Shown piece by piece: positions 1 through 64,000 of a stretch of DNA of 64,000 bases. Origin of the DNA: Agrobacterium tumefaciens (GTDB taxonomy: Bacteria; Pseudomonadota; Alphaproteobacteria; Rhizobiales; Rhizobiaceae); contig NZ_CP039905.1 in the NCBI RefSeq assembly GCF_005221385.1, forward strand, positions 124,001 to 188,000, given 5' to 3'. The notes below the pieces were generated by a model that saw nothing but the letters and a program-made list of their open reading frames with translations, was not told where the DNA came from and searched no databases. The translations under genes were made by a program, and so were the position numbers. Each line of letters opens with the position of its first letter. The first letter of the stretch is position 1.

Positions 1-493
1 GTCGAGCATTGTCGGCGGTGTCGGCCAAACGGCCGCGACCGCTGCCACGTCGGCAGCCCCTGCCCTTGCGACTTCTGCAAACCCGATGGCCGGGATCGAG
101 CAACAGATCCGTGACGCGTCTGGCGGCAACGATCCGGCAGCCCTGCGTGATGCAGCCGTTTCGGCGGTCCAGGCCGCGGTGACCGGTGACCAGGCAAAGG
201 CCGCAGATGCCCGCAATCGCGCCGCTGATGCGATCGCCAAGGCGCAGAACATCCCGGTAGATCAGGCCCGCACCCAGGTCGAGCAGTACGAGAAGACCTA
301 CCGCGATAACATCGCTGCCGCAAAGCAGCAGGCGCTCGATGCCGCCCAGACGGCCACCAAGGCAGTGTCGGCCGGCGCGATCCTTGGCTTCTTCGCCCTC
401 CTGCTCGGGGCTGTGGCGGCCTGGTTCGGCGGTTCCTACGGCACGAAGAAGGCGTTGCTTCTGGCCGAAACCACCACTCGCCGCACGATTTGA
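1..493 (+). CDS. C-terminal part of a small membrane-anchored protein (PhnA-like in rhizobial annotations)
   Basis: The reading frame is open back to the window edge, so the gene is cut at its 5' end; the first internal ATG is at 86. The visible protein has an Ala/Gln-rich helical region (about residues 1-90 after that Met) with many charged residues, then one membrane segment (FALLLGAVAAWFGGSYG) and a short basic tail. Similar small proteins in rhizobia are often labelled PhnA-like; that comparison is from memory and gives no function. A strong hairpin follows directly after the stop, so this is the last gene of its transcript. Confidence 0.55.
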   Translation, partial: SSIVGGVGQTAATAATSAAPALATSANPMAGIEQQIRDASGGNDPAALRDAAVSAVQAAVTGDQAKAADARNRAADAIAKAQNIPVDQARTQVEQYEKTYRDNIAAAKQQALDAAQTATKAVSAGAILGFFALLLGAVAAWFGGSYGTKKALLLAETTTRRTI

Positions 494-499
494 CAAGAT

Positions 500-525
500 G
501 AAGGCCGCCGGAAACGGCGGCCTTC
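500..525 (+). terminator. Rho-independent terminator
   Basis: A 10-bp perfect GC-rich stem (AAGGCCGCCG / CGGCGGCCTT) with a GAAA loop and T-rich 3' side lies directly after the stop of the first gene. Confidence 0.75.
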
Positions 526-604
526 TTCCTTGCTTGACCTTTCTCCAATGAAGCCTCTCCATCCACCGGGTGGAGAGTCTCTCCCTAATTTATCGGTAGC
601 CTCC

Positions 605-1585
605 ATGCAGAATGCCTTTCGGTACTTTTCACTGACCGCCGCTCTAACGCTCTGTTCCCCAGCCTTTGCAGCGCCGATCGACGCACAAGCCGTCAATACC
701 GCGGCGATCGCGTCCCTTCCGATCGAGGCGCCGGCGGAAAAACAGACCGAGCCCAATCCCGCCATCGTGCATCTGCAGGTCCTGCTCGACCGGGCTGGTT
801 CATCGCCGGGCGTCATCGACGGGTATTTCGGCGACAACCTGACGAAAGCGATCGCCGGCTTCGAGGCGCTTCAACGTCTGCCAGTGGATGGGAAGCTCGA
901 TCCCGACGTATTGGGCCGCTTGACCGATGATGCCCCGGCCATCCAGGCCTATGCCATCATTCAGGAAGACAGCAAGGATATCGTCGAGAGCATTCCGAAA
1001 GACTATGCCGAACAGGCCAGGATGGAGCATCTCGGCTACACCAGCATTGCGGAGAAGCTGGCCGAGCGGTTCCACATGCATATCGCGCTGATCAAGGCCC
1101 TCAATCCGACGGCGGCCTTCAAGCCGGGCGAAACGATCGCTGTCGCCATTCCCGGCGCTGCCAGGACCGGATCGGTCAAGCGGATCGAGGTTCATCGCAA
1201 ACTGGCGCAGGTTTTCGCTTTTGCCGACGACAGCTCGCTGCTCGCGGTCTATCCAGCGACGATCGGCAGCGAGGATTCACCCTCTCCAACCGGGACACAC
1301 AAGGTCAAGGGCGTGTCGCGAATGCCGACGTACACCTACAATCCGAAGATCAATTTTCAGCAGGGCAACAACAAGAAAATCCTTGAGCTGCCGAGCGGGC
1401 CGAACGGTCCTGTGGGTACCGTGTGGATCGACCTGACGGAGCCGACCTACGGCATACACGGCACGCCTGAACCGGAACTGATAGGCAAGGTTGGATCGCA
1501 TGGATGTGTTCGGCTGGCCAACTGGGACGTCGAGGAACTGGCCGGCATGGTCAAGCCGGGCGTCATGGTCGAATTTGTCGAGTAG
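605..1585 (+). CDS. Exported L,D-transpeptidase with peptidoglycan-binding and LysM-like domains
   Basis: YkuD-family enzyme expected to act in the periplasm, making 3-3 peptidoglycan cross-links or attaching proteins to peptidoglycan. The start at 605 is chosen because it opens a clear signal peptide (hydrophobic core then SPAFA/AP). A PG_binding_1-type repeat follows at about residues 50-105, then a LysM-like stretch (about 145-185, ending GETIAVAIPG), then the YkuD catalytic domain to the C-terminus. The catalytic signature is complete: a His-Gly (YGIHGT) followed by SHGCVRL with the nucleophilic Cys. The gene looks intact and stands alone before an IS-rich region. Family assignment is firm; the physiological substrate is not visible. 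Confidence 0.93.
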   Translation: MQNAFRYFSLTAALTLCSPAFAAPIDAQAVNTAAIASLPIEAPAEKQTEPNPAIVHLQVLLDRAGSSPGVIDGYFGDNLTKAIAGFEALQRLPVDGKLDPDVLGRLTDDAPAIQAYAIIQEDSKDIVESIPKDYAEQARMEHLGYTSIAEKLAERFHMHIALIKALNPTAAFKPGETIAVAIPGAARTGSVKRIEVHRKLAQVFAFADDSSLLAVYPATIGSEDSPSPTGTHKVKGVSRMPTYTYNPKINFQQGNNKKILELPSGPNGPVGTVWIDLTEPTYGIHGTPEPELIGKVGSHGCVRLANWDVEELAGMVKPGVMVEFVE

Positions 1586-1693
1586 GTCCAGCTCACCGCC
1601 ATTAGAAGAGCGGAGCCCATTATCGATGGCCCGGCTGGTTAACCCGTATCAGCGAAGCAAGACTGGTTCGCTCGATGTCCCGAAAGGGTTGCT

Positions 1694-2957
1694 TCGCGCC
1701 TTCGGCGCGGCGAACCGCCAGGCTTGACCACATCGTCCATCATCTCGGACTTGCACTGGGTGGCAGGCCAGCGGCCACCTTTGCCAAAAGGCTGATGTTG
1801 CCGGTCAGCAACGATACGCTGCTGCGCGTCGTGCGGCGACGCGGCAGTCCGCGCTTTGTCCCACCCACCGTGATCGGTATCGACGACTGGGCGTGGCGAC
1901 GAAATCAACGCTATGGGACCATCATCTGCGATCTGGAACGGCGCAAAACCATTGCTCTCCTGCCGGATCGGGAGCCGTCGACGGCCCAGGCCTGGCTCTC
2001 GGACCAACCTCAGATCAGCATCGTCGCTCGCGACCGCGGCGGCGGTTACGCGACGGCTGCAGCCAAGGCGTTGCCACACGCCACCCAGGTCGCTGACCGC
2101 TGGCACTTAATGGAGAACGCCAGCCGGGCATTCCTCGATGCGGTGCGCAAATCGATGCGCCAGATCCGAACTGCGATCGGAGCGGCCACGATCAACCCCG
2201 AACTGCTGACGGCCGCCGAGAGGATCCAGTACGAGGGATATCTTCGCCGGGAAGACACCAACGCCGCAATTCTCGACATGGCCAAGTCCGGAGCAACAAT
2301 CAAGGAGATCGTGCGCCGGACCGGATACAGTCGCGGCCTTGTCCGACGCGTACTGCGTGGTCAACGTTCGGATGTCTTCCGCGTCCGTGAGAACTCGCTT
2401 GAACTCTACCTGCCCTGGCTTGACGCTCAATGGACGGCCGGAAACCGGAATGGAACGGAGCTATGGCGGCAACTCAAGAGCCAAGGGTTCCGCGGCTGTC
2501 TTCGAGTTGTCACCGAGTGGGCCACACGCCGTCGAAAAGCAGAGAAGGTCGATGCGGGCGCGTTGAGCCGAGCGCCTTCGGCCAGGACCATTGCACGTCT
2601 CATGACCATCGGCCGCGACGACCTTTCCAAATCTGAGACCGTGACGGTTGCGGCGATTGAGGGTGGCGTGCCGCTGCTGGTTGAGGCGCGGGAAGTCATC
2701 GCCGCCTTCCAGGCCATGATCCGCAAGAAATCTCTCGCTGATCTCGATCCGTGGTTGGAACGCGCTCGATCGGGCTTGGTCGCCTCCTTCGCCAACGGTG
2801 TCGTTAGAGACCGAGCAGCCGTCAGCGCAGCGATCTCTTCACCATGGTCCAACGGCCAGAGGAGGGGCAGATCACCAAGCTCAAACTTGTGAAACGCCAG
2901 ATGTACGGCCGCGGAAAAATTGATCTCCTCCAAGCCCGCGTCATCGGCGCGGGATAA
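1694..2957 (+). pseudogene. ISL3 transposase, truncated and frameshifted
   Basis: The DDE transposase of the ISL3 family is recognisable by IGIDDWAWRR and the ADRWHLMENASRAF block. Two defects are visible against copy 2. The first about 150 residues, including the zinc ribbon, are absent. One base is also missing at about 2860 (CAGAGGAGG instead of CAGACGGAGG), which moves the last 30 codons out of frame. Two substitutions (T/M and N/H near the middle of the protein) also separate the copies. It should not transpose by itself. Confidence 0.85.
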
Positions 2958-2987
2958 AATCCATCACCACCAAAACTGCGTCAGAGC
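1694..2987 (+). mobile_element. ISL3-family element, copy 1 (5' truncated)
   Basis: This stretch is almost identical to the inverse complement of 13243-14540. Similarity begins at about 1694, so the left end and the N-terminal zinc-ribbon part of the transposase are missing. The right end (CTGCGTCAGAGCC, ending at 2987) matches the terminal inverted repeat of copy 2. No target duplication can be tested because one end is lost. Confidence 0.8.
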
Positions 2988-2996
2988 CCCGTTTCG

Positions 2997-3695
2997 ATGC
3001 CGATTGACAATATCGACCTGCGTTCTGTTCCCAATCACCGCTTTTTCGGGAAGAACGACATTATCGAAAGACTGCGCCGTGCCGTCCCGTTCGACTACAT
3101 CTTCATCTCTGGTCTTGACGTCGACCACTACCGCTTCGGAAACGGCTTCTCGATCGACACGGACCTTCCCCCTGGTTACGTGGAAGCCTATCACGCTGAC
3201 CGCTTATACGCCGAGGACCCTTTTGTTGCGGCCGCCAAAGCGGCGAAATCGGTGGTGGTCGAGCACGAGGTCTATGCCGAGCACTCGCCGCCACAGCGCT
3301 TGCTGTATCTTCAGCGCACATTCGGCGTACACAATAGGACCCTTTTCCCAATCGCGCGCGAGAGCGTCACATACGGAGCGGTTGGCGTTACCAGGGCCAC
3401 GCCGTTCGATGACGAGGAACTGACCTTCCTCTCGCTGGTTGCTGAAACGATCCACACCGTCGTCACGAAGCCGCTGATGGAAAAGTTCGCAGCCGAACAC
3501 TTGCGCCTCTCCAAAGGCGAGATGGCGTGTCTGTCTCAGGCAAGTCTCGGTTTGACCAGCGATGGGATAGCCAAGGCCACCGGGTATCAGGTCGATACCG
3601 TCAACAGCTACGTCAAGTCGGCGGTCAAGAAGCTCGGAGCCTCGAACAGAACTCAGGCAATCGCGGAGGCGATCAGACGACGGTTGATTGCCTAA
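2997..3695 (+). CDS. LuxR-type regulator with autoinducer-binding-like domain
   Basis: A 232-residue protein with an N-terminal autoinducer-binding-type domain (RAVPFDYIFISG, YAEDPFVAA with the conserved Asp-Pro) and a C-terminal GerE helix-turn-helix (GLTSDGIAKATGYQVDTVNSY). No luxI synthase is visible, so it may be a LuxR solo or respond to another ligand. It resembles the regulator at 6756-7475; the two flank the chemotaxis genes. Compared with that protein it lacks roughly eight N-terminal residues. Its ATG lies inside IS-derived sequence (2980-3009), so the native start has probably been replaced, and no good ribosome-binding site precedes it. Translation from this start is uncertain. 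Confidence 0.8.
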   Translation: MPIDNIDLRSVPNHRFFGKNDIIERLRRAVPFDYIFISGLDVDHYRFGNGFSIDTDLPPGYVEAYHADRLYAEDPFVAAAKAAKSVVVEHEVYAEHSPPQRLLYLQRTFGVHNRTLFPIARESVTYGAVGVTRATPFDDEELTFLSLVAETIHTVVTKPLMEKFAAEHLRLSKGEMACLSQASLGLTSDGIAKATGYQVDTVNSYVKSAVKKLGASNRTQAIAEAIRRRLIA

Positions 3696-3928
3696 TGCTC
3701 AACGCGAGCTCCGCAAAAAAGCCCGATTTTACCGTTGTGGACGCAGCCAGCGAACGGCCCGCCTTTGCGGCGCGGAAGGGCCTTGCCCGCATAGGCGGTC
3801 AAGGGAGTAACCGCGTTATAGCGGTCACCCGAACTAGGCAAACCCGGCCGCGACAAATGAAGTCTGGAAGGGGATGGTCCGGAAGCGGAGATACGATAGC
3901 GCCTTAGGTGCTGCAGATGCTGCCTGAA

Positions 3929-4159
3929 TCAGATCGGCCGGTCGAATGAGCGGCCGATCTGCGCCAGATACGCGGATATCTCTTCGAGGAGGTGGTCTCT
4001 TGGACCGAAACGGTCAAGGATGCGTTTAACGTTGGTCGCGTGTGGTTCGTAGGTTGGCTCGCCGATGCAGTAGCCCCGGCCGACGCTCCACATCTCGCAT
4101 CCTTCATCCATCAGCGCTGTGACAAGGTCAATGACGCGCGGGGAGACAGAGGACGACAT
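3929..4159 (-). CDS. Small hypothetical protein downstream of cheW
   Basis: A 76-residue protein not recognised as any family. Its ATG overlaps the 3' end of cheW by 32 bases on the same strand, suggesting translational coupling as the third gene of the receptor-cheW operon. It is soluble, with two Cys in the first half and a helical C-terminal part (HLLEEISAYLAQIG). The ribosome-binding site is weak. Composition looks protein-like, but coding status rests on position and overlap only. Confidence 0.45.
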   Translation of the reverse strand: MSSSVSPRVIDLVTALMDEGCEMWSVGRGYCIGEPTYEPHATNVKRILDRFGPRDHLLEEISAYLAQIGRSFDRPI

Positions 4160-4640
4160 CTTTGCTCGGCCCGTTGGTCTGGTCCCTCCTCGCCCCGAGA
4201 AGCCTGGAAAGGTTGAGAAGACAGATCATTCCCTGTTCCAACGTCAGCATTCCCGCCGCGAACTGCAGCTCCACCGTGGCGACCACTTCCGGAACGGGCT
4301 GCACCGAAGCACTGTCGACGGTCAGAATATCCGAAACGCTGTCAACGAGGAGGCCGAAGACCTCGTTGCCGACTTCCGCCACCACGATTGCCGAACGCTC
4401 GGTTCCGTGCGTCATTCCCATCCCCAAGCGTCCCGCGAGGTCTATGATCGGGACGACCTCACCCCTGAGATTGATGACGCCCAGTACGTCCTCGGGGGCG
4501 TGGGGCACGGGGGTGCAGGCAACCCACCCCCGGATTTCGCGGACCTTCGTCGTCTCGACGCAGAATTCCTGACCCCGAAGGCTGAACGCGATGATGTCCA
4601 TGTCGCTCGCCGCGGTCTGTCTGAATGAGCTGGCCAACAT
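4128..4640 (-). CDS. cheW: CheW-type chemotaxis coupling protein
   Basis: CheW couples chemoreceptors to the CheA kinase in the cytoplasm. The CheW fold is recognisable from IIAFSLRGQEFCVETTKVREI, the VINLRGEVVPIIDL motif and the RSAIVVAEV and VDSVSDIL strands. The start at 4640 overlaps the receptor stop codon as TGATG and has a GGAGG seven bases upstream, which is better than the upstream GTG at 4655. About 170 residues is normal for the family. Its partner is clearly the receptor encoded immediately upstream; no cheA lies in the window, so the pair must plug into a kinase encoded elsewhere. Confidence 0.93.
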   Translation of the reverse strand: MLASSFRQTAASDMDIIAFSLRGQEFCVETTKVREIRGWVACTPVPHAPEDVLGVINLRGEVVPIIDLAGRLGMGMTHGTERSAIVVAEVGNEVFGLLVDSVSDILTVDSASVQPVPEVVATVELQFAAGMLTLEQGMICLLNLSRLLGARRDQTNGPSKDVVLCLPARH

Positions 4641-6424
4641 CAGAAGTCCTCCCACGCCTGGGCGAGCGCGTTGCCGCCCCTGATCTGTTGGCTCACTCTG
4701 CGGCGAAGCGCATGCACGGGTGTCGGCGCGGTTTCTGGCCTTGCGTAGGTCGTTGGCACCGCGACATCGAGAGCCCCGCCTTCGTCGACCTTGAATTGGC
4801 TTACAAGGTTGAACAGCGCGTCTGCCTCGCCGGACAGTCCATGGCTGGCGGCGTTCGACTCCTCCACCATGGCCGCGTTCTGCTGCGTCCCCTGGTCGAT
4901 CGTGTTGACCGATATGTTGATCTCGCGCAGACCGACGGCTTGTTCCCGCGCACCTTCCACGATCGCCGCGACGTTGACGTCGATGTCCTTCACCTGCGAT
5001 ACGATCCGGGAGAGCGACTGGCCCGTCTCGTCTACCAGCGAGACGCCCGCTTTCACCTGCTCGCCCGAGAGCCCGATCAGGGCCTTGATTTCTTTTGCCG
5101 CCCCGGCAGACCGCTGCGCCAGCTCGCGGACCTCCTGGGCGACGACCGCGAAGCCTTTGCCAGCCTCGCCCGCGCGGGCTGCCTCGACGCCTGCATTTAG
5201 CGCCAGCAAGTTGGTCTGGAAGGCGATGTCGTCGATGACGCCGATGATATTGGCGATCTCTTTGGACGATTTCTCGATCGCTCCCATCGCATCGATCGCG
5301 CGGGCTACCACTCGGCCAGATTCTTCGGCATTGGTGCGGGCGGAAACGACGAGGCGTCCCGCTTCATCGGCACGACGGCTGGAGTCGGAGACCGTCTGGG
5401 TGATCTCCTCGAGCGCGGCCGCCGTCTCTTCGACCGAGGCCGCCTGCTGCTCGGTCCTTTTCGCAAGGTCGTCGGCTGCCGTCTTCATTTCAGACGAGCC
5501 GGCGGCGATCGCCTGTGCGTTTTGCCGGACAGCCTTCATGGTGGCGCGGAGCTTTCCCGAAGTATTGTTGAAGTCCACCCGAAGCTGTTCGAGTGCCGGA
5601 ATGAAAGACTTGGGCAGGTCGGCGCAGAGGTTTCCGGAAGAGAGCATCTGCAGGCCATTTCCGAGGGCCTGTACGTTTTCAACGCGACCCGTAACGTCCG
5701 TGGCGAACTTGACGACCTTGAAGACCTTTCCGTCCACGCCGAAGATCGGGTTGTAAGAAGCCTGGATGTAGACCTTGTTGCCCGCGCGGCCGATCCGCAT
5801 GAATTCCTGCGACACAAACTCGCCGGAGCGCAGGCGGTCCCAGAAAACACGGTAGTCGGGCGTGCGGGTATAGTCCTGATCGCAAAAGATCGAATGGTGC
5901 TTTCCGACGATCTCGGACAGCTGGTAGCCAACGGTCTTCAGGAAGTTTTCGTTAGCGGTGATAATTTCACCGTTCGGAGTAAATTCGATGACCGCCTGCG
6001 CCCTCGAGAGCGCGTCAAGCTTTCCCGCGTCTTCGGCGGCCTTCTGTTTGATCGCGGTAATATCGGTCGCGAACTTGACGACCTTGTATGGCTTGCCCCG
6101 GCGGAAAACCGGATTGTACGACGCTTCGATCCAGACGTCGCGCCCGCCCTTGGCGATGCGGCGGTACTGTTTGCGGTCAAAGTGGCCCTGAGCGAGACGG
6201 TCCCAGAATGTGCGGTATTCAGGCAAACTCGCTTCGACGGAATCGACGAGCATCCGGTGATGGCGGCCGACGATCTCGGAGAGCTCGTAACCGAGAGCCG
6301 CGCAGAAGTTGGTGTTTGCGGTGAGGATGGTTCCGTTCAGGTCGAATTCGATGATCGCCTGCGACTTGCTCATGGCGGACAATACGGCATCGCTGTCGGA
6401 CTGACTGAAATACGGTATTTTCAT
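4640..6424 (-). CDS. Cytoplasmic methyl-accepting chemotaxis protein, PAS-PAS-MA
   Basis: A receptor without membrane segments. Two PAS domains (about residues 10-115 and 130-240), each ending in a [12 protein letters not shown] motif, precede a linker and a full signalling domain with the hairpin-tip sequence [23 protein letters not shown] domains of this type often sense redox state or small ligands; the ligand is not visible. The C-terminus is AWEDF, resembling the NWETF pentapeptide that docks CheR/CheB. The start at 6424 is chosen because AGAGGA sits six bases upstream, whereas it abuts the ATG at 6430. It is the first gene of an operon with cheW. A close relative lies at 26487-28277. 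Confidence 0.93.
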
Positions 6425-6755
6425 ATGCATTCCTCTTTGTTGCCGATGGCGAGAGCGTGCAGAAGCAGCCGCTGCCCGGATGAGCGGGCAGTCGCCAATG
6501 TCGGACATGGAAGACCCGGGACGGGTCAACCGTCCGGTGTCTTGTTAATGATGAAGTGTGGTGGCCGGCGCTTTTGGCTCGCTGGTCAATCTCGAAAGCC
6601 GGGAATGTGGAGGCCGTCTTCCTTCGATAACCCCGAAAATAGGGGTGACCTCCTAACGGAGGATTAAGAAAATCGCGACAAGCCGAGCGAATGCGTTCTT
6701 TTTGGGAAATTGCCCAAAAAGACAGCACTTGATCATGTTTGGGATTGGGACTGAT

Positions 6756-7475
6756 TTAGTCTATCAGCCGATGCCGGATGGCAATTGCGATCGCATGTGC
6801 GCGATTGCGCGCCTGTAGCTTTTTTGTTGCCGATTTGAGGTAGCTGTCCACGGTCTCGCGGGTAAACCTCGACGCAAAGGCGATTTCTTCGCTGGTCATC
6901 CCCTGGCCGGCTAGGCGTATGCATTCAACTTCACCGTCGAGCAGTCCGACGATCTGTGGGCCGAACCGGTCTAGAAGCGGGCGGGTCAATCGCTCGTGGA
7001 GAGGGGTGGCGATCATGCCCAGATACTCGGCCTCGTCGGCCCCGAATGGCGCGCCGTCCCTTGCGAAGACGACGGAACCGTAATTGTGTCCGCTGCGACG
7101 CAGGAAGAAAGCGATCCGACGGGATATGCGGAAGGTGCGCAAAAGGTAGGCGAGACGCTGGGGCATCTCATAACGGCCCGCTACGCTCTCTTCGGTCACG
7201 ACATCAGCGCCGTCTTTTCCGACCAAAACCATTGGATCGTTTAGGTAGAGCTTTTCTCCGGCATAGGCCTCCACAAAGGCCGGGGGAAAGCTTGAGGTCA
7301 CGCTGTTGAAGTTGCCGACCTTATACGATCCGAGATCGAAACCGCTGACGCTAACGAAATCGAAAGGAACGGCGCGCTTTGCCAACGCCACCGCGGCGTC
7401 GTCGCTCATCCGGCGATGCCGCGGTAGGGATGCCAGATCGTCAGGCAATTCAGCGATTTTGGCTTGGCTTAGCAT
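6756..7475 (-). CDS. LuxR-type regulator with autoinducer-binding-like domain
   Basis: A full-length (about 240 residues) paralogue of the regulator at 2997-3695. The N-terminal ligand-type domain keeps the Asp-Pro pair (LYLNDPMVLVG), and the C-terminal GerE HTH reads TSEEIAFASRFTRETVDSYL. The ATG at 7475 is used; a TTG two codons upstream is possible. It is transcribed in the same direction as the receptor-cheW operon, about 330 bp upstream of it, and could control it; this is inference. No acyl-homoserine lactone synthase is in the window. Motility regulators such as VisN/VisR belong to the same superfamily and are an alternative model. Confidence 0.85.
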   Translation of the reverse strand: MLSQAKIAELPDDLASLPRHRRMSDDAAVALAKRAVPFDFVSVSGFDLGSYKVGNFNSVTSSFPPAFVEAYAGEKLYLNDPMVLVGKDGADVVTEESVAGRYEMPQRLAYLLRTFRISRRIAFFLRRSGHNYGSVVFARDGAPFGADEAEYLGMIATPLHERLTRPLLDRFGPQIVGLLDGEVECIRLAGQGMTSEEIAFASRFTRETVDSYLKSATKKLQARNRAHAIAIAIRHRLID

Positions 7476-7950
7476 ATTCAACGTTTCTCGGGATCGGTGC
7501 GCGTCCTTGGCACCAAATCTGGGGGCAAAGTATTAAGTACAGGTTAATGCGGATACCTATAAGTTTAATCATTCGGGCGATTTCAACTTTCTATCGACGC
7601 TTTAGGTGCAGTTTTCCCCGAAAATATCGATGAACGCGGCGGCGGCATGATCTCCGCTGCGTTCATCTTGCGTCCATCAAACGTCCCAAAGCGCCAGTCT
7701 CAAGCTCGGCTTAACCATGCCGACGATCTGGGCGACTCGCAAAGAGAGTTACACCGCATTTTCACGGACTGATTCACGTTCGTTCAACGACTCTGCCCTA
7801 AATTTGGGGTGTCGGGCATCTTGCCCAGGCCGTCATGACGACGGTCCGTCACAGGTCTGCTCCCATGGCAGACGCGTGGACACCAGCCCTCCTGGCATGT
7901 CGTTTTTGACGGTCGAGGCCTCCCGCTTCGGCGAACGCGAGGATTCCCCA

Positions 7951-8448
7951 ATGCATTCCGCAATCCGCATCGCGGCCCTTGCCGCAACCCTCCTTGCCAG
8001 TCAGGCTTTCGCGCTCGACGCGCCGAAAGGGCAGGTCATTCTGACCGTCTCAGGCGAGCTCTCCCACCCGAACGCCGGGAAATCGGCCGAGTTCGACCTT
8101 GCTATGCTTGAGGCGTTGCCCGGGCGGAAGGGAACGATGGAAACCCCCTGGACGACCGGAAAGGTCGAGTTTTCCGGACCGCTGCTCCGCGCGGTTCTCG
8201 AAGCGGCCGGGGCCAAGGGGACAAGTATCAAGCTCGTCGCTCTCAATGACTACGCGGCCGAGGTGCCGATGGAGGATGCCACCAAGATCGACAGCATTCT
8301 GGCATCGAGGATGAACGGCGACACGATGTCAGTTCGCGACAAGGGGCCGCTGTTCATGATCTATCCGTTTGACAAGGACCAATCGCTCTACAACGAAAAG
8401 TACTTTTCGCGGTCCGTCTGGCAGATCAAGTCGATCGAGGTCAAGTAA
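7951..8448 (+). CDS. Exported molybdopterin-binding-domain (Oxidored_molyb) protein
   Basis: A 165-residue protein with a signal peptide (ALAATLLASQAFALDA) and a small molybdopterin-binding fold of the sulfite-oxidase type (FDLAMLEALP, FSGPLLRAVLEAAGA, LNDYAAEVP, LFMIYPFD). The start at 7951 follows GAGGA; longer upstream starts have no signal peptide. The conserved cofactor Cys of true sulfite oxidases is not present, so it may bind a ligand or act as a sensory partner rather than an enzyme. It ends two bases before the histidine kinase ATG, so the two are surely co-transcribed, suggesting the protein feeds a periplasmic signal to that kinase. Confidence 0.8.
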   Translation: MHSAIRIAALAATLLASQAFALDAPKGQVILTVSGELSHPNAGKSAEFDLAMLEALPGRKGTMETPWTTGKVEFSGPLLRAVLEAAGAKGTSIKLVALNDYAAEVPMEDATKIDSILASRMNGDTMSVRDKGPLFMIYPFDKDQSLYNEKYFSRSVWQIKSIEVK

Positions 8449-8450
8449 CC

Positions 8451-10646
<2,196 letters not shown>

Positions 10647-10657
10647 GGAGACAGTGC

Positions 10658-11728
10658 ATGCGCATTCTTATTGTGGACGACAACCGTACCAACCTCATGT
10701 TTCTTTCGAAGCTGGTGTCGAAGATCAAGGGTTGCGAACCGTTGGCCTTTACCGACCCGGCGGAGGTCCTCGCCGCGATGCCGAAACTGGAATTCGACAT
10801 CGCCGTGGTCGATTACCAGATGCCGGGTTACAACGGTGTCGAGTTGCTTCGCGAGATCAATTTCTTCGAAAAATACCGTGACAAGCCCTATGTCATGGTC
10901 ACGGCTGACACTGACCTCGCGACCCGCATGACGTGCCTGGACGCTGGCTCGATCGACTTTCTAACAAAGCCCGTAAACCCGCTGGAATTCCAGGCGCGGA
11001 TGCGCAATCTCGTCGCTTTGGTCGAGGCCCGTAACAAACTGGCGGACAAGGCGGAGTGGCTGCGCCAGGAAATCGAGAAGGCGACGGAGGAAATCAGAGC
11101 GCGCGAGGAGGAAATCATCGACCGCCTTTCGATTGCGGCCAGCTACAAGGACTCGGAAACCGGCCTGCATACCAAGCGTGTCGCGGCATATTCCGAAGCC
11201 ATCGCGCAGGCGCTGGGCCTCCCACCCGAGACCTGCTCCAACATCAGGCTGGCGTCGCCGATGCATGACATCGGGAAGGTCGGTATACGTGACGCGGTCC
11301 TCCTGAAGAAGGGCAAGCTCACCGAACAAGAGTTCTCGGAGATGCAGACGCACACCTTGATCGGCTGCGATATCCTGAATGAATCTCGGTCAAGCCTTCT
11401 CCGTCTCGCGGCAGAAATCGCGGGGTCTCACCACGAGCGATGGGACGGGCAGGGCTATCCGCGTAGATTGTCCGGTGAGGAAATCCCGCTCGCCGGCCGT
11501 ATCGTGGCTATTGCCGATAACTTTGACGCGCTCACGACCGTCCGACCATATAAAGAGGCTTGGAGCGTCGAGCAGGCTGTCGCTCACATCCGTAGCCGCG
11601 CTGGCAGTCAGTTCGATCCGTCCTGCGTCGCCGCCTTTATCGCGACTTTGCCAGCGATCCGAAATATCAAAGAAGGTTATGTTGATGAGTTGGAGCGCGT
11701 GCCTGTCGAATTGGCCGCCAGCGCGTAA
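10658..11728 (+). CDS. Response regulator with HD-GYP c-di-GMP phosphodiesterase domain
   Basis: A receiver domain (acidic pocket VDD, phosphorylated Asp52 in VVDYQMPG) is followed by a coiled linker and a complete HD-GYP domain: ASPMHDIGKVGI for the HD pair and HHERWDGQGYP for the GYP signature. This predicts degradation of cyclic di-GMP in the cytoplasm when phosphorylated. The start at 10658 has GAGGAG seven bases upstream; an ATG at 10643 overlaps the kinase stop but has no such site. As the third gene of the operon it is the likely output of the upstream hybrid kinase, linking an extracytoplasmic cue to motility or biofilm control. Confidence 0.93.
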   Translation: MRILIVDDNRTNLMFLSKLVSKIKGCEPLAFTDPAEVLAAMPKLEFDIAVVDYQMPGYNGVELLREINFFEKYRDKPYVMVTADTDLATRMTCLDAGSIDFLTKPVNPLEFQARMRNLVALVEARNKLADKAEWLRQEIEKATEEIRAREEEIIDRLSIAASYKDSETGLHTKRVAAYSEAIAQALGLPPETCSNIRLASPMHDIGKVGIRDAVLLKKGKLTEQEFSEMQTHTLIGCDILNESRSSLLRLAAEIAGSHHERWDGQGYPRRLSGEEIPLAGRIVAIADNFDALTTVRPYKEAWSVEQAVAHIRSRAGSQFDPSCVAAFIATLPAIRNIKEGYVDELERVPVELAASA

Positions 11729-11870
11729 CGTTATCATGCGGTGAGGGTTTGGCGGAAGGGCGAGTATCGCACCTATCCCCGACTCCCGTGCATATGCGCT
11801 CAAAACGTCCGAGGCTTGTTGATTTCCACTGAGAGCTGACCCGGCGTTTCCACCGAGAAGTGACCCGCCT

Positions 11871-12683
11871 TTAGATATCGTTTGTGCTGGTCGTAGTGGT
11901 CAAGTTCCTGCGTTTCTCCTTCGTCGTTTTGGGCTCATGGGCCGAGCTGTTTTTGAAGCGGAAGCTGTCGTTTCCGGTTTCCAAGATGTGGCAGTGGTGG
12001 GTAAGCCGGTCGAGCAATGCCGTGGTCATCTTTGCATCGCCGAACACGCTGGCCCATTCGCTGAAGCTGAGGTTCGTCGTGATGATGACGCTCGTGTGCT
12101 CGTAGAGTTTGCTCAGCAGATGGAATAGCAGCGCACCGCCTGAAGCACTGAATGGCAGGTAGCCGAGTTCGTCCAGGATCACGAGATCGGAGTGTGCCAG
12201 GCGGTTGGCGATCTGTCCTGGACGACCTTGGGACTTCTCCTGCTCGAGAGCATTGACCAATTCCACGGTCGAGAAGAACCGAACCCGCTTGTGATGATGC
12301 TCGATGGCCTGGACACCGATGGCCGTGGCGATATGCGTCTTGCCCGTGCCGGGACCGCCGACCAGGACGATGTTGTTGGCGTCGTTGAGGAAGTCGCAGC
12401 CATGGAGTTGCTGCACGAGCGCCTCGTTGATCTCGCTGCTGGCGAAGTCGAAGCCGTTCAGGTCACGGTAGGCCGGAAAGCGTGCCGTCTTGAGTTGATA
12501 TGCGGTCGATCGGACCTCTCGTTCAGCCGTTTCCGCCTTGAGAAGCTGGGACAGGATTGGAATGGCAGCCTCGAACGCCGGCGATCCTTGCTCGGTCAGA
12601 TCACCGACGGCGTGGGCCATGCCATGTATCTTCAGTTGACGCAGCATGATAACGATCGCGCCGCTTGCTGGGTTATGACGCAT
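11871..12683 (-). CDS. istB: IS21 helper ATPase IstB
   Basis: An AAA+ ATPase that assists the IstA transposase in target capture. The Walker A motif ([13 protein letters not shown]) and Walker B ([12 protein letters not shown]) are intact, and the 270-residue length is slightly above the family norm. The start at 12683 has GGAGG upstream and overlaps the end of the istA fragment by 11 bases, the usual istA-istB coupling. Its partner istA is broken, so the element should not move by itself, although IstB could still serve related copies. Confidence 0.93.
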
Positions 12684-13242
12684 TGCGGACCTCCGTCTTT
12701 CTCAAGGTATCGTATCGTTCGACATTGGCCTTGGGCTCATTGGTGAGCGTCAGGGCCTGTGGTGCGTCGAGGGTTGGCGGCGTGAAGGATTTGCCATCGA
12801 CAAGTCGATGCAGCAGGTTCAGCACATGCGTCTTGGTCGGAACGCCGGACTTCAGTGCCATATCGACCGCCGATAGCACGGCCTGTTCATCGTGCTGAAG
12901 GACGAGCGCCAGGATATCGACCATCTCGCGATCACCACCTGGCTTCTTCAGGAGATATTGCTGCAAGGTCCCGAATGCTTCGGGGAGTTCGGCGAACGGT
13001 GCGCCATTGCGCAGAGCGCCTGGCTTGCGCTGCACCACCGCCAGATAGTGCCGCCAGTCGTAAATGGTCTGTCCCGGTCGGTCATGGGAGCGATCGATGA
13101 CGCGACGATGCTCGCAGACGATCTGACCTTCTGCGGCGACGACGACCCGATCAGGGTAGACGCGCAAGCTCACCGGTCGGTTGGCGAAGGATGCCGGCAC
13201 GCTGTAGCGATTGCGCTCCAGATGGACGAGGCAGGTAGGTGT
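12673..13242 (-). pseudogene. istA: IS21 transposase IstA, C-terminal fragment
   Basis: About 190 C-terminal residues of IstA remain (NRYSVPASFANRPVSLRVYPDRV, then YDWRHYLAVVQRKPGALRNG). The integrase catalytic core and HTH are missing. The reading frame runs upstream into the terminal repeat of the inserted ISL3 copy, which creates a chimeric start in the ISL3 end. Truncation is by that insertion plus loss of the upstream half. Confidence 0.85.
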
Positions 13243-14897
13243 GGCTCTGACGCAGTTTTGGTGGTGATGGATTTTATCCCGCGCCGATGACGCGGGCTTG
13301 GAGGAGATCAATTTTTCCGCGGCCGTACATCTGGCGTTTCACAAGTTTGAGCTTGGTGATCTGCCCCTCCGTCTGGCCGTTGGACCATGGTGAAGAGATC
13401 GCTGCGCTGACGGCTGCTCGGTCTCTAACGACACCGTTGGCGAAGGAGGCGACCAAGCCCGATCGAGCGCGTTCCAACCACGGATCGAGATCAGCGAGAG
13501 ATTTCTTGCGGATCATGGCCTGGAAGGCGGCGATGACTTCCCGCGCCTCAACCAGCAGCGGCACGCCACCCTCAATCGCCGCAACCGTCACGGTCTCAGA
13601 TTTGGAAAGGTCGTCGCGGCCGATGGTCATGAGACGTGCAATGGTCCTGGCCGAAGGCGCTCGGCTCAACGCGCCCGCATCGACCTTCTCTGCTTTTCGA
13701 CGGCGTGTGGCCCACTCGGTGACAACTCGAAGACAGCCGCGGAACCCTTGGCTCTTGAGTTGCCGCCATAGCTCCGTTCCATTCCGGTGTCCGGCCATCC
13801 ATTGAGCGTCAAGCCAGGGCAGGTAGAGTTCAAGCGAGTTCTCACGGACGCGGAAGACATCCGAACGTTGACCACGCAGTACGCGTCGGACAAGGCCGCG
13901 ACTGTATCCGGTCCGGCGCACGATCTCCTTGATTGTTGCTCCGGACTTGGCCATGTCGAGAATTGCGGCGTTGGTGTCTTCCCGTCGAAGATATCCCTCG
14001 TACTGGATCCTCTCGGCGGCCGTCAGCAGTTCGGGGTTGATCGTGGCCGCTCCGATCGCAGTTCGGATCTGGCGCATCGATTTGCGCACCGCATCGAGGA
14101 ATGCCCGGCTGGCGTTCTCCATTAAGTGCCAGCGGTCAGCGACCTGGGTGGCGTGTGGCAACGCCTTGGCTGCAGCCGTCGCGTAACCGCCGCCGCGGTC
14201 GCGAGCGACGATGCTGATCTGAGGTTGGTCCGAGAGCCAGGCCTGGGCCGTCGACGGCTCCCGATCCGGCAGGAGAGCAATGGTTTTGCGCCGTTCCAGA
14301 TCGCAGATGATGGTCCCATAGCGTTGATTTCGTCGCCACGCCCAGTCGTCGATACCGATCACGGTGGGTGGGACAAAGCGCGGACTGCCGCGTCGCCGCA
14401 CGACGCGCAGCAGCGTATCGTTGCTGACCGGCAACATCAGCCTTTTGGCAAAGGTGGCCGCTGGCCTGCCACCCAGTGCAAGTCCGAGATGATGGACGAT
14501 GTGGTCAAGCCTGGCGGTTCGCCGCGCCGAAGGCGCGAGAATGTCTCCGTCGAAGCGCTCGGCGAAGATTCAACGACCGCATAGCACTGCATCGCAGTGG
14601 AACCGGCGCGCTTCAATGACAAGCCGAACGGGCTTTCCCACCAAGGGCAGGTCAGCCAGGCGTCGTTGATATCGACTGTGGATTCGTTCCGACCTTGTTC
14701 CACAGATTGGGCAAAAGCTTGCTTTGCTCGTCGGCCGGACTGCGATCAACATGACGTCGTCATCAATGGCTGTATTGTCGACTATAAAGCCGCGAGGGAC
14801 GAGCGTCGACGATCTGAGCGAATGGCCCATGGTATTGATTCCTTGCGTGAAACCAACATCAGCCAGCACTTGATTTCATCAAAAGTGAGTCAGAGCC
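13243..14897 (-). mobile_element. ISL3-family element, copy 2 (full length)
   Basis: A 1655-bp element bounded by imperfect inverted repeats: GGCTCTGACGCAGTTTTG at 13243 and the inverse of CAAAAGTGAGTCAGAGCC ending at 14897. The 8-bp flanks (GTAGGTGT and CCGTTTCG) differ, so no target duplication remains. It is inverted relative to copy 1. The 21 bp just outside its right end also occur just outside the right end of copy 1. Confidence 0.85.
13274..14869 (-). pseudogene. ISL3 transposase interrupted by one in-frame TGA
   Basis: The reading frame spans 532 codons in one phase from the ATG at 14869. It includes an N-terminal zinc ribbon (FCPICGTRSERIHSRYQRR and FHCDAVLC) and the DDE core through SPWSNGQTEGQITKLKL to the end. 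The only visible defect is TGA at 14572-14570, probably from CGA (Arg), between DAVLCGR and IFAERFDGD. The C-terminal 387 residues could be made from an internal ATG at 14437 but would lack the DNA-binding ribbon. Confidence 0.88.
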
Positions 14898-14918
14898 CCG
14901 TTTCGATGCCGATTGACA

Positions 14919-15250
14919 GCCCACGGTTGAGATTCGTAGATTCAGCACGCAGAAAAGCGTCTTTTGCAGCGTGCGTCCGGATGCGATTGAGCACTTCCAG
15001 TTCGCGTGGCGATCGAGTGTGACGAGTTTCGCGGGCGAGATAGTCCTGGTGACATGATATATGGATCGCAGGCCGGTGCGGGTGCTTAGAGCGGATTGAT
15101 ATTAAAAACGAAGCAATGAGTTAGTTCCATAAGGCATCTTATGCGATATGATATAACGTTACGAAATGCGCGTTATGGGCGGTATCGGTAATTGATCCGC
15201 CACCCGCATTACTCTATGTTTTCATCGACAAATGAATTCGGAGAAGCGAT
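14919..15250. other. Intergenic stretch without recognisable gene
   Basis: Between the presumed IS21 right end and the next gene I see no convincing coding frame or element. The last 100 bases are AT-richer than their surroundings and could hold the promoter of the membrane protein gene. Confidence 0.5.
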
Positions 15251-15649
15251 ATGACCGAAGCGACCAAGGACCTCCCGCGCGCCCCACGGTTCTGGTGGGA
15301 GAAGACCCTCTTCGCGTTGGTCATCCTTCTGCCTTCGACGATCTATCTTTTCGCGACCGCGTTCAATTCCTTCATAACCCCGTTCGGCACGTCGCTGGTT
15401 GTCGCGGGCACCTTGATCGTCCTCCTCCTGCTTTCGATTTTTCGGGATATCGGGCCGACCTTCGTCGAAAGGGCCGAGGCGAGGTTCCAGAACCGTTACG
15501 CGGCGGACATCTATTCGATCCCGGTGACCTTCGACGCGAAGCCGACACTCGTGCCGGGCTTCTCCCGGCTGACAGCAATACGCGCTGACAATAGCCAGGC
15601 AATCGGCGCCTGGGCGTTAAGGTTCAACCACGGACCCCAGGTCGCATGA
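15251..15649 (+). CDS. Small two-span membrane protein, unknown
   Basis: A 132-residue protein with two adjacent membrane segments (LFALVILLPSTIYLFATAF and TSLVVAGTLIVLLLLSIF) and a soluble C-terminal tail. A GGAGAAG ribosome-binding site precedes the ATG at 15251. I do not recognise the family. It sits alone between the IS remnants and the HigBA pair. The C-terminal end may be altered by the nearby rearrangements; coding is judged from the membrane pattern and ribosome-binding site. Confidence 0.5.
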   Translation: MTEATKDLPRAPRFWWEKTLFALVILLPSTIYLFATAFNSFITPFGTSLVVAGTLIVLLLLSIFRDIGPTFVERAEARFQNRYAADIYSIPVTFDAKPTLVPGFSRLTAIRADNSQAIGAWALRFNHGPQVA

Positions 15650-15856
15650 GGCCTCGTGATGGGCGACGAGCCGCCGCCCACGTTGACGATCCGGCAGACC
15701 CGAGTTCCTCAAGTTTCTGATCGACGAGTGACTTCACAGGGCGCTCGTGGCCGTGGCGCAGAACCGTCACCGCGAGCGTTTTCGCGTGGACTGGATGGGG
15801 TTGATCGGCAAGACCGACTGAGATTTTATGCGGCGCAATTTTGGATTCGAATGCTG

Positions 15857-15898
15857 GTTTCCAAATTGGGAATTTTGAGCTTGTTTCCAGATTGGGAA
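15857..15898 (+). promoter_or_regulatory. Tandem palindromic operators upstream of higBA
   Basis: Two near-identical 16-mers, GTTTCCAAATTGGGAA (15857-15872) and GTTTCCAGATTGGGAA (15883-15898), are spaced 26 bp start to start. Each contains a TTCC...GGGAA dyad. Position just upstream of higB fits binding by the HigA antitoxin. Confidence 0.7.
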
Positions 15899-15918
15899 CG
15901 CGATATACAGGAGCCTAC

Positions 15919-16230
15919 GTGAACGTTATCGCCAAGTCCGCGTTGGTCAAATTCTGGAGCGACCTGCCGAAAGGAGCGCCAAGAGAGACGGCTGAAGCGG
16001 CGATGACGGAATGGTATGCAACCGCATCAAAGGCAAGCTGGAGCAATTTCAGTGAGCTGAAGAAAACCTTCAACTCGGCCGACATCGTCGCGGGCAACAA
16101 AGTGATTTTCGATGTGGGTGGCAACAAATATAGAATTGTAGGTTTGGTCGCATTTCGGACGAAACGGATTTTCGTTCTGTTTGTCGGTACGCATGCTCAG
16201 TATGACGCGATTGACGTCGCAAAACTCTGA
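15919..16230 (+). CDS. higB: HigB-type toxin (ribosome-dependent mRNA interferase)
   Basis: A RelE-superfamily toxin of the HigB group. The strand-rich core (SWSNFSELKKTF, SADIVAGNKVIFDVGGNKYRIVG, RIFVLFVGTHAQYDAIDV) is typical. The start is the GTG at 15919, preceded by CAGGAG; this gives a family-length protein of 103 residues, while the ATG at 15841 would place the operators inside the gene. It is followed after 15 bases by its antitoxin gene. The toxin-first order is characteristic of HigBA. Confidence 0.9.
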   Translation: MNVIAKSALVKFWSDLPKGAPRETAEAAMTEWYATASKASWSNFSELKKTFNSADIVAGNKVIFDVGGNKYRIVGLVAFRTKRIFVLFVGTHAQYDAIDVAKL

Positions 16231-16245
16231 TGTGAGGAGGTCGAT

Positions 16246-16626
16246 ATGTTGAATTTGAAAGCTTTCAGAACCCTTCAGAGCGAAGACGAGTACAACGCCG
16301 CACTGAAGGAAGTTCGGCCGTATTTCGAGAACGAACCTGAAGAAGGCACTGAAGAAGCGGCTCATTTTGACGCGCTCGTTCTTCTGATCGAACAGTATGA
16401 AGGCAAAAAATATCCAATCCCGGCTGCGAGCCCGGTCGAGGTGGTCAAGTCGGTGATGGCCGCTAACAACTACACTCGTGCGGATCTGGTAGCCGTTATC
16501 GGCTCTAAAGCGCGGGCTGCCGATCTTTTGAATGGCAAGCGGGAAATCAATCTCGAACAGATCCGAAAGCTCAGCAAGGAATGGAATATTCCAGCTGGGT
16601 CACTGATTGGTGACGTCGCTGCCTAG
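16246..16626 (+). CDS. higA: HigA-type antitoxin with HTH domain
   Basis: A 126-residue antitoxin. The N-terminal helical part (YNAALKEVRPYFEN) should neutralise HigB. The C-terminal XRE-type HTH (TRADLVAVIGSKARAADLLNGKREI) should bind the tandem dyads upstream of higB and autoregulate the operon. TGAGGAGG precedes the ATG at an ideal distance. The pair may stabilise this replicon or island. Confidence 0.9.
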   Translation: MLNLKAFRTLQSEDEYNAALKEVRPYFENEPEEGTEEAAHFDALVLLIEQYEGKKYPIPAASPVEVVKSVMAANNYTRADLVAVIGSKARAADLLNGKREINLEQIRKLSKEWNIPAGSLIGDVAA

Positions 16627-16706
16627 TAGGTAAGACCTACAAGACTCCTCGGCTTCCGCTGCAACTGCGCTCGATTCGATCCGCAATGGTCGGTTCGAGG
16701 TGGCAA

Positions 16707-16992
16707 CTAATGAAAATTCCGGCTCTTGACCTTTAGTCGATCGATCAAAAGGTCGGGTACATAGATGTCGCGCGCGGGCGCCGCCGCTTTTGGCCGCTCG
16801 CGCGGGTCCGGTGCGCCATTGCCACGCGCGAATTCGTCGCCCCGGCCATGCGGCAAGGGAAATTGTTCGTCCCGCTCGCCCAGCCGGCCGAGATCGTCCG
16901 ACAGGTCGAATAGCCGCTGCGCGACAAGGTGAACGACGTCCCCTTCCCGCTGGATTCTTCCGTTGATCGCCATCATCGAAGCGGAGGGCGTT
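16707..16992 (-). pseudogene. dnaE2: C-terminal fragment of error-prone DNA polymerase DnaE2
   Basis: About 90 residues match the end of DnaE2/ImuC: NGRIQREGDVVHLVAQRLFD, FPLPHGRGDEF, and the terminal DIYVPDLLIDRLKVKSRNF. The rest of the gene is absent because an IS6-family element starts at 16993. Its presence implies that an imuA-imuB-dnaE2 cassette once lay here. Confidence 0.85.
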
Positions 16993-17789
16993 GTCACGTA
17001 AACCTCCTGTGAGTGAGTGGTGGGTAGAGACGGTGGGATGAAGAAACCGGCCATCAGCTACAAGCGTCACCGTTTCCCGCAACAGATCATCGCCCATGCG
17101 GTCTGGCTGTACTTTCGGTTCCCGCTGAGCCTGCGCCTGGCCGAGGAGTTGCTGCTGGAGCGTGGCATCGTCGTCTCGTATGAAACGATCCGGCGATGGG
17201 GTCTGAAATTCGGACCGGCCTACGCAAAGCAGCTTCGTCGCCGGCGGTCTTCGCTTCAGGATGTCTGGCATCTGGATGAGGTGGTGATTTCCATCGCGGG
17301 CAGGAAGCACCGGCTTTGGCGTGCCGTTGATCAAGATGGCTACGTTCTCGATGAGATTGTTCAGAGCCGACGCGACACCAAGGCCGCGAAGCGATTGCTC
17401 ATCAGGTTACTGAAGAAAACAGGCATGCCGCCAAGGCGGATCGTCACCGACAAGCTCCGCTCATATGGCGCAGCCAGGCGTGACATTATGCCAACGGTTG
17501 AACACCGGTCCCATAAAGGTCTCAACAACCGAGCGGAAAACTCTCACCTGCCGCTTCGAAAACGAGAGCGGACGATGCAGGGTTTCCGATCAGCCGGAGG
17601 CTTGCAGCGTTTCATCTCGATTTTCTCGGCGCTGCGAAATCTCTTTGTCACCCCACGTCATAACCGCTCCGCTCTCGCCACCCACATCCATCGCATCCGC
17701 GCAATTGCGCATTGGAAAGCTGTGACGGGCGCGGTTGCCTGATTTCCGAGAGCCGTCGGCAGAGCGCAATCACCGCTCGATAACGTGAC
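16993..17789 (+). mobile_element. IS6-family element
   Basis: A 797-bp element with inverted ends that both begin GTCACGT (16 of 24 terminal positions match). The 8-bp flanks differ (AGGGCGTT and ATCGCCTC). The flanking genes also differ (dnaE2 remnant on one side, PAS kinase remnant on the other), as expected after an IS6-mediated adjacent deletion or cointegrate. Confidence 0.75.
17038..17742 (+). CDS. IS6-family transposase
   Basis: A 234-residue IS26-like DDE transposase. The N-terminal signature (YKRHRFPQQIIAHAVWLYFR), the first Asp (VWHLDEVVISI), the second (RIVTDKLRSYG) and the catalytic Glu (NNRAENSHLPLRKRER) are all present, so it appears functional. The ATG at 17038 is preceded by GGTGGG; a GTG at 17017 is possible. 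Confidence 0.93.
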   Translation: MKKPAISYKRHRFPQQIIAHAVWLYFRFPLSLRLAEELLLERGIVVSYETIRRWGLKFGPAYAKQLRRRRSSLQDVWHLDEVVISIAGRKHRLWRAVDQDGYVLDEIVQSRRDTKAAKRLLIRLLKKTGMPPRRIVTDKLRSYGAARRDIMPTVEHRSHKGLNNRAENSHLPLRKRERTMQGFRSAGGLQRFISIFSALRNLFVTPRHNRSALATHIHRIRAIAHWKAVTGAVA

Positions 17790-17994
17790 ATCGCCTCTCT
17801 GCCTCCTCATCCCGCTTGTTGTCGGGGACAATCAAGTAGATAGAGCGTCCAACAGCTTCCACCTCGGAATAGCCGAACATTCGCTCGGCGGCCTTATTCC
17901 AACTGACGATCGTGCCGGAGAGATCCTTGCTGGTGATCGCGTCGAACGACGACTCGACAATGGCCCCAAGGCGTTCTTCGGTATGTTTTTCCAT
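17790..17994 (-). pseudogene. N-terminal PAS fragment of a sensor kinase
   Basis: The first 68 or so residues of a PAS-domain protein (IVESSFDAITSKDLSGTIVS, WNKAAERMFGYSEVEAVGRS), ending where the IS6 element begins. Such PAS units start many rhizobial sensor kinases; the kinase part is missing. Confidence 0.75.
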
Positions 17995-18230
17995 GTCCGA
18001 TGAGTTTCACTGTTGAGGCTGCTGCCGGGACATTTAGGTGCCGGTCTCAGAGATCAAGTCATCGGCGAAGACAATTTTTTATCGCATTGAGGCAAGTCGG
18101 CGTGCCACAAGCGCAAAGCGCCTTCATCGACAAGACAATTCAACTCCTGATTCCTGGCGCCCCGCTTATGGGACAGGCATAAGGCTTGGGAGCCTGTACC
18201 CCGGCCATAAACGGCCGCGGGCTCATTGCA

Positions 18231-18266
18231 ACAAAAAGCCGGAATGCTGCGTGGCAGCTTCCGGCT
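18231..18266 (-). terminator. Rho-independent terminator of the DUF1236 gene
   Basis: Inverted arms AGCCGGAA (18237) and TTCCGGCT (18266) with a run of T on the minus strand, 28 bases beyond the stop at 18294. Confidence 0.7.
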
Positions 18267-18293
18267 CGTTTGAAACGGTTGATTGGCCCGGGA

Positions 18294-18427
18294 CTATCGG
18301 ACGATCTGCACCACGGTATGGGTGCGAGGGTCAATGATCACACGCTGGTCATTAACCACCGCGTATGCGTAATGCTCGTTGCTCGGAACAGGCGTCAACA
18401 CGACCGTGTAATCTTCTGAAGGGCGAT
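18294..18427 (-). pseudogene. C-terminal fragment of a DUF1236-type protein
   Basis: Forty-odd C-terminal residues (HYAYAVVNDQRVIIDPRTHT, then VVQIVR) match the DUF1236 pattern seen in small exported rhizobial proteins. The upstream part is replaced by the IS481 element starting at 18428. A terminator still follows. Confidence 0.65.
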
Positions 18428-19382
18428 GAGACATCCTTGTTTGGATTATAGGCGTTCGCGGAGGATTTCGTAAGGTGCCTTTCCATTGAAAGCGCCATGC
18501 GGCCTTGCAAGGTTGTAGAACCTCTCCCATTCGCTGAGCTTTTGAACGAGGTCGGTGTCGTCTGTATATGACAAAAGCTGGTAGAACTCTTGATCATCAG
18601 TGCGGTGTGACCGTTCGACTTTTCCATTTAGTTGGGGCGACGCTGGCTTGATATAGGCGTGCCGGATGCCCTGGTCTTCGACGTGCCAGTGGAATTTGGC
18701 CTGGAACTCGTGCCCATTATCGGTGCGCACTTCGCGAATGCGGAACGGGAATTTGGCGATTACGGTGTCGATGAAGTCTATGGCGTTGGCCTGGGTGTGG
18801 CGATCATAGACCTTCAAGGCCCGGATGCGGGTGGCATCGTCGATTGCCGTGTATTGGAAGCGCTTGACGACCTTGCCGTCAACGCCTTCAAATTTCAGGA
18901 ATTTTACGTCGACCTGTATCTGATGCCCCGGCACGCGCTGCTCGTATCTCTGGGTATGGATTTTCCTAACACGCGTACCGCCGGGAAGCCGACTAAGCCC
19001 GTTCCGCTTCAGAATTCTATAGATGCAGGCGTCAGAGATGGTGATGGCATGGTACCGGCTCATATACCAGGAAATGCGCATCGGGCCGAGATGATATCTG
19101 GTGCGCAGATGCAAGACTTTCTCGATGATTTCTGCAGGCTTCTGGTTAGCGGGATTTTTTGGTGCGGAGGATCGGTTCTCAAGCCCGGCCTCGCCATAGC
19201 GCTCGAAAGCCGATTTCCATCGATAGAAACTGGCTCTGCCAATACCGAAATAGCGGCAGGTTTGCGATACGTCACCGTGACGCTCGGCATGTTGAAGAAC
19301 GCGCATCTTATGTGAAACTTCCCGTCGGAATGTCATCATCGCGATTATCCTTGTGATCGAAAGTCAAAAACAAGGATGTCTC
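18428..19382 (-). mobile_element. IS481-family element
   Basis: 955 bp bounded by perfect 15-bp inverted repeats: GAGACATCCTTGTTT at 18428 and its complement ending at 19382. No direct target repeat is seen. Confidence 0.85.
18446..19339 (-). CDS. IS481-family transposase
   Basis: A 297-residue protein with an N-terminal HTH (HGDVSQTCRYFGIGRASFYR) and an integrase core whose catalytic residues appear intact: Asp in QVDVKFLKFEG, Asp in VRTDNGHEFQ and Glu in LNGKVERSHRTD. The frame is continuous between the terminal repeats, so the element may be active. Confidence 0.92.
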   Translation of the reverse strand: MMTFRREVSHKMRVLQHAERHGDVSQTCRYFGIGRASFYRWKSAFERYGEAGLENRSSAPKNPANQKPAEIIEKVLHLRTRYHLGPMRISWYMSRYHAITISDACIYRILKRNGLSRLPGGTRVRKIHTQRYEQRVPGHQIQVDVKFLKFEGVDGKVVKRFQYTAIDDATRIRALKVYDRHTQANAIDFIDTVIAKFPFRIREVRTDNGHEFQAKFHWHVEDQGIRHAYIKPASPQLNGKVERSHRTDDQEFYQLLSYTDDTDLVQKLSEWERFYNLARPHGAFNGKAPYEILRERL

Positions 19383-19402
19383 GAAGGTCCCTACTTTTCT
19401 AC

Positions 19403-19524
19403 ACGGCCAGCATGTCTTCGACCATCCGCAGGCTCAGAGGGAAGCGGAACTAGAGCCACACCGCGAGGGCAATGATTTCAGCGGGAAAGCGGTGGCGACG
19501 GTAGAGCGGATCACGGGTGGTCAT
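19403..19524 (-). pseudogene. N-terminal relic of a second IS6-family transposase, with in-frame TAG
   Basis: Reading from the ATG at 19524 gives MTTRDPLYRRHRFPAEIIAL, AVWL, a TAG at 19452-19450, then FRFPLSLRMVEDMLA. The stop replaces the Tyr of the conserved VWLYFRFPLS motif. The fragment ends near the IS481 boundary. It differs from the intact IS6 copy at 17038. Confidence 0.8.
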
Positions 19525-19792
19525 GCCCCTTCATCGCCTATCAAACTCCAAGTTCCGTTAACCTTACGATGCCAGTTCTGTCTCATGGGCGCAGATGTCA
19601 AACATACTATGAACGTTTGGCTGGTGTGCACCGTCATACGGCTCTCCACATATCCCTGTTTATTTATTTTGATTCAAGTAAGCACTGAGCGTGGCATTGG
19701 TCAGTCAACTTTTTGTTACGTTCGTCGTTGTAAAGGCGCGAACGTGAGCGAAGCTGGATTGTTCCGGTAGCTCACTGGCCCTTCACCAAGGC

Positions 19793-19993
19793 CTAGTTGT
19801 AAGTGTATGTCTGCACGAGCCCCAGTGTGTTTTTTGAGAGTAGCCTGAGCCAGATAGCCAGCAGCGGCGGGACATTTGCTTTACCTCGGCTCATTGCCTC
19901 CACGACTGACAGATCGCATTGGAGTACTTCTGCCAAGTCTGGAAGTGACCACTGGAGATTGTACAGGCAACGGCGAAACTCTTCGGGCGCCAT
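19793..19993 (-). CDS. Small HTH-like protein
   Basis: A 66-residue protein whose pattern (EEFRRCLYNLQWSLPDLAEV, LQCDLSVVEAMSRGKANVPP) resembles small Cro/C1-type helix-turn-helix proteins common in alphaproteobacteria. The ribosome-binding site is weak, and the gene lies among IS debris without a partner. Function is unknown. Confidence 0.5.
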   Translation of the reverse strand: MAPEEFRRCLYNLQWSLPDLAEVLQCDLSVVEAMSRGKANVPPLLAIWLRLLSKNTLGLVQTYTYN

Positions 19994-20024
19994 GGTCTTG
20001 CCACTTTACTTCGCTTCAAGCAAA

Positions 20025-20050
20025 GGAACCCACCATTCTCGGCGGGTTCC
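20025..20050 (-). terminator. Possible hairpin terminator
   Basis: GGAACCCACC and GGCGGGTTCC form a 10-bp stem with one mismatch and a 6-base loop. T-rich sequence follows on the minus strand. Confidence 0.4.
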
Positions 20051-20270
20051 CTCACGATGCACTACCATACGTTGGAGCGCGGTCTTCTGGTCCCGCGCAC
20101 GCTCATAGTGTGGCACTGCGGTTAATGATGGGTTAACGGCCAAAAAGAAATCTGCCGGAGCAGGTCTCATGCAAAGACACCATCAGACAAGGCCGCTTGA
20201 ACCACCAGGCCAAAGCGGCGTCACGACACGAAAGTGTTGAATCTGTCCGACTTTTGAGAACGTATGGTGA

Positions 20271-21337
20271 TCACGCTGCGAGGATGGATGTTTCGCGCCG
20301 TAGCGGCCTGAGATCGAGGCTTTCCGTCGAGGTCCAAATGTAATCGCCACTGAGCCTGATGTGTCGCCACCCGAGCGGGGTGATCTGTTTGACTAGGTCG
20401 GGCGATACCCTCCCGGTTGAGTTGGGCGAAGGCCGGTTGGAGATAGAGAGTGTTCCAGTAGACGATGGCATTGAACAGCAGGTTCAGCCCGGACGCCCGG
20501 TAGAACTGACTCTCGAAGGTCCTGTCTCGCAGTTCTCCGAGCCGGTTGAAGAACAGCGCACGGGCCAAGGTGTTCTGGGATTCGCTCTTGTTGAGGCCGG
20601 CCGTCGCGTTCCTGCGCATTTCGGGGTTCTGCCACCACTGAGGCAGACAGATGGACCGATTGATGCGACCGAGAGCGCGTAGCGCTAACGGCAGTCCGTT
20701 ATGGCGTGGGAATGCGGACAGCTTTGCCAACAGGGTCGAAAGCCGAACCAGCCCGGAACGGATCGGCGCGACCAGCCGCAGGATGTCGTTCCAGTTTGCC
20801 TTGTTCCGCTCGAGGTCGATGGGGTCGCCAACGAGCGATGCAAGGTTTTCGGGAGGTGTGTCGCCCGGAAGAGATAGAGCTTGCGATCCTTGAAACCGCG
20901 CAGCCTGGGCACAATCTGGAAACCAACGAGATGGCAAAGGGCGAAGCTCATATCGCTTACCCCGCCGGTATAGACATAGTGGGTTTCGATGGGGAGATCG
21001 CTTCCATGATAGAGCAGTCCGTCGAGGACATAGATGGCTTCGCTCGCATTGGCATTCATGGCGATGATGTAGAAAACGCCGGACCGGTCAGAGGTGAACC
21101 GTAGAAGTTGGCGCCGGGGTTGGGACCATAGCAGGCGTTGAGGTCGCCGATCGCCTCGGCGTGTCCGCCCGCCGCAAAATACTGGCCATCGGAGGATGAC
21201 GTTGTTCCATCGCCCCACAAGCTTGCCAGAGGCAATTGCCTCTTGGCGTTGACGAGAATGGCGTGCGCGGCCGTGTCCCCTTCCTCGCGAATATGCCAAT
21301 CGTGCGCCCAGGCGAGTTGGCCGCGAACAGTGGTGCT
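20271..21337 (-). pseudogene. Tn3-family transposase, degraded C-terminal half
   Basis: Successive frames give pieces of a Tn3 TnpA: WGDGTTSSSDGQYFAAGGHA, NANASEAIYVLDGLLYHGSD, SFALCHLVGFQIVPRLRGFK, KANWNDILRLVAPIRSG, FNAIVYWNTLYLQPAFAQL and finally ITPLGWRHIRLSGDYIW. At least three frameshifts separate them. The upstream part is cut by the IS3 end at 21338. It is not closely similar to the tnpA at 30922. Confidence 0.85.
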
Positions 21338-21644
21338 TGAACTGCACCCCATTTTGACCGGGCAGTCGGCATAAGCAGAAAGGCTCAAGCACAGGCTTGA
21401 GGACATGTGTGACGCCTCCGGGGTCGCAAGAAGAATCTTTGTTTGACGGCGTCGAAGTTTGGTGCGGACATGTGTTCGGCTTCTTTTGCGGCGAAGCACC
21501 GCCGCCAGCCAGTATGGATTACGCGAGCTCGATCCACTTCAGGCTTACGTGCTGTCAGCACTTATCCTCAATCAGGTTCTCCGAGCCCCGTTCAAACTCT
21601 TCGGCCATTCAATCCTTAGACCTTCATTGCTGCGCGGGAATTCG

Positions 21645-22658
21645 TCAGGCTGGCTGCATGTAAGACCCTCCGTGCTTTAGAATTGCCCAGGCGATGCGAG
21701 CCATCTTGTTCGCTAGCGCTACGATCGCGAGCATCGGTGGCTTTCTGTGGAGGATGCTGGCAAGCCAAGCGCTTGGCCTGATCTTCCCACGCCTTACCCA
21801 AGAAACGACGGCACTGGCCCCCATGATCAGCAGACGTCTGAGCGTCCGTTCGCCCATCTTGGATATTCGTCCGAACCGCTGCTTTCCTCCGGTGGATCGC
21901 TCGAGCGGGGTTAAGCCAACCCATGCCGCGAAGTCACGTCCCTTCCGGAAAGTCGCCGGATCGGGAGCCAGGGCCGCGATTGCTGCCGCTGTCACAGGTC
22001 CGATCCCTGGCACAGAAGTCAATCGACTCGCATCAAGGTCGTCACGCGCCCGCTTTTGGATTTCCCTGTCGAACTCTGTTAGCTGAGCTTCACACGATGA
22101 GAGATGCTGCTATAGTGAACGCAGGATGCCTTGAGCTGCGGGCGGCAGATTATCATCACTCTCGATGATCTCCTGCATCTTTGCAGAAGCGGCGGCACCC
22201 TGAGGGAAGATGTAACCAAATTCCGCCAAATGGCTTCGTATCGCATTCAGAAGCTGGGTCTTCTGGCGTACCACCAGATCTCGTGCGCGAAAGACAATAC
22301 TCGCGGCCTGCGATGCCTCACTCTTCACATGAACGAAGCGCATGTCCGGCCGCTGCGCCGCCTCCGCGATGGCCTCGGCGTCAGCAGCACCGTTCTTCTG
22401 CCTCTTCACAAACGGCTTGACGTAATCCGGAGGTATCAGAAGCACTTCATGCCCCAACTCTCGCAGCTGCCGCCCCCAATAATGCGCGGTGCCGCAAGCC
22501 TCCATCGCTACCCGGCAGTGGGGAAGTGACATCAGCAGCGTGATGAGTTGTGCTCGCCGGACCTGTCGGCGGAAAACGACATGTCCGTCTGCAGCTACGG
22601 CATGCAGTTGGAAAACATGCTTGGCGACATCCAAGCCGATGAGAACGATCTGGGTCAT
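21645..22658 (-). pseudogene. IS110-family transposase with in-frame TAG
   Basis: The start at 22658 has AGGAGG upstream. The N-terminal RuvC-like DEDD domain (VLIGLDVAKHVFQLHAV, VAMEACGTAHYWGRQL, KNGAADAEAIAEAAQRPDM) and the C-terminal Transposase_20 part (LTSVPGIGPVTAAAIAAL, FAAWVGLTPLERSTGGKQR) are in one frame. They are separated only by TAG at 22112-22110, after AAQGILRSL. Otherwise it appears full length. Confidence 0.88.
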
Positions 22659-22734
22659 TGCGTCAACCTCCTGGTGCTGGACATCCTCGATACTGCCACA
22701 AGGTGGCGAAGAAGGCGTCCACTCCATCAGGCTT

Positions 22735-23124
22735 ATGTCTAACGAGTATCGACATGTTGAATTGCTGACGGGTGATGTGCGCCGCAGGCGGTGGACAACC
22801 GAGCAAAAGCTGACGATCATTGAGCAGAGTTTCGAACCAGGCGAGACGGTATCGTCCACCGCTCGCCGCCATGGCGTCGCGCCCAATCTGCTTTACCGGT
22901 GGCGCAGGCTCTTGAGCGAGGGAGGTGCTGCAGCTGTGGATTCTGACGAGCCGGTGGTCGGCAATTCGGAAGTGAAGAAGCTGGACGATCGCGTCCGCGA
23001 GCTGGAGCGCATGCTTGGCCGCAAGACGATGGAGGTCGAAATCCTCCACGAAGCTCTTTCCAAAGCGGACTCAAAAAAACGGATATCGCGGCCGATCTTG
23101 TTGCCGAAGGACGGTTCGCGATGA
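22735..23124 (+). CDS. IS3-family OrfA (IS2-like)
   Basis: A 129-residue HTH protein (WTTEQKLTIIEQSFEPGETV, RRHGVAPNLLYRWRR) with a C-terminal leucine-zipper-like helix (KLDDRVRELERMLGRKTMEV). It is intact and overlaps the start of orfB by four bases, but its partner is broken. Confidence 0.85.
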   Translation: MSNEYRHVELLTGDVRRRRWTTEQKLTIIEQSFEPGETVSSTARRHGVAPNLLYRWRRLLSEGGAAAVDSDEPVVGNSEVKKLDDRVRELERMLGRKTMEVEILHEALSKADSKKRISRPILLPKDGSR

Positions 23125-23944
23125 AGGCCGTCGCAGATACGCTGGGAGTGTCCCGTTCCAACCTCATCGAGCGGCGGAAAGGCCGATCGAAGCCGCGCGG
23201 CTCCTATCACAAGGCCGAGGATGCAGAGCTTACCCATCATTCGCAGGCTGGTAGATCAAAGGCCAACCTATGGCTATCGGCGGATCGCCGCGCTCCTCAA
23301 TCGCGAAAGGCGAGCCGCCGATAAGCCTGTCGTCAACGCAAAACGGGTTCACCGCATTATGGGCAACCACGCCATGTTGCTGGAGAAGCATACGGCCGTT
23401 CGCAAGGGCCGCATCCATGACGGCAAGGTCATGTCATGCGCTCGAACTGCGCTGGTGCTCGGATGGGCTGGAGTTCACTTGCTGGAACGGCGAGGTGATC
23501 CGTCTCGCCTTCATCATCGACGCTTTCCACCGGGAGATCATCGCATGGACGGCGGTTGCCAATGCAGGCATTTCCGGCTCGGACGTGCGTGACATGATGC
23601 TGGAGGCGGTCGAGAAACGCTTCCATGCAACCCGAGCCCCGCACGCTATCGAGCATCTCTCTGACAATGGCTCTGCTTACACCGCGAGGGACACGAGGCT
23701 GTTTGCACAAGCACTCAATCTCACACCTTGCTTCACGCCGGTCGCCAGCCCTCAATCGAACGGCATGTCGGAGGCATTCGTCAAAACCCTGAAACGGGAT
23801 TAAGTGCGCATATCACCTCTGCCGGACGCCGAAACAGCGCTCCGGCTCATCGACGGATGGATCGCGGATTATAATGAAATCCATCCCCATTCTGCCCTCA
23901 AGATGGCTTCCCCTCGGCAGTTCATCAGGGCTAAATCAACCTAG
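23121..23944 (+). pseudogene. IS3-family OrfB transposase, frameshifted and with a nonsense codon
   Basis: Pieces appear in order: KAVADTLGVSRSNLIERRKG, QRPTYGYRRIAALLNRERRA, WNGEVIRLAFIIDAFHREII, HLSDNGSAYTARDTRLFAQA and ASPQSNGMSEAFVKTLKRD. Frame changes occur near 23240 and 23420. A TAA at 23801-23803 then replaces the Tyr of the usual KRDYV motif, and the last piece (ALRLIDGWIADYNEIHPHSA) continues in frame to 23944. Confidence 0.85.
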
Positions 23945-23974
23945 CCGACTTGTCCGGTCAAACGGGGTGCACTC

Positions 23975-24056
23975 CATCACCCGATTCGAGACAATCAGCG
24001 ATGAATGCCTCAAGTTCAGGTGTCAGCGATACGTTTCGGGTCAATCGATTGGCCAT
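23975..24056 (-). pseudogene. N-terminal fragment of a ParD/CopG-type antitoxin
   Basis: The sequence after the ATG at 24056 (MANRLTRNVSLTPELEAFIA, DCLESG) is the ribbon-helix-helix start of a ParD-like antitoxin. It is severed by the IS3 right end. No toxin partner remains next to it. Confidence 0.6.
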
Positions 24057-24331
24057 TGTCAAGATGTGCCCCAGGTCGAGCACTGTGTCAAAGTGTGGCC
24101 ATATACCCCCCCTGCGGGGCGGGAAAGAACAAAGTGAAACGGCTTTTACCGACTGCATGGCAATGGCGGCAGACGCCGGTGTCCCAGGTTGAAGGCACAG
24201 AATTGGCCAGGCATGAAACCTGGAGAGGTCCTCGGGCGATAAGGTTTTCGCCTGACGATCAACCGCTTGGGCGCCACCCTATACCGGCATGGAGTGTATA
24301 GCTTGCCCGAATTGAAACGTTGGAACTCCGC

Positions 24332-24538
24332 CTACGCGCCTAAAACTGGCGGCTCCAATAGCAACCCCTCTTGCTCGTCGATAGCGACCGTGCTCGCTGT
24401 TAACACGAAATATGTCATGCCGACCCTGATGCAAATCGGTCTATTGTTGGGAAGCGCCGCAAGCAGCGCGACTAGATCTGCTGCCATCACAGGTGTTTCA
24501 GGCCTTCTGCGGTTATACCAGTGAATGATCCGATTCAT
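24332..24538 (-). CDS. Small hypothetical protein
   Basis: A possible 68-residue protein (MNRIIHWYNRRRPETPVMAA and a hydrophobic, acidic C-terminal part). AGGA lies just before the ATG, closer than ideal. No family recognised; the codon pattern is ordinary, and the surrounding 600 bases hold nothing else. It may be spurious. Confidence 0.3.
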   Translation of the reverse strand: MNRIIHWYNRRRPETPVMAADLVALLAALPNNRPICIRVGMTYFVLTASTVAIDEQEGLLLEPPVLGA

Positions 24539-24650
24539 CGTCCTAAGGCACTCCAACCCACGTGAACTTCTGGGACGCGGCCCCTCGAAATCGCACCGCT
24601 CGCTATTGTCTCGCGGGAGCGGAAATCGTCTCCGCCTCGCCAAATAAGGG

Positions 24651-26240
24651 TCATCTGCCCAAAACATCTCGCTTTAGGCGTCCCTCATCGTCTGACATCA
24701 AATCCTCGCCAGTCCCTGCAGCCGCCAACGACGTCCTGATGGCATCTTCAATCGGCTGTGGCCGGCCGAAAAGGTAGCCCTGACCGAGATCACAGCCAAG
24801 CTGCTGAAGGTATTGCAGTTGGCTTTGCTCCTCGATTCCTTCGGCGGTGACCTCAACGCCCAAACCATGACCAAGCGCGATCATGGCGCGGACGACCTTA
24901 TCCTGCCTTTCGCTTGCCTCGAATGTCTGAACGAAACTCCTGTCAATCTTGATCTTCTGGAACTGGTAATTCGACAGCTGCGAAAGGCTCGAATAGCCGG
25001 TCCCAAAGTCGTCCAGAGCAATCCGGATACCCGCCTTGGTAAGATCCTCCAGAACTTCCTTGGCCGCAACTGCGTCCTTGATCAGCGCACTTTCCGTGAT
25101 CTCGATTTCCAGGCGCTGAACCGGCAGGCCGCTTTCGCCCATGATTTTCAGCAGTCGCAGCCCGAGCAGCCGATCGCACAATTGCGTCGGTGAGACATTG
25201 AAAGACAAAATGGTGTCGACCGGCCAGGACATTGCATCCTTGCAGGCTCGCCTGAACAATTGTTCTGTTAGCTCGACAATGAGCCCGGCATCTTCGGCGA
25301 TCGGGATGAAATCAGACGGGGGAATAAAGGTGCCATCAGCTGTTTTCCACCGGGCAAGTGCTTCAAACCCCGCCAGCTTCCGGGTGCTGAGTTCTACAAA
25401 AGGCTGGTAATAGGGCTCGATTACACCCTCTCTCATGGCTTGGCGCAAACGAGCCTCAAGTTGTATGCGATTGTTGAGCTCATCAAGCATTGCCGGAGTA
25501 AAGGCCGAGGCATTGTTGCGGCCCATTTTTTTCGAAGCATACATGGCGCAGTCCGATTGGTGGATTGCATCTGCGAGCGTTCCGCCGTTAATGCCTGCAA
25601 CGGTATATCCAACGCTTGCGCCAAGATCGACCGTCGCGCCTTTGATTGTCAGTGGCTTGGATATCGCACGTACGATTCGGGCCGACAGCGCTTTGAGATC
25701 GACCTGCCCCCTAAGCTTCGCCAGCACGACAAACTCGTCACCCCCTAGCCGATAGATATGCTCGTCTGGGAAAACCTCCGCCAGCCGTTCGGACGTAATT
25801 TTGAGAGCAGCATCGCCGCTATCATGCCCAAGCAGATCGTTGACCTTTTTAAACCCATCCAGATCGATGCTGAACACCCCATAGCGGTCACCGGAAAGGA
25901 AATCTTCCCGGGCGGCCACGGCATCAAGAAGACGGCGATTTGGCAGCTTTGTCAGTGGGTCATGGAAAGCAATCCAGTCGACGTCACGCTCGGCGAGAAT
26001 GCGGCGAGAGATTTCGTGAGACATATCCTTGATACGGAGGACAGAGTAGGCCAGTCCCAGGAAACCACCGATGTTAAGAGCGGTAAACACCTCATCGAGA
26101 TTGTAACTCTCATGATCTCGGAAATAATGGTCCAGAACCTCATGGGCATTAAAATACGAGGCAAGGCCGTAGAGCAAAACGAATGCACCGATCCAGATAA
26201 AGATCTCGACGTTGGCGCGATTATGACGGAAGTTTGGCAT
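24651..26240 (-). CDS. Membrane GGDEF-EAL cyclic di-GMP protein
   Basis: A 529-residue protein with two N-terminal membrane segments (about residues 13-30 and 54-70), a GGDEF domain with an intact active site (YRLGGDEFVVL), and an EAL domain (GFEALARW, DDFGTGYSSLSQL). Both catalytic signatures are canonical, so it could make or degrade c-di-GMP. No RxxD inhibition site is seen before GGDEF. AGAGG precedes the ATG at 26240. It is divergent from the chemoreceptor gene at 26487, with a shared 246-bp control region, suggesting linked motility control. Confidence 0.92.
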   Translation of the reverse strand: MPNFRHNRANVEIFIWIGAFVLLYGLASYFNAHEVLDHYFRDHESYNLDEVFTALNIGGFLGLAYSVLRIKDMSHEISRRILAERDVDWIAFHDPLTKLPNRRLLDAVAAREDFLSGDRYGVFSIDLDGFKKVNDLLGHDSGDAALKITSERLAEVFPDEHIYRLGGDEFVVLAKLRGQVDLKALSARIVRAISKPLTIKGATVDLGASVGYTVAGINGGTLADAIHQSDCAMYASKKMGRNNASAFTPAMLDELNNRIQLEARLRQAMREGVIEPYYQPFVELSTRKLAGFEALARWKTADGTFIPPSDFIPIAEDAGLIVELTEQLFRRACKDAMSWPVDTILSFNVSPTQLCDRLLGLRLLKIMGESGLPVQRLEIEITESALIKDAVAAKEVLEDLTKAGIRIALDDFGTGYSSLSQLSNYQFQKIKIDRSFVQTFEASERQDKVVRAMIALGHGLGVEVTAEGIEEQSQLQYLQQLGCDLGQGYLFGRPQPIEDAIRTSLAAAGTGEDLMSDDEGRLKRDVLGR

Positions 26241-26486
26241 GGAACCTCTGTGCGCGGCCTTGATAGTAGTTCAAGCGCGTGCGGTGGAAACTACTTTCGA
26301 TTTTACTCAAATCCATTGTTTTTCGGTTAAAAGCGCGCGGCGGTCTTTGCTTTGAGCTCGTTTGTCACAGCGTTTTTTAATAGGATGCCGAACTCGGCCC
26401 GCTGGGTTAAATTAGCGCCATGGATAATCATAAATTAATCAGTTCGTTAGATAGTGAAGGCCTAATTCTTCAAGGCGGAGGCTTTC

Positions 26487-28277
26487 GTGAACCTGAACAC
26501 CATCCTGGCCGGCAGTCTCTATTCTGTCATGCAGGCTTTCGAACGATCGCAAGCCATTATCTCGTTCAAAACCGACGGCACGATCCTCGACGCCAATGAG
26601 AACTTCTGCAAGGCGGTCGGTTATAGTCGTGACGAGATTATCGGCAAAAGCCATCGGATGTTTGTCAAGCCGGATGATGCCCAGTCTGCAGAATACACAG
26701 CATTCTGGAAACGTCTTAGTTCCGGTGAGTTCGACCGCGGCCAATATAAGAGGATCGGCAAGAATGGTCGGGAAATTTGGCTGGAAGCTTCCTATAATCC
26801 CGTTATCCGTGGCGGCAAGGTCATCAAGGTCGTGAAGATCGCAACCGACATCACAGACATCAAACGCGAGAGCCTGGAAAGCAAGGGCAAGCTGGATGCC
26901 CTCTCCCGTGCCCAGGCCGTGATCGAATTTACACCTGATGGCAAGATTCTGACGGCCAACAAGAACTTCCTCGACACACTTGGCTATTCCCTTGACGAGA
27001 TTGTCGGCAAGCACCACCAGATTTTCTGTGAGGCGGATTATCTTGCATCAAAGGAGTATGCCGAGTTCTGGCCACGCCTCGCGAGAGGCGAGTTCTTCAA
27101 CGACGAATTCAAGCGCTTGAGGAAGGACGGAAGTTCCGTCTATATTCAGGCAACCTACAATCCGATCATGGACGACGAAGGCAAAGTCTTCAAGGTTGTC
27201 AAATTCGCCACCGATGTCTCGGGCCGAGTGACCGCACTGCAGCAGATCGGAGCAGGCCTTGAACGTCTCTCGGATAACAATATACGCATCACGATTGACG
27301 AGCCGTTTGTCGATGAGTTTGAGCACCTCAGACACGATTTCAATGAGTCGCTAGCGAAGTTCCAGGGAACGCTGGAAGAGGTCCTCAGCCAAACGTCAAT
27401 GTTAACGGAAAAAAGCGGGGACATGAGTTCCAGCGCCAACGGAATTGCTCATCGTTCAGAACAGCAGGCGGCGGCTCTTGAAGAAACATCCGCCGCTCTG
27501 GAACAGATCACGGTCACAGTGCGGCAGTCGGCCGAACGGACTGCCGAAGCCCATAGACTGGTTACCGAAGCCAACACGGTCGCAGCAAACTCTGTTCAAG
27601 TTGTCACGGCTACCGTCGATGCCATCGGACGCATCGAATCCGCTTCAAAGGAGATCACCAGCATCATCAGCGTGATTGACGAAATTGCCTTTCAGACAAA
27701 CCTCCTCGCACTCAACGCAGGCGTTGAGGCGGCGCGTGCCGGCGAAGCGGGTAAAGGCTTCGCCGTTGTCGCACAGGAAGTCCGCGAGCTCGCACAACGC
27801 TCGGCCAGTGCTGCGAAACAGATTTCCGGTCTTATTGCCAATTCTTCGGCTGAGGTAAAGGAAGGTGTTCGGCTCGTTGGTGAAACAGGTCAAGCCCTGA
27901 AACATATTGAAGAGTATGTGAAGTCGATCAATGCTAACATCGAAAGCATTTCCGTCGGCGCGCGAGAACAATCGACCAGTCTGAACGAAATCAATGCCGC
28001 GGTGAACTCGCTGGACCAAATGACGCAGCAAAACGCTGGCATGGTCAGCAGCATGGGTGCCATTGCCGAATCCGTCTCTGCCGCCGCAAGCGAGCTGGAA
28101 ACCCTGGTGAAACGCTTCAAGCTCAACCGGCGCAAGTGGATTCGCGAGCCCGGCTCTGAAGCGTCCAAACTCGGCCCAGAGGCAAGGGGATACGGCAAGA
28201 AGACGATCTACCAAAATAGAGCGAACGGTGCAGCTCCGCAAATCGGCGGCGAGAAGAACCAACGATCAGCGGCTTAG
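26487..28277 (+). CDS. Cytoplasmic methyl-accepting chemotaxis protein, PAS-PAS-MA
   Basis: A second soluble receptor built like the one at 4640-6424: PAS at about residues 15-120 and 135-245, no membrane segment, then a complete MA domain with [20 protein letters not shown]. It starts with GTG at 26487, five bases after GGCGGAGG. Unlike its relative it ends in a basic, low-complexity tail without a WxxF pentapeptide and has no cheW beside it, so adaptation may depend on other receptors. The paired PAS domains suggest internal redox or metabolic sensing; the ligand is unknown. Confidence 0.92.
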
Positions 28278-28749
28278 ACGAAGTCGTGTTTTGGTGGTTC
28301 CGCATGGAAGATCAGTTCACTTGAATTGGTCATCGTCGGAAACGCATCAGCTCCAAGGTCTAGCTGGAGGTCTGCGCCGCTCCTAGATTGATGGTTTCGG
28401 TCTCGTCCGGGATCAGACGGTGGAAAGACGCCAATGGATCGAGATACTCGATAACGGCGTGTTCGCTGCATCAGCGGACGCATAGCAGGGAATAGCGAGA
28501 TTGAAAGGGCGGTTTTCCACTTGTCTGCTCCGTTGTCGCCGTCGGAAGCTGAGTGGTGTAACAATGCCCCACACCAAACGTGCTAGCGATATGAGATTCG
28601 ATTAGTATATTCGAACAGACTGATTCGAAATTGTCCTCCCGATGCAAAACGGATAGTCAAGATGGTTGTGGTCAAAAATACTTTCAAACTTCAGGTGGAA
28701 GCTTCCCCACGCCTACTTTCCATCATGTCTAATCCTGTCCGTCGTCGAA
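28278..28749. other. Intergenic stretch without recognisable gene
   Basis: About 470 bases between the chemoreceptor stop and the IS3 end. Short open frames here have no ribosome-binding site or family signature. No repeat, hairpin or RNA gene was recognised. Confidence 0.5.
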
Positions 28750-28809
28750 TGATTTGAGACTTTTTGGGCTCTGGAAGAATGGAGTTTCCGGCTCGGTTTG
28801 CGGGTTGAT

Positions 28810-29790
28810 TTAAGCCGCTTTGGCGTGGTGTTTCAAGCGACGTTGTCTGATGGTGTCGCGTTTGATCCTTTCGCGTTCGAGCAAGATGGTATGGCCGCGT
28901 CCGAAGTAGACGTCGGCCGGGGTGAGATTATCGAGGCTCTCGTGGTATCGCCGATGATTGTAATGCTCGACGAAGGCGGCGATCTGGGCTTCGAGGTCCT
29001 CCTGGAAAAAGTAGTTTTCGAGCAGGATGCGGTTCTTCAACGTCTGGTGCCAGCGCTCGATCTTGCCCTGTGTCTGGGGATGGCCGGGGGCGCCATGGAC
29101 TTGGTCGATCTTGTACTTGTCCAGCCATTCGCCGAGATCTGAGGCCACGTAACACGGGCCGTTGTCGGACAGCAGGCGTGGGCGGTGTTCGACCTTGACC
29201 TTGTCGCAGCCCGAGGCGGCCAGTGCCAGGTCGAGCGTGTCGGTGACGTCATCGACTTTCATGCCGGTGCATAGTTTCCAGGCGATGATGTAGCGGGAAT
29301 AATCGTCGAGGATGGTCGACAGGTAGAACCATCCCCAGCCGATGACCTTCAGATAGGTGAAGTCGGTTTGCCACATCTCATTCGGACGCGTGGTCTTGTC
29401 CTTGAACTCATCATTGGCCTTGATGACGATATAGGCTGGCGAGGTGATCAGGTCGTGGGCCTTGAGCAGGCGGTAGACCGAAGCCTCTGACACAAAATAG
29501 CGTTCCGTGTCGGTGAACTTCACGGCCAGCTCGCGCGGTGACAGATCGGCATGGTCGAGCGCCATGGTGATGATACGGTCACGGACATCGTCGGGAACAC
29601 GGTTCCACACCCGTGAAGGTGCGGACGTCCGGTCTTCCAGCCCCTCGACACCGTGGGTCTGGAAGCGATCATACCAGCGATAGAAGGTTGGTCTTGGAAT
29701 GCCGAGCTTGTCGAGCGTCTGCCTGGCTGGCAGATGAGACCCCTCGACAAGCCGGATGATCTCGAGCTTTTCGGTGGCGGGATATCTCAT
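28810..29790 (-). CDS. IS3-family transposase OrfB
   Basis: A 326-residue integrase-type transposase. An HTH region (ARQTLDKLGIPRPTFYRWYD) precedes the catalytic core, with Asp in MWQTDFTYLKV, Asp in LLSDNGPCYVA and Glu in TQGKIERWHQTLK. The start overlaps the orfA stop by four bases, allowing coupling or frameshift fusion. The gene is intact and the element potentially active. Confidence 0.92.
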   Translation of the reverse strand: MRYPATEKLEIIRLVEGSHLPARQTLDKLGIPRPTFYRWYDRFQTHGVEGLEDRTSAPSRVWNRVPDDVRDRIITMALDHADLSPRELAVKFTDTERYFVSEASVYRLLKAHDLITSPAYIVIKANDEFKDKTTRPNEMWQTDFTYLKVIGWGWFYLSTILDDYSRYIIAWKLCTGMKVDDVTDTLDLALAASGCDKVKVEHRPRLLSDNGPCYVASDLGEWLDKYKIDQVHGAPGHPQTQGKIERWHQTLKNRILLENYFFQEDLEAQIAAFVEHYNHRRYHESLDNLTPADVYFGRGHTILLERERIKRDTIRQRRLKHHAKAA

Positions 29791-30161
29791 TCTTCGTCGC
29801 CCCCATCCGCGATCATGCTTTTTTTAAGCAGGCGGTTTTCCAGGGTGAGGTCGGCCAGCGCCTCTTTCAGGTCGCGGCTTTCACGGCGTAGCGCCTTGAC
29901 CTCATCGCTGGTGGCCGAGCGGGCAGTGTCTCCGGCAAGCCGCTTCTTGCCCGCTTCGAGGAATTCCTTTGACCAGCTATAATACAGGCTCTCGGCGATC
30001 CCTTCGCGGCGGCAAATCGCGGCGATGCTGTCTTCGCCACGCAGACCTTCCAGCACAATACGGATCTTCTCCTCCGACGAATGGTGCTTGCGCGTCGCGC
30101 GGCGGATGTCCTTGATTGTCTTCTCGGCCGCCGATGTCTGCGGCCCGGTTTTCTGTCTCAT
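29787..30161 (-). CDS. IS3-family OrfA
   Basis: A 124-residue HTH protein (HHSSEEKIRIVLEGLRGEDS, AAICRREGIAESLYYSWSKE) with a C-terminal coiled-coil stretch. The start at 30161 has AAGGAAG six bases upstream. It overlaps orfB by ATGA. Confidence 0.88.
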   Translation of the reverse strand: MRQKTGPQTSAAEKTIKDIRRATRKHHSSEEKIRIVLEGLRGEDSIAAICRREGIAESLYYSWSKEFLEAGKKRLAGDTARSATSDEVKALRRESRDLKEALADLTLENRLLKKSMIADGGDEE

Positions 30162-30241
30162 CTTCGCTTCCTTTGATAGAGCTACGATGAGCCGAAAATC
30201 CTCTCTTCCCAATTAAAACACTTCTGTCTCAAAGGCGCTGA

Positions 30242-30888
30242 TCCGGGACAGAATCCGAGGGCAAGATCGAGCCCAGGTTTCACGCGACTTCGCGCCCTAT
30301 CATCGCCGAGCGGGAAGCGACGCATCGGGCGATCTCGCTTGCCGAACTTTCAGATGTTCCCCTGATGGTCGTCCACGTTTCGAACAGAGAAGCGATGGAA
30401 GAAATCCGGCGAGCCCGCCAGCGAGGTTTGAAAATCTTCGGCGAGACCTGCCCGCAATATCTCGTGCTGACCGAAAACAATCTGGAAGGGCTGAACATGG
30501 AAGGCGCGAAATACGTATGCTCGCCTCCGCCGCGCGACGCGGACAGCCAGGAGGCATGCTGGCAAGGGCTCCAGCAGGAGGTCTTCTCGGTTTTTTCGTC
30601 CGATCATTGCCCGTTCCGATACGACGATCCGCAGGGAAAGCTGACGCCGAAGGGCAGTACCAGCTTCCGCTGGGTTCCGAACGGTATTCCGGGCGTTGGC
30701 GCACGATTGCCGATCCTGTTTTCCGAAGGTGTCATGAAGGGCCGGATCGACATCAACAGGTTCGTCGCCCTGACATCGACCAATCATGCCAAGACCTATG
30801 GGCTTTATCCGCGCAAGGGCACGATCGCCGTCAGCGCAGACGCCGATATTGCCATCTGGGATCCTCATCGGCGGCAAACACTGACCCA
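30242..30888 (+). pseudogene. Dihydropyrimidinase (hydantoinase) internal fragment
   Basis: In one frame the sequence reads HATSRPIIAEREATHRAISL, VVHVSNREAMEEIR, GETCPQYLVLTENN and DHCPFRYDDPQGKLTPKG through TYGLYPRKGTIAVSADADIA. This is the C-terminal half of a pyrimidine-degrading dihydropyrimidinase. The 5' side is lost at the IS3 boundary and the 3' end is cut by the Tn3-family inverted repeat at 30889, so it encodes no functional enzyme. Confidence 0.88.
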
Positions 30889-30926
30889 GGGGTCGGTTCC
30901 GGCTGGGGGCGGAATGACACCCTAAG
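30889..30926 (+). repeat. Left 38-bp terminal inverted repeat of the mer transposon
   Basis: It starts GGGGTCGGTTCCGGCTGG and ends ATGACACCCTAAG. It differs from the inverse of the right repeat at only a few central positions. The tnpA stop codon lies inside it. Confidence 0.92.
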
Positions 30927-33819
30927 CGTTTGCCTCCGTGGGCCAAAGATATTCGCCGGTCAGCAGGATATGCGCCCAGCCCAGAGGAGAGATGTGGGCT
31001 AAAAGTTCGGGTGGCACATCGAGGCCTTCGTTTCGCCGTTCGGCGACGGCGTGGCCAAGGTGGACGGTATTCCAGTAGATGATGATCGCCGTCAGCAGAT
31101 TCAGCCCGGCGATCCGGTAATGCTGCCCCTCAGTGGTTCGATCACGGATTTCACCTTGACGGCCGATGCGCAGGGCACTCTTGAGGGCATGGTGGGCTTC
31201 GCCCTTGTTGAGGCCAATCTGGGCGCGGCGCTGCATATCGGTATCGAGGATCCACTCGATGATAAAGAGAGTGCGCTCGACGCGGCCGACTTCCCGAAGC
31301 GCGGCCGCAAGATCGTTCTGTCGGGGATAGGATGCGAGTTTCCGGAGCAACTGGCTCGGTCTGATCTTTCCGGCGGCCATCGTGGCAGCACAGCGGAAGA
31401 GATCAGGCCAGTTTGACACAATCAGTTCTTCGCGGATTTTGCCGCCCACCAGCTTGCGTAAATCTTTGGGTGTCCCCGCGGGATCGAAGACATAAAGCCG
31501 TTTCGACGGTAAGTCGCGGATGCGCAAGACGAGCCGGTAGCCGAGCATGGCACTGGTCCCGAACAAATGATCGGTAAACCCCGCCGTATCGGCGTATTGC
31601 TCGCCGACCTGCCGGCCGACTTCATTCATCAGCAGGCCATCGAGGATGTACGTAGCTTCACTGACGGTTGCGGGAATAGTCTGTGAGGCGAACGGCGCGA
31701 ACTGGTCATTGACGTGGGTATAAGCCTTGAGCCCAGGCTCACTGCCGTACTTGGCGTTGATCATGTTCATGGCCTCGCCCTGTCGTGCCGAAGGGAAAAA
31801 CTGACCATCGCTTGATGCGGTTTTTCCCATGCCCCAGAACCGGGACATCGGCAGCTTGCCCTGCGCGGCCACGACCATCGCCAGCGCCTGGTTCATGCCC
31901 TCGCTTTCGACATGCCAGCGGGCAAGGCGCGAGAGCTGCCAGTAATCATGCGTGTTCGAGGCTTCCGCCATTTTTCGAAGGCCTAGGTTCAGCCCTTCGG
32001 CGAGCAGAACGTTCAGCAAGCCGACCCGATCGCTGCATGGCGCTCCGGTTCTGAGATGGGAAAAGGCGTCCGAGAATCCGACCGCCGCGTCAACTTCCAG
32101 CAAGATGTCAGTGATCCGCACAGGCGGCATTCGACGATAAAGATCGAGGACCAGTTCCTCTGCGCTTTCGGGAACGTCTGCGGTCAACCGGTCGATCCGC
32201 AACGTTCCATCTTCAATGCTACCATGGGGGATGGTCCCGTCGCGAGCGGCACGTGCCAGCCGCTTCAGACCATCCGCAAGGCGACCCTTGCGGTCAGCCA
32301 GCCAAGCTTGAGGATCGAGAGGAACAGCCATCCTGGCATTCGCCTGCGCCGAGGTCATCGGAACAAGCACCTGCTTGAGATCGCCGTAGCGGCGGGAATG
32401 ATCCAGCCATATGTCTCCAGACCGGAAAGCATCGCGAAGATGAAACAGCACCGCGACCTCCCATAAACGACCATCGCCTCGGTCTTGCGCTCGGAGATGG
32501 CGATGCCATTTCGAATTCGGCCGCAGGAATGATATACCTGTTGATGTCGGCGCACGTGTTTCGCCGATGGCTTTCGCGGCTGCAATCAATGGCTCCGCCA
32601 CCGACGCAGCCTTGAGCTTCAGGCATCGCAACATCCGCGGCGCATATCGGCGAAAACGATGATACCCTTGTCCGACGTGAGCCAACGGCTCGTCTGCCAA
32701 TGTACTGGTGAGTTGCGTCCCTACGGCAACCAGCTGTTCAAGCTGATGCCATTCGGCCGACCGTGCCAACACATTGTCCAACGGAACACCATCGTCGCGA
32801 GCTTCCAGCAAAGAGGCTCCCAATGCCGTGAAAGCGCGAAGCGTATCGGTGACTGCGGCCTTGGAACCGGCAATCCGCTCGTCATGTAGCCGTTTCGCCT
32901 CTCGCCAAGTTTTCCCAACGATGCGGTCGTGGGTTTCGATGATGGCATCGGCGATCGCGGCTTCCCATTCGACGACGCAAACGGCGAGGATCGCCCACCG
33001 CCGATCCGAACTGATGTCGCGCAGGCCATCCGTGAAGTAACGCTCGCCCTGCCGACGCAGGCGCGCGATGCGGTGTGGCGGTACGCCTAGGAGGATCTGG
33101 GGATCGACTTCCAGACCGCGCAGGAACTCCAGCCGATCAAGCAAGCGGTTCGCTGATGCGGAATTGCTGCCGACTTCGAACTGGCGAAGCCAGATGAAAC
33201 GGCTGATGTTTCCGTCAACCATTTCGGTCAGAAGCCCGTCCAGTTGCTCGCGCACACTAAAGTCGAGCCTTTCCGCTATCCGTGTCTCAATGCATCGCTC
33301 GGCGGCAACAAGGGCATCGGCGCACAGACGCTCGATCGTTGACGCCGCCGGCAGGATGGTCACCATTTTCCTGCATTGCGCGACGAAGCGCCGCGCCAGA
33401 TCTTCGTTCGACCTGGCATCTTCAGCCTGATCGAAAAGCCAATCCCGCAGATCACGGGCCCCGCGCCCCGTGAATGTCTTGTAGCCGTAGATCTCGCGCA
33501 ACGCCTCCATATGTTGCTGGCGGGTCTGACGCCGGGCGGCATAGGTGAGAAGCGCATCGGCCGGAACGCCGAGCTGAGCTCCGATGAAGGAAAGGACTTC
33601 ATGCGGAATCATTTCGCCCGGAGCCAGCGCGCGCCCTGGATAGCGTAGTGCACAAAGCTGCAGGGCGAAACCCAGCCTGTTTTCTGGTCTGCGGCGTTCC
33701 TGAATGTTTGCCAGATCGTCGTCGCCCAATGTGTAATGCTTCAGCAGTGATAACTCGTCCGTCGGCAGGTCGAGCAACGCCGAGCGCTGTCGCTCGGCGA
33801 GAATATGTCGTCTTGGCAT
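30922..33819 (-). CDS. tnpA: Tn3-family transposase TnpA
   Basis: A 965-residue transposase of normal Tn3-family length. The DUF4158-type N-terminus (LLKHYTLGDDDLANIQERRR) is followed by the long helical region and the DDE domain with SRFWGMGKTASSDGQFFPSA, SEATYILDGLLMNEVG, DTAGFTDHLFGTSAMLGYRL and the C-terminal ISPLGWAHILLTGEYLW. No frame break is visible. The start at 33819 (PRRHILAERQR) is preferred over the upstream TTG/GTG options as it matches usual TnpA starts. It ends inside the left terminal repeat and is divergent from tnpR, the standard arrangement with res between them. Confidence 0.94.
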   Translation of the reverse strand: MPRRHILAERQRSALLDLPTDELSLLKHYTLGDDDLANIQERRRPENRLGFALQLCALRYPGRALAPGEMIPHEVLSFIGAQLGVPADALLTYAARRQTRQQHMEALREIYGYKTFTGRGARDLRDWLFDQAEDARSNEDLARRFVAQCRKMVTILPAASTIERLCADALVAAERCIETRIAERLDFSVREQLDGLLTEMVDGNISRFIWLRQFEVGSNSASANRLLDRLEFLRGLEVDPQILLGVPPHRIARLRRQGERYFTDGLRDISSDRRWAILAVCVVEWEAAIADAIIETHDRIVGKTWREAKRLHDERIAGSKAAVTDTLRAFTALGASLLEARDDGVPLDNVLARSAEWHQLEQLVAVGTQLTSTLADEPLAHVGQGYHRFRRYAPRMLRCLKLKAASVAEPLIAAAKAIGETRAPTSTGISFLRPNSKWHRHLRAQDRGDGRLWEVAVLFHLRDAFRSGDIWLDHSRRYGDLKQVLVPMTSAQANARMAVPLDPQAWLADRKGRLADGLKRLARAARDGTIPHGSIEDGTLRIDRLTADVPESAEELVLDLYRRMPPVRITDILLEVDAAVGFSDAFSHLRTGAPCSDRVGLLNVLLAEGLNLGLRKMAEASNTHDYWQLSRLARWHVESEGMNQALAMVVAAQGKLPMSRFWGMGKTASSDGQFFPSARQGEAMNMINAKYGSEPGLKAYTHVNDQFAPFASQTIPATVSEATYILDGLLMNEVGRQVGEQYADTAGFTDHLFGTSAMLGYRLVLRIRDLPSKRLYVFDPAGTPKDLRKLVGGKIREELIVSNWPDLFRCAATMAAGKIRPSQLLRKLASYPRQNDLAAALREVGRVERTLFIIEWILDTDMQRRAQIGLNKGEAHHALKSALRIGRQGEIRDRTTEGQHYRIAGLNLLTAIIIYWNTVHLGHAVAERRNEGLDVPPELLAHISPLGWAHILLTGEYLWPTEANA

Positions 33820-33914
33820 GCGCGCGTTGTCCCTGTTGAAGTACAGTCTGTTTTGGACAACAATCGCCCCATGCAAATCAAGGCTTTGCGAGCCACAAAA
33901 CCACGAGGGTTCAA
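33820..33914. promoter_or_regulatory. Probable res (resolution) site and divergent tnpA/tnpR promoters
   Basis: A 95-bp AT-richer interval between divergent tnpA and tnpR, the place where Tn3-family res sites lie. Core TTGGACAACAATC-type half repeats are visible but subsites cannot be assigned reliably by eye. Confidence 0.45.
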
Positions 33915-34541
33915 TTGGGACAGCGCGTGGCCATCTATTGCCGGGTTTCGACGGCTGATCAGTCCTGCGAACGACAGGAGCGAGATCTGACCGCCTTCGC
34001 CGGACGTGCCGGATATAAAATTGCCGGCATATATAAAGAGACGGGCTCGGGCGTGAAGCTGGACCGGGCCGAGCGCAAGAAGATCATGGCGCTCGCTCAG
34101 GCCAGACATATCGACGCCATCCTGGTCACAGAACTCTCCCGCTGGGGACGCTCGACGATCGATCTCCTCAACACGTTGCGCGAGCTGGAAAGCTGGAAGG
34201 TCTCAGTCATCGCCATGAACGGCATGACCTTCGATCTGTCATCTCCTCATGGCCGTATGCTGGCGACTTTCCTCTCCGGTATCGCTGAATTCGAACGCGA
34301 TCTTATCAGCGAACGGGTCAAATCGGGCTTGGCCGTTGCCAAAGCGCGCGGCAAGAAACTCGGTCGACAGCGGGGGCAGCGCCCGAAGTCGGACCGTCTG
34401 GCTCCGCGAGTTCTGGCGCTCGTTGCTGAAGGCCGCAGCTATCGGCTCATTGGTCGCGAACTTGGGCTCAGCAAGAACACCGTCTCCGATATCGTGCAAC
34501 GTAACCGCAACGCTATCGTCGCTCGCGAGCCAAATCGTTGA
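33915..34541 (+). CDS. tnpR: Serine resolvase TnpR
   Basis: A 208-residue serine recombinase that resolves Tn3 cointegrates at res. The catalytic Ser is in IYCRVSTADQS. ELSRWGRSTIDLLN and the E-helix (MLATFLSGIAEFERDLISER) are canonical, and the C-terminal HTH reads YRLIGRELGLSKNTVSDIVQ. The start is TTG at 33915 with GAGGG upstream. Slightly longer than Tn3 TnpR, it resembles the Rhizobium/Agrobacterium resolvase group. Confidence 0.93.
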   Translation: MGQRVAIYCRVSTADQSCERQERDLTAFAGRAGYKIAGIYKETGSGVKLDRAERKKIMALAQARHIDAILVTELSRWGRSTIDLLNTLRELESWKVSVIAMNGMTFDLSSPHGRMLATFLSGIAEFERDLISERVKSGLAVAKARGKKLGRQRGQRPKSDRLAPRVLALVAEGRSYRLIGRELGLSKNTVSDIVQRNRNAIVAREPNR

Positions 34542-34673
34542 GCCCGATAAAGGTCCCGATGACATCGAGCGAGAACCGGAACGCCGGTTGATCGCCGGGC
34601 AACGCCGGCTCCATGACCAGAGATACGCCTACATCGTCTCCCGTTCGCCAAAAGCGAACTGATTGTTTCGGTG

Positions 34674-35072
34674 TTACCGGCTCCTTAGCTGGCGTACTCT
34701 GAGCCAGACATTGAGAAAACTGGCGGCGATCAAACCAGAGATGCCGACGTAGGCCAGGACAAGGCTTGGCATGAGACCGAGAAACACGACCGCTATCGCC
34801 AGCGTACTGAGCCCCCCGATGATGAGAGCCCACGGTTGATGATGGCTGCGTGTTCCAAGATATAGCCCGAGTAGGGTGACGGCCAGAAACGCTGCTAACA
34901 ATGGGAACAGGATCGCATCTCTTTTGATGAAGCCAAGCCCGACGGCCGATACAATCGAAAGGAGTACCGGGGAACCGAGGCAGCAGAGCGCCGCGAAGAC
35001 CGATCCGGCGGCCCCGAATTTGTCCAGGTGCCGTTTCCAAAAGGTACTTTGCTCGATGGTGTTCGCGGCCAT
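34674..35072 (-). CDS. merC: MerC-type mercury transport membrane protein
   Basis: A 132-residue protein with four membrane segments. The first contains the metal-binding pair in FAALCCLGSPVLLS. MerC proteins carry Hg(II) across the inner membrane to the cytoplasmic reductase. It lies on the same strand 150 bp after merP of the first mer module and probably belongs to that transcript, although the spacing is wide and a GC-rich imperfect hairpin lies between. Assignment to MerC rests on topology and the CC motif in the first helix. Confidence 0.8.
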   Translation of the reverse strand: MAANTIEQSTFWKRHLDKFGAAGSVFAALCCLGSPVLLSIVSAVGLGFIKRDAILFPLLAAFLAVTLLGLYLGTRSHHQPWALIIGGLSTLAIAVVFLGLMPSLVLAYVGISGLIAASFLNVWLRVRQLRSR

Positions 35073-35223
35073 AGCTGCAGTCTCCTACACACCTGCAACT
35101 TCGCACCCGCCGGGTGGATATTTTCGACGGCGCCGTTCACCCTTTGAGGCAGCAGCGTGCCGATGTGGAGCAGCGAAGAGAGGTGATACCGCTCTCCGCC
35201 CGCCGCCGCCAATCAGCCGGCGG

Positions 35224-35517
35224 CTATTGCGCCACATGCGACGGATAGCCGGCGTTGGTCGTCGCAGCAATGAGGGTCGGTACGCCGGTGACTGCGTCAT
35301 CGAAAGAGACCGTGGCGACAGCACCCGACATTGCGTCGGCTTCCTTTACCTGGACCGCTGTGACACCCGAGACACGAGAGAGGGCCGTTTTGACGATGGG
35401 GGCGCAGAGCGCGCAGGTGGCGTTGTCAACGTTCAGTATAACAGTCTTCTCGCCGGCCACGGCGGCGAGCGGGGAAAGCAGAGCGAGGAGAACGGCAACT
35501 GCGACAGGGCGGATCAT
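35224..35517 (-). CDS. merP: Periplasmic mercury-binding protein MerP (module 1)
   Basis: A 97-residue protein with a signal peptide (VAVAVLLALLSPLAAVAGE) and a heavy-metal-associated fold. The binding motif is NATCALCAPIV, with two Cys three residues apart. The start at 35517 follows GGAGAAT. It scavenges Hg(II) in the periplasm and passes it to MerT, whose gene lies 19 bp upstream. It differs clearly from the second MerP at 41347, so the two modules are not a recent duplication. Confidence 0.9.
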   Translation of the reverse strand: MIRPVAVAVLLALLSPLAAVAGEKTVILNVDNATCALCAPIVKTALSRVSGVTAVQVKEADAMSGAVATVSFDDAVTGVPTLIAATTNAGYPSHVAQ

Positions 35518-35536
35518 GGGATCATTCTCCTTTGGC

Positions 35537-35959
35537 TTAGAGGAACAGGGGCGCAAGTCTCGGGAACCCTAGTCCGACGATGACGAGGACGGTGGCAACC
35601 CAGAGGCCGGCTTTGGCGATCCGTCCCGACTTGGGCTGGGCGCAATAGGAGCCCTCAGCGCAGGCGACCTTTGGCTCGCGATAGACGAGATAGAACCCGT
35701 AGCCGAGGATACCGAACGTCATGGCGGCAAAAATCGGTTGATACGGTTCGAGGGCGGTGAGGTTGCTGATCCAGGCTCCGCCGATGCCCACGGTGAACAG
35801 GGCAAACGGGATGACGCAGCAACTCGAGACGGCGATCGCCCCGAGAATGCCGCCGGCGGCGAGCAGTTGCTGGCGTCCGCCCCGCTGGTGTTCCGATGTC
35901 ACGTGGATGGCGGCGGTCGCCGACGTTCGGGATCCTTTGAGACCTGATGATGCCTCCAT
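35537..35959 (-). CDS. merT: Mercuric transport protein MerT (module 1)
   Basis: A 140-residue inner-membrane protein with three predicted spans. The first helix carries the vicinal Cys pair (AIAVSSCCVIPFALF), and a cytoplasmic loop has the second pair region (ACAEGSYCAQPK). It moves Hg(II) from MerP into the cytoplasm. It is the first gene after the operator at 36002-36032 and is followed by merP and merC. About 50% of visible positions match the second MerT at 41703. Confidence 0.92.
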   Translation of the reverse strand: MEASSGLKGSRTSATAAIHVTSEHQRGGRQQLLAAGGILGAIAVSSCCVIPFALFTVGIGGAWISNLTALEPYQPIFAAMTFGILGYGFYLVYREPKVACAEGSYCAQPKSGRIAKAGLWVATVLVIVGLGFPRLAPLFL

Positions 35960-36001
35960 AATTGCTCACTTTCTGCATCGTTGAACAGCGATTTGCGAAG
36001 T

Positions 36002-36032
36002 AGCCTACGCCTTGTAGTCACTACAGACTCAA
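36002..36032 (-). promoter_or_regulatory. MerR-type operator-promoter of merTPC (module 1)
   Basis: On the minus strand: -35 TTGAGT (36032-36027), a 19-bp spacer with the dyad CTGTAGTGACTACAAG, and -10 TAGGCT (36007-36002). The overlong 19-bp spacer and centred dyad are the hallmark of MerR-controlled promoters. No merR gene adjoins it. Confidence 0.8.
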
Positions 36033-36206
36033 GGGGGATTTCAACGATTTGCGATCACGCTTCTGTGAGGGCGTTGGAAAGTGGAACCCGTTGAGCAGTC
36101 GCTGTCGTCTGAAGACCGTAGCTGGGGTTTTCAAGCATCATGAACCGTGGCGCTACCAATCTCTGTTTCCGCAGTGCCTACGTGGCCAAGCGATCAAGAT
36201 TTTGTC

Positions 36207-36237
36207 TTGACCCTGTACCGAGTACAGGGTGTAACGA
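36207..36237 (+). promoter_or_regulatory. MerR-family operator-promoter for the MerF-like gene and hisI
   Basis: On the plus strand: -35 TTGACC (36207-36212), a 19-bp spacer containing most of the perfect palindrome CCCTGTACCGAGTACAGGG (36211-36229), and a weak -10 TAACGA (36232-36237). The geometry fits a metal-responsive MerR-family activator. Confidence 0.7.
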
Positions 36238-36346
36238 ATCTCTTTGGCAGCGATCGCGTCATCGGGATACCCGACGCGGTCGTGCTTGTGATTAATGGAC
36301 CGCGCCGCAGCGATGCTATGGATCTGCGATCAGAACGGAGAGCGCC

Positions 36347-36640
36347 TTGGACGACAAACCGACCGCCGGCATCGTGACCGCGATCATCATCGCGCCTTTA
36401 GTCGCGCTTTGCTGCCTTGGACCGGTAGTCATCGGCTCGGCGGTGGGCGGCGTTTTGGGCTGGTTCAGCGGGCAAGGTCTCGTGATAGGGGGTGTGCTGA
36501 CACTCCTGGCTGGAGCCGCCGGCTATGCCCTCATGCGCTGGCGCCGGGCTTCATCTCGTCGGGAAGATGCCTCCCCGACATGCACATGTGACGAGCCCAA
36601 AGCACGGCCCGGCAGCCGCCAACCACCAACCATCCTTTGA
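36347..36640 (+). CDS. MerF-like small membrane protein
   Basis: A 97-residue protein starting at TTG 36347 with GGAGAG upstream. Two membrane segments are visible. The first carries a vicinal Cys pair followed by Gly-Pro ([20 protein letters not shown]), the layout of MerF/MerT first helices. The hydrophilic C-terminal tail contains CTC, a possible second metal site. It lies about 110 bp downstream of a MerR-type promoter and directly before hisI. A mercury or related soft-metal importer is likely, but it is not a close MerF match. Confidence 0.7.
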
Positions 36641-36695
36641 GCCGGCACACTCCAATCGCGAAATACCCCGTACACTCGGAGATACGCCCTTGCCC

Positions 36696-37112
36696 ATGAC
36701 CACGCCGGCCGCGGACCTCGCGGAAACGATCGAAGAAAACTCCATTCTGACGCCGCAATTCAACGCGGATGGGCTCATTCCTGCAGTCGCCACGGATGCG
36801 GCGAACGGTGTGGTGCTAATGCTGGCGTGGATGAATGCGGAGGCGCTGGAAAAGACGATCGAGACCGGTCAGGCCTGGTACTGGAGCCGGTCCCGCAAGT
36901 GTCTTTGGCATAAGGGCGCGACGAGTGGGCAAGTCCAGCAGGTCGAGGAACTGCGCATCGATTGTGATCAGGACGCGGTGTGGCTCAAGGTGCGCGCTGG
37001 CGGAGACGGCGGATGTTGCCATACCGGCCGGGCGAGTTGCTTCTATCGCCGGATCGTTACGGCGCCGGGTCGCCCGACGCTCCGCCGGGTGCCGGATGCC
37101 CCGCCGAGATAG
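36696..37112 (+). CDS. hisI: Phosphoribosyl-AMP cyclohydrolase paralogue (HisI)
   Basis: HisI catalyses the third step of histidine synthesis and needs zinc bound by Cys residues. Recognisable elements are [52 protein letters not shown] and the Cys motif [14 protein letters not shown]. Length (138 residues) is normal. The ATG at 36696 is used; TTG at 36690 is possible. It stands outside any his operon, within the mer transposon and behind a MerR-type promoter. It may replace a mercury-poisoned housekeeping HisI (inference). The last dozen residues look unusual and its end overlaps the opposing cyclase fragment, so the C-terminus may be altered. Confidence 0.88.
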
Positions 37113-37708
37113 GTCCTCAGGGTAATATCGATGTTTTCGAGCGCGACCAGGCGCTCCAGTATCACGGTCAGAAGACCGACCAGCCGCCGAAAACCCTCCA
37201 AAGCCACCTCCGGAAAGCCGTTCCGCCGGCGTGTCGCGATGGAGAGAGTATTGATCGTGCCATCACCGAAGCGCAGCGGAACGATAAGATAGTCGGTAAA
37301 GCCGTCAGCCCTAAGTTCGCCGTAGAGGTCGCACCGAAACGCTCGGACGTCCTGCAGGCGAGGAACGCGGAGCTCCGTGCGCGTCGTGTGCACATGATGA
37401 TCCGGGGAAGCGAGATAGCCCGGTCGGTTCTTCAGACCATGCGGCCAATCGATGACACGAACTCTGTCGTCGTCAGCAAGCCAGAGATAGGTCCGGGCAC
37501 GGAAGGCCGGATGCAGCGGCTGCGCGCTCACAAAGATGCGATCGACGCGAAGCGTTGCCGCGGACAGCAACCGTCCGATATCGCGGATCACCGCACGCGC
37601 GTCGGTCGACGCAGCGGCGCTGTCGGAGAGACCGAGTGCGAGGCGGCCGAGATGCATGCCCGGATCGCCGTAGGGTGCCTCGGAATCACAGACCCGGCGC
37701 TTGGTCAT
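37043..37708 (-). pseudogene. N-terminal region of an adenylate/guanylate cyclase-type protein, truncated
   Basis: A 221-residue frame resembling the N-terminal sensory part of rhizobial class III cyclases ([54 protein letters not shown]). In those proteins the catalytic domain starts soon after this point, but here the frame ends in sequence shared tail-to-tail with hisI. The catalytic domain is missing, so this is probably a remnant captured with hisI. Family identity is from pattern memory. Confidence 0.55.
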
Positions 37709-37927
37709 GGGCGTAATCCTGCTGAACGGGCAGGACTAAGACGCTCGACCGTCGGGAATCGCTGACTGGGGGACATTCCTTTGCTCATGCTGTCCTCGAT
37801 GGTAAGGCCGTTGGCCGTTCGAAACGATCGTGTGTCTGCCGGTGGGGCGCCTCCCAAACTCTGCTCCCCGTCGCGTCGAGCGTTTTCAGAGACGCCCGCA
37901 ATCGAAATGCCAGCCTTGCCGCATCAG

Positions 37928-39283
37928 CTACACCATCGAACTGATGTCCGACGCATAGCTGGGATAGGCGAAGATGATGCCCTTGATCCTGTTCGCGGTC
38001 AGCCCTGCGCCCATAGCCATGGCAAAGAGATTGATTTGTTCCTCCGCTCCGGGGCCGATCAGATGTGCACCAAGAATATGGCCGGTCCCGTTCTCGACCA
38101 GAACCTTGTAGGCACTGTAGCGCGCCCCGACCCGCAGCGACGAGTACCAGCCGGCGGTCTTTTCGAAATGCGTGTCAAAGGCCAGCCCCTTGTCGCGTGC
38201 TGCGGCTTCGGACAGGCCGACCGAGGAAAGCTGCGGCAGCGTGAAGACAACGCTTGGGATCGGCGGATAACTGACCGCGCGCTCATCCTTTCCTGCGAGC
38301 AGGTTCTTGCCTGCAATCCGGCCTTCGTTGGCCGAAACCGGGGTCAGATTAGGCCCACTGTCGGCACAGTCGCCGGCTGCAAAAATGGCGGAATTTGTGG
38401 TCCGCATGTAGGGGCTGACCTTGATGCCTTTGCGGCCGTATTCCACGCCCGCGGCCTCCAGGTTGAGATGCTCGATGTTGGGCACGCGCCCGGTGGCATG
38501 AACCACCAGATCACAATTGATCGTCTGCTTTCCTTCCGGCGTCTTATAGGTAACGGTGAAATCCGACCCGTCTTTCTCGATCTTCAGAACCTTGGCCTCG
38601 GTCCGCAGGTCAATCCCCAGATCGGCGGTCGCCTCGGAAAGGATACCGACCAGGTCGGGGTCGAAATTGCCCAGCGGTCGCTCCATCATCTCCAGAACCG
38701 TGACTTCCCGCGCCCCTGCGCGTTTGGAGATATGGGCAAATTCCATCGCAATGAATCCGCCGCCGACGAACACGACCCGGTCCGGCCGTTCGGGCAGCTC
38801 GAGAAAGTCGGTGCTAGTCGCCAGCAACTCCTCGCCGGGGATATTCAGCGTCATTGGCCGAGCGCCGGTGGCGATATGAAAGTTCCGGGACGACAAGATC
38901 TCGCCATTCACCTCGATCTTGTCTCGCCCGGTGAAGCGTGCCTCGCCATGCAACACGGTGATACCGGCTTTCTCCAGCCCGCCCTCGATGCGACCAGGCA
39001 TCGCGTCGGTGAACGTGCGCTTGAAGGCGATCATGTCCGCCCAGTCGACGGATGTCTGTGCTTCCAGCCCCTTGCCGCTCAAGTTGCGGGCCCAGTCAAT
39101 GCCCTCAGTCACGGCGATCAGCATCTTTTTGGGATCGCAGCCTCGCAATGCACAGGTGCCGCCGAAAGGAAGGGCGTCGATGCTGGCGACCTTCCAGCCA
39201 GCGTCAGCGGCCATCCGGGCGACACCATTTCCACCCGTCCCACCTCCGATCACGATCAGATCGAAGCTTTTGTTATCGCTCAT
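37928..39283 (-). CDS. FAD-dependent disulfide oxidoreductase (glutathione-reductase/MerA-like)
   Basis: A 451-residue class I pyridine-nucleotide disulfide oxidoreductase. The FAD site is LIVIGGGTGGNGVA, the redox-active disulfide is in GGTCALRGCDPKK, the NAD(P)H site is VVFVGGGFIAMEFAH, and the second FAD site is TNSAIFAAGDCADSGP. It lacks an HMA domain and the C-terminal Cys pair that defines mercuric reductase. It is therefore likely a thiol or other disulfide reductase that supports mercury resistance. AGGAGAGGAG precedes the ATG at 39283. It is the last gene of mer module 2, about 130 bp after the small membrane protein. Confidence 0.88.
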   Translation of the reverse strand: MSDNKSFDLIVIGGGTGGNGVARMAADAGWKVASIDALPFGGTCALRGCDPKKMLIAVTEGIDWARNLSGKGLEAQTSVDWADMIAFKRTFTDAMPGRIEGGLEKAGITVLHGEARFTGRDKIEVNGEILSSRNFHIATGARPMTLNIPGEELLATSTDFLELPERPDRVVFVGGGFIAMEFAHISKRAGAREVTVLEMMERPLGNFDPDLVGILSEATADLGIDLRTEAKVLKIEKDGSDFTVTYKTPEGKQTINCDLVVHATGRVPNIEHLNLEAAGVEYGRKGIKVSPYMRTTNSAIFAAGDCADSGPNLTPVSANEGRIAGKNLLAGKDERAVSYPPIPSVVFTLPQLSSVGLSEAAARDKGLAFDTHFEKTAGWYSSLRVGARYSAYKVLVENGTGHILGAHLIGPGAEEQINLFAMAMGAGLTANRIKGIIFAYPSYASDISSMV

Positions 39284-39413
39284 GCAATTCTCCTCTCCTA
39301 AAAGACTACTTTTCCCCCTGACAAAAAACCTAACCCCCACAGCAAGGTTTGCAACGCCCTGCCTGCAATAATACCCTTCTCAACATGACATCCGGCGACG
39401 CTTTTGAGCAGAA

Positions 39414-39674
39414 CTACTTGCGCCGACCGTATATCGGTTGACCGACGGGGCCTTTGCCGTCGGTCTTGCCATTTGCCCGCGCGCGGTGCCGCCACAAGTA
39501 GATTCCGACAATGGCCAAGACGGCCGCTGCCAGCCAGAAGTAGCCGCCGCCGACCAGCCAACTGGCAAGGCCGGCAAAGCTGATCGCGCCTGTTGCTGCC
39601 AGTACAATCGCGCCGCAGCAGACGATCTTAGCCGCGAGCAATCCCGCAAGGCCGTATCCGTTCGAAGGTTCCAT
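39414..39674 (-). CDS. Small membrane protein of the mer operon with a CC motif
   Basis: An 86-residue protein with two membrane segments. The first begins KIVCCGAIVLAATGA, carrying a vicinal Cys pair at the membrane interface as in mercury transporters; the second is YFWLAAAVLAIVGIYLW. The tail is basic. AGGAGG precedes the ATG. It lies nine bases after merA, so it is co-transcribed. A mercury transport or accessory role is likely, but it matches none of MerT, MerC, MerF or MerE closely. Confidence 0.7.
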   Translation of the reverse strand: MEPSNGYGLAGLLAAKIVCCGAIVLAATGAISFAGLASWLVGGGYFWLAAAVLAIVGIYLWRHRARANGKTDGKGPVGQPIYGRRK

Positions 39675-39683
39675 CGAAGCCTC

Positions 39684-41114
39684 CTATCCGGCGCAGCATG
39701 ACAGCTTCGCCACGTCCTTGCCGAAGCCCTGCGCCGCCAGTTTCAACCCTTCGACCGTGGTGAGATAAGGGAAGATTGTCTCGCCGAGCGCCTTCGCCGT
39801 CATGCCGTGCTTGATGGCCAACACCACCGTCTGGATGCTGTCGGCGCCCTCGGGCGCGAGGATCTGTCCACCAAGCAATCGGTCGCTTTTGGCGTCGGCA
39901 ACCAGTTTGATGAGCCCGCGCGTGTCGCGCGCGGCCAGCGCCCTCGGCACCTGGTCAAGAGATACGATCGAAGTCTTGGTCTCGAAGCCGGCGTCGCGAG
40001 CCGCCTGTTCGGTCAGGCCGACGCCCGCGACCTGCGGATCGGTGAACGTCACCCACGGCATGGCCGCATTGTCATAGACAAGGCTGTCACCGTTCAGTGC
40101 GTTTTGGGCAGCGAGCTTGGCGCCATAGGCTGCCATATAGACGAACTGGTCGCGACCGGTGACATCACCTGCCGCATAGACGCCAGGCTTTGAGGTGCGC
40201 ATCCGCTCATCAACCAAGACGCCGCCATTACCGCATAGCTTAACTCCCGCCTCGGCAAGGCCAAGACCGCCGGTGTTCGGGGACCGCCCAGTGGTCAAAA
40301 GCACCTGCTCGGCCGCGATCACTTCGTCCGCTCCGTCGATGGCGACCGTCAGTTCGACACCGCGGTCCGTGCGCGCGATCCGGCGATAGGAGAGGCCGGT
40401 TAGGACGGTAATGCCCTCGTCGCGAAGATAACCGGTCAATGCTGCGGAGATTTCCGGCTCGGCTTCCGGCAACAGGCGGCGGCGGGTTACAAGTGTCACT
40501 TCCGCCCCGGCACGGGCGAACATCTGCGCCAGTTCACAGCCGATATAGCCACCGCCGATCACCAGCAGCGAACGCGGCAGCTCGGAAAGCTCGAGCGCGG
40601 TCGTGCTGGTGAGGTAAGGCACATCCCCAATGCCGGGAATGTCCGGCAGGGCCGGCGCTGATCCGGTAGCAATGATGATTTTGCCAGCCATGATCGGATC
40701 GCCGTTCACAATCAGAGCGCCCTGACCATTCAGGCGCGCTTTCCCTTCCAGATAGGCGACGCCGTTGTATTGTGGCAGAAGGTCGACATATTTCTTCTGC
40801 CTGAGCGTGGTCACCAGGTCGTCCTTGGCGGCGACCAAACGGCCCCAGTCAGCGACGTTGGCTTCCCCGGCAAGACCGGGAAAGCGATGCGCGGCGCGTG
40901 CACCATGCAGCGCCTCGGCAGCGCGGATCATCGTCTTCGACGGTACGCAGCCGACATTGACACAGGTGCCGCCGATCGTGCCGTGGCCGATCAGGGCGAC
41001 ATTCGCCCCCTGCTCAGAGGCCGTGATTGCGGCCGAGAACCCGGCCGAACCGGCACCGATCACCGCAAGATCGTAGCGGCCATTGCCTTTTTGGGGCGCA
41101 CAGCAGTCAGACAT
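39684..41114 (-). CDS. merA: Mercuric reductase MerA (without N-terminal HMA domain)
   Basis: Reduces Hg(II) to volatile Hg(0) with NADPH in the cytoplasm. Present are the FAD site (LAVIGAGSAGFSAAI), the active-site disulfide GGTCVNVGCVPSK, the NADPH site LLVIGGGYIGCELAQ, YAAGDVTGRDQFVYMAA, and the C-terminal Cys pair in LSCCAG that delivers Hg(II) to the partner active site. The protein is the short form: only MSDCC remains in place of the N-terminal HMA domain. It follows merF by nine bases in the merT-merP-merF-merA order. Confidence 0.96.
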   Translation of the reverse strand: MSDCCAPQKGNGRYDLAVIGAGSAGFSAAITASEQGANVALIGHGTIGGTCVNVGCVPSKTMIRAAEALHGARAAHRFPGLAGEANVADWGRLVAAKDDLVTTLRQKKYVDLLPQYNGVAYLEGKARLNGQGALIVNGDPIMAGKIIIATGSAPALPDIPGIGDVPYLTSTTALELSELPRSLLVIGGGYIGCELAQMFARAGAEVTLVTRRRLLPEAEPEISAALTGYLRDEGITVLTGLSYRRIARTDRGVELTVAIDGADEVIAAEQVLLTTGRSPNTGGLGLAEAGVKLCGNGGVLVDERMRTSKPGVYAAGDVTGRDQFVYMAAYGAKLAAQNALNGDSLVYDNAAMPWVTFTDPQVAGVGLTEQAARDAGFETKTSIVSLDQVPRALAARDTRGLIKLVADAKSDRLLGGQILAPEGADSIQTVVLAIKHGMTAKALGETIFPYLTTVEGLKLAAQGFGKDVAKLSCCAG

Positions 41115-41123
41115 GAAAATCTC

Positions 41124-41342
41124 CTAATGTTTCCTGGTATCGATGTGTGAACGATGTCGCCACAGCAGGTAACCGGCTGCGGCAATGATGAGGATGAGAA
41201 TTGGCACCAGACCGTAGACCGCTGTTGTCAGCGCTCCCACGCCGATCAAACCTGCCGCCACCAGCAGGATCGGCACCAGACAGCACAGCGCCGCGATCAA
41301 GACGCCAACCACTCCGACGCCAAGCATGGACCGGTCAGGCAC
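41124..41342 (-). CDS. merF: MerF mercury transport protein
   Basis: A 72-residue protein with two membrane helices; the first holds the Cys pair (GVLIAALCCLVPILLVAAG). The start is GTG at 41342, eight bases after GGGAG and directly behind the merP stop; the ATG at 41327 would shorten it by five residues. It imports Hg(II) and sits between merP and merA. A second metal-binding Cys pair usual in MerF's loop is not seen; the tail is His-containing instead. Confidence 0.85.
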   Translation of the reverse strand: MPDRSMLGVGVVGVLIAALCCLVPILLVAAGLIGVGALTTAVYGLVPILILIIAAAGYLLWRHRSHIDTRKH

Positions 41343-41346
41343 GGAC

Positions 41347-41685
41347 TCAACTCCCGATCGCCTTGGCAGGATAGCCAACATTGGTGGAAGCAGCGGCAAT
41401 GGCCGCGACCGTCGCGGTCGACGGGTCATAGGCAACCGTCGCCGTCTTGGCCTCGAAATCCACCTTGACCGACTTCACGCCCGCAACGCCTTCCATGGCC
41501 TTGCGCACGGTGACCGGACAAAGGGCACAATACATGTTCTCGATTGCGAAGGTCTGCGTCAGCTCCTTGACGGTAACCGTTTCCGACGCGGATTGTGCGG
41601 ACGCGGGAAGGGCAAGTGGCAGCATAATAGTACCGCTCAAGCCAAGCGCAGCCGCGGCGACCAGATGTTTCGACAGGTATTTCAC
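41347..41685 (-). CDS. merP: Periplasmic mercury-binding protein MerP (module 2)
   Basis: A 112-residue protein with a signal peptide ending PLALPASAQS and an HMA-type fold whose metal site is IENMYCALCPVTVRKAM. It begins at GTG 41685 with GAGGAG upstream; no ATG fits. It binds Hg(II) in the periplasm and hands it to MerT encoded 17 bp upstream. Confidence 0.92.
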   Translation of the reverse strand: MKYLSKHLVAAAALGLSGTIMLPLALPASAQSASETVTVKELTQTFAIENMYCALCPVTVRKAMEGVAGVKSVKVDFEAKTATVAYDPSTATVAAIAAASTNVGYPAKAIGS

Positions 41686-41702
41686 GTGGTTATCTCCTCG
41701 TT

Positions 41703-42101
41703 TCAATAGAACAGCGGCGCCCACCAGCCGATGGTGCTGGCGAGCACGATGAGGATCGTTGCGATCCAAAGCGCGGTCTTGGTGATGATGGCGGAGCGCG
41801 GACGGGCGCAGTAGGAACCCGGCTCGCACGCGGCTTTGGGCTTGAAATAGACCTGCCAGAAGCCAAACCCGAGCGGCACGAGTGTCGCCGCCGCGATATA
41901 GGGCTTATAGGGTTCGAGCATCGTCAGGTTGCCGATCCATGCGCCCGATACACCGAGTGTCACCAGGAGCAGCGGGACGATGCAACAGGCCGATGCCAGA
42001 AAAGCGCCGATAACGCTTATCGCCGCGAGCCCGCCCTCGCGCCGATCCGGTTCGGCGGCCGCCTTCGAAGAATTCAATGTCTTGCTACCAATTTCGTTCA
42101 T
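41703..42101 (-). CDS. merT: Mercuric transport protein MerT (module 2)
   Basis: A 132-residue inner-membrane protein with three spans, the Cys pair in helix 1 (AFLASACCIVPLLLVTLG) and the loop Cys residues in AACEPGSYCARPRS. The start at 42101 has GAGGA upstream; the frame extends further but past the promoter. It is the first gene of the merTPFA operon and divergent from merR, sharing the operator at 42133-42163. Confidence 0.93.
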   Translation of the reverse strand: MNEIGSKTLNSSKAAAEPDRREGGLAAISVIGAFLASACCIVPLLLVTLGVSGAWIGNLTMLEPYKPYIAAATLVPLGFGFWQVYFKPKAACEPGSYCARPRSAIITKTALWIATILIVLASTIGWWAPLFY

Positions 42102-42132
42102 CGCAAACCATCCTCGATTTCTGACTGAAAAC

Positions 42133-42163
42133 AGGATAGGCTCTGTAGCCAGTACAGACTCAA
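42133..42163 (-). promoter_or_regulatory. MerR operator-promoter of merTPFA (module 2)
   Basis: On the minus strand: -35 TTGAGT (42163-42158), a 19-bp spacer with the dyad CTGTACTGGCTACAG, and -10 TATCCT (42138-42133). merR starts 15 bp away on the other strand. The spacer resembles that at 36002-36032. Confidence 0.88.
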
Positions 42164-42177
42164 GAGGTATTTTCACC

Positions 42178-42591
42178 ATGAATTCTCTTCTTTCCGCCAA
42201 GGGACTGCAGCGCCACCAATTGGCCCGTGCGACCGGCTGCCATCTGGAGACCATCCGCTATTACGAGAAGATCGGCCTGCTACCCGACCCGCCGCGCAGC
42301 GCCAGCGGTTATCGCATCTATGACGAAACCGACGTCCGCCGCCTGCGCTTCATCCTCAGGGCGCGCGAACTCGGCTTTGGCATCGACGAGGTCCGCGGCC
42401 TGCTTCATCTTGTCGATTGCAGAAGCCAGACCTGCGCGGAGGTGCAGCGCCGGACCGAACCGCATCTAGCCGAGGTTCGCGCCAAGATTGCCGACCTCCA
42501 GCGCATTGAAGCGGTGCTCGTGACAATGATCTCGCAATGCTCTGGCGAAGACGTGCCGGAATGCCCGATCCTTAACGCGCTCGCCGCTTGA
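42178..42591 (+). CDS. merR: Mercury-responsive regulator MerR
   Basis: A 137-residue MerR. The winged HTH (CHLETIRYYEKIGLLPDPPR) is followed by the dimerisation helix and the three Cys that bind Hg(II): one in HLVDCRSQTC and two in SQCSGEDVPECPI. It represses without mercury and activates with it by untwisting the 19-bp spacer promoter. It is the only merR in the transposon and may act on all three MerR-type promoters. It ends seven bases before the right terminal repeat. Confidence 0.95.
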   Translation: MNSLLSAKGLQRHQLARATGCHLETIRYYEKIGLLPDPPRSASGYRIYDETDVRRLRFILRARELGFGIDEVRGLLHLVDCRSQTCAEVQRRTEPHLAEVRAKIADLQRIEAVLVTMISQCSGEDVPECPILNALAA

Positions 42592-42597
42592 CGGGCG

Positions 42598-42635
42598 CTT
42601 AGGGTGTCATTTCGCCCCATACCGGAACCGACCCC
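42598..42635 (-). repeat. Right 38-bp terminal inverted repeat of the mer transposon
   Basis: Read inverted, it starts GGGGTCGGTTCCGGTATG and ends ATGACACCCTAAG, matching the left repeat at nearly all positions. Confidence 0.92.
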
Positions 42636-42677
42636 TTATCTAGCACGCGCGCAGGAGTTCCTCCCGTCGTGAAAACA

Positions 42678-42989
42678 TCACTCGTTTAGACGGTCAGCCA
42701 AACGCCTCATGAGATCCATTCGTTCGTGAAGAATCGCTACGATGAGAGCGGGCGCATGTTCTCGAGGCAGACAGAAGAAGTAGTGGTGCTGGCATCGCGC
42801 CATCCGCAGCGCCGGATAGAGTGCGCTCAGATCCTTGAAGGGAACTTTGCCCGCGGCAATGTCCTCCATTCCTCGCTCCAAAGCCGAGACGTATTGACGT
42901 ACCTGGGCGGCACCCCATTGTGCCCGTGTGTAACGGATTACCGAGCGAAGATCGGATTCTGCCTCTGCGGTCAGGATGTAAGCCGTCAA
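42678..42989 (-). CDS. parE: ParE/RelE-type toxin
   Basis: A 103-residue RelE-superfamily toxin. It opens with YILTAEAESDLRSVIRYTRA and has the core PALRMARCQHHYFFCLPREH and LIVAILHERMDLMRRLADRL, typical of ParE proteins that poison DNA gyrase. It overlaps the antitoxin stop by ATGA, the normal arrangement. The pair lies just outside the right end of the mer transposon. Confidence 0.88.
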   Translation of the reverse strand: MTAYILTAEAESDLRSVIRYTRAQWGAAQVRQYVSALERGMEDIAAGKVPFKDLSALYPALRMARCQHHYFFCLPREHAPALIVAILHERMDLMRRLADRLNE

Positions 42990-43237
42990 GCGCGACCTTC
43001 GGCAATCTCCTCGTCGAGGATCTCACCTACGGTTTTGGTCGACAGTTTTCCGGCGAGCCCCTCACTGATGCGCGTATTCATCAACGTCTTTAACTCTTCC
43101 CAGGCCCGTTCTCCCTCGACGTCGCCGGGAAACAGGCGCTCAAGTGCGTACTGCTTGATTGTCTTGCCCTGCAGAGCGGCTAGCGCTTTGAGGCTTTGAT
43201 GTTGTTTGTCCGTTATGTCGATCGTCAAGCGGCTCAT
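42986..43237 (-). CDS. parD: ParD-type antitoxin
   Basis: An 83-residue protein with an N-terminal ribbon-helix-helix-like segment (RLTIDITDKQHQSLKALAAL) and an acidic C-terminal part (EILDEEIAEGRA) that should wrap the toxin. It is first in the operon with parE and presumably binds the palindrome at 43263-43282 for autoregulation. Confidence 0.85.
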   Translation of the reverse strand: MSRLTIDITDKQHQSLKALAALQGKTIKQYALERLFPGDVEGERAWEELKTLMNTRISEGLAGKLSTKTVGEILDEEIAEGRA

Positions 43238-43262
43238 TTCACATACTCCCGAAGTGACGGAC

Positions 43263-43282
43263 CCACATTAGCACATATGTGG
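43263..43282 (-). promoter_or_regulatory. Palindromic operator upstream of parDE
   Basis: CCACAT (43263) and ATGTGG (43282) flank a perfect inner palindrome CACATATGTG (43272-43281), 26 bases before the parD start. Confidence 0.55.
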
Positions 43283-43335
43283 TTTAGTTGCCACCATTGC
43301 AGCGTTATCGTAAGACCTGGGCGCAAACGTCCAAC

Positions 43336-44610
43336 ATGGGCTTGCCGGAAGCCGCTCTCATGGACTCGGCGGCCACGCAAACCCCGGTAAAGCCGACGGT
43401 CGGCCCAGATTACAATCCGGTCGTCACCCTCAACGGTTGGACCTTGCCGTTCCGAATGAACAACGGGGTGAAGGAATTCCACCTCGTTGCCGAGCCGGTG
43501 GAGCGGGAGATGGCCGAAGGCATGACCGCATATCTTTGGGGGTACAACGGCCAGTCACCGGGTCCGACCATCGAAGCAGTCGAAGGCGACCGGGTTCGCA
43601 TTTTCGTGACCAACAAGCTGCCGGAGCACACGACCATTCATTGGCACGGTATGATCCTGCCGTCGGGGATGGATGGTGTTGGCGGGCTGTCGCAGCCTCA
43701 CATCCCCTCTGGCAAGACCTTCGTTTACGAGTTCGATCTCGTGAAATCCGGCACCTTCATGTACCACCCGCACTCGGACGAGATGGTACAGATGGCGATG
43801 GGGATGATGGGCTTCTTCGTCATCCATCCCCGGGACCCGAAGTTCATGCCGGTGGATCGGGATTTCGTCTTCCTGCTCAGCGCCTATGACATCGATCCGG
43901 GAACATACGTGCCCCGGATCATGGAAATGACCGACTTCAACCTCTGGACGTTCAACACGCGCGTCTTTCCAGGGATCGATCCGCTCGTCGTTTCCAAGAA
44001 CGACAGGGTTCGTGTTCGCGTCGGTAACCTGACGATGACGAACCATCCAATCCACATGCACGGCTACGATTTCGAGGTGACCTGCACCGATGGCGGCTGG
44101 GTCAGGCCGGAGGCGCGCTGGCCCGAGGTCAGCATCGACATCCCTGTCGGTGCGATGCGCGCCTACGAGTTCGACGCGAAGTACGTCGGCGACTGGGCGA
44201 TCCATTGCCACAAGTCGCATCACACCATGAATGCCATGGGTCACGAGATCCCGACATTCATCGGGGTCGACAAGAAGGAGGTTGCAAAAAAGATCAGGCA
44301 GATCCGTCCCGAATACATGCCCATGGGGACGGCCGGCATGGCGGATATGGGCGAAATGTCGATGGAAATACCGGAGAACACCGTCCCCATGATGACCGGG
44401 TGGGGTCCCCACGGCCCGATCGAAATGGGCGGCATGTTCTCCGTGGTGAAGGTCCGCGAGGGTATCTCAGCGGGCGACTACAGCGATCCGGGTTGGTACG
44501 AGAACCCTCCCGGCACGCAGGCGTGGGAATGGACCGGGAGCTTGCCCGAGCCTGTCAAAGCGAAAGATGCCAAGACACAACTTCCGTCTGGCCATTCCAA
44601 TCACGGTTAA
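43336..44610 (+). CDS. Multicopper oxidase, lacking its signal peptide
   Basis: A cupredoxin-type oxidase with all copper ligands: HTTIHWHGM, TFMYHPHSDEM, HPIHMHGYDF and the C-terminal HCHKSHHTMNAMGHE. A Met-rich tail (MGTAGMADMGEMSMEIPEN) is typical of copper-tolerance oxidases. Upstream of the ATG the frame still reads WAQTSN, which looks like the end of an export signal (A-W-AQ), but nothing resembling its start precedes it. The 5' end has probably been lost next to the parDE promoter. Without export the enzyme may be misplaced. It heads a copper operon with the cupredoxin and CusF-like genes. Confidence 0.85.
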   Translation: MGLPEAALMDSAATQTPVKPTVGPDYNPVVTLNGWTLPFRMNNGVKEFHLVAEPVEREMAEGMTAYLWGYNGQSPGPTIEAVEGDRVRIFVTNKLPEHTTIHWHGMILPSGMDGVGGLSQPHIPSGKTFVYEFDLVKSGTFMYHPHSDEMVQMAMGMMGFFVIHPRDPKFMPVDRDFVFLLSAYDIDPGTYVPRIMEMTDFNLWTFNTRVFPGIDPLVVSKNDRVRVRVGNLTMTNHPIHMHGYDFEVTCTDGGWVRPEARWPEVSIDIPVGAMRAYEFDAKYVGDWAIHCHKSHHTMNAMGHEIPTFIGVDKKEVAKKIRQIRPEYMPMGTAGMADMGEMSMEIPENTVPMMTGWGPHGPIEMGGMFSVVKVREGISAGDYSDPGWYENPPGTQAWEWTGSLPEPVKAKDAKTQLPSGHSNHG

Positions 44611-44641
44611 CTTCCTCCCAGAAACGACAAAGGAAACGATT

Positions 44642-45118
44642 ATGAAACGCATTCTAGTTGGTCTGCTACTCTCAACGTTTGCCACCGCTGCTTTTGCATC
44701 CGGTTCGCATGAGGGCGGTCATGGCGAAATGGCCGTTGGCGAACCCGGTGAAAAGGCCAAGGCGTCCCAGACCATCCGTGTCACGATGAAGGAAACGGAT
44801 GACGGCAAGATGATCTTCACACCAAGCACCTTCAAGGTCCGCCAGGGCCAGACCGTTCGCTTCGCGATCAAGAATGCGGGCGAGGTCGATCATGAATTCG
44901 TGCTCGACCAGGAAGACAAGATCATGGAGCACAAAGCCGTGATGGAGAAATTCCCGGAAATGGAACACGAGGATCCGAACGCCATTCGCCTCGCGCCCGG
45001 AAAATCCGGCGAGATCGTCTGGAAGTTCACCAACGACGGCGTGTTCAAGATCGCCTGCCTCGTTCCCGGTCACTACGATACCGGCATGCACGGCGACGTC
45101 ACGGTCGCGAAGAAATAA
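44642..45118 (+). CDS. Exported cupredoxin (blue copper protein)
   Basis: A 158-residue periplasmic protein with signal peptide (LVGLLLSTFATAAFASG). It has a plastocyanin/azurin-like fold with ligands in VDHEFVLDQ, KIACLVPGHYDTGMHG (Cys, His, Met). The region after the signal is rich in His and Glu. It follows the oxidase by 31 bases and precedes the CusF-like gene by 12, forming one operon. It probably shuttles copper or electrons to the oxidase. Confidence 0.92.
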   Translation: MKRILVGLLLSTFATAAFASGSHEGGHGEMAVGEPGEKAKASQTIRVTMKETDDGKMIFTPSTFKVRQGQTVRFAIKNAGEVDHEFVLDQEDKIMEHKAVMEKFPEMEHEDPNAIRLAPGKSGEIVWKFTNDGVFKIACLVPGHYDTGMHGDVTVAKK

Positions 45119-45130
45119 GGAGCAACAGAA

Positions 45131-45421
45131 ATGACGATGAAAGCTATCACAAGAATCACACTCGCCGGCGCCGTCGCCTTCGCCTTCGGCACCGCCGCCT
45201 TCGCGCAGGAATTCACCAGCGGCACGGTCAAGAAGCTGGACGAGAAGGCGAAGAAGGTCACGCTCATCCATGAAGAGCTGAAGAACCTCGAGATGCCGGC
45301 CATGACGATGGTATTCCAGGTCGCTGATGACGCGATGCTAGAAAAGCTCAAGGTCGGCGCAAAGGTCCAGTTCGTTGCCGAGCGCGTCAACGGAAAGCTG
45401 ACTGTCACCCAGGTCAAGTGA
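45131..45421 (+). CDS. CusF-like periplasmic copper-binding protein
   Basis: A 96-residue protein with signal peptide (VAFAFGTAAFAQE) and the CusF core: a small beta-barrel with the Met ligands in LEMPAMTMVFQV. AGGAG precedes the ATG by seven bases; a second ATG two codons later is possible. CusF binds Cu(I)/Ag(I) and hands it on; here it is paired with a cupredoxin and an oxidase, not with an RND pump. A terminator follows. Confidence 0.92.
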   Translation: MTMKAITRITLAGAVAFAFGTAAFAQEFTSGTVKKLDEKAKKVTLIHEELKNLEMPAMTMVFQVADDAMLEKLKVGAKVQFVAERVNGKLTVTQVK

Positions 45422-45427
45422 AGCACA

Positions 45428-45453
45428 GGGCCGCGCTGGATGCAGCGCGGCCC
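45428..45453 (+). terminator. Terminator between convergent copper operons
   Basis: A 10-bp perfect stem (GGGCCGCGCT / AGCGCGGCCC) with a 6-base loop starts seven bases beyond the CusF-like stop. It may serve both convergent transcripts. Confidence 0.75.
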
Positions 45454-45459
45454 CGTTCC

Positions 45460-45828
45460 TCATGAGACCGGCAGGAGGCAGAAGGTGCGCCAGAGATCCT
45501 GCTTCCAATCCCCCGGCTCGGGCGAATCCGACAGCATAAACTCTGATTGGCCGATCATGACGGCCTTCGGCGCGGCGCATCGTACCTTTGCAAGGTGGGC
45601 GCTGTGGTCGATGAATCTGATCTGACCCTCGGGTCCGCGCTCTGTGAGCGCGACTTGCACATCGAAATTATATTCCGGGTCAAGAGAGGTTGCCGCGACG
45701 GTCACGGACAGGCTGATGGTCGTTTCATCCGCGAAATAAGACGTATGAAACGGCTGATCCTCTTGGGCATTTGACGCCGACACCAGCAAAGCCAGAACGA
45801 CAAATGCGCATGTTATGCCAGTTCGCAT
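45460..45828 (-). CDS. Small exported protein, unknown
   Basis: A 122-residue protein with a signal peptide (CAFVVLALLVSASNAQE) and a predicted beta-rich body (FHTSYFADETTISLSVTVAA) with two Cys (VRCAAP, RTFCLLP) that could form a disulfide. GGAGGGG precedes the ATG at 45828. It is the last gene of a minus-strand block with cytochromes c and an oxidase. I do not recognise the family. Confidence 0.65.
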   Translation of the reverse strand: MRTGITCAFVVLALLVSASNAQEDQPFHTSYFADETTISLSVTVAATSLDPEYNFDVQVALTERGPEGQIRFIDHSAHLAKVRCAAPKAVMIGQSEFMLSDSPEPGDWKQDLWRTFCLLPVS

Positions 45829-45953
45829 TGCACACCCCTCCCATAGGCGACTTGGCCGCCTCATCCTATCACACCACAACTCCACTCGCAGCCGCCCGAT
45901 TTCCTCAAACCCGCCTCGACAGGTCTGGCAGGGTATCTCGCCGCCAATGCTCC

Positions 45954-46385
45954 TCAATTGATGCCGTTCGCCCGCTGAAGCTCGCGCACATAGGCCACGA
46001 TCGTAGCGACGTCGGCCCTCGTCAGACCCGGCTGAGGAGGCATGTTTCCGAATTTCCAGTGATGCGCGCGCACGCCGTTGGCGACGGCCATTTCAAAGGC
46101 GTAGTCTCCGTGGTGAGAAGGTTCGTATATCCGATGGATGAGCGGCGGGCCGGCATCGGTTCCGGCCGCGTTCTTGCCGTGGCACGCTGCACAGACGGCG
46201 TTGAAAGCTCGTTCTCCCATCTTTGCGGTGTCGGACAATGACGAAGGCACGACAACCGACAATGCCGTCCCCTGGCCCGATACTCCTCTTCTGGCTTCGT
46301 CTTCCGATCCGGTTCGATTCCAAAGCGCAAAGCCCGCAACCGCTGCCGCGGCGACGAGCAGAGCGAAGACGTTTCTCTTGTTCAT
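45954..46385 (-). CDS. Membrane-anchored or exported cytochrome c
   Basis: A 143-residue c-type cytochrome. An N-terminal hydrophobic segment (VFALLVAAAAVAGFALW) acts as anchor or signal. The heme motif CAACH is in FNAVCAACHGKNAAGTDAGP, and the probable axial Met lies in FGNMPPQPG. It accepts electrons in the periplasm, probably from the multicopper oxidase or the second cytochrome nearby. Confidence 0.92.
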   Translation of the reverse strand: MNKRNVFALLVAAAAVAGFALWNRTGSEDEARRGVSGQGTALSVVVPSSLSDTAKMGERAFNAVCAACHGKNAAGTDAGPPLIHRIYEPSHHGDYAFEMAVANGVRAHHWKFGNMPPQPGLTRADVATIVAYVRELQRANGIN

Positions 46386-46526
46386 TTGTGAATCCTTATG
46401 TCTTTAGGCCGCCGAACACCCTCTCTGCCGCCATCAACTGCCGAACCCGTCGGCATGAATGTGGTGGTGGGGCGGCGCGCGATGGCGATGTGGGGCCACG
46501 AAATTGTTTTCGTGGCCTCCGGCGTG

Positions 46527-46961
46527 TCAGCCGTTCGAGATGCGGCGTTGGTAGTCTGCCTCTCGCTGCGGCCAGGTACTCTTGATGTAGTCGAGGACAG
46601 CCTCGATCTCGGCGGAGGTCAGAGCCTCCCGAAAGCCGGGCATGTCACTCTCGTAGCCACCGCCAACCACCGCGGCGGTCCCATCGGTGATGATTGCGAG
46701 GAGCTGCCTGTCCGAATGATGCCAGGTGTGACCGGTCTCGTCATGCGGCGGCGCCGGAAGGCGGCCGCTCGTGCCCGGGCTGCGCCAGTCGGGCTGGCCT
46801 TCGAGTTTCGTGCCGTGACAGCTCGCACAGTTCGCTAGATAGACTGCCCGGCCAAGGGCGATGCGATCGCTCGCCTCCTGACCGGACCGTCCCTTTCCGA
46901 CCAAGATCGCACCGGCCGCCGCCAGGAGAGTTGCGGCGACCGCGATCCAGAGCGGTTTCAT
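46527..46961 (-). CDS. Cytochrome c coupled to the multicopper oxidase
   Basis: A 144-residue c-type cytochrome with N-terminal hydrophobic segment (LWIAVAATLLAAAGAILVG), heme motif CASCH (YLANCASCHGTKLEG) and probable axial Met in YESDMPGF. The ATG at 46961 overlaps the oxidase stop as ATGA, so translation is coupled. The arrangement suggests electron transfer between the oxidase and the cytochrome in the periplasm. Confidence 0.93.
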   Translation of the reverse strand: MKPLWIAVAATLLAAAGAILVGKGRSGQEASDRIALGRAVYLANCASCHGTKLEGQPDWRSPGTSGRLPAPPHDETGHTWHHSDRQLLAIITDGTAAVVGGGYESDMPGFREALTSAEIEAVLDYIKSTWPQREADYQRRISNG

Positions 46962-48442
46962 GCAGCGATCCTGAACTCGGTCATCATCCCGGTGGCCAGA
47001 TGCGGCATATGATGGCAATGCAACATCCAGCTCGCGGCCTCGCCGGCATCAAGGGCAACAGTGACCATCGACATCGGCGGTATGTACACGGTATCGCGGC
47101 GCGCACCTTCGAAGCGTCGCCTGTTGATGCCAACAACCTGGAATGCATGCCCATGCAGATGCATCGGGTGCCCCATCATCGACATATTGTGGAACATCAG
47201 TTCCACCCGATCGCCGCTCGTTGCGGCAACCGGCCGATGCTTGCCCCATGTTGCTCCGTCGATGGTCCAGACATAGGGCTGCATCGAGCCGCCGAGCATG
47301 ATCATGTGGCTTCGATCCACCGGACGGGCGGCAAGCGTGTCGACAGCGACCAGCCGTGACTCCTGAGACAAGTCCGTGTCGAAGGCCGGGGCGTCATTCG
47401 CTGAAAGGGAATCGATCCTGTCGATCGTGGCGCCCGCGGGGGCGAGAATAATGCCGGTCCTTTCACGTTCGCCCTCCCTGAGCGCCAGAATCGGCCATGC
47501 GCGGGTCTCATTTGGAAGGTCGATCTCCAGGTCGAGACGCTGCCCCATGGCCAGCCCGAACCGCGAACCCGCGACCGGCTGGACCTCATGCCCGTCGACG
47601 GCGACGAGCCGGGCTTGTGCTTCGCCCGTGTCGATCCAGAAAACGGTGGCTGCGGCTGCGTTGATGACACGGAGCCGAACCCGGCCGCCGCGTTCGACCT
47701 GAACGACATCGGGATCGGACAGGGTTCGGTCATTGGCGAGATAGGCATCCCAGTCGTAGTCGTTGAGATCCATCGCCATGTTACCCATATCCATGGCCAT
47801 CGAGCCCATTCCCCCGGCCTCGCCCTGGTTCATTCCAGGCATGCCGCCATGGTTCATGCCTTGCATCGCGCGTGACATGCCGGCAGCGCCATGTCCATCA
47901 GCGCTTGCGCTGGTGATCTCTTCCAGCACTTCTTCCGGTGTCTTGAACGCGAAGTCGTGCAGGAACAGGACGACTTCCTGCCGATCGGCGGATAGGTCTT
48001 CTGCCCTCCGGACGATCAGCGGCGCGGCGAGCAATCGCATTTCCTGGATCGGCACATGGCTGTGCATCCAGTGCGTTCCGGGCTGGGGCGCGAAATCGAA
48101 GCTGCGCGTTTCACTGGGCTGAAGAAGCGGCTGCGGCATATCCGGGACGCCGTCCTGAGCGTTCGGGGGAATCTGGCCGTGCCAATGAATGATCGTGGAC
48201 TCGGCGAGATCGTTGGTCAGATCCACCCGAAATCGCTCGCCCGGATCGAGGAGCAGCCCCTGCCCGTTGGGACCAGCAAGTCCGAAAACGGTGGCCGGTC
48301 GATTGTCTATATCGAGCGTGCGGCTGGTGGCGGCCAGGCGGATCGCAGCCGCGTCCTGGCCGTAGGCCCTGATGGGGAAATGGGATGCAGCAAGCATGGC
48401 TGCGCTGGCGGCGAGGAAGCCGCGTCGTGAAAAGGTCGTCAT
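46958..48442 (-). CDS. Tat-exported multicopper oxidase (CopA/CueO-like)
   Basis: A 494-residue oxidase. A twin-arginine signal (FSRRGFLAASAAMLAAS) is followed by three cupredoxin domains with the ligand sets STIIHWHGQ, THWMHSHVP, HPMHLHGHAF and the C-terminal MLHCHHMPHLATGM. A Met/His-rich insert (MQGMNHGGMPGMNQG and the following Met repeats) should bind extra Cu(I), as in copper-detoxifying oxidases. GAGGTGACGAAT precedes the ATG at 48442. Downstream are two cytochromes c; upstream are a Cys-rich exported protein and a beta-propeller protein. Confidence 0.94.
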   Translation of the reverse strand: MTTFSRRGFLAASAAMLAASHFPIRAYGQDAAAIRLAATSRTLDIDNRPATVFGLAGPNGQGLLLDPGERFRVDLTNDLAESTIIHWHGQIPPNAQDGVPDMPQPLLQPSETRSFDFAPQPGTHWMHSHVPIQEMRLLAAPLIVRRAEDLSADRQEVVLFLHDFAFKTPEEVLEEITSASADGHGAAGMSRAMQGMNHGGMPGMNQGEAGGMGSMAMDMGNMAMDLNDYDWDAYLANDRTLSDPDVVQVERGGRVRLRVINAAAATVFWIDTGEAQARLVAVDGHEVQPVAGSRFGLAMGQRLDLEIDLPNETRAWPILALREGERERTGIILAPAGATIDRIDSLSANDAPAFDTDLSQESRLVAVDTLAARPVDRSHMIMLGGSMQPYVWTIDGATWGKHRPVAATSGDRVELMFHNMSMMGHPMHLHGHAFQVVGINRRRFEGARRDTVYIPPMSMVTVALDAGEAASWMLHCHHMPHLATGMMTEFRIAA

Positions 48443-48517
48443 ATTCGTCACCTCGGGACGATCTGTCCCGCCTGAAAGGTCCAAATGGATCGCAGCGGGA
48501 TCAGCCCCGCCGCAGGC

Positions 48518-48868
48518 TCAGAGGAGGCGCGATATAGGAGGGCGATCATTCCGGCCGGGAGCTGCCGCAACGAAGACGGCATCCGGCGGGAAGGGATATT
48601 TTTGCCGCGAGCTGATTTGCTTTGCCGAAGTACGCACAACCGGAAGCCAGGCCGATATTCCGGCGCAGGCGAAGGCGCACAATCCGGCATCTGCTTTGCA
48701 GGATTTCCCTTCGCTGCAAGCGGCCATCGAAGAAGAGGCTTGCTCCATGTGCTGCGTCAGCGCGGCGCGTTCCAACATCCCGGACATGCGGGTCTCGTGT
48801 GCTTGAACGGCAAAAGAAGCAGCGGCAAGCGAGATGGTTGTAACAATGATAAGCAACGCGCGAAGCAT
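48518..48868 (-). CDS. Small Cys-rich exported protein (family member 1)
   Basis: A 116-residue protein. The signal peptide (IIVTTISLAAASFAVQAHE) is followed by a short helix, a Cys cluster (SEGKSCKADAGLCAFACAG) and a tail ending GRNDRPPISRLL. The layout matches the exported proteins at 50449 and 63284: signal, four or more Cys in about 25 residues, then a Pro-Pro tail. It lies between the beta-propeller gene and the multicopper oxidase on the same strand. A copper-binding or thiol-redox role is inferred from context only. Confidence 0.65.
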   Translation of the reverse strand: MLRALLIIVTTISLAAASFAVQAHETRMSGMLERAALTQHMEQASSSMAACSEGKSCKADAGLCAFACAGISAWLPVVRTSAKQISSRQKYPFPPDAVFVAAAPGRNDRPPISRLL

Positions 48869-48989
48869 GGGCAAAGAATAGAGCCTCGCCGACCCTTTGT
48901 CCATTGATGAAGCCTGCATGCCGGCCGTCCTGCTCCTAGGTTTGAGGCTTAGGTCGTGCGGGGCGGCGAAGCGCCGCCCCGACGTTGCA

Positions 48990-50129
48990 TCACTGCGCCT
49001 GATAGGTGACGCCGTTCGGTCCCTTGCCGACAGCATATGTCTTGACCACGGACTGGCTGCCGACGTCGATCTGGGAAACGGTCCCGGCCACGATGTTGGT
49101 GACGAAGACAAAGGCTCCGTCGGCAACGACCGTCACGCCGTGAGCGCCCTTGTCCGTCTGGATGGTCTTCACGACATTCCCGCCTACGACATCGATAACC
49201 GAGACCGTCTCATCCGGCTCCGTTTCGGTTCCCTGGTTCGCGACGTAAACCAGCCGGCCATCAGGCGTGGCGTAAACCTGGATGGGCGAACGGCCGACAT
49301 TGATGCGTGCGATCACCTCGCGCGACTGCGTGTCGATAACGGCGACCTTGTTTTCATCGCGCAGCGAGACATAGACCCGCTTTCCGTCAGGTGTGAAGCC
49401 GACCTGGACGGGCGCAACGCCTACCTTGATCCTGGCAACTTCCGAAAGCGCCGTTGTGTCGATAACCGAAACAGTACCGTCCTGGACATTCGCGACATAG
49501 ATGGCGCTTCCATCCGGGCTCATCCGCAGGCCGTGGGGGTAGTCGCCGGTGCCGACCGTGGCGACGACCTCGCCCTTGGCAAGATCAACGACCGACAAGC
49601 TGTCGTCTTCGGAATTCGAGACGTAGGCGCGATTGCCTTGCGCGTCTGCGATCACATGCGCAGGATGCCCACCCACGGGGATCGACGCCTTCACGCCGGA
49701 GGAAATATCGGCCGCGTCGAGGACGATCAATTGGCCTGCGACAGCGGCATCACCATGTCCGTCGCCGCCATGGCCAGCCCCATTGGACGCATGAGCGTCT
49801 TCAGCTTTGCCGGCGACCGGCAGGCCCACCGCCAGCACCAAATCTTTTCCCGATACGAACTGCACGTTGTGGGGCGTGATCGGGACCGGAACGATGTCGA
49901 TCTTTTCCGTGGTAAGGTCGATGCGGCTAACGGTGTTGCCAAATTCATCGGCCGTATAGACGAAGCCGGTTGCAGCAGGCTCCGCTCGGACGGTGGCGGC
50001 GAACGGAATAGCAAGCACCAGGGCCGATGCCGTCGCGAAGGCCAGCATGGCCGCACGTCTGCGAATCGCGGTTGCTGTCAGGACTGCCGCGGTGATGGAA
50101 ATCGAACGGGTCGAGTGGGTCTTTAACAT
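48990..50129 (-). CDS. Exported YncE-like seven-bladed beta-propeller protein
   Basis: A 379-residue periplasmic protein with an N-terminal hydrophobic signal (AFATASALVLAIPFAATVRA). Repeated blades read like VYVANVQDGTVSVIDT, YVSLRDENKVAVIDT and VYVANQGTETEPDETVSVID. A His/Gly-rich loop (GAGHGGDGHGD) may bind metal. GAGGAGCTG precedes the ATG at 50129. Such propellers often accompany cytochromes and copper oxidases; the role is not defined. It begins the minus-strand copper block. Confidence 0.88.
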   Translation of the reverse strand: MLKTHSTRSISITAAVLTATAIRRRAAMLAFATASALVLAIPFAATVRAEPAATGFVYTADEFGNTVSRIDLTTEKIDIVPVPITPHNVQFVSGKDLVLAVGLPVAGKAEDAHASNGAGHGGDGHGDAAVAGQLIVLDAADISSGVKASIPVGGHPAHVIADAQGNRAYVSNSEDDSLSVVDLAKGEVVATVGTGDYPHGLRMSPDGSAIYVANVQDGTVSVIDTTALSEVARIKVGVAPVQVGFTPDGKRVYVSLRDENKVAVIDTQSREVIARINVGRSPIQVYATPDGRLVYVANQGTETEPDETVSVIDVVGGNVVKTIQTDKGAHGVTVVADGAFVFVTNIVAGTVSQIDVGSQSVVKTYAVGKGPNGVTYQAQ

Positions 50130-50448
50130 GGTATTCAGCTCCTCGGCTCGCAGCCTTGCGGGCTGCTCGAGCACATCTTGAGGTGAGTTTGAAAAGTGGC
50201 CCGGCGTGCGGATACCGAAGACTTCCTCGCGTGCCGCTGCCTACCGATTTCGGCAAGGTCCGTGCATGGCCCTTTCTGGCTCGCCGGCAGCCGACGATTG
50301 GAGGCTATGTCACGTCGGCGTCACGCAGAACGGCTCGTCTCCTCGGCCGTATCGTTGGGCGGCCTGGGACGCGCACGGTCGGAAGACTAAGGCATTGTGC
50401 CAGTCCTCGGGTCGGCTGGAGCACACGGACAGAACAGGCCGAAGGTGC
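50130..50448. other. Intergenic region upstream of the beta-propeller gene
   Basis: About 320 bases without a convincing gene. It must hold the promoter of the propeller-oxidase block, but I could not identify a FixK or MerR-type site here. Confidence 0.45.
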
Positions 50449-50859
50449 TCAGATGACCAAGATGGATCGCGGAGGTCGCTTCTGACGACGCAACTCCGCG
50501 GATGAGGGCACGGGCGATGCAGCCGGCGAGACTGTCTCGCCGTTCAACGTGCGCCAGCTCCAGGCCGTGTTCAGCGGAGCGCAGAGGAAGCACCCGAGGC
50601 TCGACAGGCAGTGACCGCTGTCGCACGGGTGCTCGGCGCCGCGTTGGGTATCGTTGTCGCAGGGCATGCGCACGAGGAGGTCGGCACAATCCCCAGCTTG
50701 AGTCATGAGCGCCGGGATGCCCTCCCTTGAAGCAGCACGCGCTTGATGCCCGCCATCTGTGAGAAACGCCGTAAGCCCGAACGCGATGGCGAGGAAAAGG
50801 ATAAACCCGCGCCGCAAGGCGGTCGCCCAATTATGCGACCTTCTGAACGCCTTGACCAT
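50449..50859 (-). CDS. Small Cys-rich exported protein (family member 2)
   Basis: A 136-residue protein. The signal or anchor (FILFLAIAFGLTAFLTDGG) is followed by a Cys-rich body (CADLLVRMPC, then HPCDSGHCLSSLGCFLCAP) and a basic tail with RPPRS near the end. It shares architecture with the proteins at 48518 and 63284. The start at 50859 is chosen for the signal peptide. A FixK-type box lies 91 bases upstream, the same distance as in front of the 63284 gene, suggesting oxygen-regulated expression. Function unknown. Confidence 0.65.
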   Translation of the reverse strand: MVKAFRRSHNWATALRRGFILFLAIAFGLTAFLTDGGHQARAASREGIPALMTQAGDCADLLVRMPCDNDTQRGAEHPCDSGHCLSSLGCFLCAPLNTAWSWRTLNGETVSPAASPVPSSAELRRQKRPPRSILVI

Positions 50860-50949
50860 TGTCACGCCGGCGGCCACCACGGCTCATCCTTCGGTTTGCT
50901 TGAATGTAGAAACTGGGGGCAAATCTAGCGCAGATCCAGAATGATCACT

Positions 50950-50963
50950 TTGCGCTGCATCAA
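50950..50963 (-). promoter_or_regulatory. FixK-type box upstream of the Cys-rich protein gene
   Basis: TTGC-GCTGCA-TCAA matches the rhizobial FixK2 pattern TTG(A/C)-N6-(T/G)CAA. It begins 91 bases before the start at 50859. Confidence 0.55.
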
Positions 50964-51099
50964 ACACGTAGGGATCAATGCTTGCGAGGCCGCTCACCGA
51001 AACGACCTGCGCGCCAATCTCCGCAAATGAGTGTGCTGCTCGCGCGGAGAAGCGCGCTCGACTAGATAGAATTTACCCGTGGGCTGACTGTCCGGCGCG

Positions 51100-51624
51100 C
51101 TATTTCGTGTTCCTGATCATTCGCCGCAGCACGTCGTCGCGACGCCAGAAGTGATGCCACAGAGCAGCGAGGGCGTGAGTGGTCGCAACGACCAGAAGCA
51201 TCCAGCTCAGCAGGCTGTGCAGGGAAGCGATGCGGAACGTCACGTACATAGCGATCGTGCCTGTGATCGGCAGTGCGAGCAATAGGCCGTAGAGCACCGC
51301 ATGAGTGACCCCTGCGATCATGCGCTCAAGCACCGACATGCCCTGGATCGGAGGTGGTCGGCCATATGTGAAGCGCAGAATAAGTTGACTGAGCGCCAGC
51401 GCCATAATCAGCCATCCGCTCCAGGCGTGAACCTGATGCAGGAAAAGGTCGAAGGGTTTAGGTTTCAAGAAAAGGTGCGCCATGTGCGTGCGTTGGATCG
51501 CCCAGGCCGTGGGGACCTGGATGATACACAGGATAAGGACCATCCAGTGCATCAAGCGCTGGTAGATCGAGAATGCGCCGGCCGAACGGTGCCGGCGTAT
51601 CCAAATGGACAGCCGCCACGTCAA
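51100..51624 (-). CDS. Cytochrome b561-type membrane protein
   Basis: A 174-residue protein with four membrane helices and heme-ligand His residues: YQRLMHWMVLILCI, FLHQVHAWSGWLIM, GVTHAVLYGLLLAL and TTHALAALWHHFWR. This is the bacterial cytochrome b561 (CybB-like) pattern, moving electrons between quinol and periplasmic partners. It starts at TTG 51624, overlapping the phosphorylase stop as TTGA, with GAGG upstream. It is the last gene of the ATPase-nucleotide operon. Confidence 0.9.
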   Translation of the reverse strand: MTWRLSIWIRRHRSAGAFSIYQRLMHWMVLILCIIQVPTAWAIQRTHMAHLFLKPKPFDLFLHQVHAWSGWLIMALALSQLILRFTYGRPPPIQGMSVLERMIAGVTHAVLYGLLLALPITGTIAMYVTFRIASLHSLLSWMLLVVATTHALAALWHHFWRRDDVLRRMIRNTK

Positions 51625-53153
51625 CTTTCGACCTCGAAAAGGTCGCCTGCATGCGCGGCATAGTCCAGTGCGTAGCCAAGTTCACCAGCCGTCTCGGCGT
51701 GAACGTGCAAAAGCGGCTGGCCGCTGGCGATCTCGTCGCCGAGGCGGACGGCCATTTGGACGCCTGCCGCCTTCGACTCCGGCGCTCCGGCGAGCTTGGC
51801 GAGTCGGGCGATTTTGCGATTGTTGATATGGACGACGCGGCCGGCGCGCGACGCGATCAACGGATGAACCTGTGCGGCCTTCGGTGGCTCACGAAGTCCG
51901 CCTTGCGCCTCGCAGATCGCCATGAACTTCGACCAGGCACGACCGTCGACCAAGGTCGCCAACGCAAGCGCTTCACCTTTCCCCTTTGCGGCCTTTCCAC
52001 CGATCTCAAGCGCGGCGCCCGCCAACAGGATCGCGCGGCGTCGCAGATCGTCCGGCGCATCCGGCGCGTTTTGAAGAACCGCCAGGACGTCGAAGGCTTC
52101 TAGACCTGGGCCGATGCCGCGCCCGACGGGTTGCGAACCGTCGGTCTGGACGCAGGTCAGGGCCAGATCGAAACGGGCAGCGACGGCGCTGAGGCGACTG
52201 GCGAGCTGATCGGCGGCCGCTTCGCTGCGCACCTTGGCGGTTGCCCCAACCGGGATGTCGATAACCACATGCGTCGAGCCAGCGGCGATTTTTTTTGAAA
52301 GGACGGAAGCGACAAGCTGTCCCTCGGTATCCACGTCGAGTTCGCGTTCGATCCGGACGAAAATGTCGTCGGCGGGGCTGAGATGCACCGCCCCGCCCCA
52401 GGCGATGCATCCGCCTTCTGCTTCCACGACGCGTCGAAGGGTTTCGATGCTGAGGTCGACAGGGGCAAGCGTTTCCATTGTGTCGGCGGTGCCGGCTGGC
52501 GAGGTAATCGCGCGCGAAGACGTCTTCGGCATGACAAGGCCATTGGCGGCCACGATCGCGACGACGATCGGCGTGGTTCGATTGCCCGGCAACCCGCCGA
52601 CACAGTGCTTGTCCACAACGATCGGAGCATTCCAGCTCATCCGGTCGCCGACATCGACCATGGCGCGCGTGAGGTCAACAGTCTCGCTCTCGTCGAGAGG
52701 AAGCGCGGCACTGGCGGTCAGAAAGGCGGCGAGATGGACCTCGGTATAGCGGCCTGCGACCACGTCGCTCACGATTTCGGCAAAGGCGTGCGCGTCGAGG
52801 CGATTGCCATATATGCGACGGCGCACGCTCGTCAGAGACTCCACGGCCGGAGGATGGGTCACCGTCACATTGTCATTCTCGCTAACGCCGAGGATCTGCC
52901 AGGCTGTTTCAGAAAGACCGACTTCATCCTGAGCGAGCAATGCATCTCCTTCGACCTGAAAGAGCGTTGCCTGTACCTGTCTCGCGCCGATCGAGACGAG
53001 GACCTGGGTGCGCGCGGACAGACCCTCCGAGCGGCAGACATGGCAATCGGTGCGCATCACCACCACGGCCTGGTGCTGAGTGTGCAGCCGCAGGCGCCGC
53101 ACGCGTAGCGTCGGCTGAGAAGGAACCTCGGGTTCGACGTTGTTGATCGTCAT
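51621..53153 (-). CDS. AMP phosphorylase / thymidine-phosphorylase-like enzyme
   Basis: A 510-residue member of the nucleoside phosphorylase II family. The signature KTSSRAITSPAGTADTME and the phosphate/ribose site DKHCVGGLPGNRTTP are present. An extra N-terminal domain of about 85 residues (RRLRLHTQHQAVVVMRTDCH to VTVTHPP) is the hallmark of archaeal-type AMP phosphorylases, which convert AMP and phosphate to adenine and ribose-1,5-bisphosphate. Common annotation is thymidine phosphorylase. ATGA overlaps join it to the nuclease gene upstream and a TTGA overlap joins it to the cytochrome downstream, so it acts in the same operon. Confidence 0.9.
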   Translation of the reverse strand: MTINNVEPEVPSQPTLRVRRLRLHTQHQAVVVMRTDCHVCRSEGLSARTQVLVSIGARQVQATLFQVEGDALLAQDEVGLSETAWQILGVSENDNVTVTHPPAVESLTSVRRRIYGNRLDAHAFAEIVSDVVAGRYTEVHLAAFLTASAALPLDESETVDLTRAMVDVGDRMSWNAPIVVDKHCVGGLPGNRTTPIVVAIVAANGLVMPKTSSRAITSPAGTADTMETLAPVDLSIETLRRVVEAEGGCIAWGGAVHLSPADDIFVRIERELDVDTEGQLVASVLSKKIAAGSTHVVIDIPVGATAKVRSEAAADQLASRLSAVAARFDLALTCVQTDGSQPVGRGIGPGLEAFDVLAVLQNAPDAPDDLRRRAILLAGAALEIGGKAAKGKGEALALATLVDGRAWSKFMAICEAQGGLREPPKAAQVHPLIASRAGRVVHINNRKIARLAKLAGAPESKAAGVQMAVRLGDEIASGQPLLHVHAETAGELGYALDYAAHAGDLFEVES

Positions 53154-54508
53154 AGGTCGAAAGCCTGATTCTGGCGTGAGACGACTGCGTTCCATCCAAG
53201 CTCGCGGTCGATCCGCACGCGCAGCGCTTCGGAGGCATCGTCTTCACCATGCACGATGAACACGCGGGACGGCGGCCGACGGAAGCCGGACAGCCAGCGC
53301 ATCAGCTCGTTTGCGTCGGCATGCGCCGACAGCATGGACAGGTCCGCGACCTCTGCCCGAACCGGGATCCACTGGCCATGGATTTTGATCTCGCGGGAGC
53401 CCTGCATCATAGCGCGGCCCCGCGTTCCGGCTGCCTGAAAACCCGAGAAGAGAATGGTGTTGCGGCTGTCGGGGGCAAACGCCTTGAGATGGTGCAGGAC
53501 CCGTCCACCGGTGGCCATGCCGCTCGCCGAAATAACGATCTTCGGGTAGGCGCTTGCGGTGATCGCCTTGGAACCCTCAACGTCGCGCGTGTAGGTGGCG
53601 ATCGAGCAAATCGCATTGCATTCCTGCGGGCTCAGCCGGTGATCGGAACGATGCGCATGCAGCAAATCCGTTGCGTCGATCGCCATGGGGCTGTCGAGAT
53701 AGATGGGAATCTTTCCGAGACGGCCATTCATTCTCAGCTTCCAGAGATGGTAGAGAAGTGATTGGGCTCGCCCAACCGCGAAGGCGGGGATCACAACGGT
53801 TCCGCCCCTGGCGGTCGTGCGCTCAATGACGCTTCCCAAAGCCTCTGTGGGATCGACCTGATCGTGGATGCGATTTCCGTAGGTCGACTCGATTACGACG
53901 TAGTCGGCGTTTTCGACAGCCGTGGGGTCGGGAAGAACGGGGTCATCGTAGCGGCCGAGATCGCCCGAGAAAGCGACTCGACGCCCTGCCCATTCGATTT
54001 CCGCGATAGCCGCGCCCAAGATATGCCCGGCATGGCGGAAGGTCAGTGTCGCATTGCCTGGAAGGTGAATGGGCTTGTCGAAAGGTTCGGGCGAGAAGAA
54101 TTCGAGGGAGTGCTCGGCGTCGCGGATGCCGTAGAGCGCAAGCGCAGGCTTGTGCTTCGAAAAGCCCTTTCGATTGGCGTATTCGGCATCCTTTTCCTGG
54201 AGGTGGCCGCTGTCCTTCAGGATCAGCTCGGCAACGTCGCGCGTCGCCTCGGTAGAGTAGATTCGGCCGCGGAAGCCATCTCGAACGAGCTTGGGCAAAT
54301 AGCCGGAATGGTCGAGGTGGGCATGCGTCAGGACGACGGCGTCGATGCTCGATGGCGTAACCGGAAGTGCTGCCCAGTTGAGTTCGCGCAGGTTCTTCAG
54401 GCCCTGGAACAGGCCGCAATCGATCAGGATGCGCTTGTCGCCATTGGTGAGGAGATGTTTCGAGCCGGTGACGGTTCCCGCACCGCCAAGCGAAGTTAGT
54501 GTGAGCAT
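53150..54508 (-). CDS. Beta-CASP metallo-beta-lactamase-fold nuclease
   Basis: A 452-residue protein with the zinc site THAHLDHSGYLPKLV, later metal ligands in FRHAGHILGAAIAEI and FSGDLGRYDDPVL, the beta-CASP insert, and a C-terminal RMMBL motif (LSAHADANELMRWL, FIVHGEDDASEAL). Relatives (CPSF73/YSH1-like, RNase J-like) cut or degrade RNA. GAGGG precedes the ATG at 54508. It follows the phosphoketolase-like gene by seven bases and overlaps the phosphorylase start by four. In this setting it may release nucleotides from RNA for the neighbouring enzymes (inference). Confidence 0.92.
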   Translation of the reverse strand: MLTLTSLGGAGTVTGSKHLLTNGDKRILIDCGLFQGLKNLRELNWAALPVTPSSIDAVVLTHAHLDHSGYLPKLVRDGFRGRIYSTEATRDVAELILKDSGHLQEKDAEYANRKGFSKHKPALALYGIRDAEHSLEFFSPEPFDKPIHLPGNATLTFRHAGHILGAAIAEIEWAGRRVAFSGDLGRYDDPVLPDPTAVENADYVVIESTYGNRIHDQVDPTEALGSVIERTTARGGTVVIPAFAVGRAQSLLYHLWKLRMNGRLGKIPIYLDSPMAIDATDLLHAHRSDHRLSPQECNAICSIATYTRDVEGSKAITASAYPKIVISASGMATGGRVLHHLKAFAPDSRNTILFSGFQAAGTRGRAMMQGSREIKIHGQWIPVRAEVADLSMLSAHADANELMRWLSGFRRPPSRVFIVHGEDDASEALRVRIDRELGWNAVVSRQNQAFDL

Positions 54509-54515
54509 GTTGCCC

Positions 54516-56885
54516 TCAATCTTGTGCTTTGGACAGATCGGCAGGAGCGCCACATCCATCGATTGCGTTGCGTTCGGCCAGGGTGAGCAGTTCATCGCGC
54601 GACCAGTCCGAGAGCCGTGCGGATGCGTCGACAAGGTGCGCCCATGAGCAGCGGTTGGCGAAAAGCATGCCGGAAACATCCAGCGTGCCGCCACGACTGA
54701 TATATCCATGCGCCGCGGTCCGTTTCGGGCCGCCGTCTAGCCGTCGAAGCAGGCCGACCATCGGTTCTGGGCGGGTGTGAGTGACGATAAGGCGGGGCAG
54801 ATCGGGTGGGAAAAGGCTTGCAAGCTGGTCATCGCGCGCTGTGAATTCGGCCTCGAGCGGATCGCGCGGCGCCCGAAAGCGTCCAGGCTCCGAAATCGCC
54901 GTGACGACGACCCGTCGACCATGCGCTTTCAGCCGGTGGGCGGCCTTGAGAGCTTCTTCGAGTTGATAGGCGCCGATCGTGACGAGCTGGAGTGCCGCTC
55001 CATCCGGGTCGCCGTCGATATGAGCCGCACCTATGTTGACGAAGCGCTCGGCCGCCTCGGCGTCGAGACGGTGAGGCATGTCGCGCTTGGACACGATAAG
55101 GCAAGCTACTTGGCCGCGCCCGCGATAGACCGACCGCAGCGCCGCGGCAGCGCTGTTCGCATCGACGGGAAACAGCACGCGGGACGTATCCGACATCTCG
55201 CCCAACAGGGCCTCGCCAATCGTCGGATCCTGGTGTGACTGTTCGTTCTTTGCGTTCTCCCAGGTGTGCGATGTGACGACGAGCGGCACGGAGATCCAGC
55301 CCGGCGTTTTGCCCGCTTCCCGTTGGTGGCGGGAGAAGATGATCTCCTGGCGCAGGCCGCCTAGCATCTTCATCGCGAAGGCTTCGTAACTGACGATCAG
55401 ATTGATGCCGCCCTTGTTGGCGAGCGCCGCACCGGCCACGGCTTCCTCATTCAGGGCCGTGATAACCGCGCCGTCGACGGCATCGGCAACGCCAGGCTCC
55501 GACTGGTTTACGCGGTGGCGAAGCCTGTCGAGCGTTGCGCCCATATGGTTCGAGCGGAGTTCATCGGGATTGCCGACCCGCGGACGAAGGCCGGGATTGG
55601 CATCGACGACCCGGACAAACCAGCGATCTATTGCATGCATGGCGCAGTCGGAGGGGTAACCTTCCTGGGACCAGTCAGGTTCGGGCAGGTGCGGCGCTGC
55701 GGGATTACGGGATGCCAGAGGATGCTTGCTTTCGGGAACGCGGCCCTGCCTCTCATGAATGGCAATCTCGGACACGGCGTCATCAATGTCGCCCGGCGGC
55801 ACGAATAGAGCCCTTGCAGCGTCGTTGAAGGCTTGACGCGCCGCTTCGTCTCGCGACGGGTTGCCCGTCAGAGGAAGATTGTGCGCGGCATTTGTGCCCG
55901 CTCCGGGGAAGCCGAATCCTTTGACAGTCTCGGCGATGACATAGGGAATGGGTGCGGGATAGCGGCGGCTGGGATCGGTCGCGAAGCGCGTGAGCTGCTC
56001 TTCCGCTGAGAGGATGGCCCAAGCGAAGGCGGCGGGGTCCCGGCCATCGATCCTCATCGGCGCGAATCCGTTGAGGCTGAGATGATCGGCAAACCAATCT
56101 GCCCCGCCTTGCTGCGCGATCTGGACGCGTTCCTCGATACGGCGGCCGTTCATGATCATCACTGGAACAACGAAGCCGGAATCCTCCGAGCGCCACCAGC
56201 GCGGCGTCCAGTCCGATCCGCGCTGTTCCTCAAACGCGCCATCGCTGAGAAAGGCGACGAGGCTTTCGCCTGTCAGTGGCGCATGGACGTACTGCACTTC
56301 CGAGAACCCGAGATAGCCGCCCTCCGAGATCGCACCGGCGGTGGTTGGGCCGGCGTGGCTGCCGATCGGCACGCCCGGCCGGCCGCTCGCGTCGATAGCG
56401 TAGGAGTAGAAATCGGCTGCGAGTTGAGACAGCCCTTTCTCGCTGCGATCATAGCGCCCGAGCTGAGCTTGCGAAACGTCGCCTGTCAGCGCGTTGACTG
56501 CATCGATCGCCGCCACGCAATGCCCCTGACCCATAAGCCACGATCGGGTTGTTGCCGAAATCGCGTTGGCAACCAGATAGCCGACGAAAGCCGGGGCCAT
56601 GTTGAGCGAACCGCCGGTATGGCCCTCCGGAACGGTTTTGAAGGCGTCGGCTGGCAGAGGAGCGCCGGACAAATCGACACGCCTCGCATAGGTCATGTGG
56701 ACGATGGTCCACATGGCAGCCGAGGTCAGGCGGTCGGCCGCTGCGAGCAGTCGGTAGAGCCGATCAGGTTCGATCCGTCCCGACATGGCCAGCGTTTGAA
56801 TGCGCTCGATGGTTTCGTCGCTATGTCGGATCTGGCCATAGCCGTCGCGCCATGCCTTGAAGAGTTCGGGAGTCGCTGCGGCCAT
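54516..56885 (-). CDS. Phosphoketolase-family thiamine-diphosphate enzyme
   Basis: A 789-residue protein matching the phosphoketolase/transketolase superfamily: EGHTGGSLNMAPAFVGYLVA in the N-terminal region, HAGPTTAGAISEGGYLGFSE and LVAFLSDGAFEEQRG (cofactor binding), TVKGFGFPGAGTNAAHNLPL, and MGATLDRLRHRVNQ before the pyrimidine-binding domain. Phosphoketolases split xylulose-5- or fructose-6-phosphate with phosphate into acetyl phosphate plus glyceraldehyde-3- or erythrose-4-phosphate. Divergent members with this gene context are sometimes named xylulose-5-phosphate 3-epimerase, so the exact reaction is uncertain. It lies 50 bp after the PRPP-synthetase-like gene in the same operon. Confidence 0.85.
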   Translation of the reverse strand: MAAATPELFKAWRDGYGQIRHSDETIERIQTLAMSGRIEPDRLYRLLAAADRLTSAAMWTIVHMTYARRVDLSGAPLPADAFKTVPEGHTGGSLNMAPAFVGYLVANAISATTRSWLMGQGHCVAAIDAVNALTGDVSQAQLGRYDRSEKGLSQLAADFYSYAIDASGRPGVPIGSHAGPTTAGAISEGGYLGFSEVQYVHAPLTGESLVAFLSDGAFEEQRGSDWTPRWWRSEDSGFVVPVMIMNGRRIEERVQIAQQGGADWFADHLSLNGFAPMRIDGRDPAAFAWAILSAEEQLTRFATDPSRRYPAPIPYVIAETVKGFGFPGAGTNAAHNLPLTGNPSRDEAARQAFNDAARALFVPPGDIDDAVSEIAIHERQGRVPESKHPLASRNPAAPHLPEPDWSQEGYPSDCAMHAIDRWFVRVVDANPGLRPRVGNPDELRSNHMGATLDRLRHRVNQSEPGVADAVDGAVITALNEEAVAGAALANKGGINLIVSYEAFAMKMLGGLRQEIIFSRHQREAGKTPGWISVPLVVTSHTWENAKNEQSHQDPTIGEALLGEMSDTSRVLFPVDANSAAAALRSVYRGRGQVACLIVSKRDMPHRLDAEAAERFVNIGAAHIDGDPDGAALQLVTIGAYQLEEALKAAHRLKAHGRRVVVTAISEPGRFRAPRDPLEAEFTARDDQLASLFPPDLPRLIVTHTRPEPMVGLLRRLDGGPKRTAAHGYISRGGTLDVSGMLFANRCSWAHLVDASARLSDWSRDELLTLAERNAIDGCGAPADLSKAQD

Positions 56886-56936
56886 GCTTTCGGGATCCTT
56901 TTTTGACTGCTTGTTGAGTGCGATCTATCGACAGCG

Positions 56937-57968
56937 CTACCGATGTCCCCCCAACCATGGCGGTGGATCGCTGGCGGGGAATGAGTCGATGCCCGCGCGC
57001 TCCACTGCATCGAGCGGCTCCGGAGGACGGCGGTGGCGGATCTGATCCGACCCTGCCGCCGTGTCCGTCCGGAGATGCGCGGCAATAAGCGGCGCAAGCT
57101 CAATACGGTTGCTGGCGTGGACAACGGAGTCGGTCGAAACGATGCGACCGCAGAGCGGGGCAAGCTGTTGATACGAATCGCCCGCGAAGATGCCATGCAC
57201 GACAGCGACGTCAGGCGGAGCCAGACCTTGCAGTCGCAACTTCCTCGCCGCTTCGATAAGAGTATGGCCTGATGAGGCGATGTCATCCACGAGTACAGGC
57301 TGACGATCGTGCCAGGCGGAGAGATCGGGAAGTTCGATTTCGACGTCGCGATCGCCGTGTCGGACTTTCCTCAGGACCGCATGTGGCGCATCGATGCGCT
57401 TCGCGATGGCCGAGACCCACTGCTCGCTTTCCTCATCAGGGCCGATAAGCAGTGAGGCCTTGACCTCCGACCCTATCCAGTCGGCAAGGAGCGGGGCCGC
57501 ATGAAGCGTCGCTGTCGGAATGGAATAGATCGCCGAAAGTGTTGGATGGCGATGCAAGTGCGGGTCGACGGTAATCAGGCGATCGAAGGTTGCCGATACG
57601 AGTCTTGCGAATGTGCGGGACGTGACCGCCTCGCCCGGTCGAAAGCGCCGATCTTGCCGCATATAGGCGAGGTACGGGGCGATCAGCGTTACCTCTCTGG
57701 CGCCCAGTGATCGTACGGCGTCGGCGGCGAAGACCAGCCGCAGAAAGCCTTCATCGGGGTGAGACAGGGTGCTGACCAAAATGACCGCTTTGTCGGTCAC
57801 GTCGCACAGGATGCGGAGATAGCTTTCGCCGTCGGGGAAATTCCGGGTTTCGAGGTTGCCGAGCGGCCAACCGCCCTCGCTGGCGAGGCGCTGGGCAAAG
57901 GCGTCGTTTCCCGGACGGGGAAGGATCACATGGCTCGAAGCGTGGTTCGTCGTATCCATGTGGGTCAT
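56937..57968 (-). CDS. prs: Ribose-phosphate pyrophosphokinase-like protein
   Basis: A 343-residue PRPP-synthetase family protein. Visible are the N-terminal NFPDGESYLRI motif, AVILVSTLSHPDEGFLRL, APYLAYMRQDRRFRPGEAVT, the catalytic loop region HAVLRKVRHGDRDVE and the PRPP loop LVDDIASSGHTLIEAARKL. It is longer than housekeeping Prs, with a Pro-rich C-terminal extension, and more like the archaeal/plasmid-type branch. It overlaps the copper ATPase stop as ATGA. In this operon it may link ribose-5-phosphate, PRPP and AMP pools rather than serve biosynthesis. Confidence 0.9.
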   Translation of the reverse strand: MTHMDTTNHASSHVILPRPGNDAFAQRLASEGGWPLGNLETRNFPDGESYLRILCDVTDKAVILVSTLSHPDEGFLRLVFAADAVRSLGAREVTLIAPYLAYMRQDRRFRPGEAVTSRTFARLVSATFDRLITVDPHLHRHPTLSAIYSIPTATLHAAPLLADWIGSEVKASLLIGPDEESEQWVSAIAKRIDAPHAVLRKVRHGDRDVEIELPDLSAWHDRQPVLVDDIASSGHTLIEAARKLRLQGLAPPDVAVVHGIFAGDSYQQLAPLCGRIVSTDSVVHASNRIELAPLIAAHLRTDTAAGSDQIRHRRPPEPLDAVERAGIDSFPASDPPPWLGGHR

Positions 57969-60073
57969 CCGTTCCTGCGGTAGCGGCGCAGGAACTGCGC
58001 GTTGATGGCGACGATGATGGTGCTGGCCGACATGAAGACCGCAGCTACGGCCGGCGTCATCAGGAAGCCGGTCCCGAAGGTGATGCCGGCGGCCATGGGG
58101 ATCGCCACGGTATTGTAGGCAGTCGCCCAGATCAGATTCTGGACCATCTTACGGTAGGTCGCGCGCGAGAGACCGAGAATGGCCGCCACATCGCGCGGAT
58201 CGCTTTTGACGAGGACCACATCGGCGGATTCCACGGCGACATCCGTACCAGCGCCGATGGCGACGCCGAGATCGGCCTGGACAAGAGCTGGCGCATCGTT
58301 GACGCCATCGCCCACCATCGCCACCGAAAGGCCACGCGATTGCAATTCCTTGATCTTGTCCGACTTCTGATCGGGAAGCACCTCGGCGAAATATTCGGAG
58401 ATGCCGAGTTCCCTGGATACCGATTCCGCAACGCCCTTCGCATCGCCCGTCAGCATCACCGACTTTATGCCAAGGCGATTCAGTTCGGCGATGGCTTCTC
58501 TCGATTCGCTACGCACGATGTCGGCAAGCGCGAAGAGCGCGCGCGGCGCGCCATCGCGGACAAGTACAACCACCGTCTTGCCGTCTGCTTCCAGCTCCTT
58601 GAGCTTCGGATGATCGATCGGGCTGCCTTGCCGAGCGAGATGGCCGGGGCTGACGATCCGAAGCTCCTCGCCGTCAACCTTGGCGGTAATGCCTTCGCCG
58701 GTGATATTGCTGACCTCGGTGGCCTTGGGGATCGCGATGCCGCGCTTCTTGGCTTCAGCGACGATGCCATGTGCAATTGGGTGTTCCGACTGACTCTCCG
58801 CTGCGGCGGCGAACGCCAATTCCTGGCTTTCGTCGCCAGCGGACAGAAGGACAATATCGCTGACGCCGAAACGTCCTTCCGTCAGCGTCCCTGTCTTGTC
58901 GAAGACCGTTGCATCAAGATTGCGCGCGCGCTCGAAAGCGGCCCGGTCGCGGATCAACAGACCGTTGCTCGCGCTCAGCGATGTGCTGACGGCCACCACC
59001 AGGGGCACGGCGAGGCCGAGTGCATGCGGGCAGGCCACGACCATGACCGTCACCATGCGCTCCAGAGCGAACTCCAGGGGCGATCCGAGAACGATCCACC
59101 AGACGAAAAGCGTCCCGAAGCCGACGACGAGGGCGATATAGGTGAGCCAGGCGGCTGCCCGGTTGGCGAGGTCCTGGGTCTTGGAACGGGTCGCCTGCGC
59201 CTTCTTTACGAGGTCGATGACCTGAGACAGATAGGTCGCGTCCCCCGTCGCCGTCACCTTGATCGTCACGGCATTGGCGCCGTTGATCGCCCCGCCGATG
59301 GCTGGCGCGCCGACGGTCTTGGAAACAGGCCGCGATTCGCCTGTCAGCATCGCCTCGTTGAAGGCGGACGATCCCTCGATGATCTCGCCATCGACCGGCA
59401 CCTTCGCGCCCGGCCGGACGATGACGCGGTCGCCGGGCTGGAGGGCGGAGATCGCTACTTCATGCGTCGAGCCGTCCGCATCGATCCGCGTCGCGCTGTC
59501 TGGAAGCAGGCGCACCAGTTCCTCCAGCGCGCGGGAAGCCCCCATGACGGAACGCATCTCCACCCAGTGGCCGAGCAGCATGATGGCGATGAGCGTCACC
59601 AATTCCCAATAGAAGGCTTCGCCGGGGAACCCGAAGGTGACCGCCGCCGAGAAGAAATAGGCGGCCGAGATCGCGAGCGCGATCAGCGTCATCATGCCGG
59701 GCTGGCCCTTGCGCAGCTCCGAGGTGAAGCCGGTCAGGAACGGCCAGCCGCCATAGACGTAGGCGATGGTCGAGAGGACGAAGAGCACGAGACCGTCGCC
59801 CGGAAACGACAATAGCTCGGTCAGGCCGAGCCAATGGCGGATCATCGGAGACAGAAGCAGGACGGGCGGCGTGAGAATGAGCGAAACCCAGAAGCGGCGG
59901 CGAAAGTCGGCGACCATCTCCGCATGATCGTGTCCGCCGTGCCCGGTATGTTCGGCATGGGTTGAGCCGGCTGCCGAGACGATGCTTGCGGCCGCGTGGT
60001 CGTGGTGCGGACCGTTGGCAGCCGTCCGATGATGTGCGTGGTGGTTGCCGTGTTGGCTATGCGATGAGCTCAT
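57965..60073 (-). CDS. copB: CPH-type P1B copper-exporting ATPase (CopB-like)
   Basis: A 702-residue P-type ATPase. The N-terminus is His-rich ([20 protein letters not shown]) with no Cys HMA domain. The transmembrane metal site is [14 protein letters not shown], the CPH signature of P1B-3 pumps (Cu, possibly Ag). The actuator TGES ([10 protein letters not shown]), phosphorylated Asp in [12 protein letters not shown] motif SEHPIAHG and hinge [14 protein letters not shown] are intact. The start at 60073 is preceded by AAGGAC and skips an upstream frame without ATPase homology. It heads the six-gene operon, with a Fnr/FixK box about 130 bp upstream. Confidence 0.93.
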
Positions 60074-60202
60074 TCGATGTTGTCCTTCACTGGCCATTGG
60101 CGATAACTCGGAATGCAGGCCATTCTTGTTCCGTGACACTGGCCAGTTCTCGGCAGGGCAGAATCTTCGGTGCAAAGGTCTTCGGTCCGACGTTCCGAAT
60201 CT

Positions 60203-60216
60203 TTGATCCAGATTAA
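60203..60216 (-). promoter_or_regulatory. Fnr/FixK-type box upstream of the copper ATPase operon
   Basis: TTGAT-CCAG-ATTAA on the plus strand matches the TTGAT-N4-ATCAA consensus at nine of ten positions. It lies about 130 bp before the ATPase start and downstream of the copper chaperone gene. Confidence 0.65.
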
Positions 60217-60305
60217 GTTCTTGCGGCTCGGCTGAGGCGATGGGGCCGCGCCGCCGACCGTTCTTCCCGCTTGTTCGGAAACAGGGCGCTGTGGCGAAAC
60301 GCCTC

Positions 60306-60515
60306 TCACCCCGATGATTCAGGAGTGTCTGCCGGGTAACCTGCTTCTTCGAGAACGGCGACAAGGGCTGCCCTGTCGGCGCTCGTCTCGATCAGGACCT
60401 CGCGTTTGTCAGGATCAGTCTCGATCCGGGCCATCCCGTCGACGCTCAAAAGCGCCTTGGTCACTGATTTTGCGCAGCCGCCGCATGTCATGTTCGGGAC
60501 CTGGAAGCGAAGCAT
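60306..60515 (-). CDS. copZ: CopZ-like copper chaperone (HMA domain)
   Basis: A 69-residue single heavy-metal-associated domain. It has the metal motif VPNMTCGGCAKSVTKAL and ends with a typical strand/helix (ALVAVLEEAGYPAD). It binds Cu(I) in the cytoplasm and delivers it to exporters or regulators. GAGGAGG precedes the ATG. It has its own MerR-type promoter upstream (60576-60546) and precedes the ATPase on the same strand by 230 bp. Confidence 0.93.
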   Translation of the reverse strand: MLRFQVPNMTCGGCAKSVTKALLSVDGMARIETDPDKREVLIETSADRAALVAVLEEAGYPADTPESSG

Positions 60516-60545
60516 AGGGACCTCCTCTGTTGTTCGCGTCCAAGG

Positions 60546-60576
60546 AGATTGGGGCTTCCAACGATGGTAAGGTCAA
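60546..60576 (-). promoter_or_regulatory. CueR-like operator-promoter of copZ
   Basis: On the minus strand: -35 TTGACC (60576-60571), a 19-bp spacer with the partial dyad CTTACCATCGTTGGAAG overlapping the -35, and -10 CAATCT (60551-60546). It shares CCATCGTTGGAA with the divergent promoter for the glutaredoxin gene. Confidence 0.7.
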
Positions 60577-60592
60577 CCCTTAATAAATCTTC

Positions 60593-60623
60593 TTGACCCT
60601 GCCATCGTTGGAAACCGCAAGCT
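60593..60623 (+). promoter_or_regulatory. CueR-like operator-promoter of the glutaredoxin-reductase pair
   Basis: On the plus strand: -35 TTGACC (60593-60598), a 19-bp spacer holding CTGCCATCGTTGGAAACCG, and -10 CAAGCT (60618-60623). Near mirror image of the copZ promoter, 16 bases away. Confidence 0.65.
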
Positions 60624-60658
60624 GGATGAAGAACTGTCAAATCGAAAGGAGACGACAG

Positions 60659-60925
60659 ATGAAGCATTCCAGCACAAACAGCGTCATCATCTATACGACA
60701 CCCACTTGCCCGGACTGCCGGGCGCTCAAGACCTGGCTCAAAGAACAAGACATCACGTTCCAGGAGCGCGATCTGACCGATCCATCAGTGATGGAGGAAG
60801 CGAAAGCGCGAACCGGGGTGCGGGTCGCACCGATAACCATCGTCGGGTCGCAGATCTTCTACGGGACGTTTGCGAGCCAGAAGCCCGGACTCATGGCCGC
60901 CCTCGACTTGTCGACGCCCGCATGA
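60659..60925 (+). CDS. Glutaredoxin-family protein
   Basis: An 88-residue thioredoxin-fold protein with the active site CPDC in YTTPTCPDCRALKTWL, then GVRVAPITIVGSQIFYGTF (cis-Pro and the glutathione-site region). AAAGGAG precedes the ATG at 60659. Its stop overlaps the reductase start as ATGA. With the copper-responsive promoter next to copZ, it likely protects or repairs thiols under copper stress. Confidence 0.9.
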   Translation: MKHSSTNSVIIYTTPTCPDCRALKTWLKEQDITFQERDLTDPSVMEEAKARTGVRVAPITIVGSQIFYGTFASQKPGLMAALDLSTPA

Positions 60926-61971
60926 GTGATATGGTCATGAACAGCAAACGAGTGGACCTGCCGCAGGCTGGAGCCAGCATCGAAGTCGCGCTAGGCCAGA
61001 CGATACTCGAGGCCGCGCTTGCAAGCGGCATCGCCTATCCGCACGGCTGCCGATCCGGACGCTGCGGGTCATGTAAATCCCGCCTCAACTCCGGCGAGGT
61101 CGACCTTCGGGAGCATTCGCGTTTCGCGCTCTCCGTCGAGGAGAAAGCTGAGGGGCTGATACTCGCCTGCCGGGCAATCCCCAAAACCGACGCCACCGTT
61201 ACATGGCTGGGTGGTGCGGACGAGCTGGCCGACCATCCACGTCGACGCCTCCAGTGTAGCGTTGTTGGCATTGAGGATGTCACCCACGATATCAAAATTG
61301 TCCGGGTTCGCCCGAAAGACGGTCGGCCTGCCTCCTTTACGGCCGGCCAGTTCGCGCGCGTGACATTTCCGGCCACGCCGACACGAGATTATTCGATGGC
61401 GAACCCGCCGGGCGCCGACGAGCTGGAATTTCACATTCGTCGCGTGCCGGATGGCGTGGCCTCTAACCTCATTCATTCAGTGCTCGATCTCGGGGACCCG
61501 GTCATGGTCGAGGGGCCTTTCGGCTCGTCCTTTCTGCGCGAGAAGCATGCCGGCCCAATTCTCTGTGTGGCGGGCGGATCGGGCCTCGCCCCGATCAAGT
61601 CGATCGTTGAAACCGCGCTGGCACGGGGGATGAGACAACCCATTCACGTCTATTTCGGGGTGCGGACGGAAAACGATCTGTATCTCGTCGACCACTTTGA
61701 GGGTCTCGCGTCCATCCACGGAAATCTGGCATTTACCCCTGTTCTGTCCGACCAGGCGTCGGGCACGGCTTTGCGAACCGGTTATGTCGATGCTGTGGTC
61801 GCAAAGGATCTGCCAGATCTCGACGGCTGGAAGGCATATATCGCCGGGCCGCCACCGATGGTGGAGGCCGTCATGGTGGTTGCCACCAACCGGAGGCTCC
61901 GCGTCGAGGATATGCACGCCGACGTATTCTTCACGCCCGATGAGCCGCTCGCAAGCGCTGCGGCAGGGTGA
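60922..61971 (+). CDS. 2Fe-2S ferredoxin/FAD/NAD(P) oxidoreductase
   Basis: A 349-residue electron-transfer flavoprotein. A plant-type [2Fe-2S] domain comes first (CRSGRCGSCKSRLNSGEV with a distal Cys in LILACRAIP). A ferredoxin-reductase FAD domain (RDYSMANPPGADELEFHIRR) and an NAD(P) domain (ILCVAGGSGLAPIKSI, AYIAGPPPMVEAV) follow. It resembles reductase components of aromatic dioxygenases (NdoR-like), but no oxygenase is nearby. It is translationally coupled to the glutaredoxin and may supply reducing power in copper or oxygen stress. The partner is unknown. Confidence 0.9.
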   Translation: MSDMVMNSKRVDLPQAGASIEVALGQTILEAALASGIAYPHGCRSGRCGSCKSRLNSGEVDLREHSRFALSVEEKAEGLILACRAIPKTDATVTWLGGADELADHPRRRLQCSVVGIEDVTHDIKIVRVRPKDGRPASFTAGQFARVTFPATPTRDYSMANPPGADELEFHIRRVPDGVASNLIHSVLDLGDPVMVEGPFGSSFLREKHAGPILCVAGGSGLAPIKSIVETALARGMRQPIHVYFGVRTENDLYLVDHFEGLASIHGNLAFTPVLSDQASGTALRTGYVDAVVAKDLPDLDGWKAYIAGPPPMVEAVMVVATNRRLRVEDMHADVFFTPDEPLASAAAG

Positions 61972-62166
61972 AGAACGACCGGCGTTCGGGATCGCTACAG
62001 ACGATTTCCGGCGGACCGGCGGCTTGTGCGCATGAGATCGAGCGGAAGACGCCCGCCTTCAGGCGGTAACCAATGCCGGACCATCGGCCCTTGCTCCAGT
62101 ATTCACCTGTCGGTCGGGATTGGTCACCGCGATAACGCGCATCCGGCTGTCGCATGGCGGACCGGC

Positions 62167-63099
62167 CTATGTGGTCCGCCTTCGATCATCTGATCGCGAA
62201 GAGTTTTGATCGAGCCACGCCTTCGCGATCTCCACATCCACTCCCGCGACCTCGATCAACTTATCCGGATTGAGGATTCGAAGACGCCGGTATTGAAATT
62301 GAACGATTCCCTCCTTCCGCAGGGAACTGAGGACACGGTTGACATGAACGAATGTCAGGCCCGTCGCATCGCCGATCTGTTCTTGAGTTAGGGGAAGCGC
62401 CATCTCTTCGATGCGGTTGCCGGGCCATTGCGCCCGATATCGCGTGAACAGCTCCAGCAGGAGATGGGCGACGCGCTCTCGTGCCGAGCGACGCCCGATA
62501 CTCGTCAGGTGATCGAAGGCAAGATCGCGTTCGCGCGCTACAGATTGCGCGAGTCTCAAGCCGATTTCCGGGTCTTCCCGCAGGCGCGATTTCAGAACGG
62601 ACATCGGAACGACGGAAACGACTACGTCCGTCAGGGCCTGCGCGCCGACGTTTGAGGGCATGTGACCGGACGAGAGCACCCCCAGCACTGCGCCTGGCAA
62701 TGCGAAATGCACGATCTGTCGCCGGCCATCGGGAAGCAAGGAATATACCGCTATCCAACCGTCAAGAAGGTTGAACAAAGAACCGGTAGTGGACCCAATA
62801 CCGAGGATTTCGTTGCCTGCGTCGAATTTTCGGTCGCCGGTCCTGAACCCCCGAATGAGGCGGTTTGCATCGATCGGAGGAGACACGGCGCCAAGCGAAG
62901 CAGACGTATGGGTGCCGTGACTTGAGAGCGTCAAAGCCTTCGATGATTGAGGAACAATGGCATTTTCGGCGTTTGAAGCGCCGTCTGCTGGGGGGTTGTT
63001 TGGCAGCAAGCTGCTCCAAGCGCCGTTGATCATGGCCAAATTGGCGCTTTGAAATGATCGGGCGGGCTCGGGGGAGAAAAAAGAGCGATCCAAGTTCAT
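62167..63099 (-). CDS. Crp/Fnr-family transcription regulator
   Basis: A 310-residue regulator. About 90 N-terminal residues show no domain. A cyclic-nucleotide-binding-type sensor follows (LFNLLDGWIAVYSLLPDGRR, VHFALPGAVLGVL) and a Crp winged helix (LPLTQEQIGDATGLTFVHVN, RVLSSLRKEGIVQFQYRRL). It lacks the Cys cluster of FNR, so it does not sense oxygen by an iron-sulfur centre. The recognition helix (VHVNRVLSSLR) differs from the FNR/FixK type, so it may not bind the FixK boxes nearby. GGAGG precedes the ATG at 63099. Its targets probably include this region, which is inference. Confidence 0.88.
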   Translation of the reverse strand: MNLDRSFFSPEPARSFQSANLAMINGAWSSLLPNNPPADGASNAENAIVPQSSKALTLSSHGTHTSASLGAVSPPIDANRLIRGFRTGDRKFDAGNEILGIGSTTGSLFNLLDGWIAVYSLLPDGRRQIVHFALPGAVLGVLSSGHMPSNVGAQALTDVVVSVVPMSVLKSRLREDPEIGLRLAQSVARERDLAFDHLTSIGRRSARERVAHLLLELFTRYRAQWPGNRIEEMALPLTQEQIGDATGLTFVHVNRVLSSLRKEGIVQFQYRRLRILNPDKLIEVAGVDVEIAKAWLDQNSSRSDDRRRTT

Positions 63100-63283
63100 G
63101 TTGCACCTCCGGGGCGCGGAGCCCGTCTCGGTGGCTATCCGAACAGGCAATCAATCCTGACGTGAGGACCTGTGCGCCGACGCAGCTTTGCGCCGGGGAT
63201 CAGGTGGGCGCGAACACGACAAATCTCCAGGAACCAGAGTGTTGATCCAATCTGGCGACAGGGTTTTAGCCGCGGAACGCCGC

Positions 63284-63625
63284 CTAGAGGATTTGATTTC
63301 GGGGTACGGGAGGGTCGCGGCCAAGAATGAACGACCGCAGGCAGGTTTGCCTTGGCGCAAATGATTTGGTGGTCCAGGAACCGATGATGGTGAGTCTGCC
63401 TTGGTAAGTGCATAGCGGTGCAAAGCACGGAGCGCAGATGGCTTTGCAGCAACTGGCGTCGGTCGGGCAGTCTTCCTGGGCCGCTGCAGAGGCCCTGAAC
63501 TCGGCGTTCGCAAGCCGGATTTCGGTGCCGGACGGCGTGAAATCACCGTTATGCGCCATGGCTGGCCCGGCCTGGATCGCCAGAACGAGCATGCAGACCA
63601 TCAGTGCTGCCAAATACCTGAGCAT
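63284..63625 (-). CDS. Small Cys-rich exported protein (family member 3)
   Basis: A 113-residue protein. The signal peptide (ALMVCMLVLAIQAGPAMAHN) is followed by a Cys cluster (CPTDASCCKAICAPCFAPLC) and a tail with GRDPPVPRNQIL. Same plan as the proteins at 48518 and 50449; the tail compares with GRNDRPPISRLL of the first. A perfect Fnr/FixK box lies 91 bases upstream of the ATG at 63625. The start codon is uncertain because GAGGA abuts it; an upstream ATG at 63664 is possible. Function unknown. Confidence 0.65.
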   Translation of the reverse strand: MLRYLAALMVCMLVLAIQAGPAMAHNGDFTPSGTEIRLANAEFRASAAAQEDCPTDASCCKAICAPCFAPLCTYQGRLTIIGSWTTKSFAPRQTCLRSFILGRDPPVPRNQIL

Positions 63626-63715
63626 TCCTCGATTCCGCAATCGAACGGCTCGCCCTTTCAACATAGAGCGAATACCCCGATCCGGAACACATACTATATG
63701 TACAGCCACCTCAAA

Positions 63716-63729
63716 TTGATTCAGATCAA
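63716..63729 (-). promoter_or_regulatory. Perfect Fnr/FixK box upstream of the Cys-rich protein gene
   Basis: TTGAT-TCAG-ATCAA fits the Fnr/FixK consensus at all ten positions, starting 91 bases before the 63625 ATG. It could also serve a gene on the plus strand, but none is seen. Confidence 0.8.
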
Positions 63730-63819
63730 GGTCCAGGGCGGAGGTTCGCGGCAGGGTGTCAATTCGTGTCGGGAACGCGACCAATCCGCCGGGACGAGGG
63801 TCGATGTGCTTGATCGAGG

Positions 63820-63999
63820 TTAAAGTGCGGCGCGCAAGGTGATGATTTCGTCACATCCAGAAACTTGTTCCAGCGGGTCACGCATGTCATCGATGGCGCT
63901 GTTGCGGGCAGATCGGAAGACCTGGGTTGCGGTTCTCGTCGCTCGCACTCGACGACGGACGATGCTGAGCCCATTCTTCGCAAAATGCGACGGAATCCT
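63820..63999 (-). CDS. Possible C-terminal end of a gene entering from the right
   Basis: One minus-strand frame is open from the window edge to a TAA at 63822-63820 (59 codons, ending CDEIITLRAAL). The composition is plausible for protein but no family is recognised, and the start lies outside the window. Confidence 0.3.
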   Translation of the reverse strand, partial: RIPSHFAKNGLSIVRRRVRATRTATQVFRSARNSAIDDMRDPLEQVSGCDEIITLRAAL

Positions 64000-64000
64000 G

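Follow-up and report, generated by a model that had tools for sequence, protein, structure and literature searches.

On the minus strand of the window, i.e. the whole 64,000-nucleotide stretch of Agrobacterium tumefaciens DNA that was analysed, six open reading frames were confirmed at the coordinates given in the preliminary description, and all of them match the families named there (Table 1). As the preliminary description had it, the six genes share one strand and are joined by overlaps or short gaps, the junctions being read from the sequence: the ATPase and Prs-like genes meet in an ATGA, a 4-base overlap if the Prs-like gene starts at 57968 (57959 in the annotation of an identical plasmid copy); 51 bases separate the Prs-like gene from XFPL, and 7 bases XFPL from MBL; MBL and TP overlap in an ATGA, and TP and the cytochrome b561 gene in a TTGA. 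The ATPase frame is open from 60364, with an ATG at 60097; the identical plasmid copy is annotated with a start at 59917.

Table 1. Features of the locus, with positions counted from the first nucleotide of the window.
Feature	Position	Strand	Evidence
Cytochrome b561-type membrane protein, sixth gene, accessory	51100..51624	-	PF01292 76 bits; TTG start overlaps TP stop
TP, annotated thymidine phosphorylase family; predicted NMP (AMP-type) phosphorylase	51621..53153	-	NF003338, TIGR02645; PDB 4ga5/4ga6; PhnN fusions of homologues
MBL, beta-CASP metallo-beta-lactamase nuclease, predicted RNase	53150..54508	-	Beta-Casp 120 bits, RMMBL 69 bits
XFPL, ThDP enzyme related to phosphoketolase but divergent (annotation: 'xylulose 5-phosphate 3-epimerase')	54516..56885	-	XFP 134 bits, XFP_N 45 bits
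Prs-like, PRPP-synthetase homologue, pyrophosphate loop GPDEES	56937..57968 (start possibly 57959)	-	NF005537 423 bits; loop comparison; TP pairing
CopB-like P1B heavy-metal ATPase (P-type) with CPH motif, likely a copper exporter	57965..60097	-	TIGR01511 586 bits; CPH, DKTGT, His-rich N-terminus
Fnr/FixK-type box TTAATCTGGATCAA before the operon	60203..60216	-	Pattern match
Small CopZ-like protein with a heavy-metal-associated domain, upstream of the pump	60306..60515	-	MTCGGC motif; annotated in identical plasmid copy
Crp/Fnr (FixK-like) regulator near the operon	62167..63150	-	HTH_Crp_2 and cNMP_binding; FixK and FnrL models below cut-off

Gene order, the copper-type pump and oxygen-related control

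Conservation was followed in 80 named loci found through XFPL, which form 57 clusters at 95% XFPL identity. A core consisting of the Prs-like gene, XFPL, MBL and TP is complete in 47 of these loci (32 clusters), spread over many genera and in varied surroundings, and occurs in two orders, PRS-XFPL-MBL-TP in 32 loci and XFPL-MBL-TP-PRS in 15. The pump directly precedes the Prs-like gene in 12 of the 80 loci (10 of the 57 clusters), and a cytochrome b561 gene follows TP in 3. The widely conserved unit is thus four of the six genes, without the pump and the cytochrome. On two Shinella plasmids, one of which was examined, TP and the b561 gene are kept and the rest of the cassette is absent. A type II GAPDH gene is found in 9 of the 80 loci and also on two copper islands. 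No assayed activity for the Prs-XFPL-MBL-TP cassette was found in the literature searched.

The pump scores above the TIGR01511 cut-off of 397 bits and carries its CPH motif at position 445 of the open reading frame, as expected of the CopB type; its metal specificity is predicted. It had been described as fused to the operon, which was not borne out: a copper-type pump merely adjoins the operon and is an optional neighbour of the core. On a Martelella plasmid it directly follows the Prs-like gene, with no XFPL listed there, and a P1B ATPase also stands near TP in one genome (G182) and near the second TP of another (G362). Among 30 TP loci, a P1B ATPase was found in one, flanks of only 1.5 kb making this a weak test.

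The Fnr-type box reported in front of the operon was confirmed: TTAATCTGGATCAA differs by one mismatch from TTGATNNNNATCAA and lies some 106 bases upstream of the ATG at 60097. As a TTGAT-N4-ATCAA-type box, it would place the operon in a FixK/Fnr regulon, such control being predicted for the host. Over the window, 34 matches with at most two mismatches were observed against 19.6 expected, a number reached by 0 of 100 shuffles, and this window-wide excess does not single out the box at 60203-60216. In relatives, a box with at most one mismatch to TTGAYNNNNRTCAA is present in front in 14 of 72 loci, compared to 2.8% of shuffles and to 75 of 702 (10.7%) other genes of those loci (Fisher p 0.03), thereby amounting to a modest excess. 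The nearby Crp/Fnr (FixK-like) protein is a candidate regulator of the operon. Low-oxygen control is published for FixK2- and Anr-dependent genes that correspond to these by name and order rather than by sequence. In a published table, the Bradyrhizobium diazoefficiens genes bll3117-bll3116-bll3115 (TP-Prs-MBL) form one predicted operon whose expression at 0.5% oxygen is lower in a fixK2 deletion, with phosphoketolase and acetate kinase in a separate FixK2 operon (PMC9104804); the three genes are also listed in a micro-oxia comparison (PMC6515984). In Pseudomonas aeruginosa, the phosphoketolase and MBL protein genes PA3613-PA3614, matched by name, are reported as Anr-activated, and no function is assigned to them in the literature searched.

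The phosphorylase and its Prs-like partner

TP exceeds the cut-offs of NF003338 (673 bits, cut-off 434) and TIGR02645 (580 bits, cut-off 434.6) and stays below that of the AMP_phos equivalog TIGR03327 (475 bits, cut-off 535). The thymidine and pyrimidine-nucleoside phosphorylase models NF004490, TIGR02643, TIGR02644 and NF004747 were tried and rejected, with 176, 128, 171 and 123 bits, respectively, all under cut-off. Its best PDB match is the Thermococcus AMP phosphorylase (4ga5/4ga6, 310 bits), whereas PyNP/TP structures reach at most 108 bits, and the position assigned to the thymine-binding Arg, which we take to be R171 in E. coli, is occupied by Ile or Val in 53 of 53 sequences.

In a sample of 398 genomes of the phylum, the host included, TP (over model cut-off) is present in 44 and the Prs-like gene (E 1e-60) in 41, 40 genomes having both (phi 0.93); 38 of 43 Prs-like genes lie less than 200 bp from TP, the pairs being mostly less than 100 bp apart. 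In each of the four TP genomes devoid of a Prs-like gene, TP is fused to PhnN, the ribose-1,5-bisphosphate (R15P) phosphokinase, with a PhnN domain over cut-off in all four. One such fusion has 4704 homologues, the 120 listed being all 648-702 residues long, and in the three fusion loci examined PhnN-TP follows nadC, whose enzyme uses PRPP. A second TP copy in G362, one of the 47 TP genes over cut-off, is neither fused nor beside a Prs-like gene. Because TP and the Prs-like gene coincide and the exceptions carry PhnN-TP fusions, TP very probably acts as an NMP phosphorylase that forms R15P. The earlier assignment to the AMP/NMP type rather than the thymidine type is thereby strengthened by the nearest structure, the replaced Arg and the natural fusions.

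The Prs-like protein exceeds the cut-offs of NF005537 (322 bits) and TIGR01251 (191 bits, cut-off 113). The motifs that we take to be adenine-binding (RQD), catalytic (KxR) and the ribose-5-phosphate loop (DDI..SG.T) have their RQD, K, R, DDI, S, G and T kept in 52 of 52 Prs-like proteins of the cassette set, some wider members varying (e.g. DDV, STA). On the contrary, PDxG[G/A], presumably the small-residue pyrophosphate loop of PRPP synthetase, is replaced by PDxE[S/A], with Glu for the loop Gly, in all of the 79 distinct core segments; of four canonical Prs compared, those of E. coli and of the host chromosome read PDxGG and two archaeal ones PDxGA. The Prs-like protein is thus probably an R15P-handling enzyme and not an ordinary PRPP synthetase, and the suggestion that it serves the missing step after the phosphorylase gains support from the rewritten loop and the near-obligate pairing with TP.

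The absence of an R15P kinase or isomerase, also noted initially, holds within the window for the kinase; a PhnN is nevertheless encoded on another host contig (C1), and this chromosomal PhnN is a candidate enzyme for that step in the host. Among 25 genomes tested, R15P isomerase over cut-off was found in none, and 7 that have TP and the Prs-like gene lack both PhnN and R15P isomerase at the model cut-offs, leaving the Prs-like protein as the sole candidate among those sought.

The nuclease, the phosphoketolase-like enzyme and acetyl phosphate

The prediction of MBL as an RNase stands, as far as motifs can tell: the MBL, beta-CASP and RMMBL domains are present, HxHxDH and further metal ligands are conserved, and the best PDB match is the TTHA0252 RNase (263 bits). 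An assignment to type VII CRISPR Cas14 was rejected (NF045584, 394 bits, under the cut-off of 800).

XFPL exceeds the cut-offs of Pfam XFP and XFP_N and reaches at best 135 bits with the phosphoketolase subfamily models (962 for that model, the lowest cut-off being 777). In the numbering that we assume for the catalytic residues, counted on 8io6/3ai7 for most, H64, H97, H142, E479, N549, H553 and K605 are kept in 81 of 81 sequences and H320 in 80. Changes are found in GDGE (SDGA, i.e. Gly to Ser and Glu to Ala) and at R442, Q546, H548 and G550 (Bifidobacterium numbering), sites that may contact TPP or the donor. XFPL is predicted to form acetyl phosphate. Acetate kinase occurs in 12 of 13 XFPL genomes compared to 202 of 398 overall (Fisher p 0.003), lies directly upstream of XFPL in 12 of the 80 loci (8 of 57 clusters) and is found anywhere in the locus in 33 of 80 (three members checked by Pfam). 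In the host genome, neither acetate kinase nor a stand-alone phosphotransacetylase (Pta) was found, both Pta-domain matches being malic enzymes, so there is no known exit of acetyl phosphate to ATP there; nor was acetate kinase found in the cassette-bearing genomes of Chelativorans and Bosea. The claim of acetyl phosphate as an ATP source is backed by the linkage in relatives and is not supported as to an ATP yield in this host. Finally, 9 of the 13 XFPL genomes lack TP, so XFPL is not bound to R15P chemistry.

A proposed route, its alternatives and known systems

On balance, we lean towards reading Prs-XFPL-MBL-TP as a cassette for nucleotide catabolism at low oxygen that sits in a copper-resistance island of a mobile plasmid, and the route drawn in the preliminary description is, overall, partly supported. 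The beta-CASP nuclease would release NMPs from RNA, and TP would convert NMP and Pi into nucleobase and R15P. The Prs-like enzyme would then act on the C1 phosphate of R15P, in the simplest case turning R15P and ADP (or AMP) into R5P and ATP (or ADP); ordinary isomerases would lead from R5P to a ketopentose phosphate, and XFPL from there to acetyl phosphate and triose phosphate, from which acetate kinase could make ATP in most relatives tested. In the host, the route would give at most R5P, or PRPP via the chromosomal PhnN, together with acetyl phosphate without assigned use. Fnr/FixK-type control would switch the cassette on at oxygen shortage, and the CPH pump would be a co-regulated neighbour acting against Cu(I) stress. 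What was observed comprises gene order, families, residues, co-occurrence, fusions and absences; all reactions, their direction, the control in the host and the part played by copper are inferred from these. This reading is weakened by TP being under the AMP_phos cut-off, by XFPL being far under the phosphoketolase cut-offs and altered at possible TPP or donor contacts, and by the lack of host acetate kinase and Pta, as well as by the lone TP in G362, XFPL without TP in 9 of 13 genomes, TP and b561 alone in Shinella, and the separate phosphoketolase operon of Bradyrhizobium. Its most far-reaching form is tentative and rather doubtful: the TP-linked Prs-like protein would be a new Prs-fold enzyme, other than a PRPP synthetase, exchanging one phosphate between the C1 position of R15P and ADP or AMP (R15P + ADP <-> R5P + ATP), and would form, with the NMP phosphorylase, the RNase and the phosphoketolase-like enzyme, a bacterial RNA-to-ATP route for failed respiration.

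The same gene pair and loop change would also fit the opposite, anabolic direction, in which R5P and ATP would be converted to R15P by the Prs-like enzyme (ADP rather than AMP being lost) and TP, working in reverse, would join R15P and base into NMP, i.e. a PRPP-free salvage that spares one high-energy phosphate under ATP shortage. In its favour, the equilibrium of phosphorolysis generally lies on the side of nucleotide synthesis; however, an RNase-type nuclease and an acetyl-phosphate-type enzyme with acetate kinase as linked genes point to breakdown, and the PhnN fusions join TP to an enzyme draining R15P to PRPP, so that we regard synthesis as unlikely. A PRPP synthetase of the ordinary kind whose loop change is harmless, in an NMP-to-PRPP salvage by TP, Prs and PhnN-type enzymes where XFPL and MBL are only co-regulated neighbours, would agree with the curated name of NF005537 (ribose-phosphate diphosphokinase) and with the conserved RQD, KxR and DDI..SG.T motifs, but the invariant Glu, set against the Gly of the few canonical Prs compared, and the seven genomes lacking both PhnN and R15P isomerase make it quite improbable.

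The metal-rich surroundings invite two further explanations. In Staphylococcus aureus, copper inhibits Prs and GapA is also a copper target (PMC10249872), and the island's Prs-like protein, type II GAPDH and phosphoketolase could accordingly be imagined to sustain pentose and PRPP metabolism when Cu(I) blocks ordinary Prs and GAPDH. While the loci with a pump next to the Prs-like gene, the P1B ATPases near TP in G182 and G362 and the recurrent type II GAPDH are in line with such a copper-tolerant bypass, the rewritten pyrophosphate loop speaks against plain PRPP synthesis, a P1B ATPase was seen in only one of the 30 TP loci in the weak test above, and control is by FixK2 or Anr in the literature searched (copper control was not sought), which leaves the bypass very unlikely. 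A chance association of hitchhikers without joint function would suit the 9.1 kb block, which stands among copper and mercury genes and is shared at 99.8-100% identity by plasmids from Agrobacterium, Ciceribacter and two strains of Rhizobium; yet the recurrence of the core in many genera and varied surroundings and the near-obligate co-occurrence of TP and the Prs-like gene speak against it for the core, for which it seems extremely improbable, whereas the pump and b561 may be hitchhikers.

Of the genomes sampled from the phylum, roughly one in nine (44/398) has a thymidine-phosphorylase-family gene marked by context as an R15P enzyme. If the catabolic reading is true, two common annotations, thymidine phosphorylase and PRPP synthetase, would be wrong, R15P would be more widespread as a bacterial metabolite than is assumed, and a nucleotide-to-energy route would belong to some low-oxygen regulons.

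Among known systems, the archaeal NMP shunt, or pentose bisphosphate pathway, of Thermococcus kodakarensis (NMP phosphorylase, R15P isomerase, form III RuBisCO) shares with the cassette the phosphorylase superfamily and R15P as the proposed node; the alignment of the Thermococcus phosphorylase with TP covers most of the N-terminal region, and SSRAITS and GG(V/L)PGN(K/R)T are common to both. Where the archaeal shunt has R15P isomerase, TP is accompanied by a Prs-like partner or a PhnN fusion, and where it has RuBisCO (itself not among the genes sought), a phosphoketolase-like enzyme is linked. XFPL and canonical phosphoketolase (XFP/XPK) belong to one fold family and agree at the catalytic positions (His, Glu, Asn and Lys), but XFPL reaches only 95-108 bits with ten XFP sequences of solved structure, the alignment covering most of the sequence in nine, and reads SDGA, GHCV and NAKNEQ in place of GDGE, GHGG and QDHNGF. 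Similarly, the Prs-like protein shares with canonical Prs the fold family and the motifs above, while PDxE[S/A] and DPHLHR (or DAHLHR) stand for PDxG[G/A] and DLHAxQ. The Bradyrhizobium diazoefficiens operon resembles the cassette by the names and order of three genes rather than by sequence and, as listed, contains neither XFPL nor pump. Finally, PA3613-PA3614 would be the same pair as XFPL-MBL in two Pseudomonas alcaligenes loci (L075, L086), by a presumed orthology, and these two loci differ from the cassette in that no TP or Prs-like neighbour was found there.

Architecture, mobility and conservation of the operon

The six minus-strand genes are present in the window where the preliminary description placed them, as judged from ORF positions and from domain and family model matches, the families matched being the P1B copper-type ATPase (the pump), a member of the Prs family (a PRPP-synthetase homologue, hereafter Prs-like), a phosphoketolase-like protein (XFPL), a beta-CASP nuclease (MBL), a thymidine/AMP-phosphorylase-like protein annotated as thymidine phosphorylase (TP) and cytochrome b561 (b561). 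The tight junctions were also retrieved, with a 4-base overlap at three of them, one being conditional on the start chosen for Prs-like, and gaps of 51 and 7 bases, as was the Fnr-type box TTAATCTGGATCAA ahead of the operon. The window belongs to a contig of 260 kb in a host genome of 5.5 Mb, and its 9.1 kb operon block recurs at 99.8-100% identity on plasmids from several sources: Agrobacterium tumefaciens, Ciceribacter and a pair of Rhizobium strains. The neighbours of the block on the Agrobacterium plasmid are copper and mercury resistance genes. The near-identity across plasmids marks it as a recently moved island. Beside it, on the Agrobacterium plasmid, a repA/parA stretch is flanked by two Tn3-family mercury-resistance copies. 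Anti-phage defence was considered as well and rejected, PADLOC giving nothing beyond a weak Csx19 match of 18 bits.

The six-gene order, for which a conservation check was proposed earlier, is conserved in part. An XFPL profile search confirmed 533 loci, and the best 80 of these, all named, form the set used here, which is biased to close relatives; by record titles, they come from Alpha-, Beta- and Gammaproteobacteria, and they collapse to 57 clusters at 95% XFPL identity. Neighbours were called by tblastn with the window genes and by codon-model gene calls, and tblastn detected MBL in 71 of these 80 loci, Prs-like in 53, TP in 52, a P1B ATPase in 29 and b561 in 3, keeping in mind that distant neighbours may escape the limits used (1e-8 in the initial pass, 1e-6 for tblastn) and that contig ends cut some loci. 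The full core of Prs-like, XFPL, MBL and TP (the cassette) is found in 47 of the best 80 loci and in 32 of the 57 clusters, in two arrangements (32 and 15 loci); this part of the order is conserved, whereas the pump is optional and b561 is confined to its three loci. The pump lies immediately ahead of Prs-like in 12 of the best 80 loci (10/57 clusters; identity 69-87%), and a Martelella plasmid has TP, Prs-like and a copper ATPase side by side, XFPL not being among the genes listed there. The pump is therefore a recurring yet optional neighbour of the core.

Several other arrangements were recorded. A gene of ~390-430 residues (cluster 7) is near the cassette in 18 of the best 80 loci, and type II glyceraldehyde-3-phosphate dehydrogenase genes, which we take to be of the archaeal type, recur near it in 9 of the same 80 and on copper islands. 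In Rhizobium rosettiformans and Pseudaminobacter (L015 and L045), genes for a universal stress protein and an adenylate kinase are located upstream of the cassette together with an arginine deiminase operon, an ATP-sparing gene set. Finally, in a shortened island on a Shinella sumterensis plasmid, b561 and TP are kept along with the final 72 codons of MBL, after which the match stops, TP being partnerless there.

Coordinates of the features mentioned in the text (L-numbers designate loci)
Feature	Record	Positions	Strand
Fnr-type box ahead of the operon	window	60203-60216	
Perfect Fnr-type box near the Crp/Fnr regulator gene	window	63716-63729	
MBL	window	53150-54508	minus
Two Tn3-family mercury-resistance copies	NZ_CP039909.1	66579-78248, 94770-106439	
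Type II glyceraldehyde-3-phosphate dehydrogenase, copper island	NZ_CP039909.1	133741-134781	
Type II glyceraldehyde-3-phosphate dehydrogenase, copper island	L016	13169-14224	
Stress protein, adenylate kinase and arginine deiminase genes	L015	18605-24392	
Shortened island, Shinella sumterensis plasmid	L017	8001-10270	
Cluster 7 gene (example)	L037	1251-2420	
nadC and PhnN-TP fusion	L182	3470-6430	
nadC and PhnN-TP fusion	L189	7159-10154	
nadC and PhnN-TP fusion	L190	7125-10091	
Second TP of G362 and nearby P1B ATPase	L194	4698-6227, 6990-9293	

TP, Prs-like and ribose-1,5-bisphosphate

The closest solved structure to TP is the Thermococcus AMP phosphorylase, with 310 bits compared to at most 108 for other phosphorylases, and Ile or Val occupies, in all 53 sequences compared (53/53), the position that we assign to the thymine-binding Arg. 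Besides, the four genomes with TP but without Prs-like each encode a longer protein with an N-terminal PhnN and a C-terminal TP, the PhnN part reaching 181, 186, 164 and 169 bits on TIGR02322 (cut-off 156). Among the 120 listed of 4704 matches to one such fusion, the homologues are 648-702 residues long with the phosphorylase domain present, several being named PhnN and one bearing the source name PhnN / thymidine phosphorylase. A thymidine-specific phosphorylase was rejected on the model scores, the missing Arg and the PhnN fusions, and the earlier preference for an AMP-type over a thymidine-type enzyme is supported by the closest structure, the missing Arg and the fusions. TP nevertheless misses the AMP_phos equivalog cut-off (475 vs 535 bits), and its function is therefore claimed from context rather than from model membership. 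Since PhnN, as described in a passage of PMC9700705, converts ribose-1,5-bisphosphate (R15P) to PRPP by phosphorylation, its fusion to TP provides evidence that TP would act on R15P as a predicted NMP phosphorylase. The Thermococcus enzyme itself is mentioned in PMC8376864 as formerly misannotated as thymidine phosphorylase. At the three fusion loci examined, nadC is immediately ahead of the fusion (3/3), and a route from nucleotide via PRPP to NAD is possible; a TRAP or tripartite transporter gene is found nearby at all three.

TP and Prs-like form a pair. Across 398 genomes sampled evenly from the phylum, the host among them, TP is over cut-off with 47 genes in 44 genomes, and Prs-like is found at E 1e-60 in 41, 40 of those over cut-off; both occur in 40 genomes, TP alone in 4 and Prs-like alone in 1 (phi 0.93). 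On the same contig and strand as TP are 41 of the 43 Prs-like genes, 38 being at 200 bp or less from it. As for the 47 TP genes, 41 have Prs-like within 4.4 kb on the same contig, four are the PhnN fusions, one (G295) sits on a short contig end with its Prs-like on another contig, and one, the second copy of G362, is neither fused nor near Prs-like. The TP of G313 (428 bits, with a stop within the match) is under cut-off and excluded from the count, and the Prs-like of G440 has no TP in the 11 kb examined. At ~0.8 kb from the second TP of G362 lies a same-strand P1B ATPase, another pump near the TP family.

In canonical Prs enzymes, the loop that holds pyrophosphate reads PDxGG or PDxGA, as in the four compared: SPDIGG in E. 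coli, SPDVGG in the host chromosomal Prs, and APDKGA and APDRGA in two archaeal structures. The loop of Prs-like reads PDxE[S/A] in 52/52 sequences of the cassette set (window included) and 31/31 of the NF005537 set (window twice), and in 79/79 distinct core segments of all sets pooled, alternative starts of one gene being counted once. The RQD, KxR and DDI..SG.T loop are retained in the cassette set. From these motifs, we infer that Prs-like binds an adenine nucleotide and ribose 5-phosphate, not the ordinary pyrophosphate group.

An archaeal-style R15P isomerase was rejected as the outlet for R15P, none of the 25 genomes tested (host included) encoding one over cut-off, with sub-cut-off matches of ~73-182 bits in 11. 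PhnN is present in 15 of the 25, the host among them. Seven of the 25 genomes, from shotgun records that are perhaps incomplete (those of L039, L045, L049, L052, L060, L095 and L110), have TP and Prs-like without PhnN or isomerase over cut-off; Prs-like is therefore the sole R15P candidate there of those sought.

The nuclease, XFPL and acetyl phosphate

The nearest structures to MBL are the Thermus RNase TTHA0252 (263 bits), then the type VII CRISPR nuclease Cas14 (216 bits), and the metal-site motifs examined are retained; its substrate is presumably RNA. On the model of type VII CRISPR Cas14, MBL reaches 394 bits (cut-off 800), and on account of this score and of the 216 bits to the solved Cas14 chains, the MBL family is a relative of this effector.

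XFPL is distant from solved phosphoketolases (95-108 bits) and reaches none of the curated phosphoketolase cut-offs. Its 81 sequences all retain the catalytic His, Glu, Asn and Lys positions (80/81 at one position), and the active centre shows changes, SDGA replacing GDGE, plus others nearby. Acetate kinase is encoded by 12 of the 13 XFPL genomes of the sample vs 202/398 overall (Fisher p 0.003), and by 22 of 24 genomes reached via XFPL loci, which possibly overlap the 398-genome sample. Its gene is immediately upstream of XFPL in 12 of the best 80 loci (8/57 clusters), three members of the corresponding cluster (cluster 4) being Pfam-confirmed and the other 30 assigned by clustering. Given this association, acetyl phosphate is the likely product of XFPL. 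The genome-wide link to TP is weak: TP is absent from 9 of the 13 XFPL genomes, the two co-occurring in 4/13 vs 40/385 others (Fisher p 0.044). The host is the sole XFPL genome of the sample (1/13) without acetate kinase, and no stand-alone Pta was found in it, both PF01515 matches being C-terminal domains of malic enzymes, so that Pta was discarded as the exit for acetyl phosphate. The final step of the proposed route, from acetyl phosphate to ATP, is thus unsupported in the host.

Low oxygen, copper and comparison with known systems

Upstream stretches could be used for 72 of the best 80 loci (8 were lost), and 14 of these 72 have an Fnr box with at most one mismatch ahead of the operon, compared to 2.8% of shuffled stretches and to 75/702 other genes of the same loci (p 0.03). 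In the window, a perfect Fnr-type box, TTGATTCAGATCAA, also occurs ~0.6 kb upstream of a Crp/Fnr regulator gene, where it precedes a small hypothetical ORF.

In the simplest model, the cassette would break down NMPs at low oxygen, R15P being the node of the route and Prs-like acting on it as a new enzyme. The cassette may also serve copper tolerance, since in Staphylococcus aureus Prs is reported to be inhibited by Cu and GapA to be a copper target (PMC10249872). In the model of NMP catabolism, we infer the energetic logic, the direction and the copper role of the cassette.

PhnN together with thymidine phosphorylase was found in none of the open papers searched, a scope outside which a 2019 review on ribosyl 1,5-bisphosphate falls, so that the pairing may have been mentioned before. 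A single open paper combines AMP phosphorylase and thymidine phosphorylase with bacteria. The Burkholderia lxa locus was set aside as a published parallel, the cassette genes being unnamed in the portion of its text available. For thymidine phosphorylase with phosphoketolase or ribose-phosphate pyrophosphokinase, the relevant finds among open papers are two Bradyrhizobium lists and one Pseudomonas list, whose genes were matched to those of the window solely by name and order. Pseudomonas aeruginosa PA3613 and PA3614 are given as Anr-activated in an excerpt of PMC8575079, and a PA3613 mutant shows no attenuation in mice in the section of a published screen available (PMC4676916). In Bradyrhizobium diazoefficiens, according to extracts of the respective papers, the products of the TP-Prs-MBL operon appear in a micro-oxia comparison (PMC6515984), and the operon is FixK2-dependent at 0.5% oxygen (PMC9104804).
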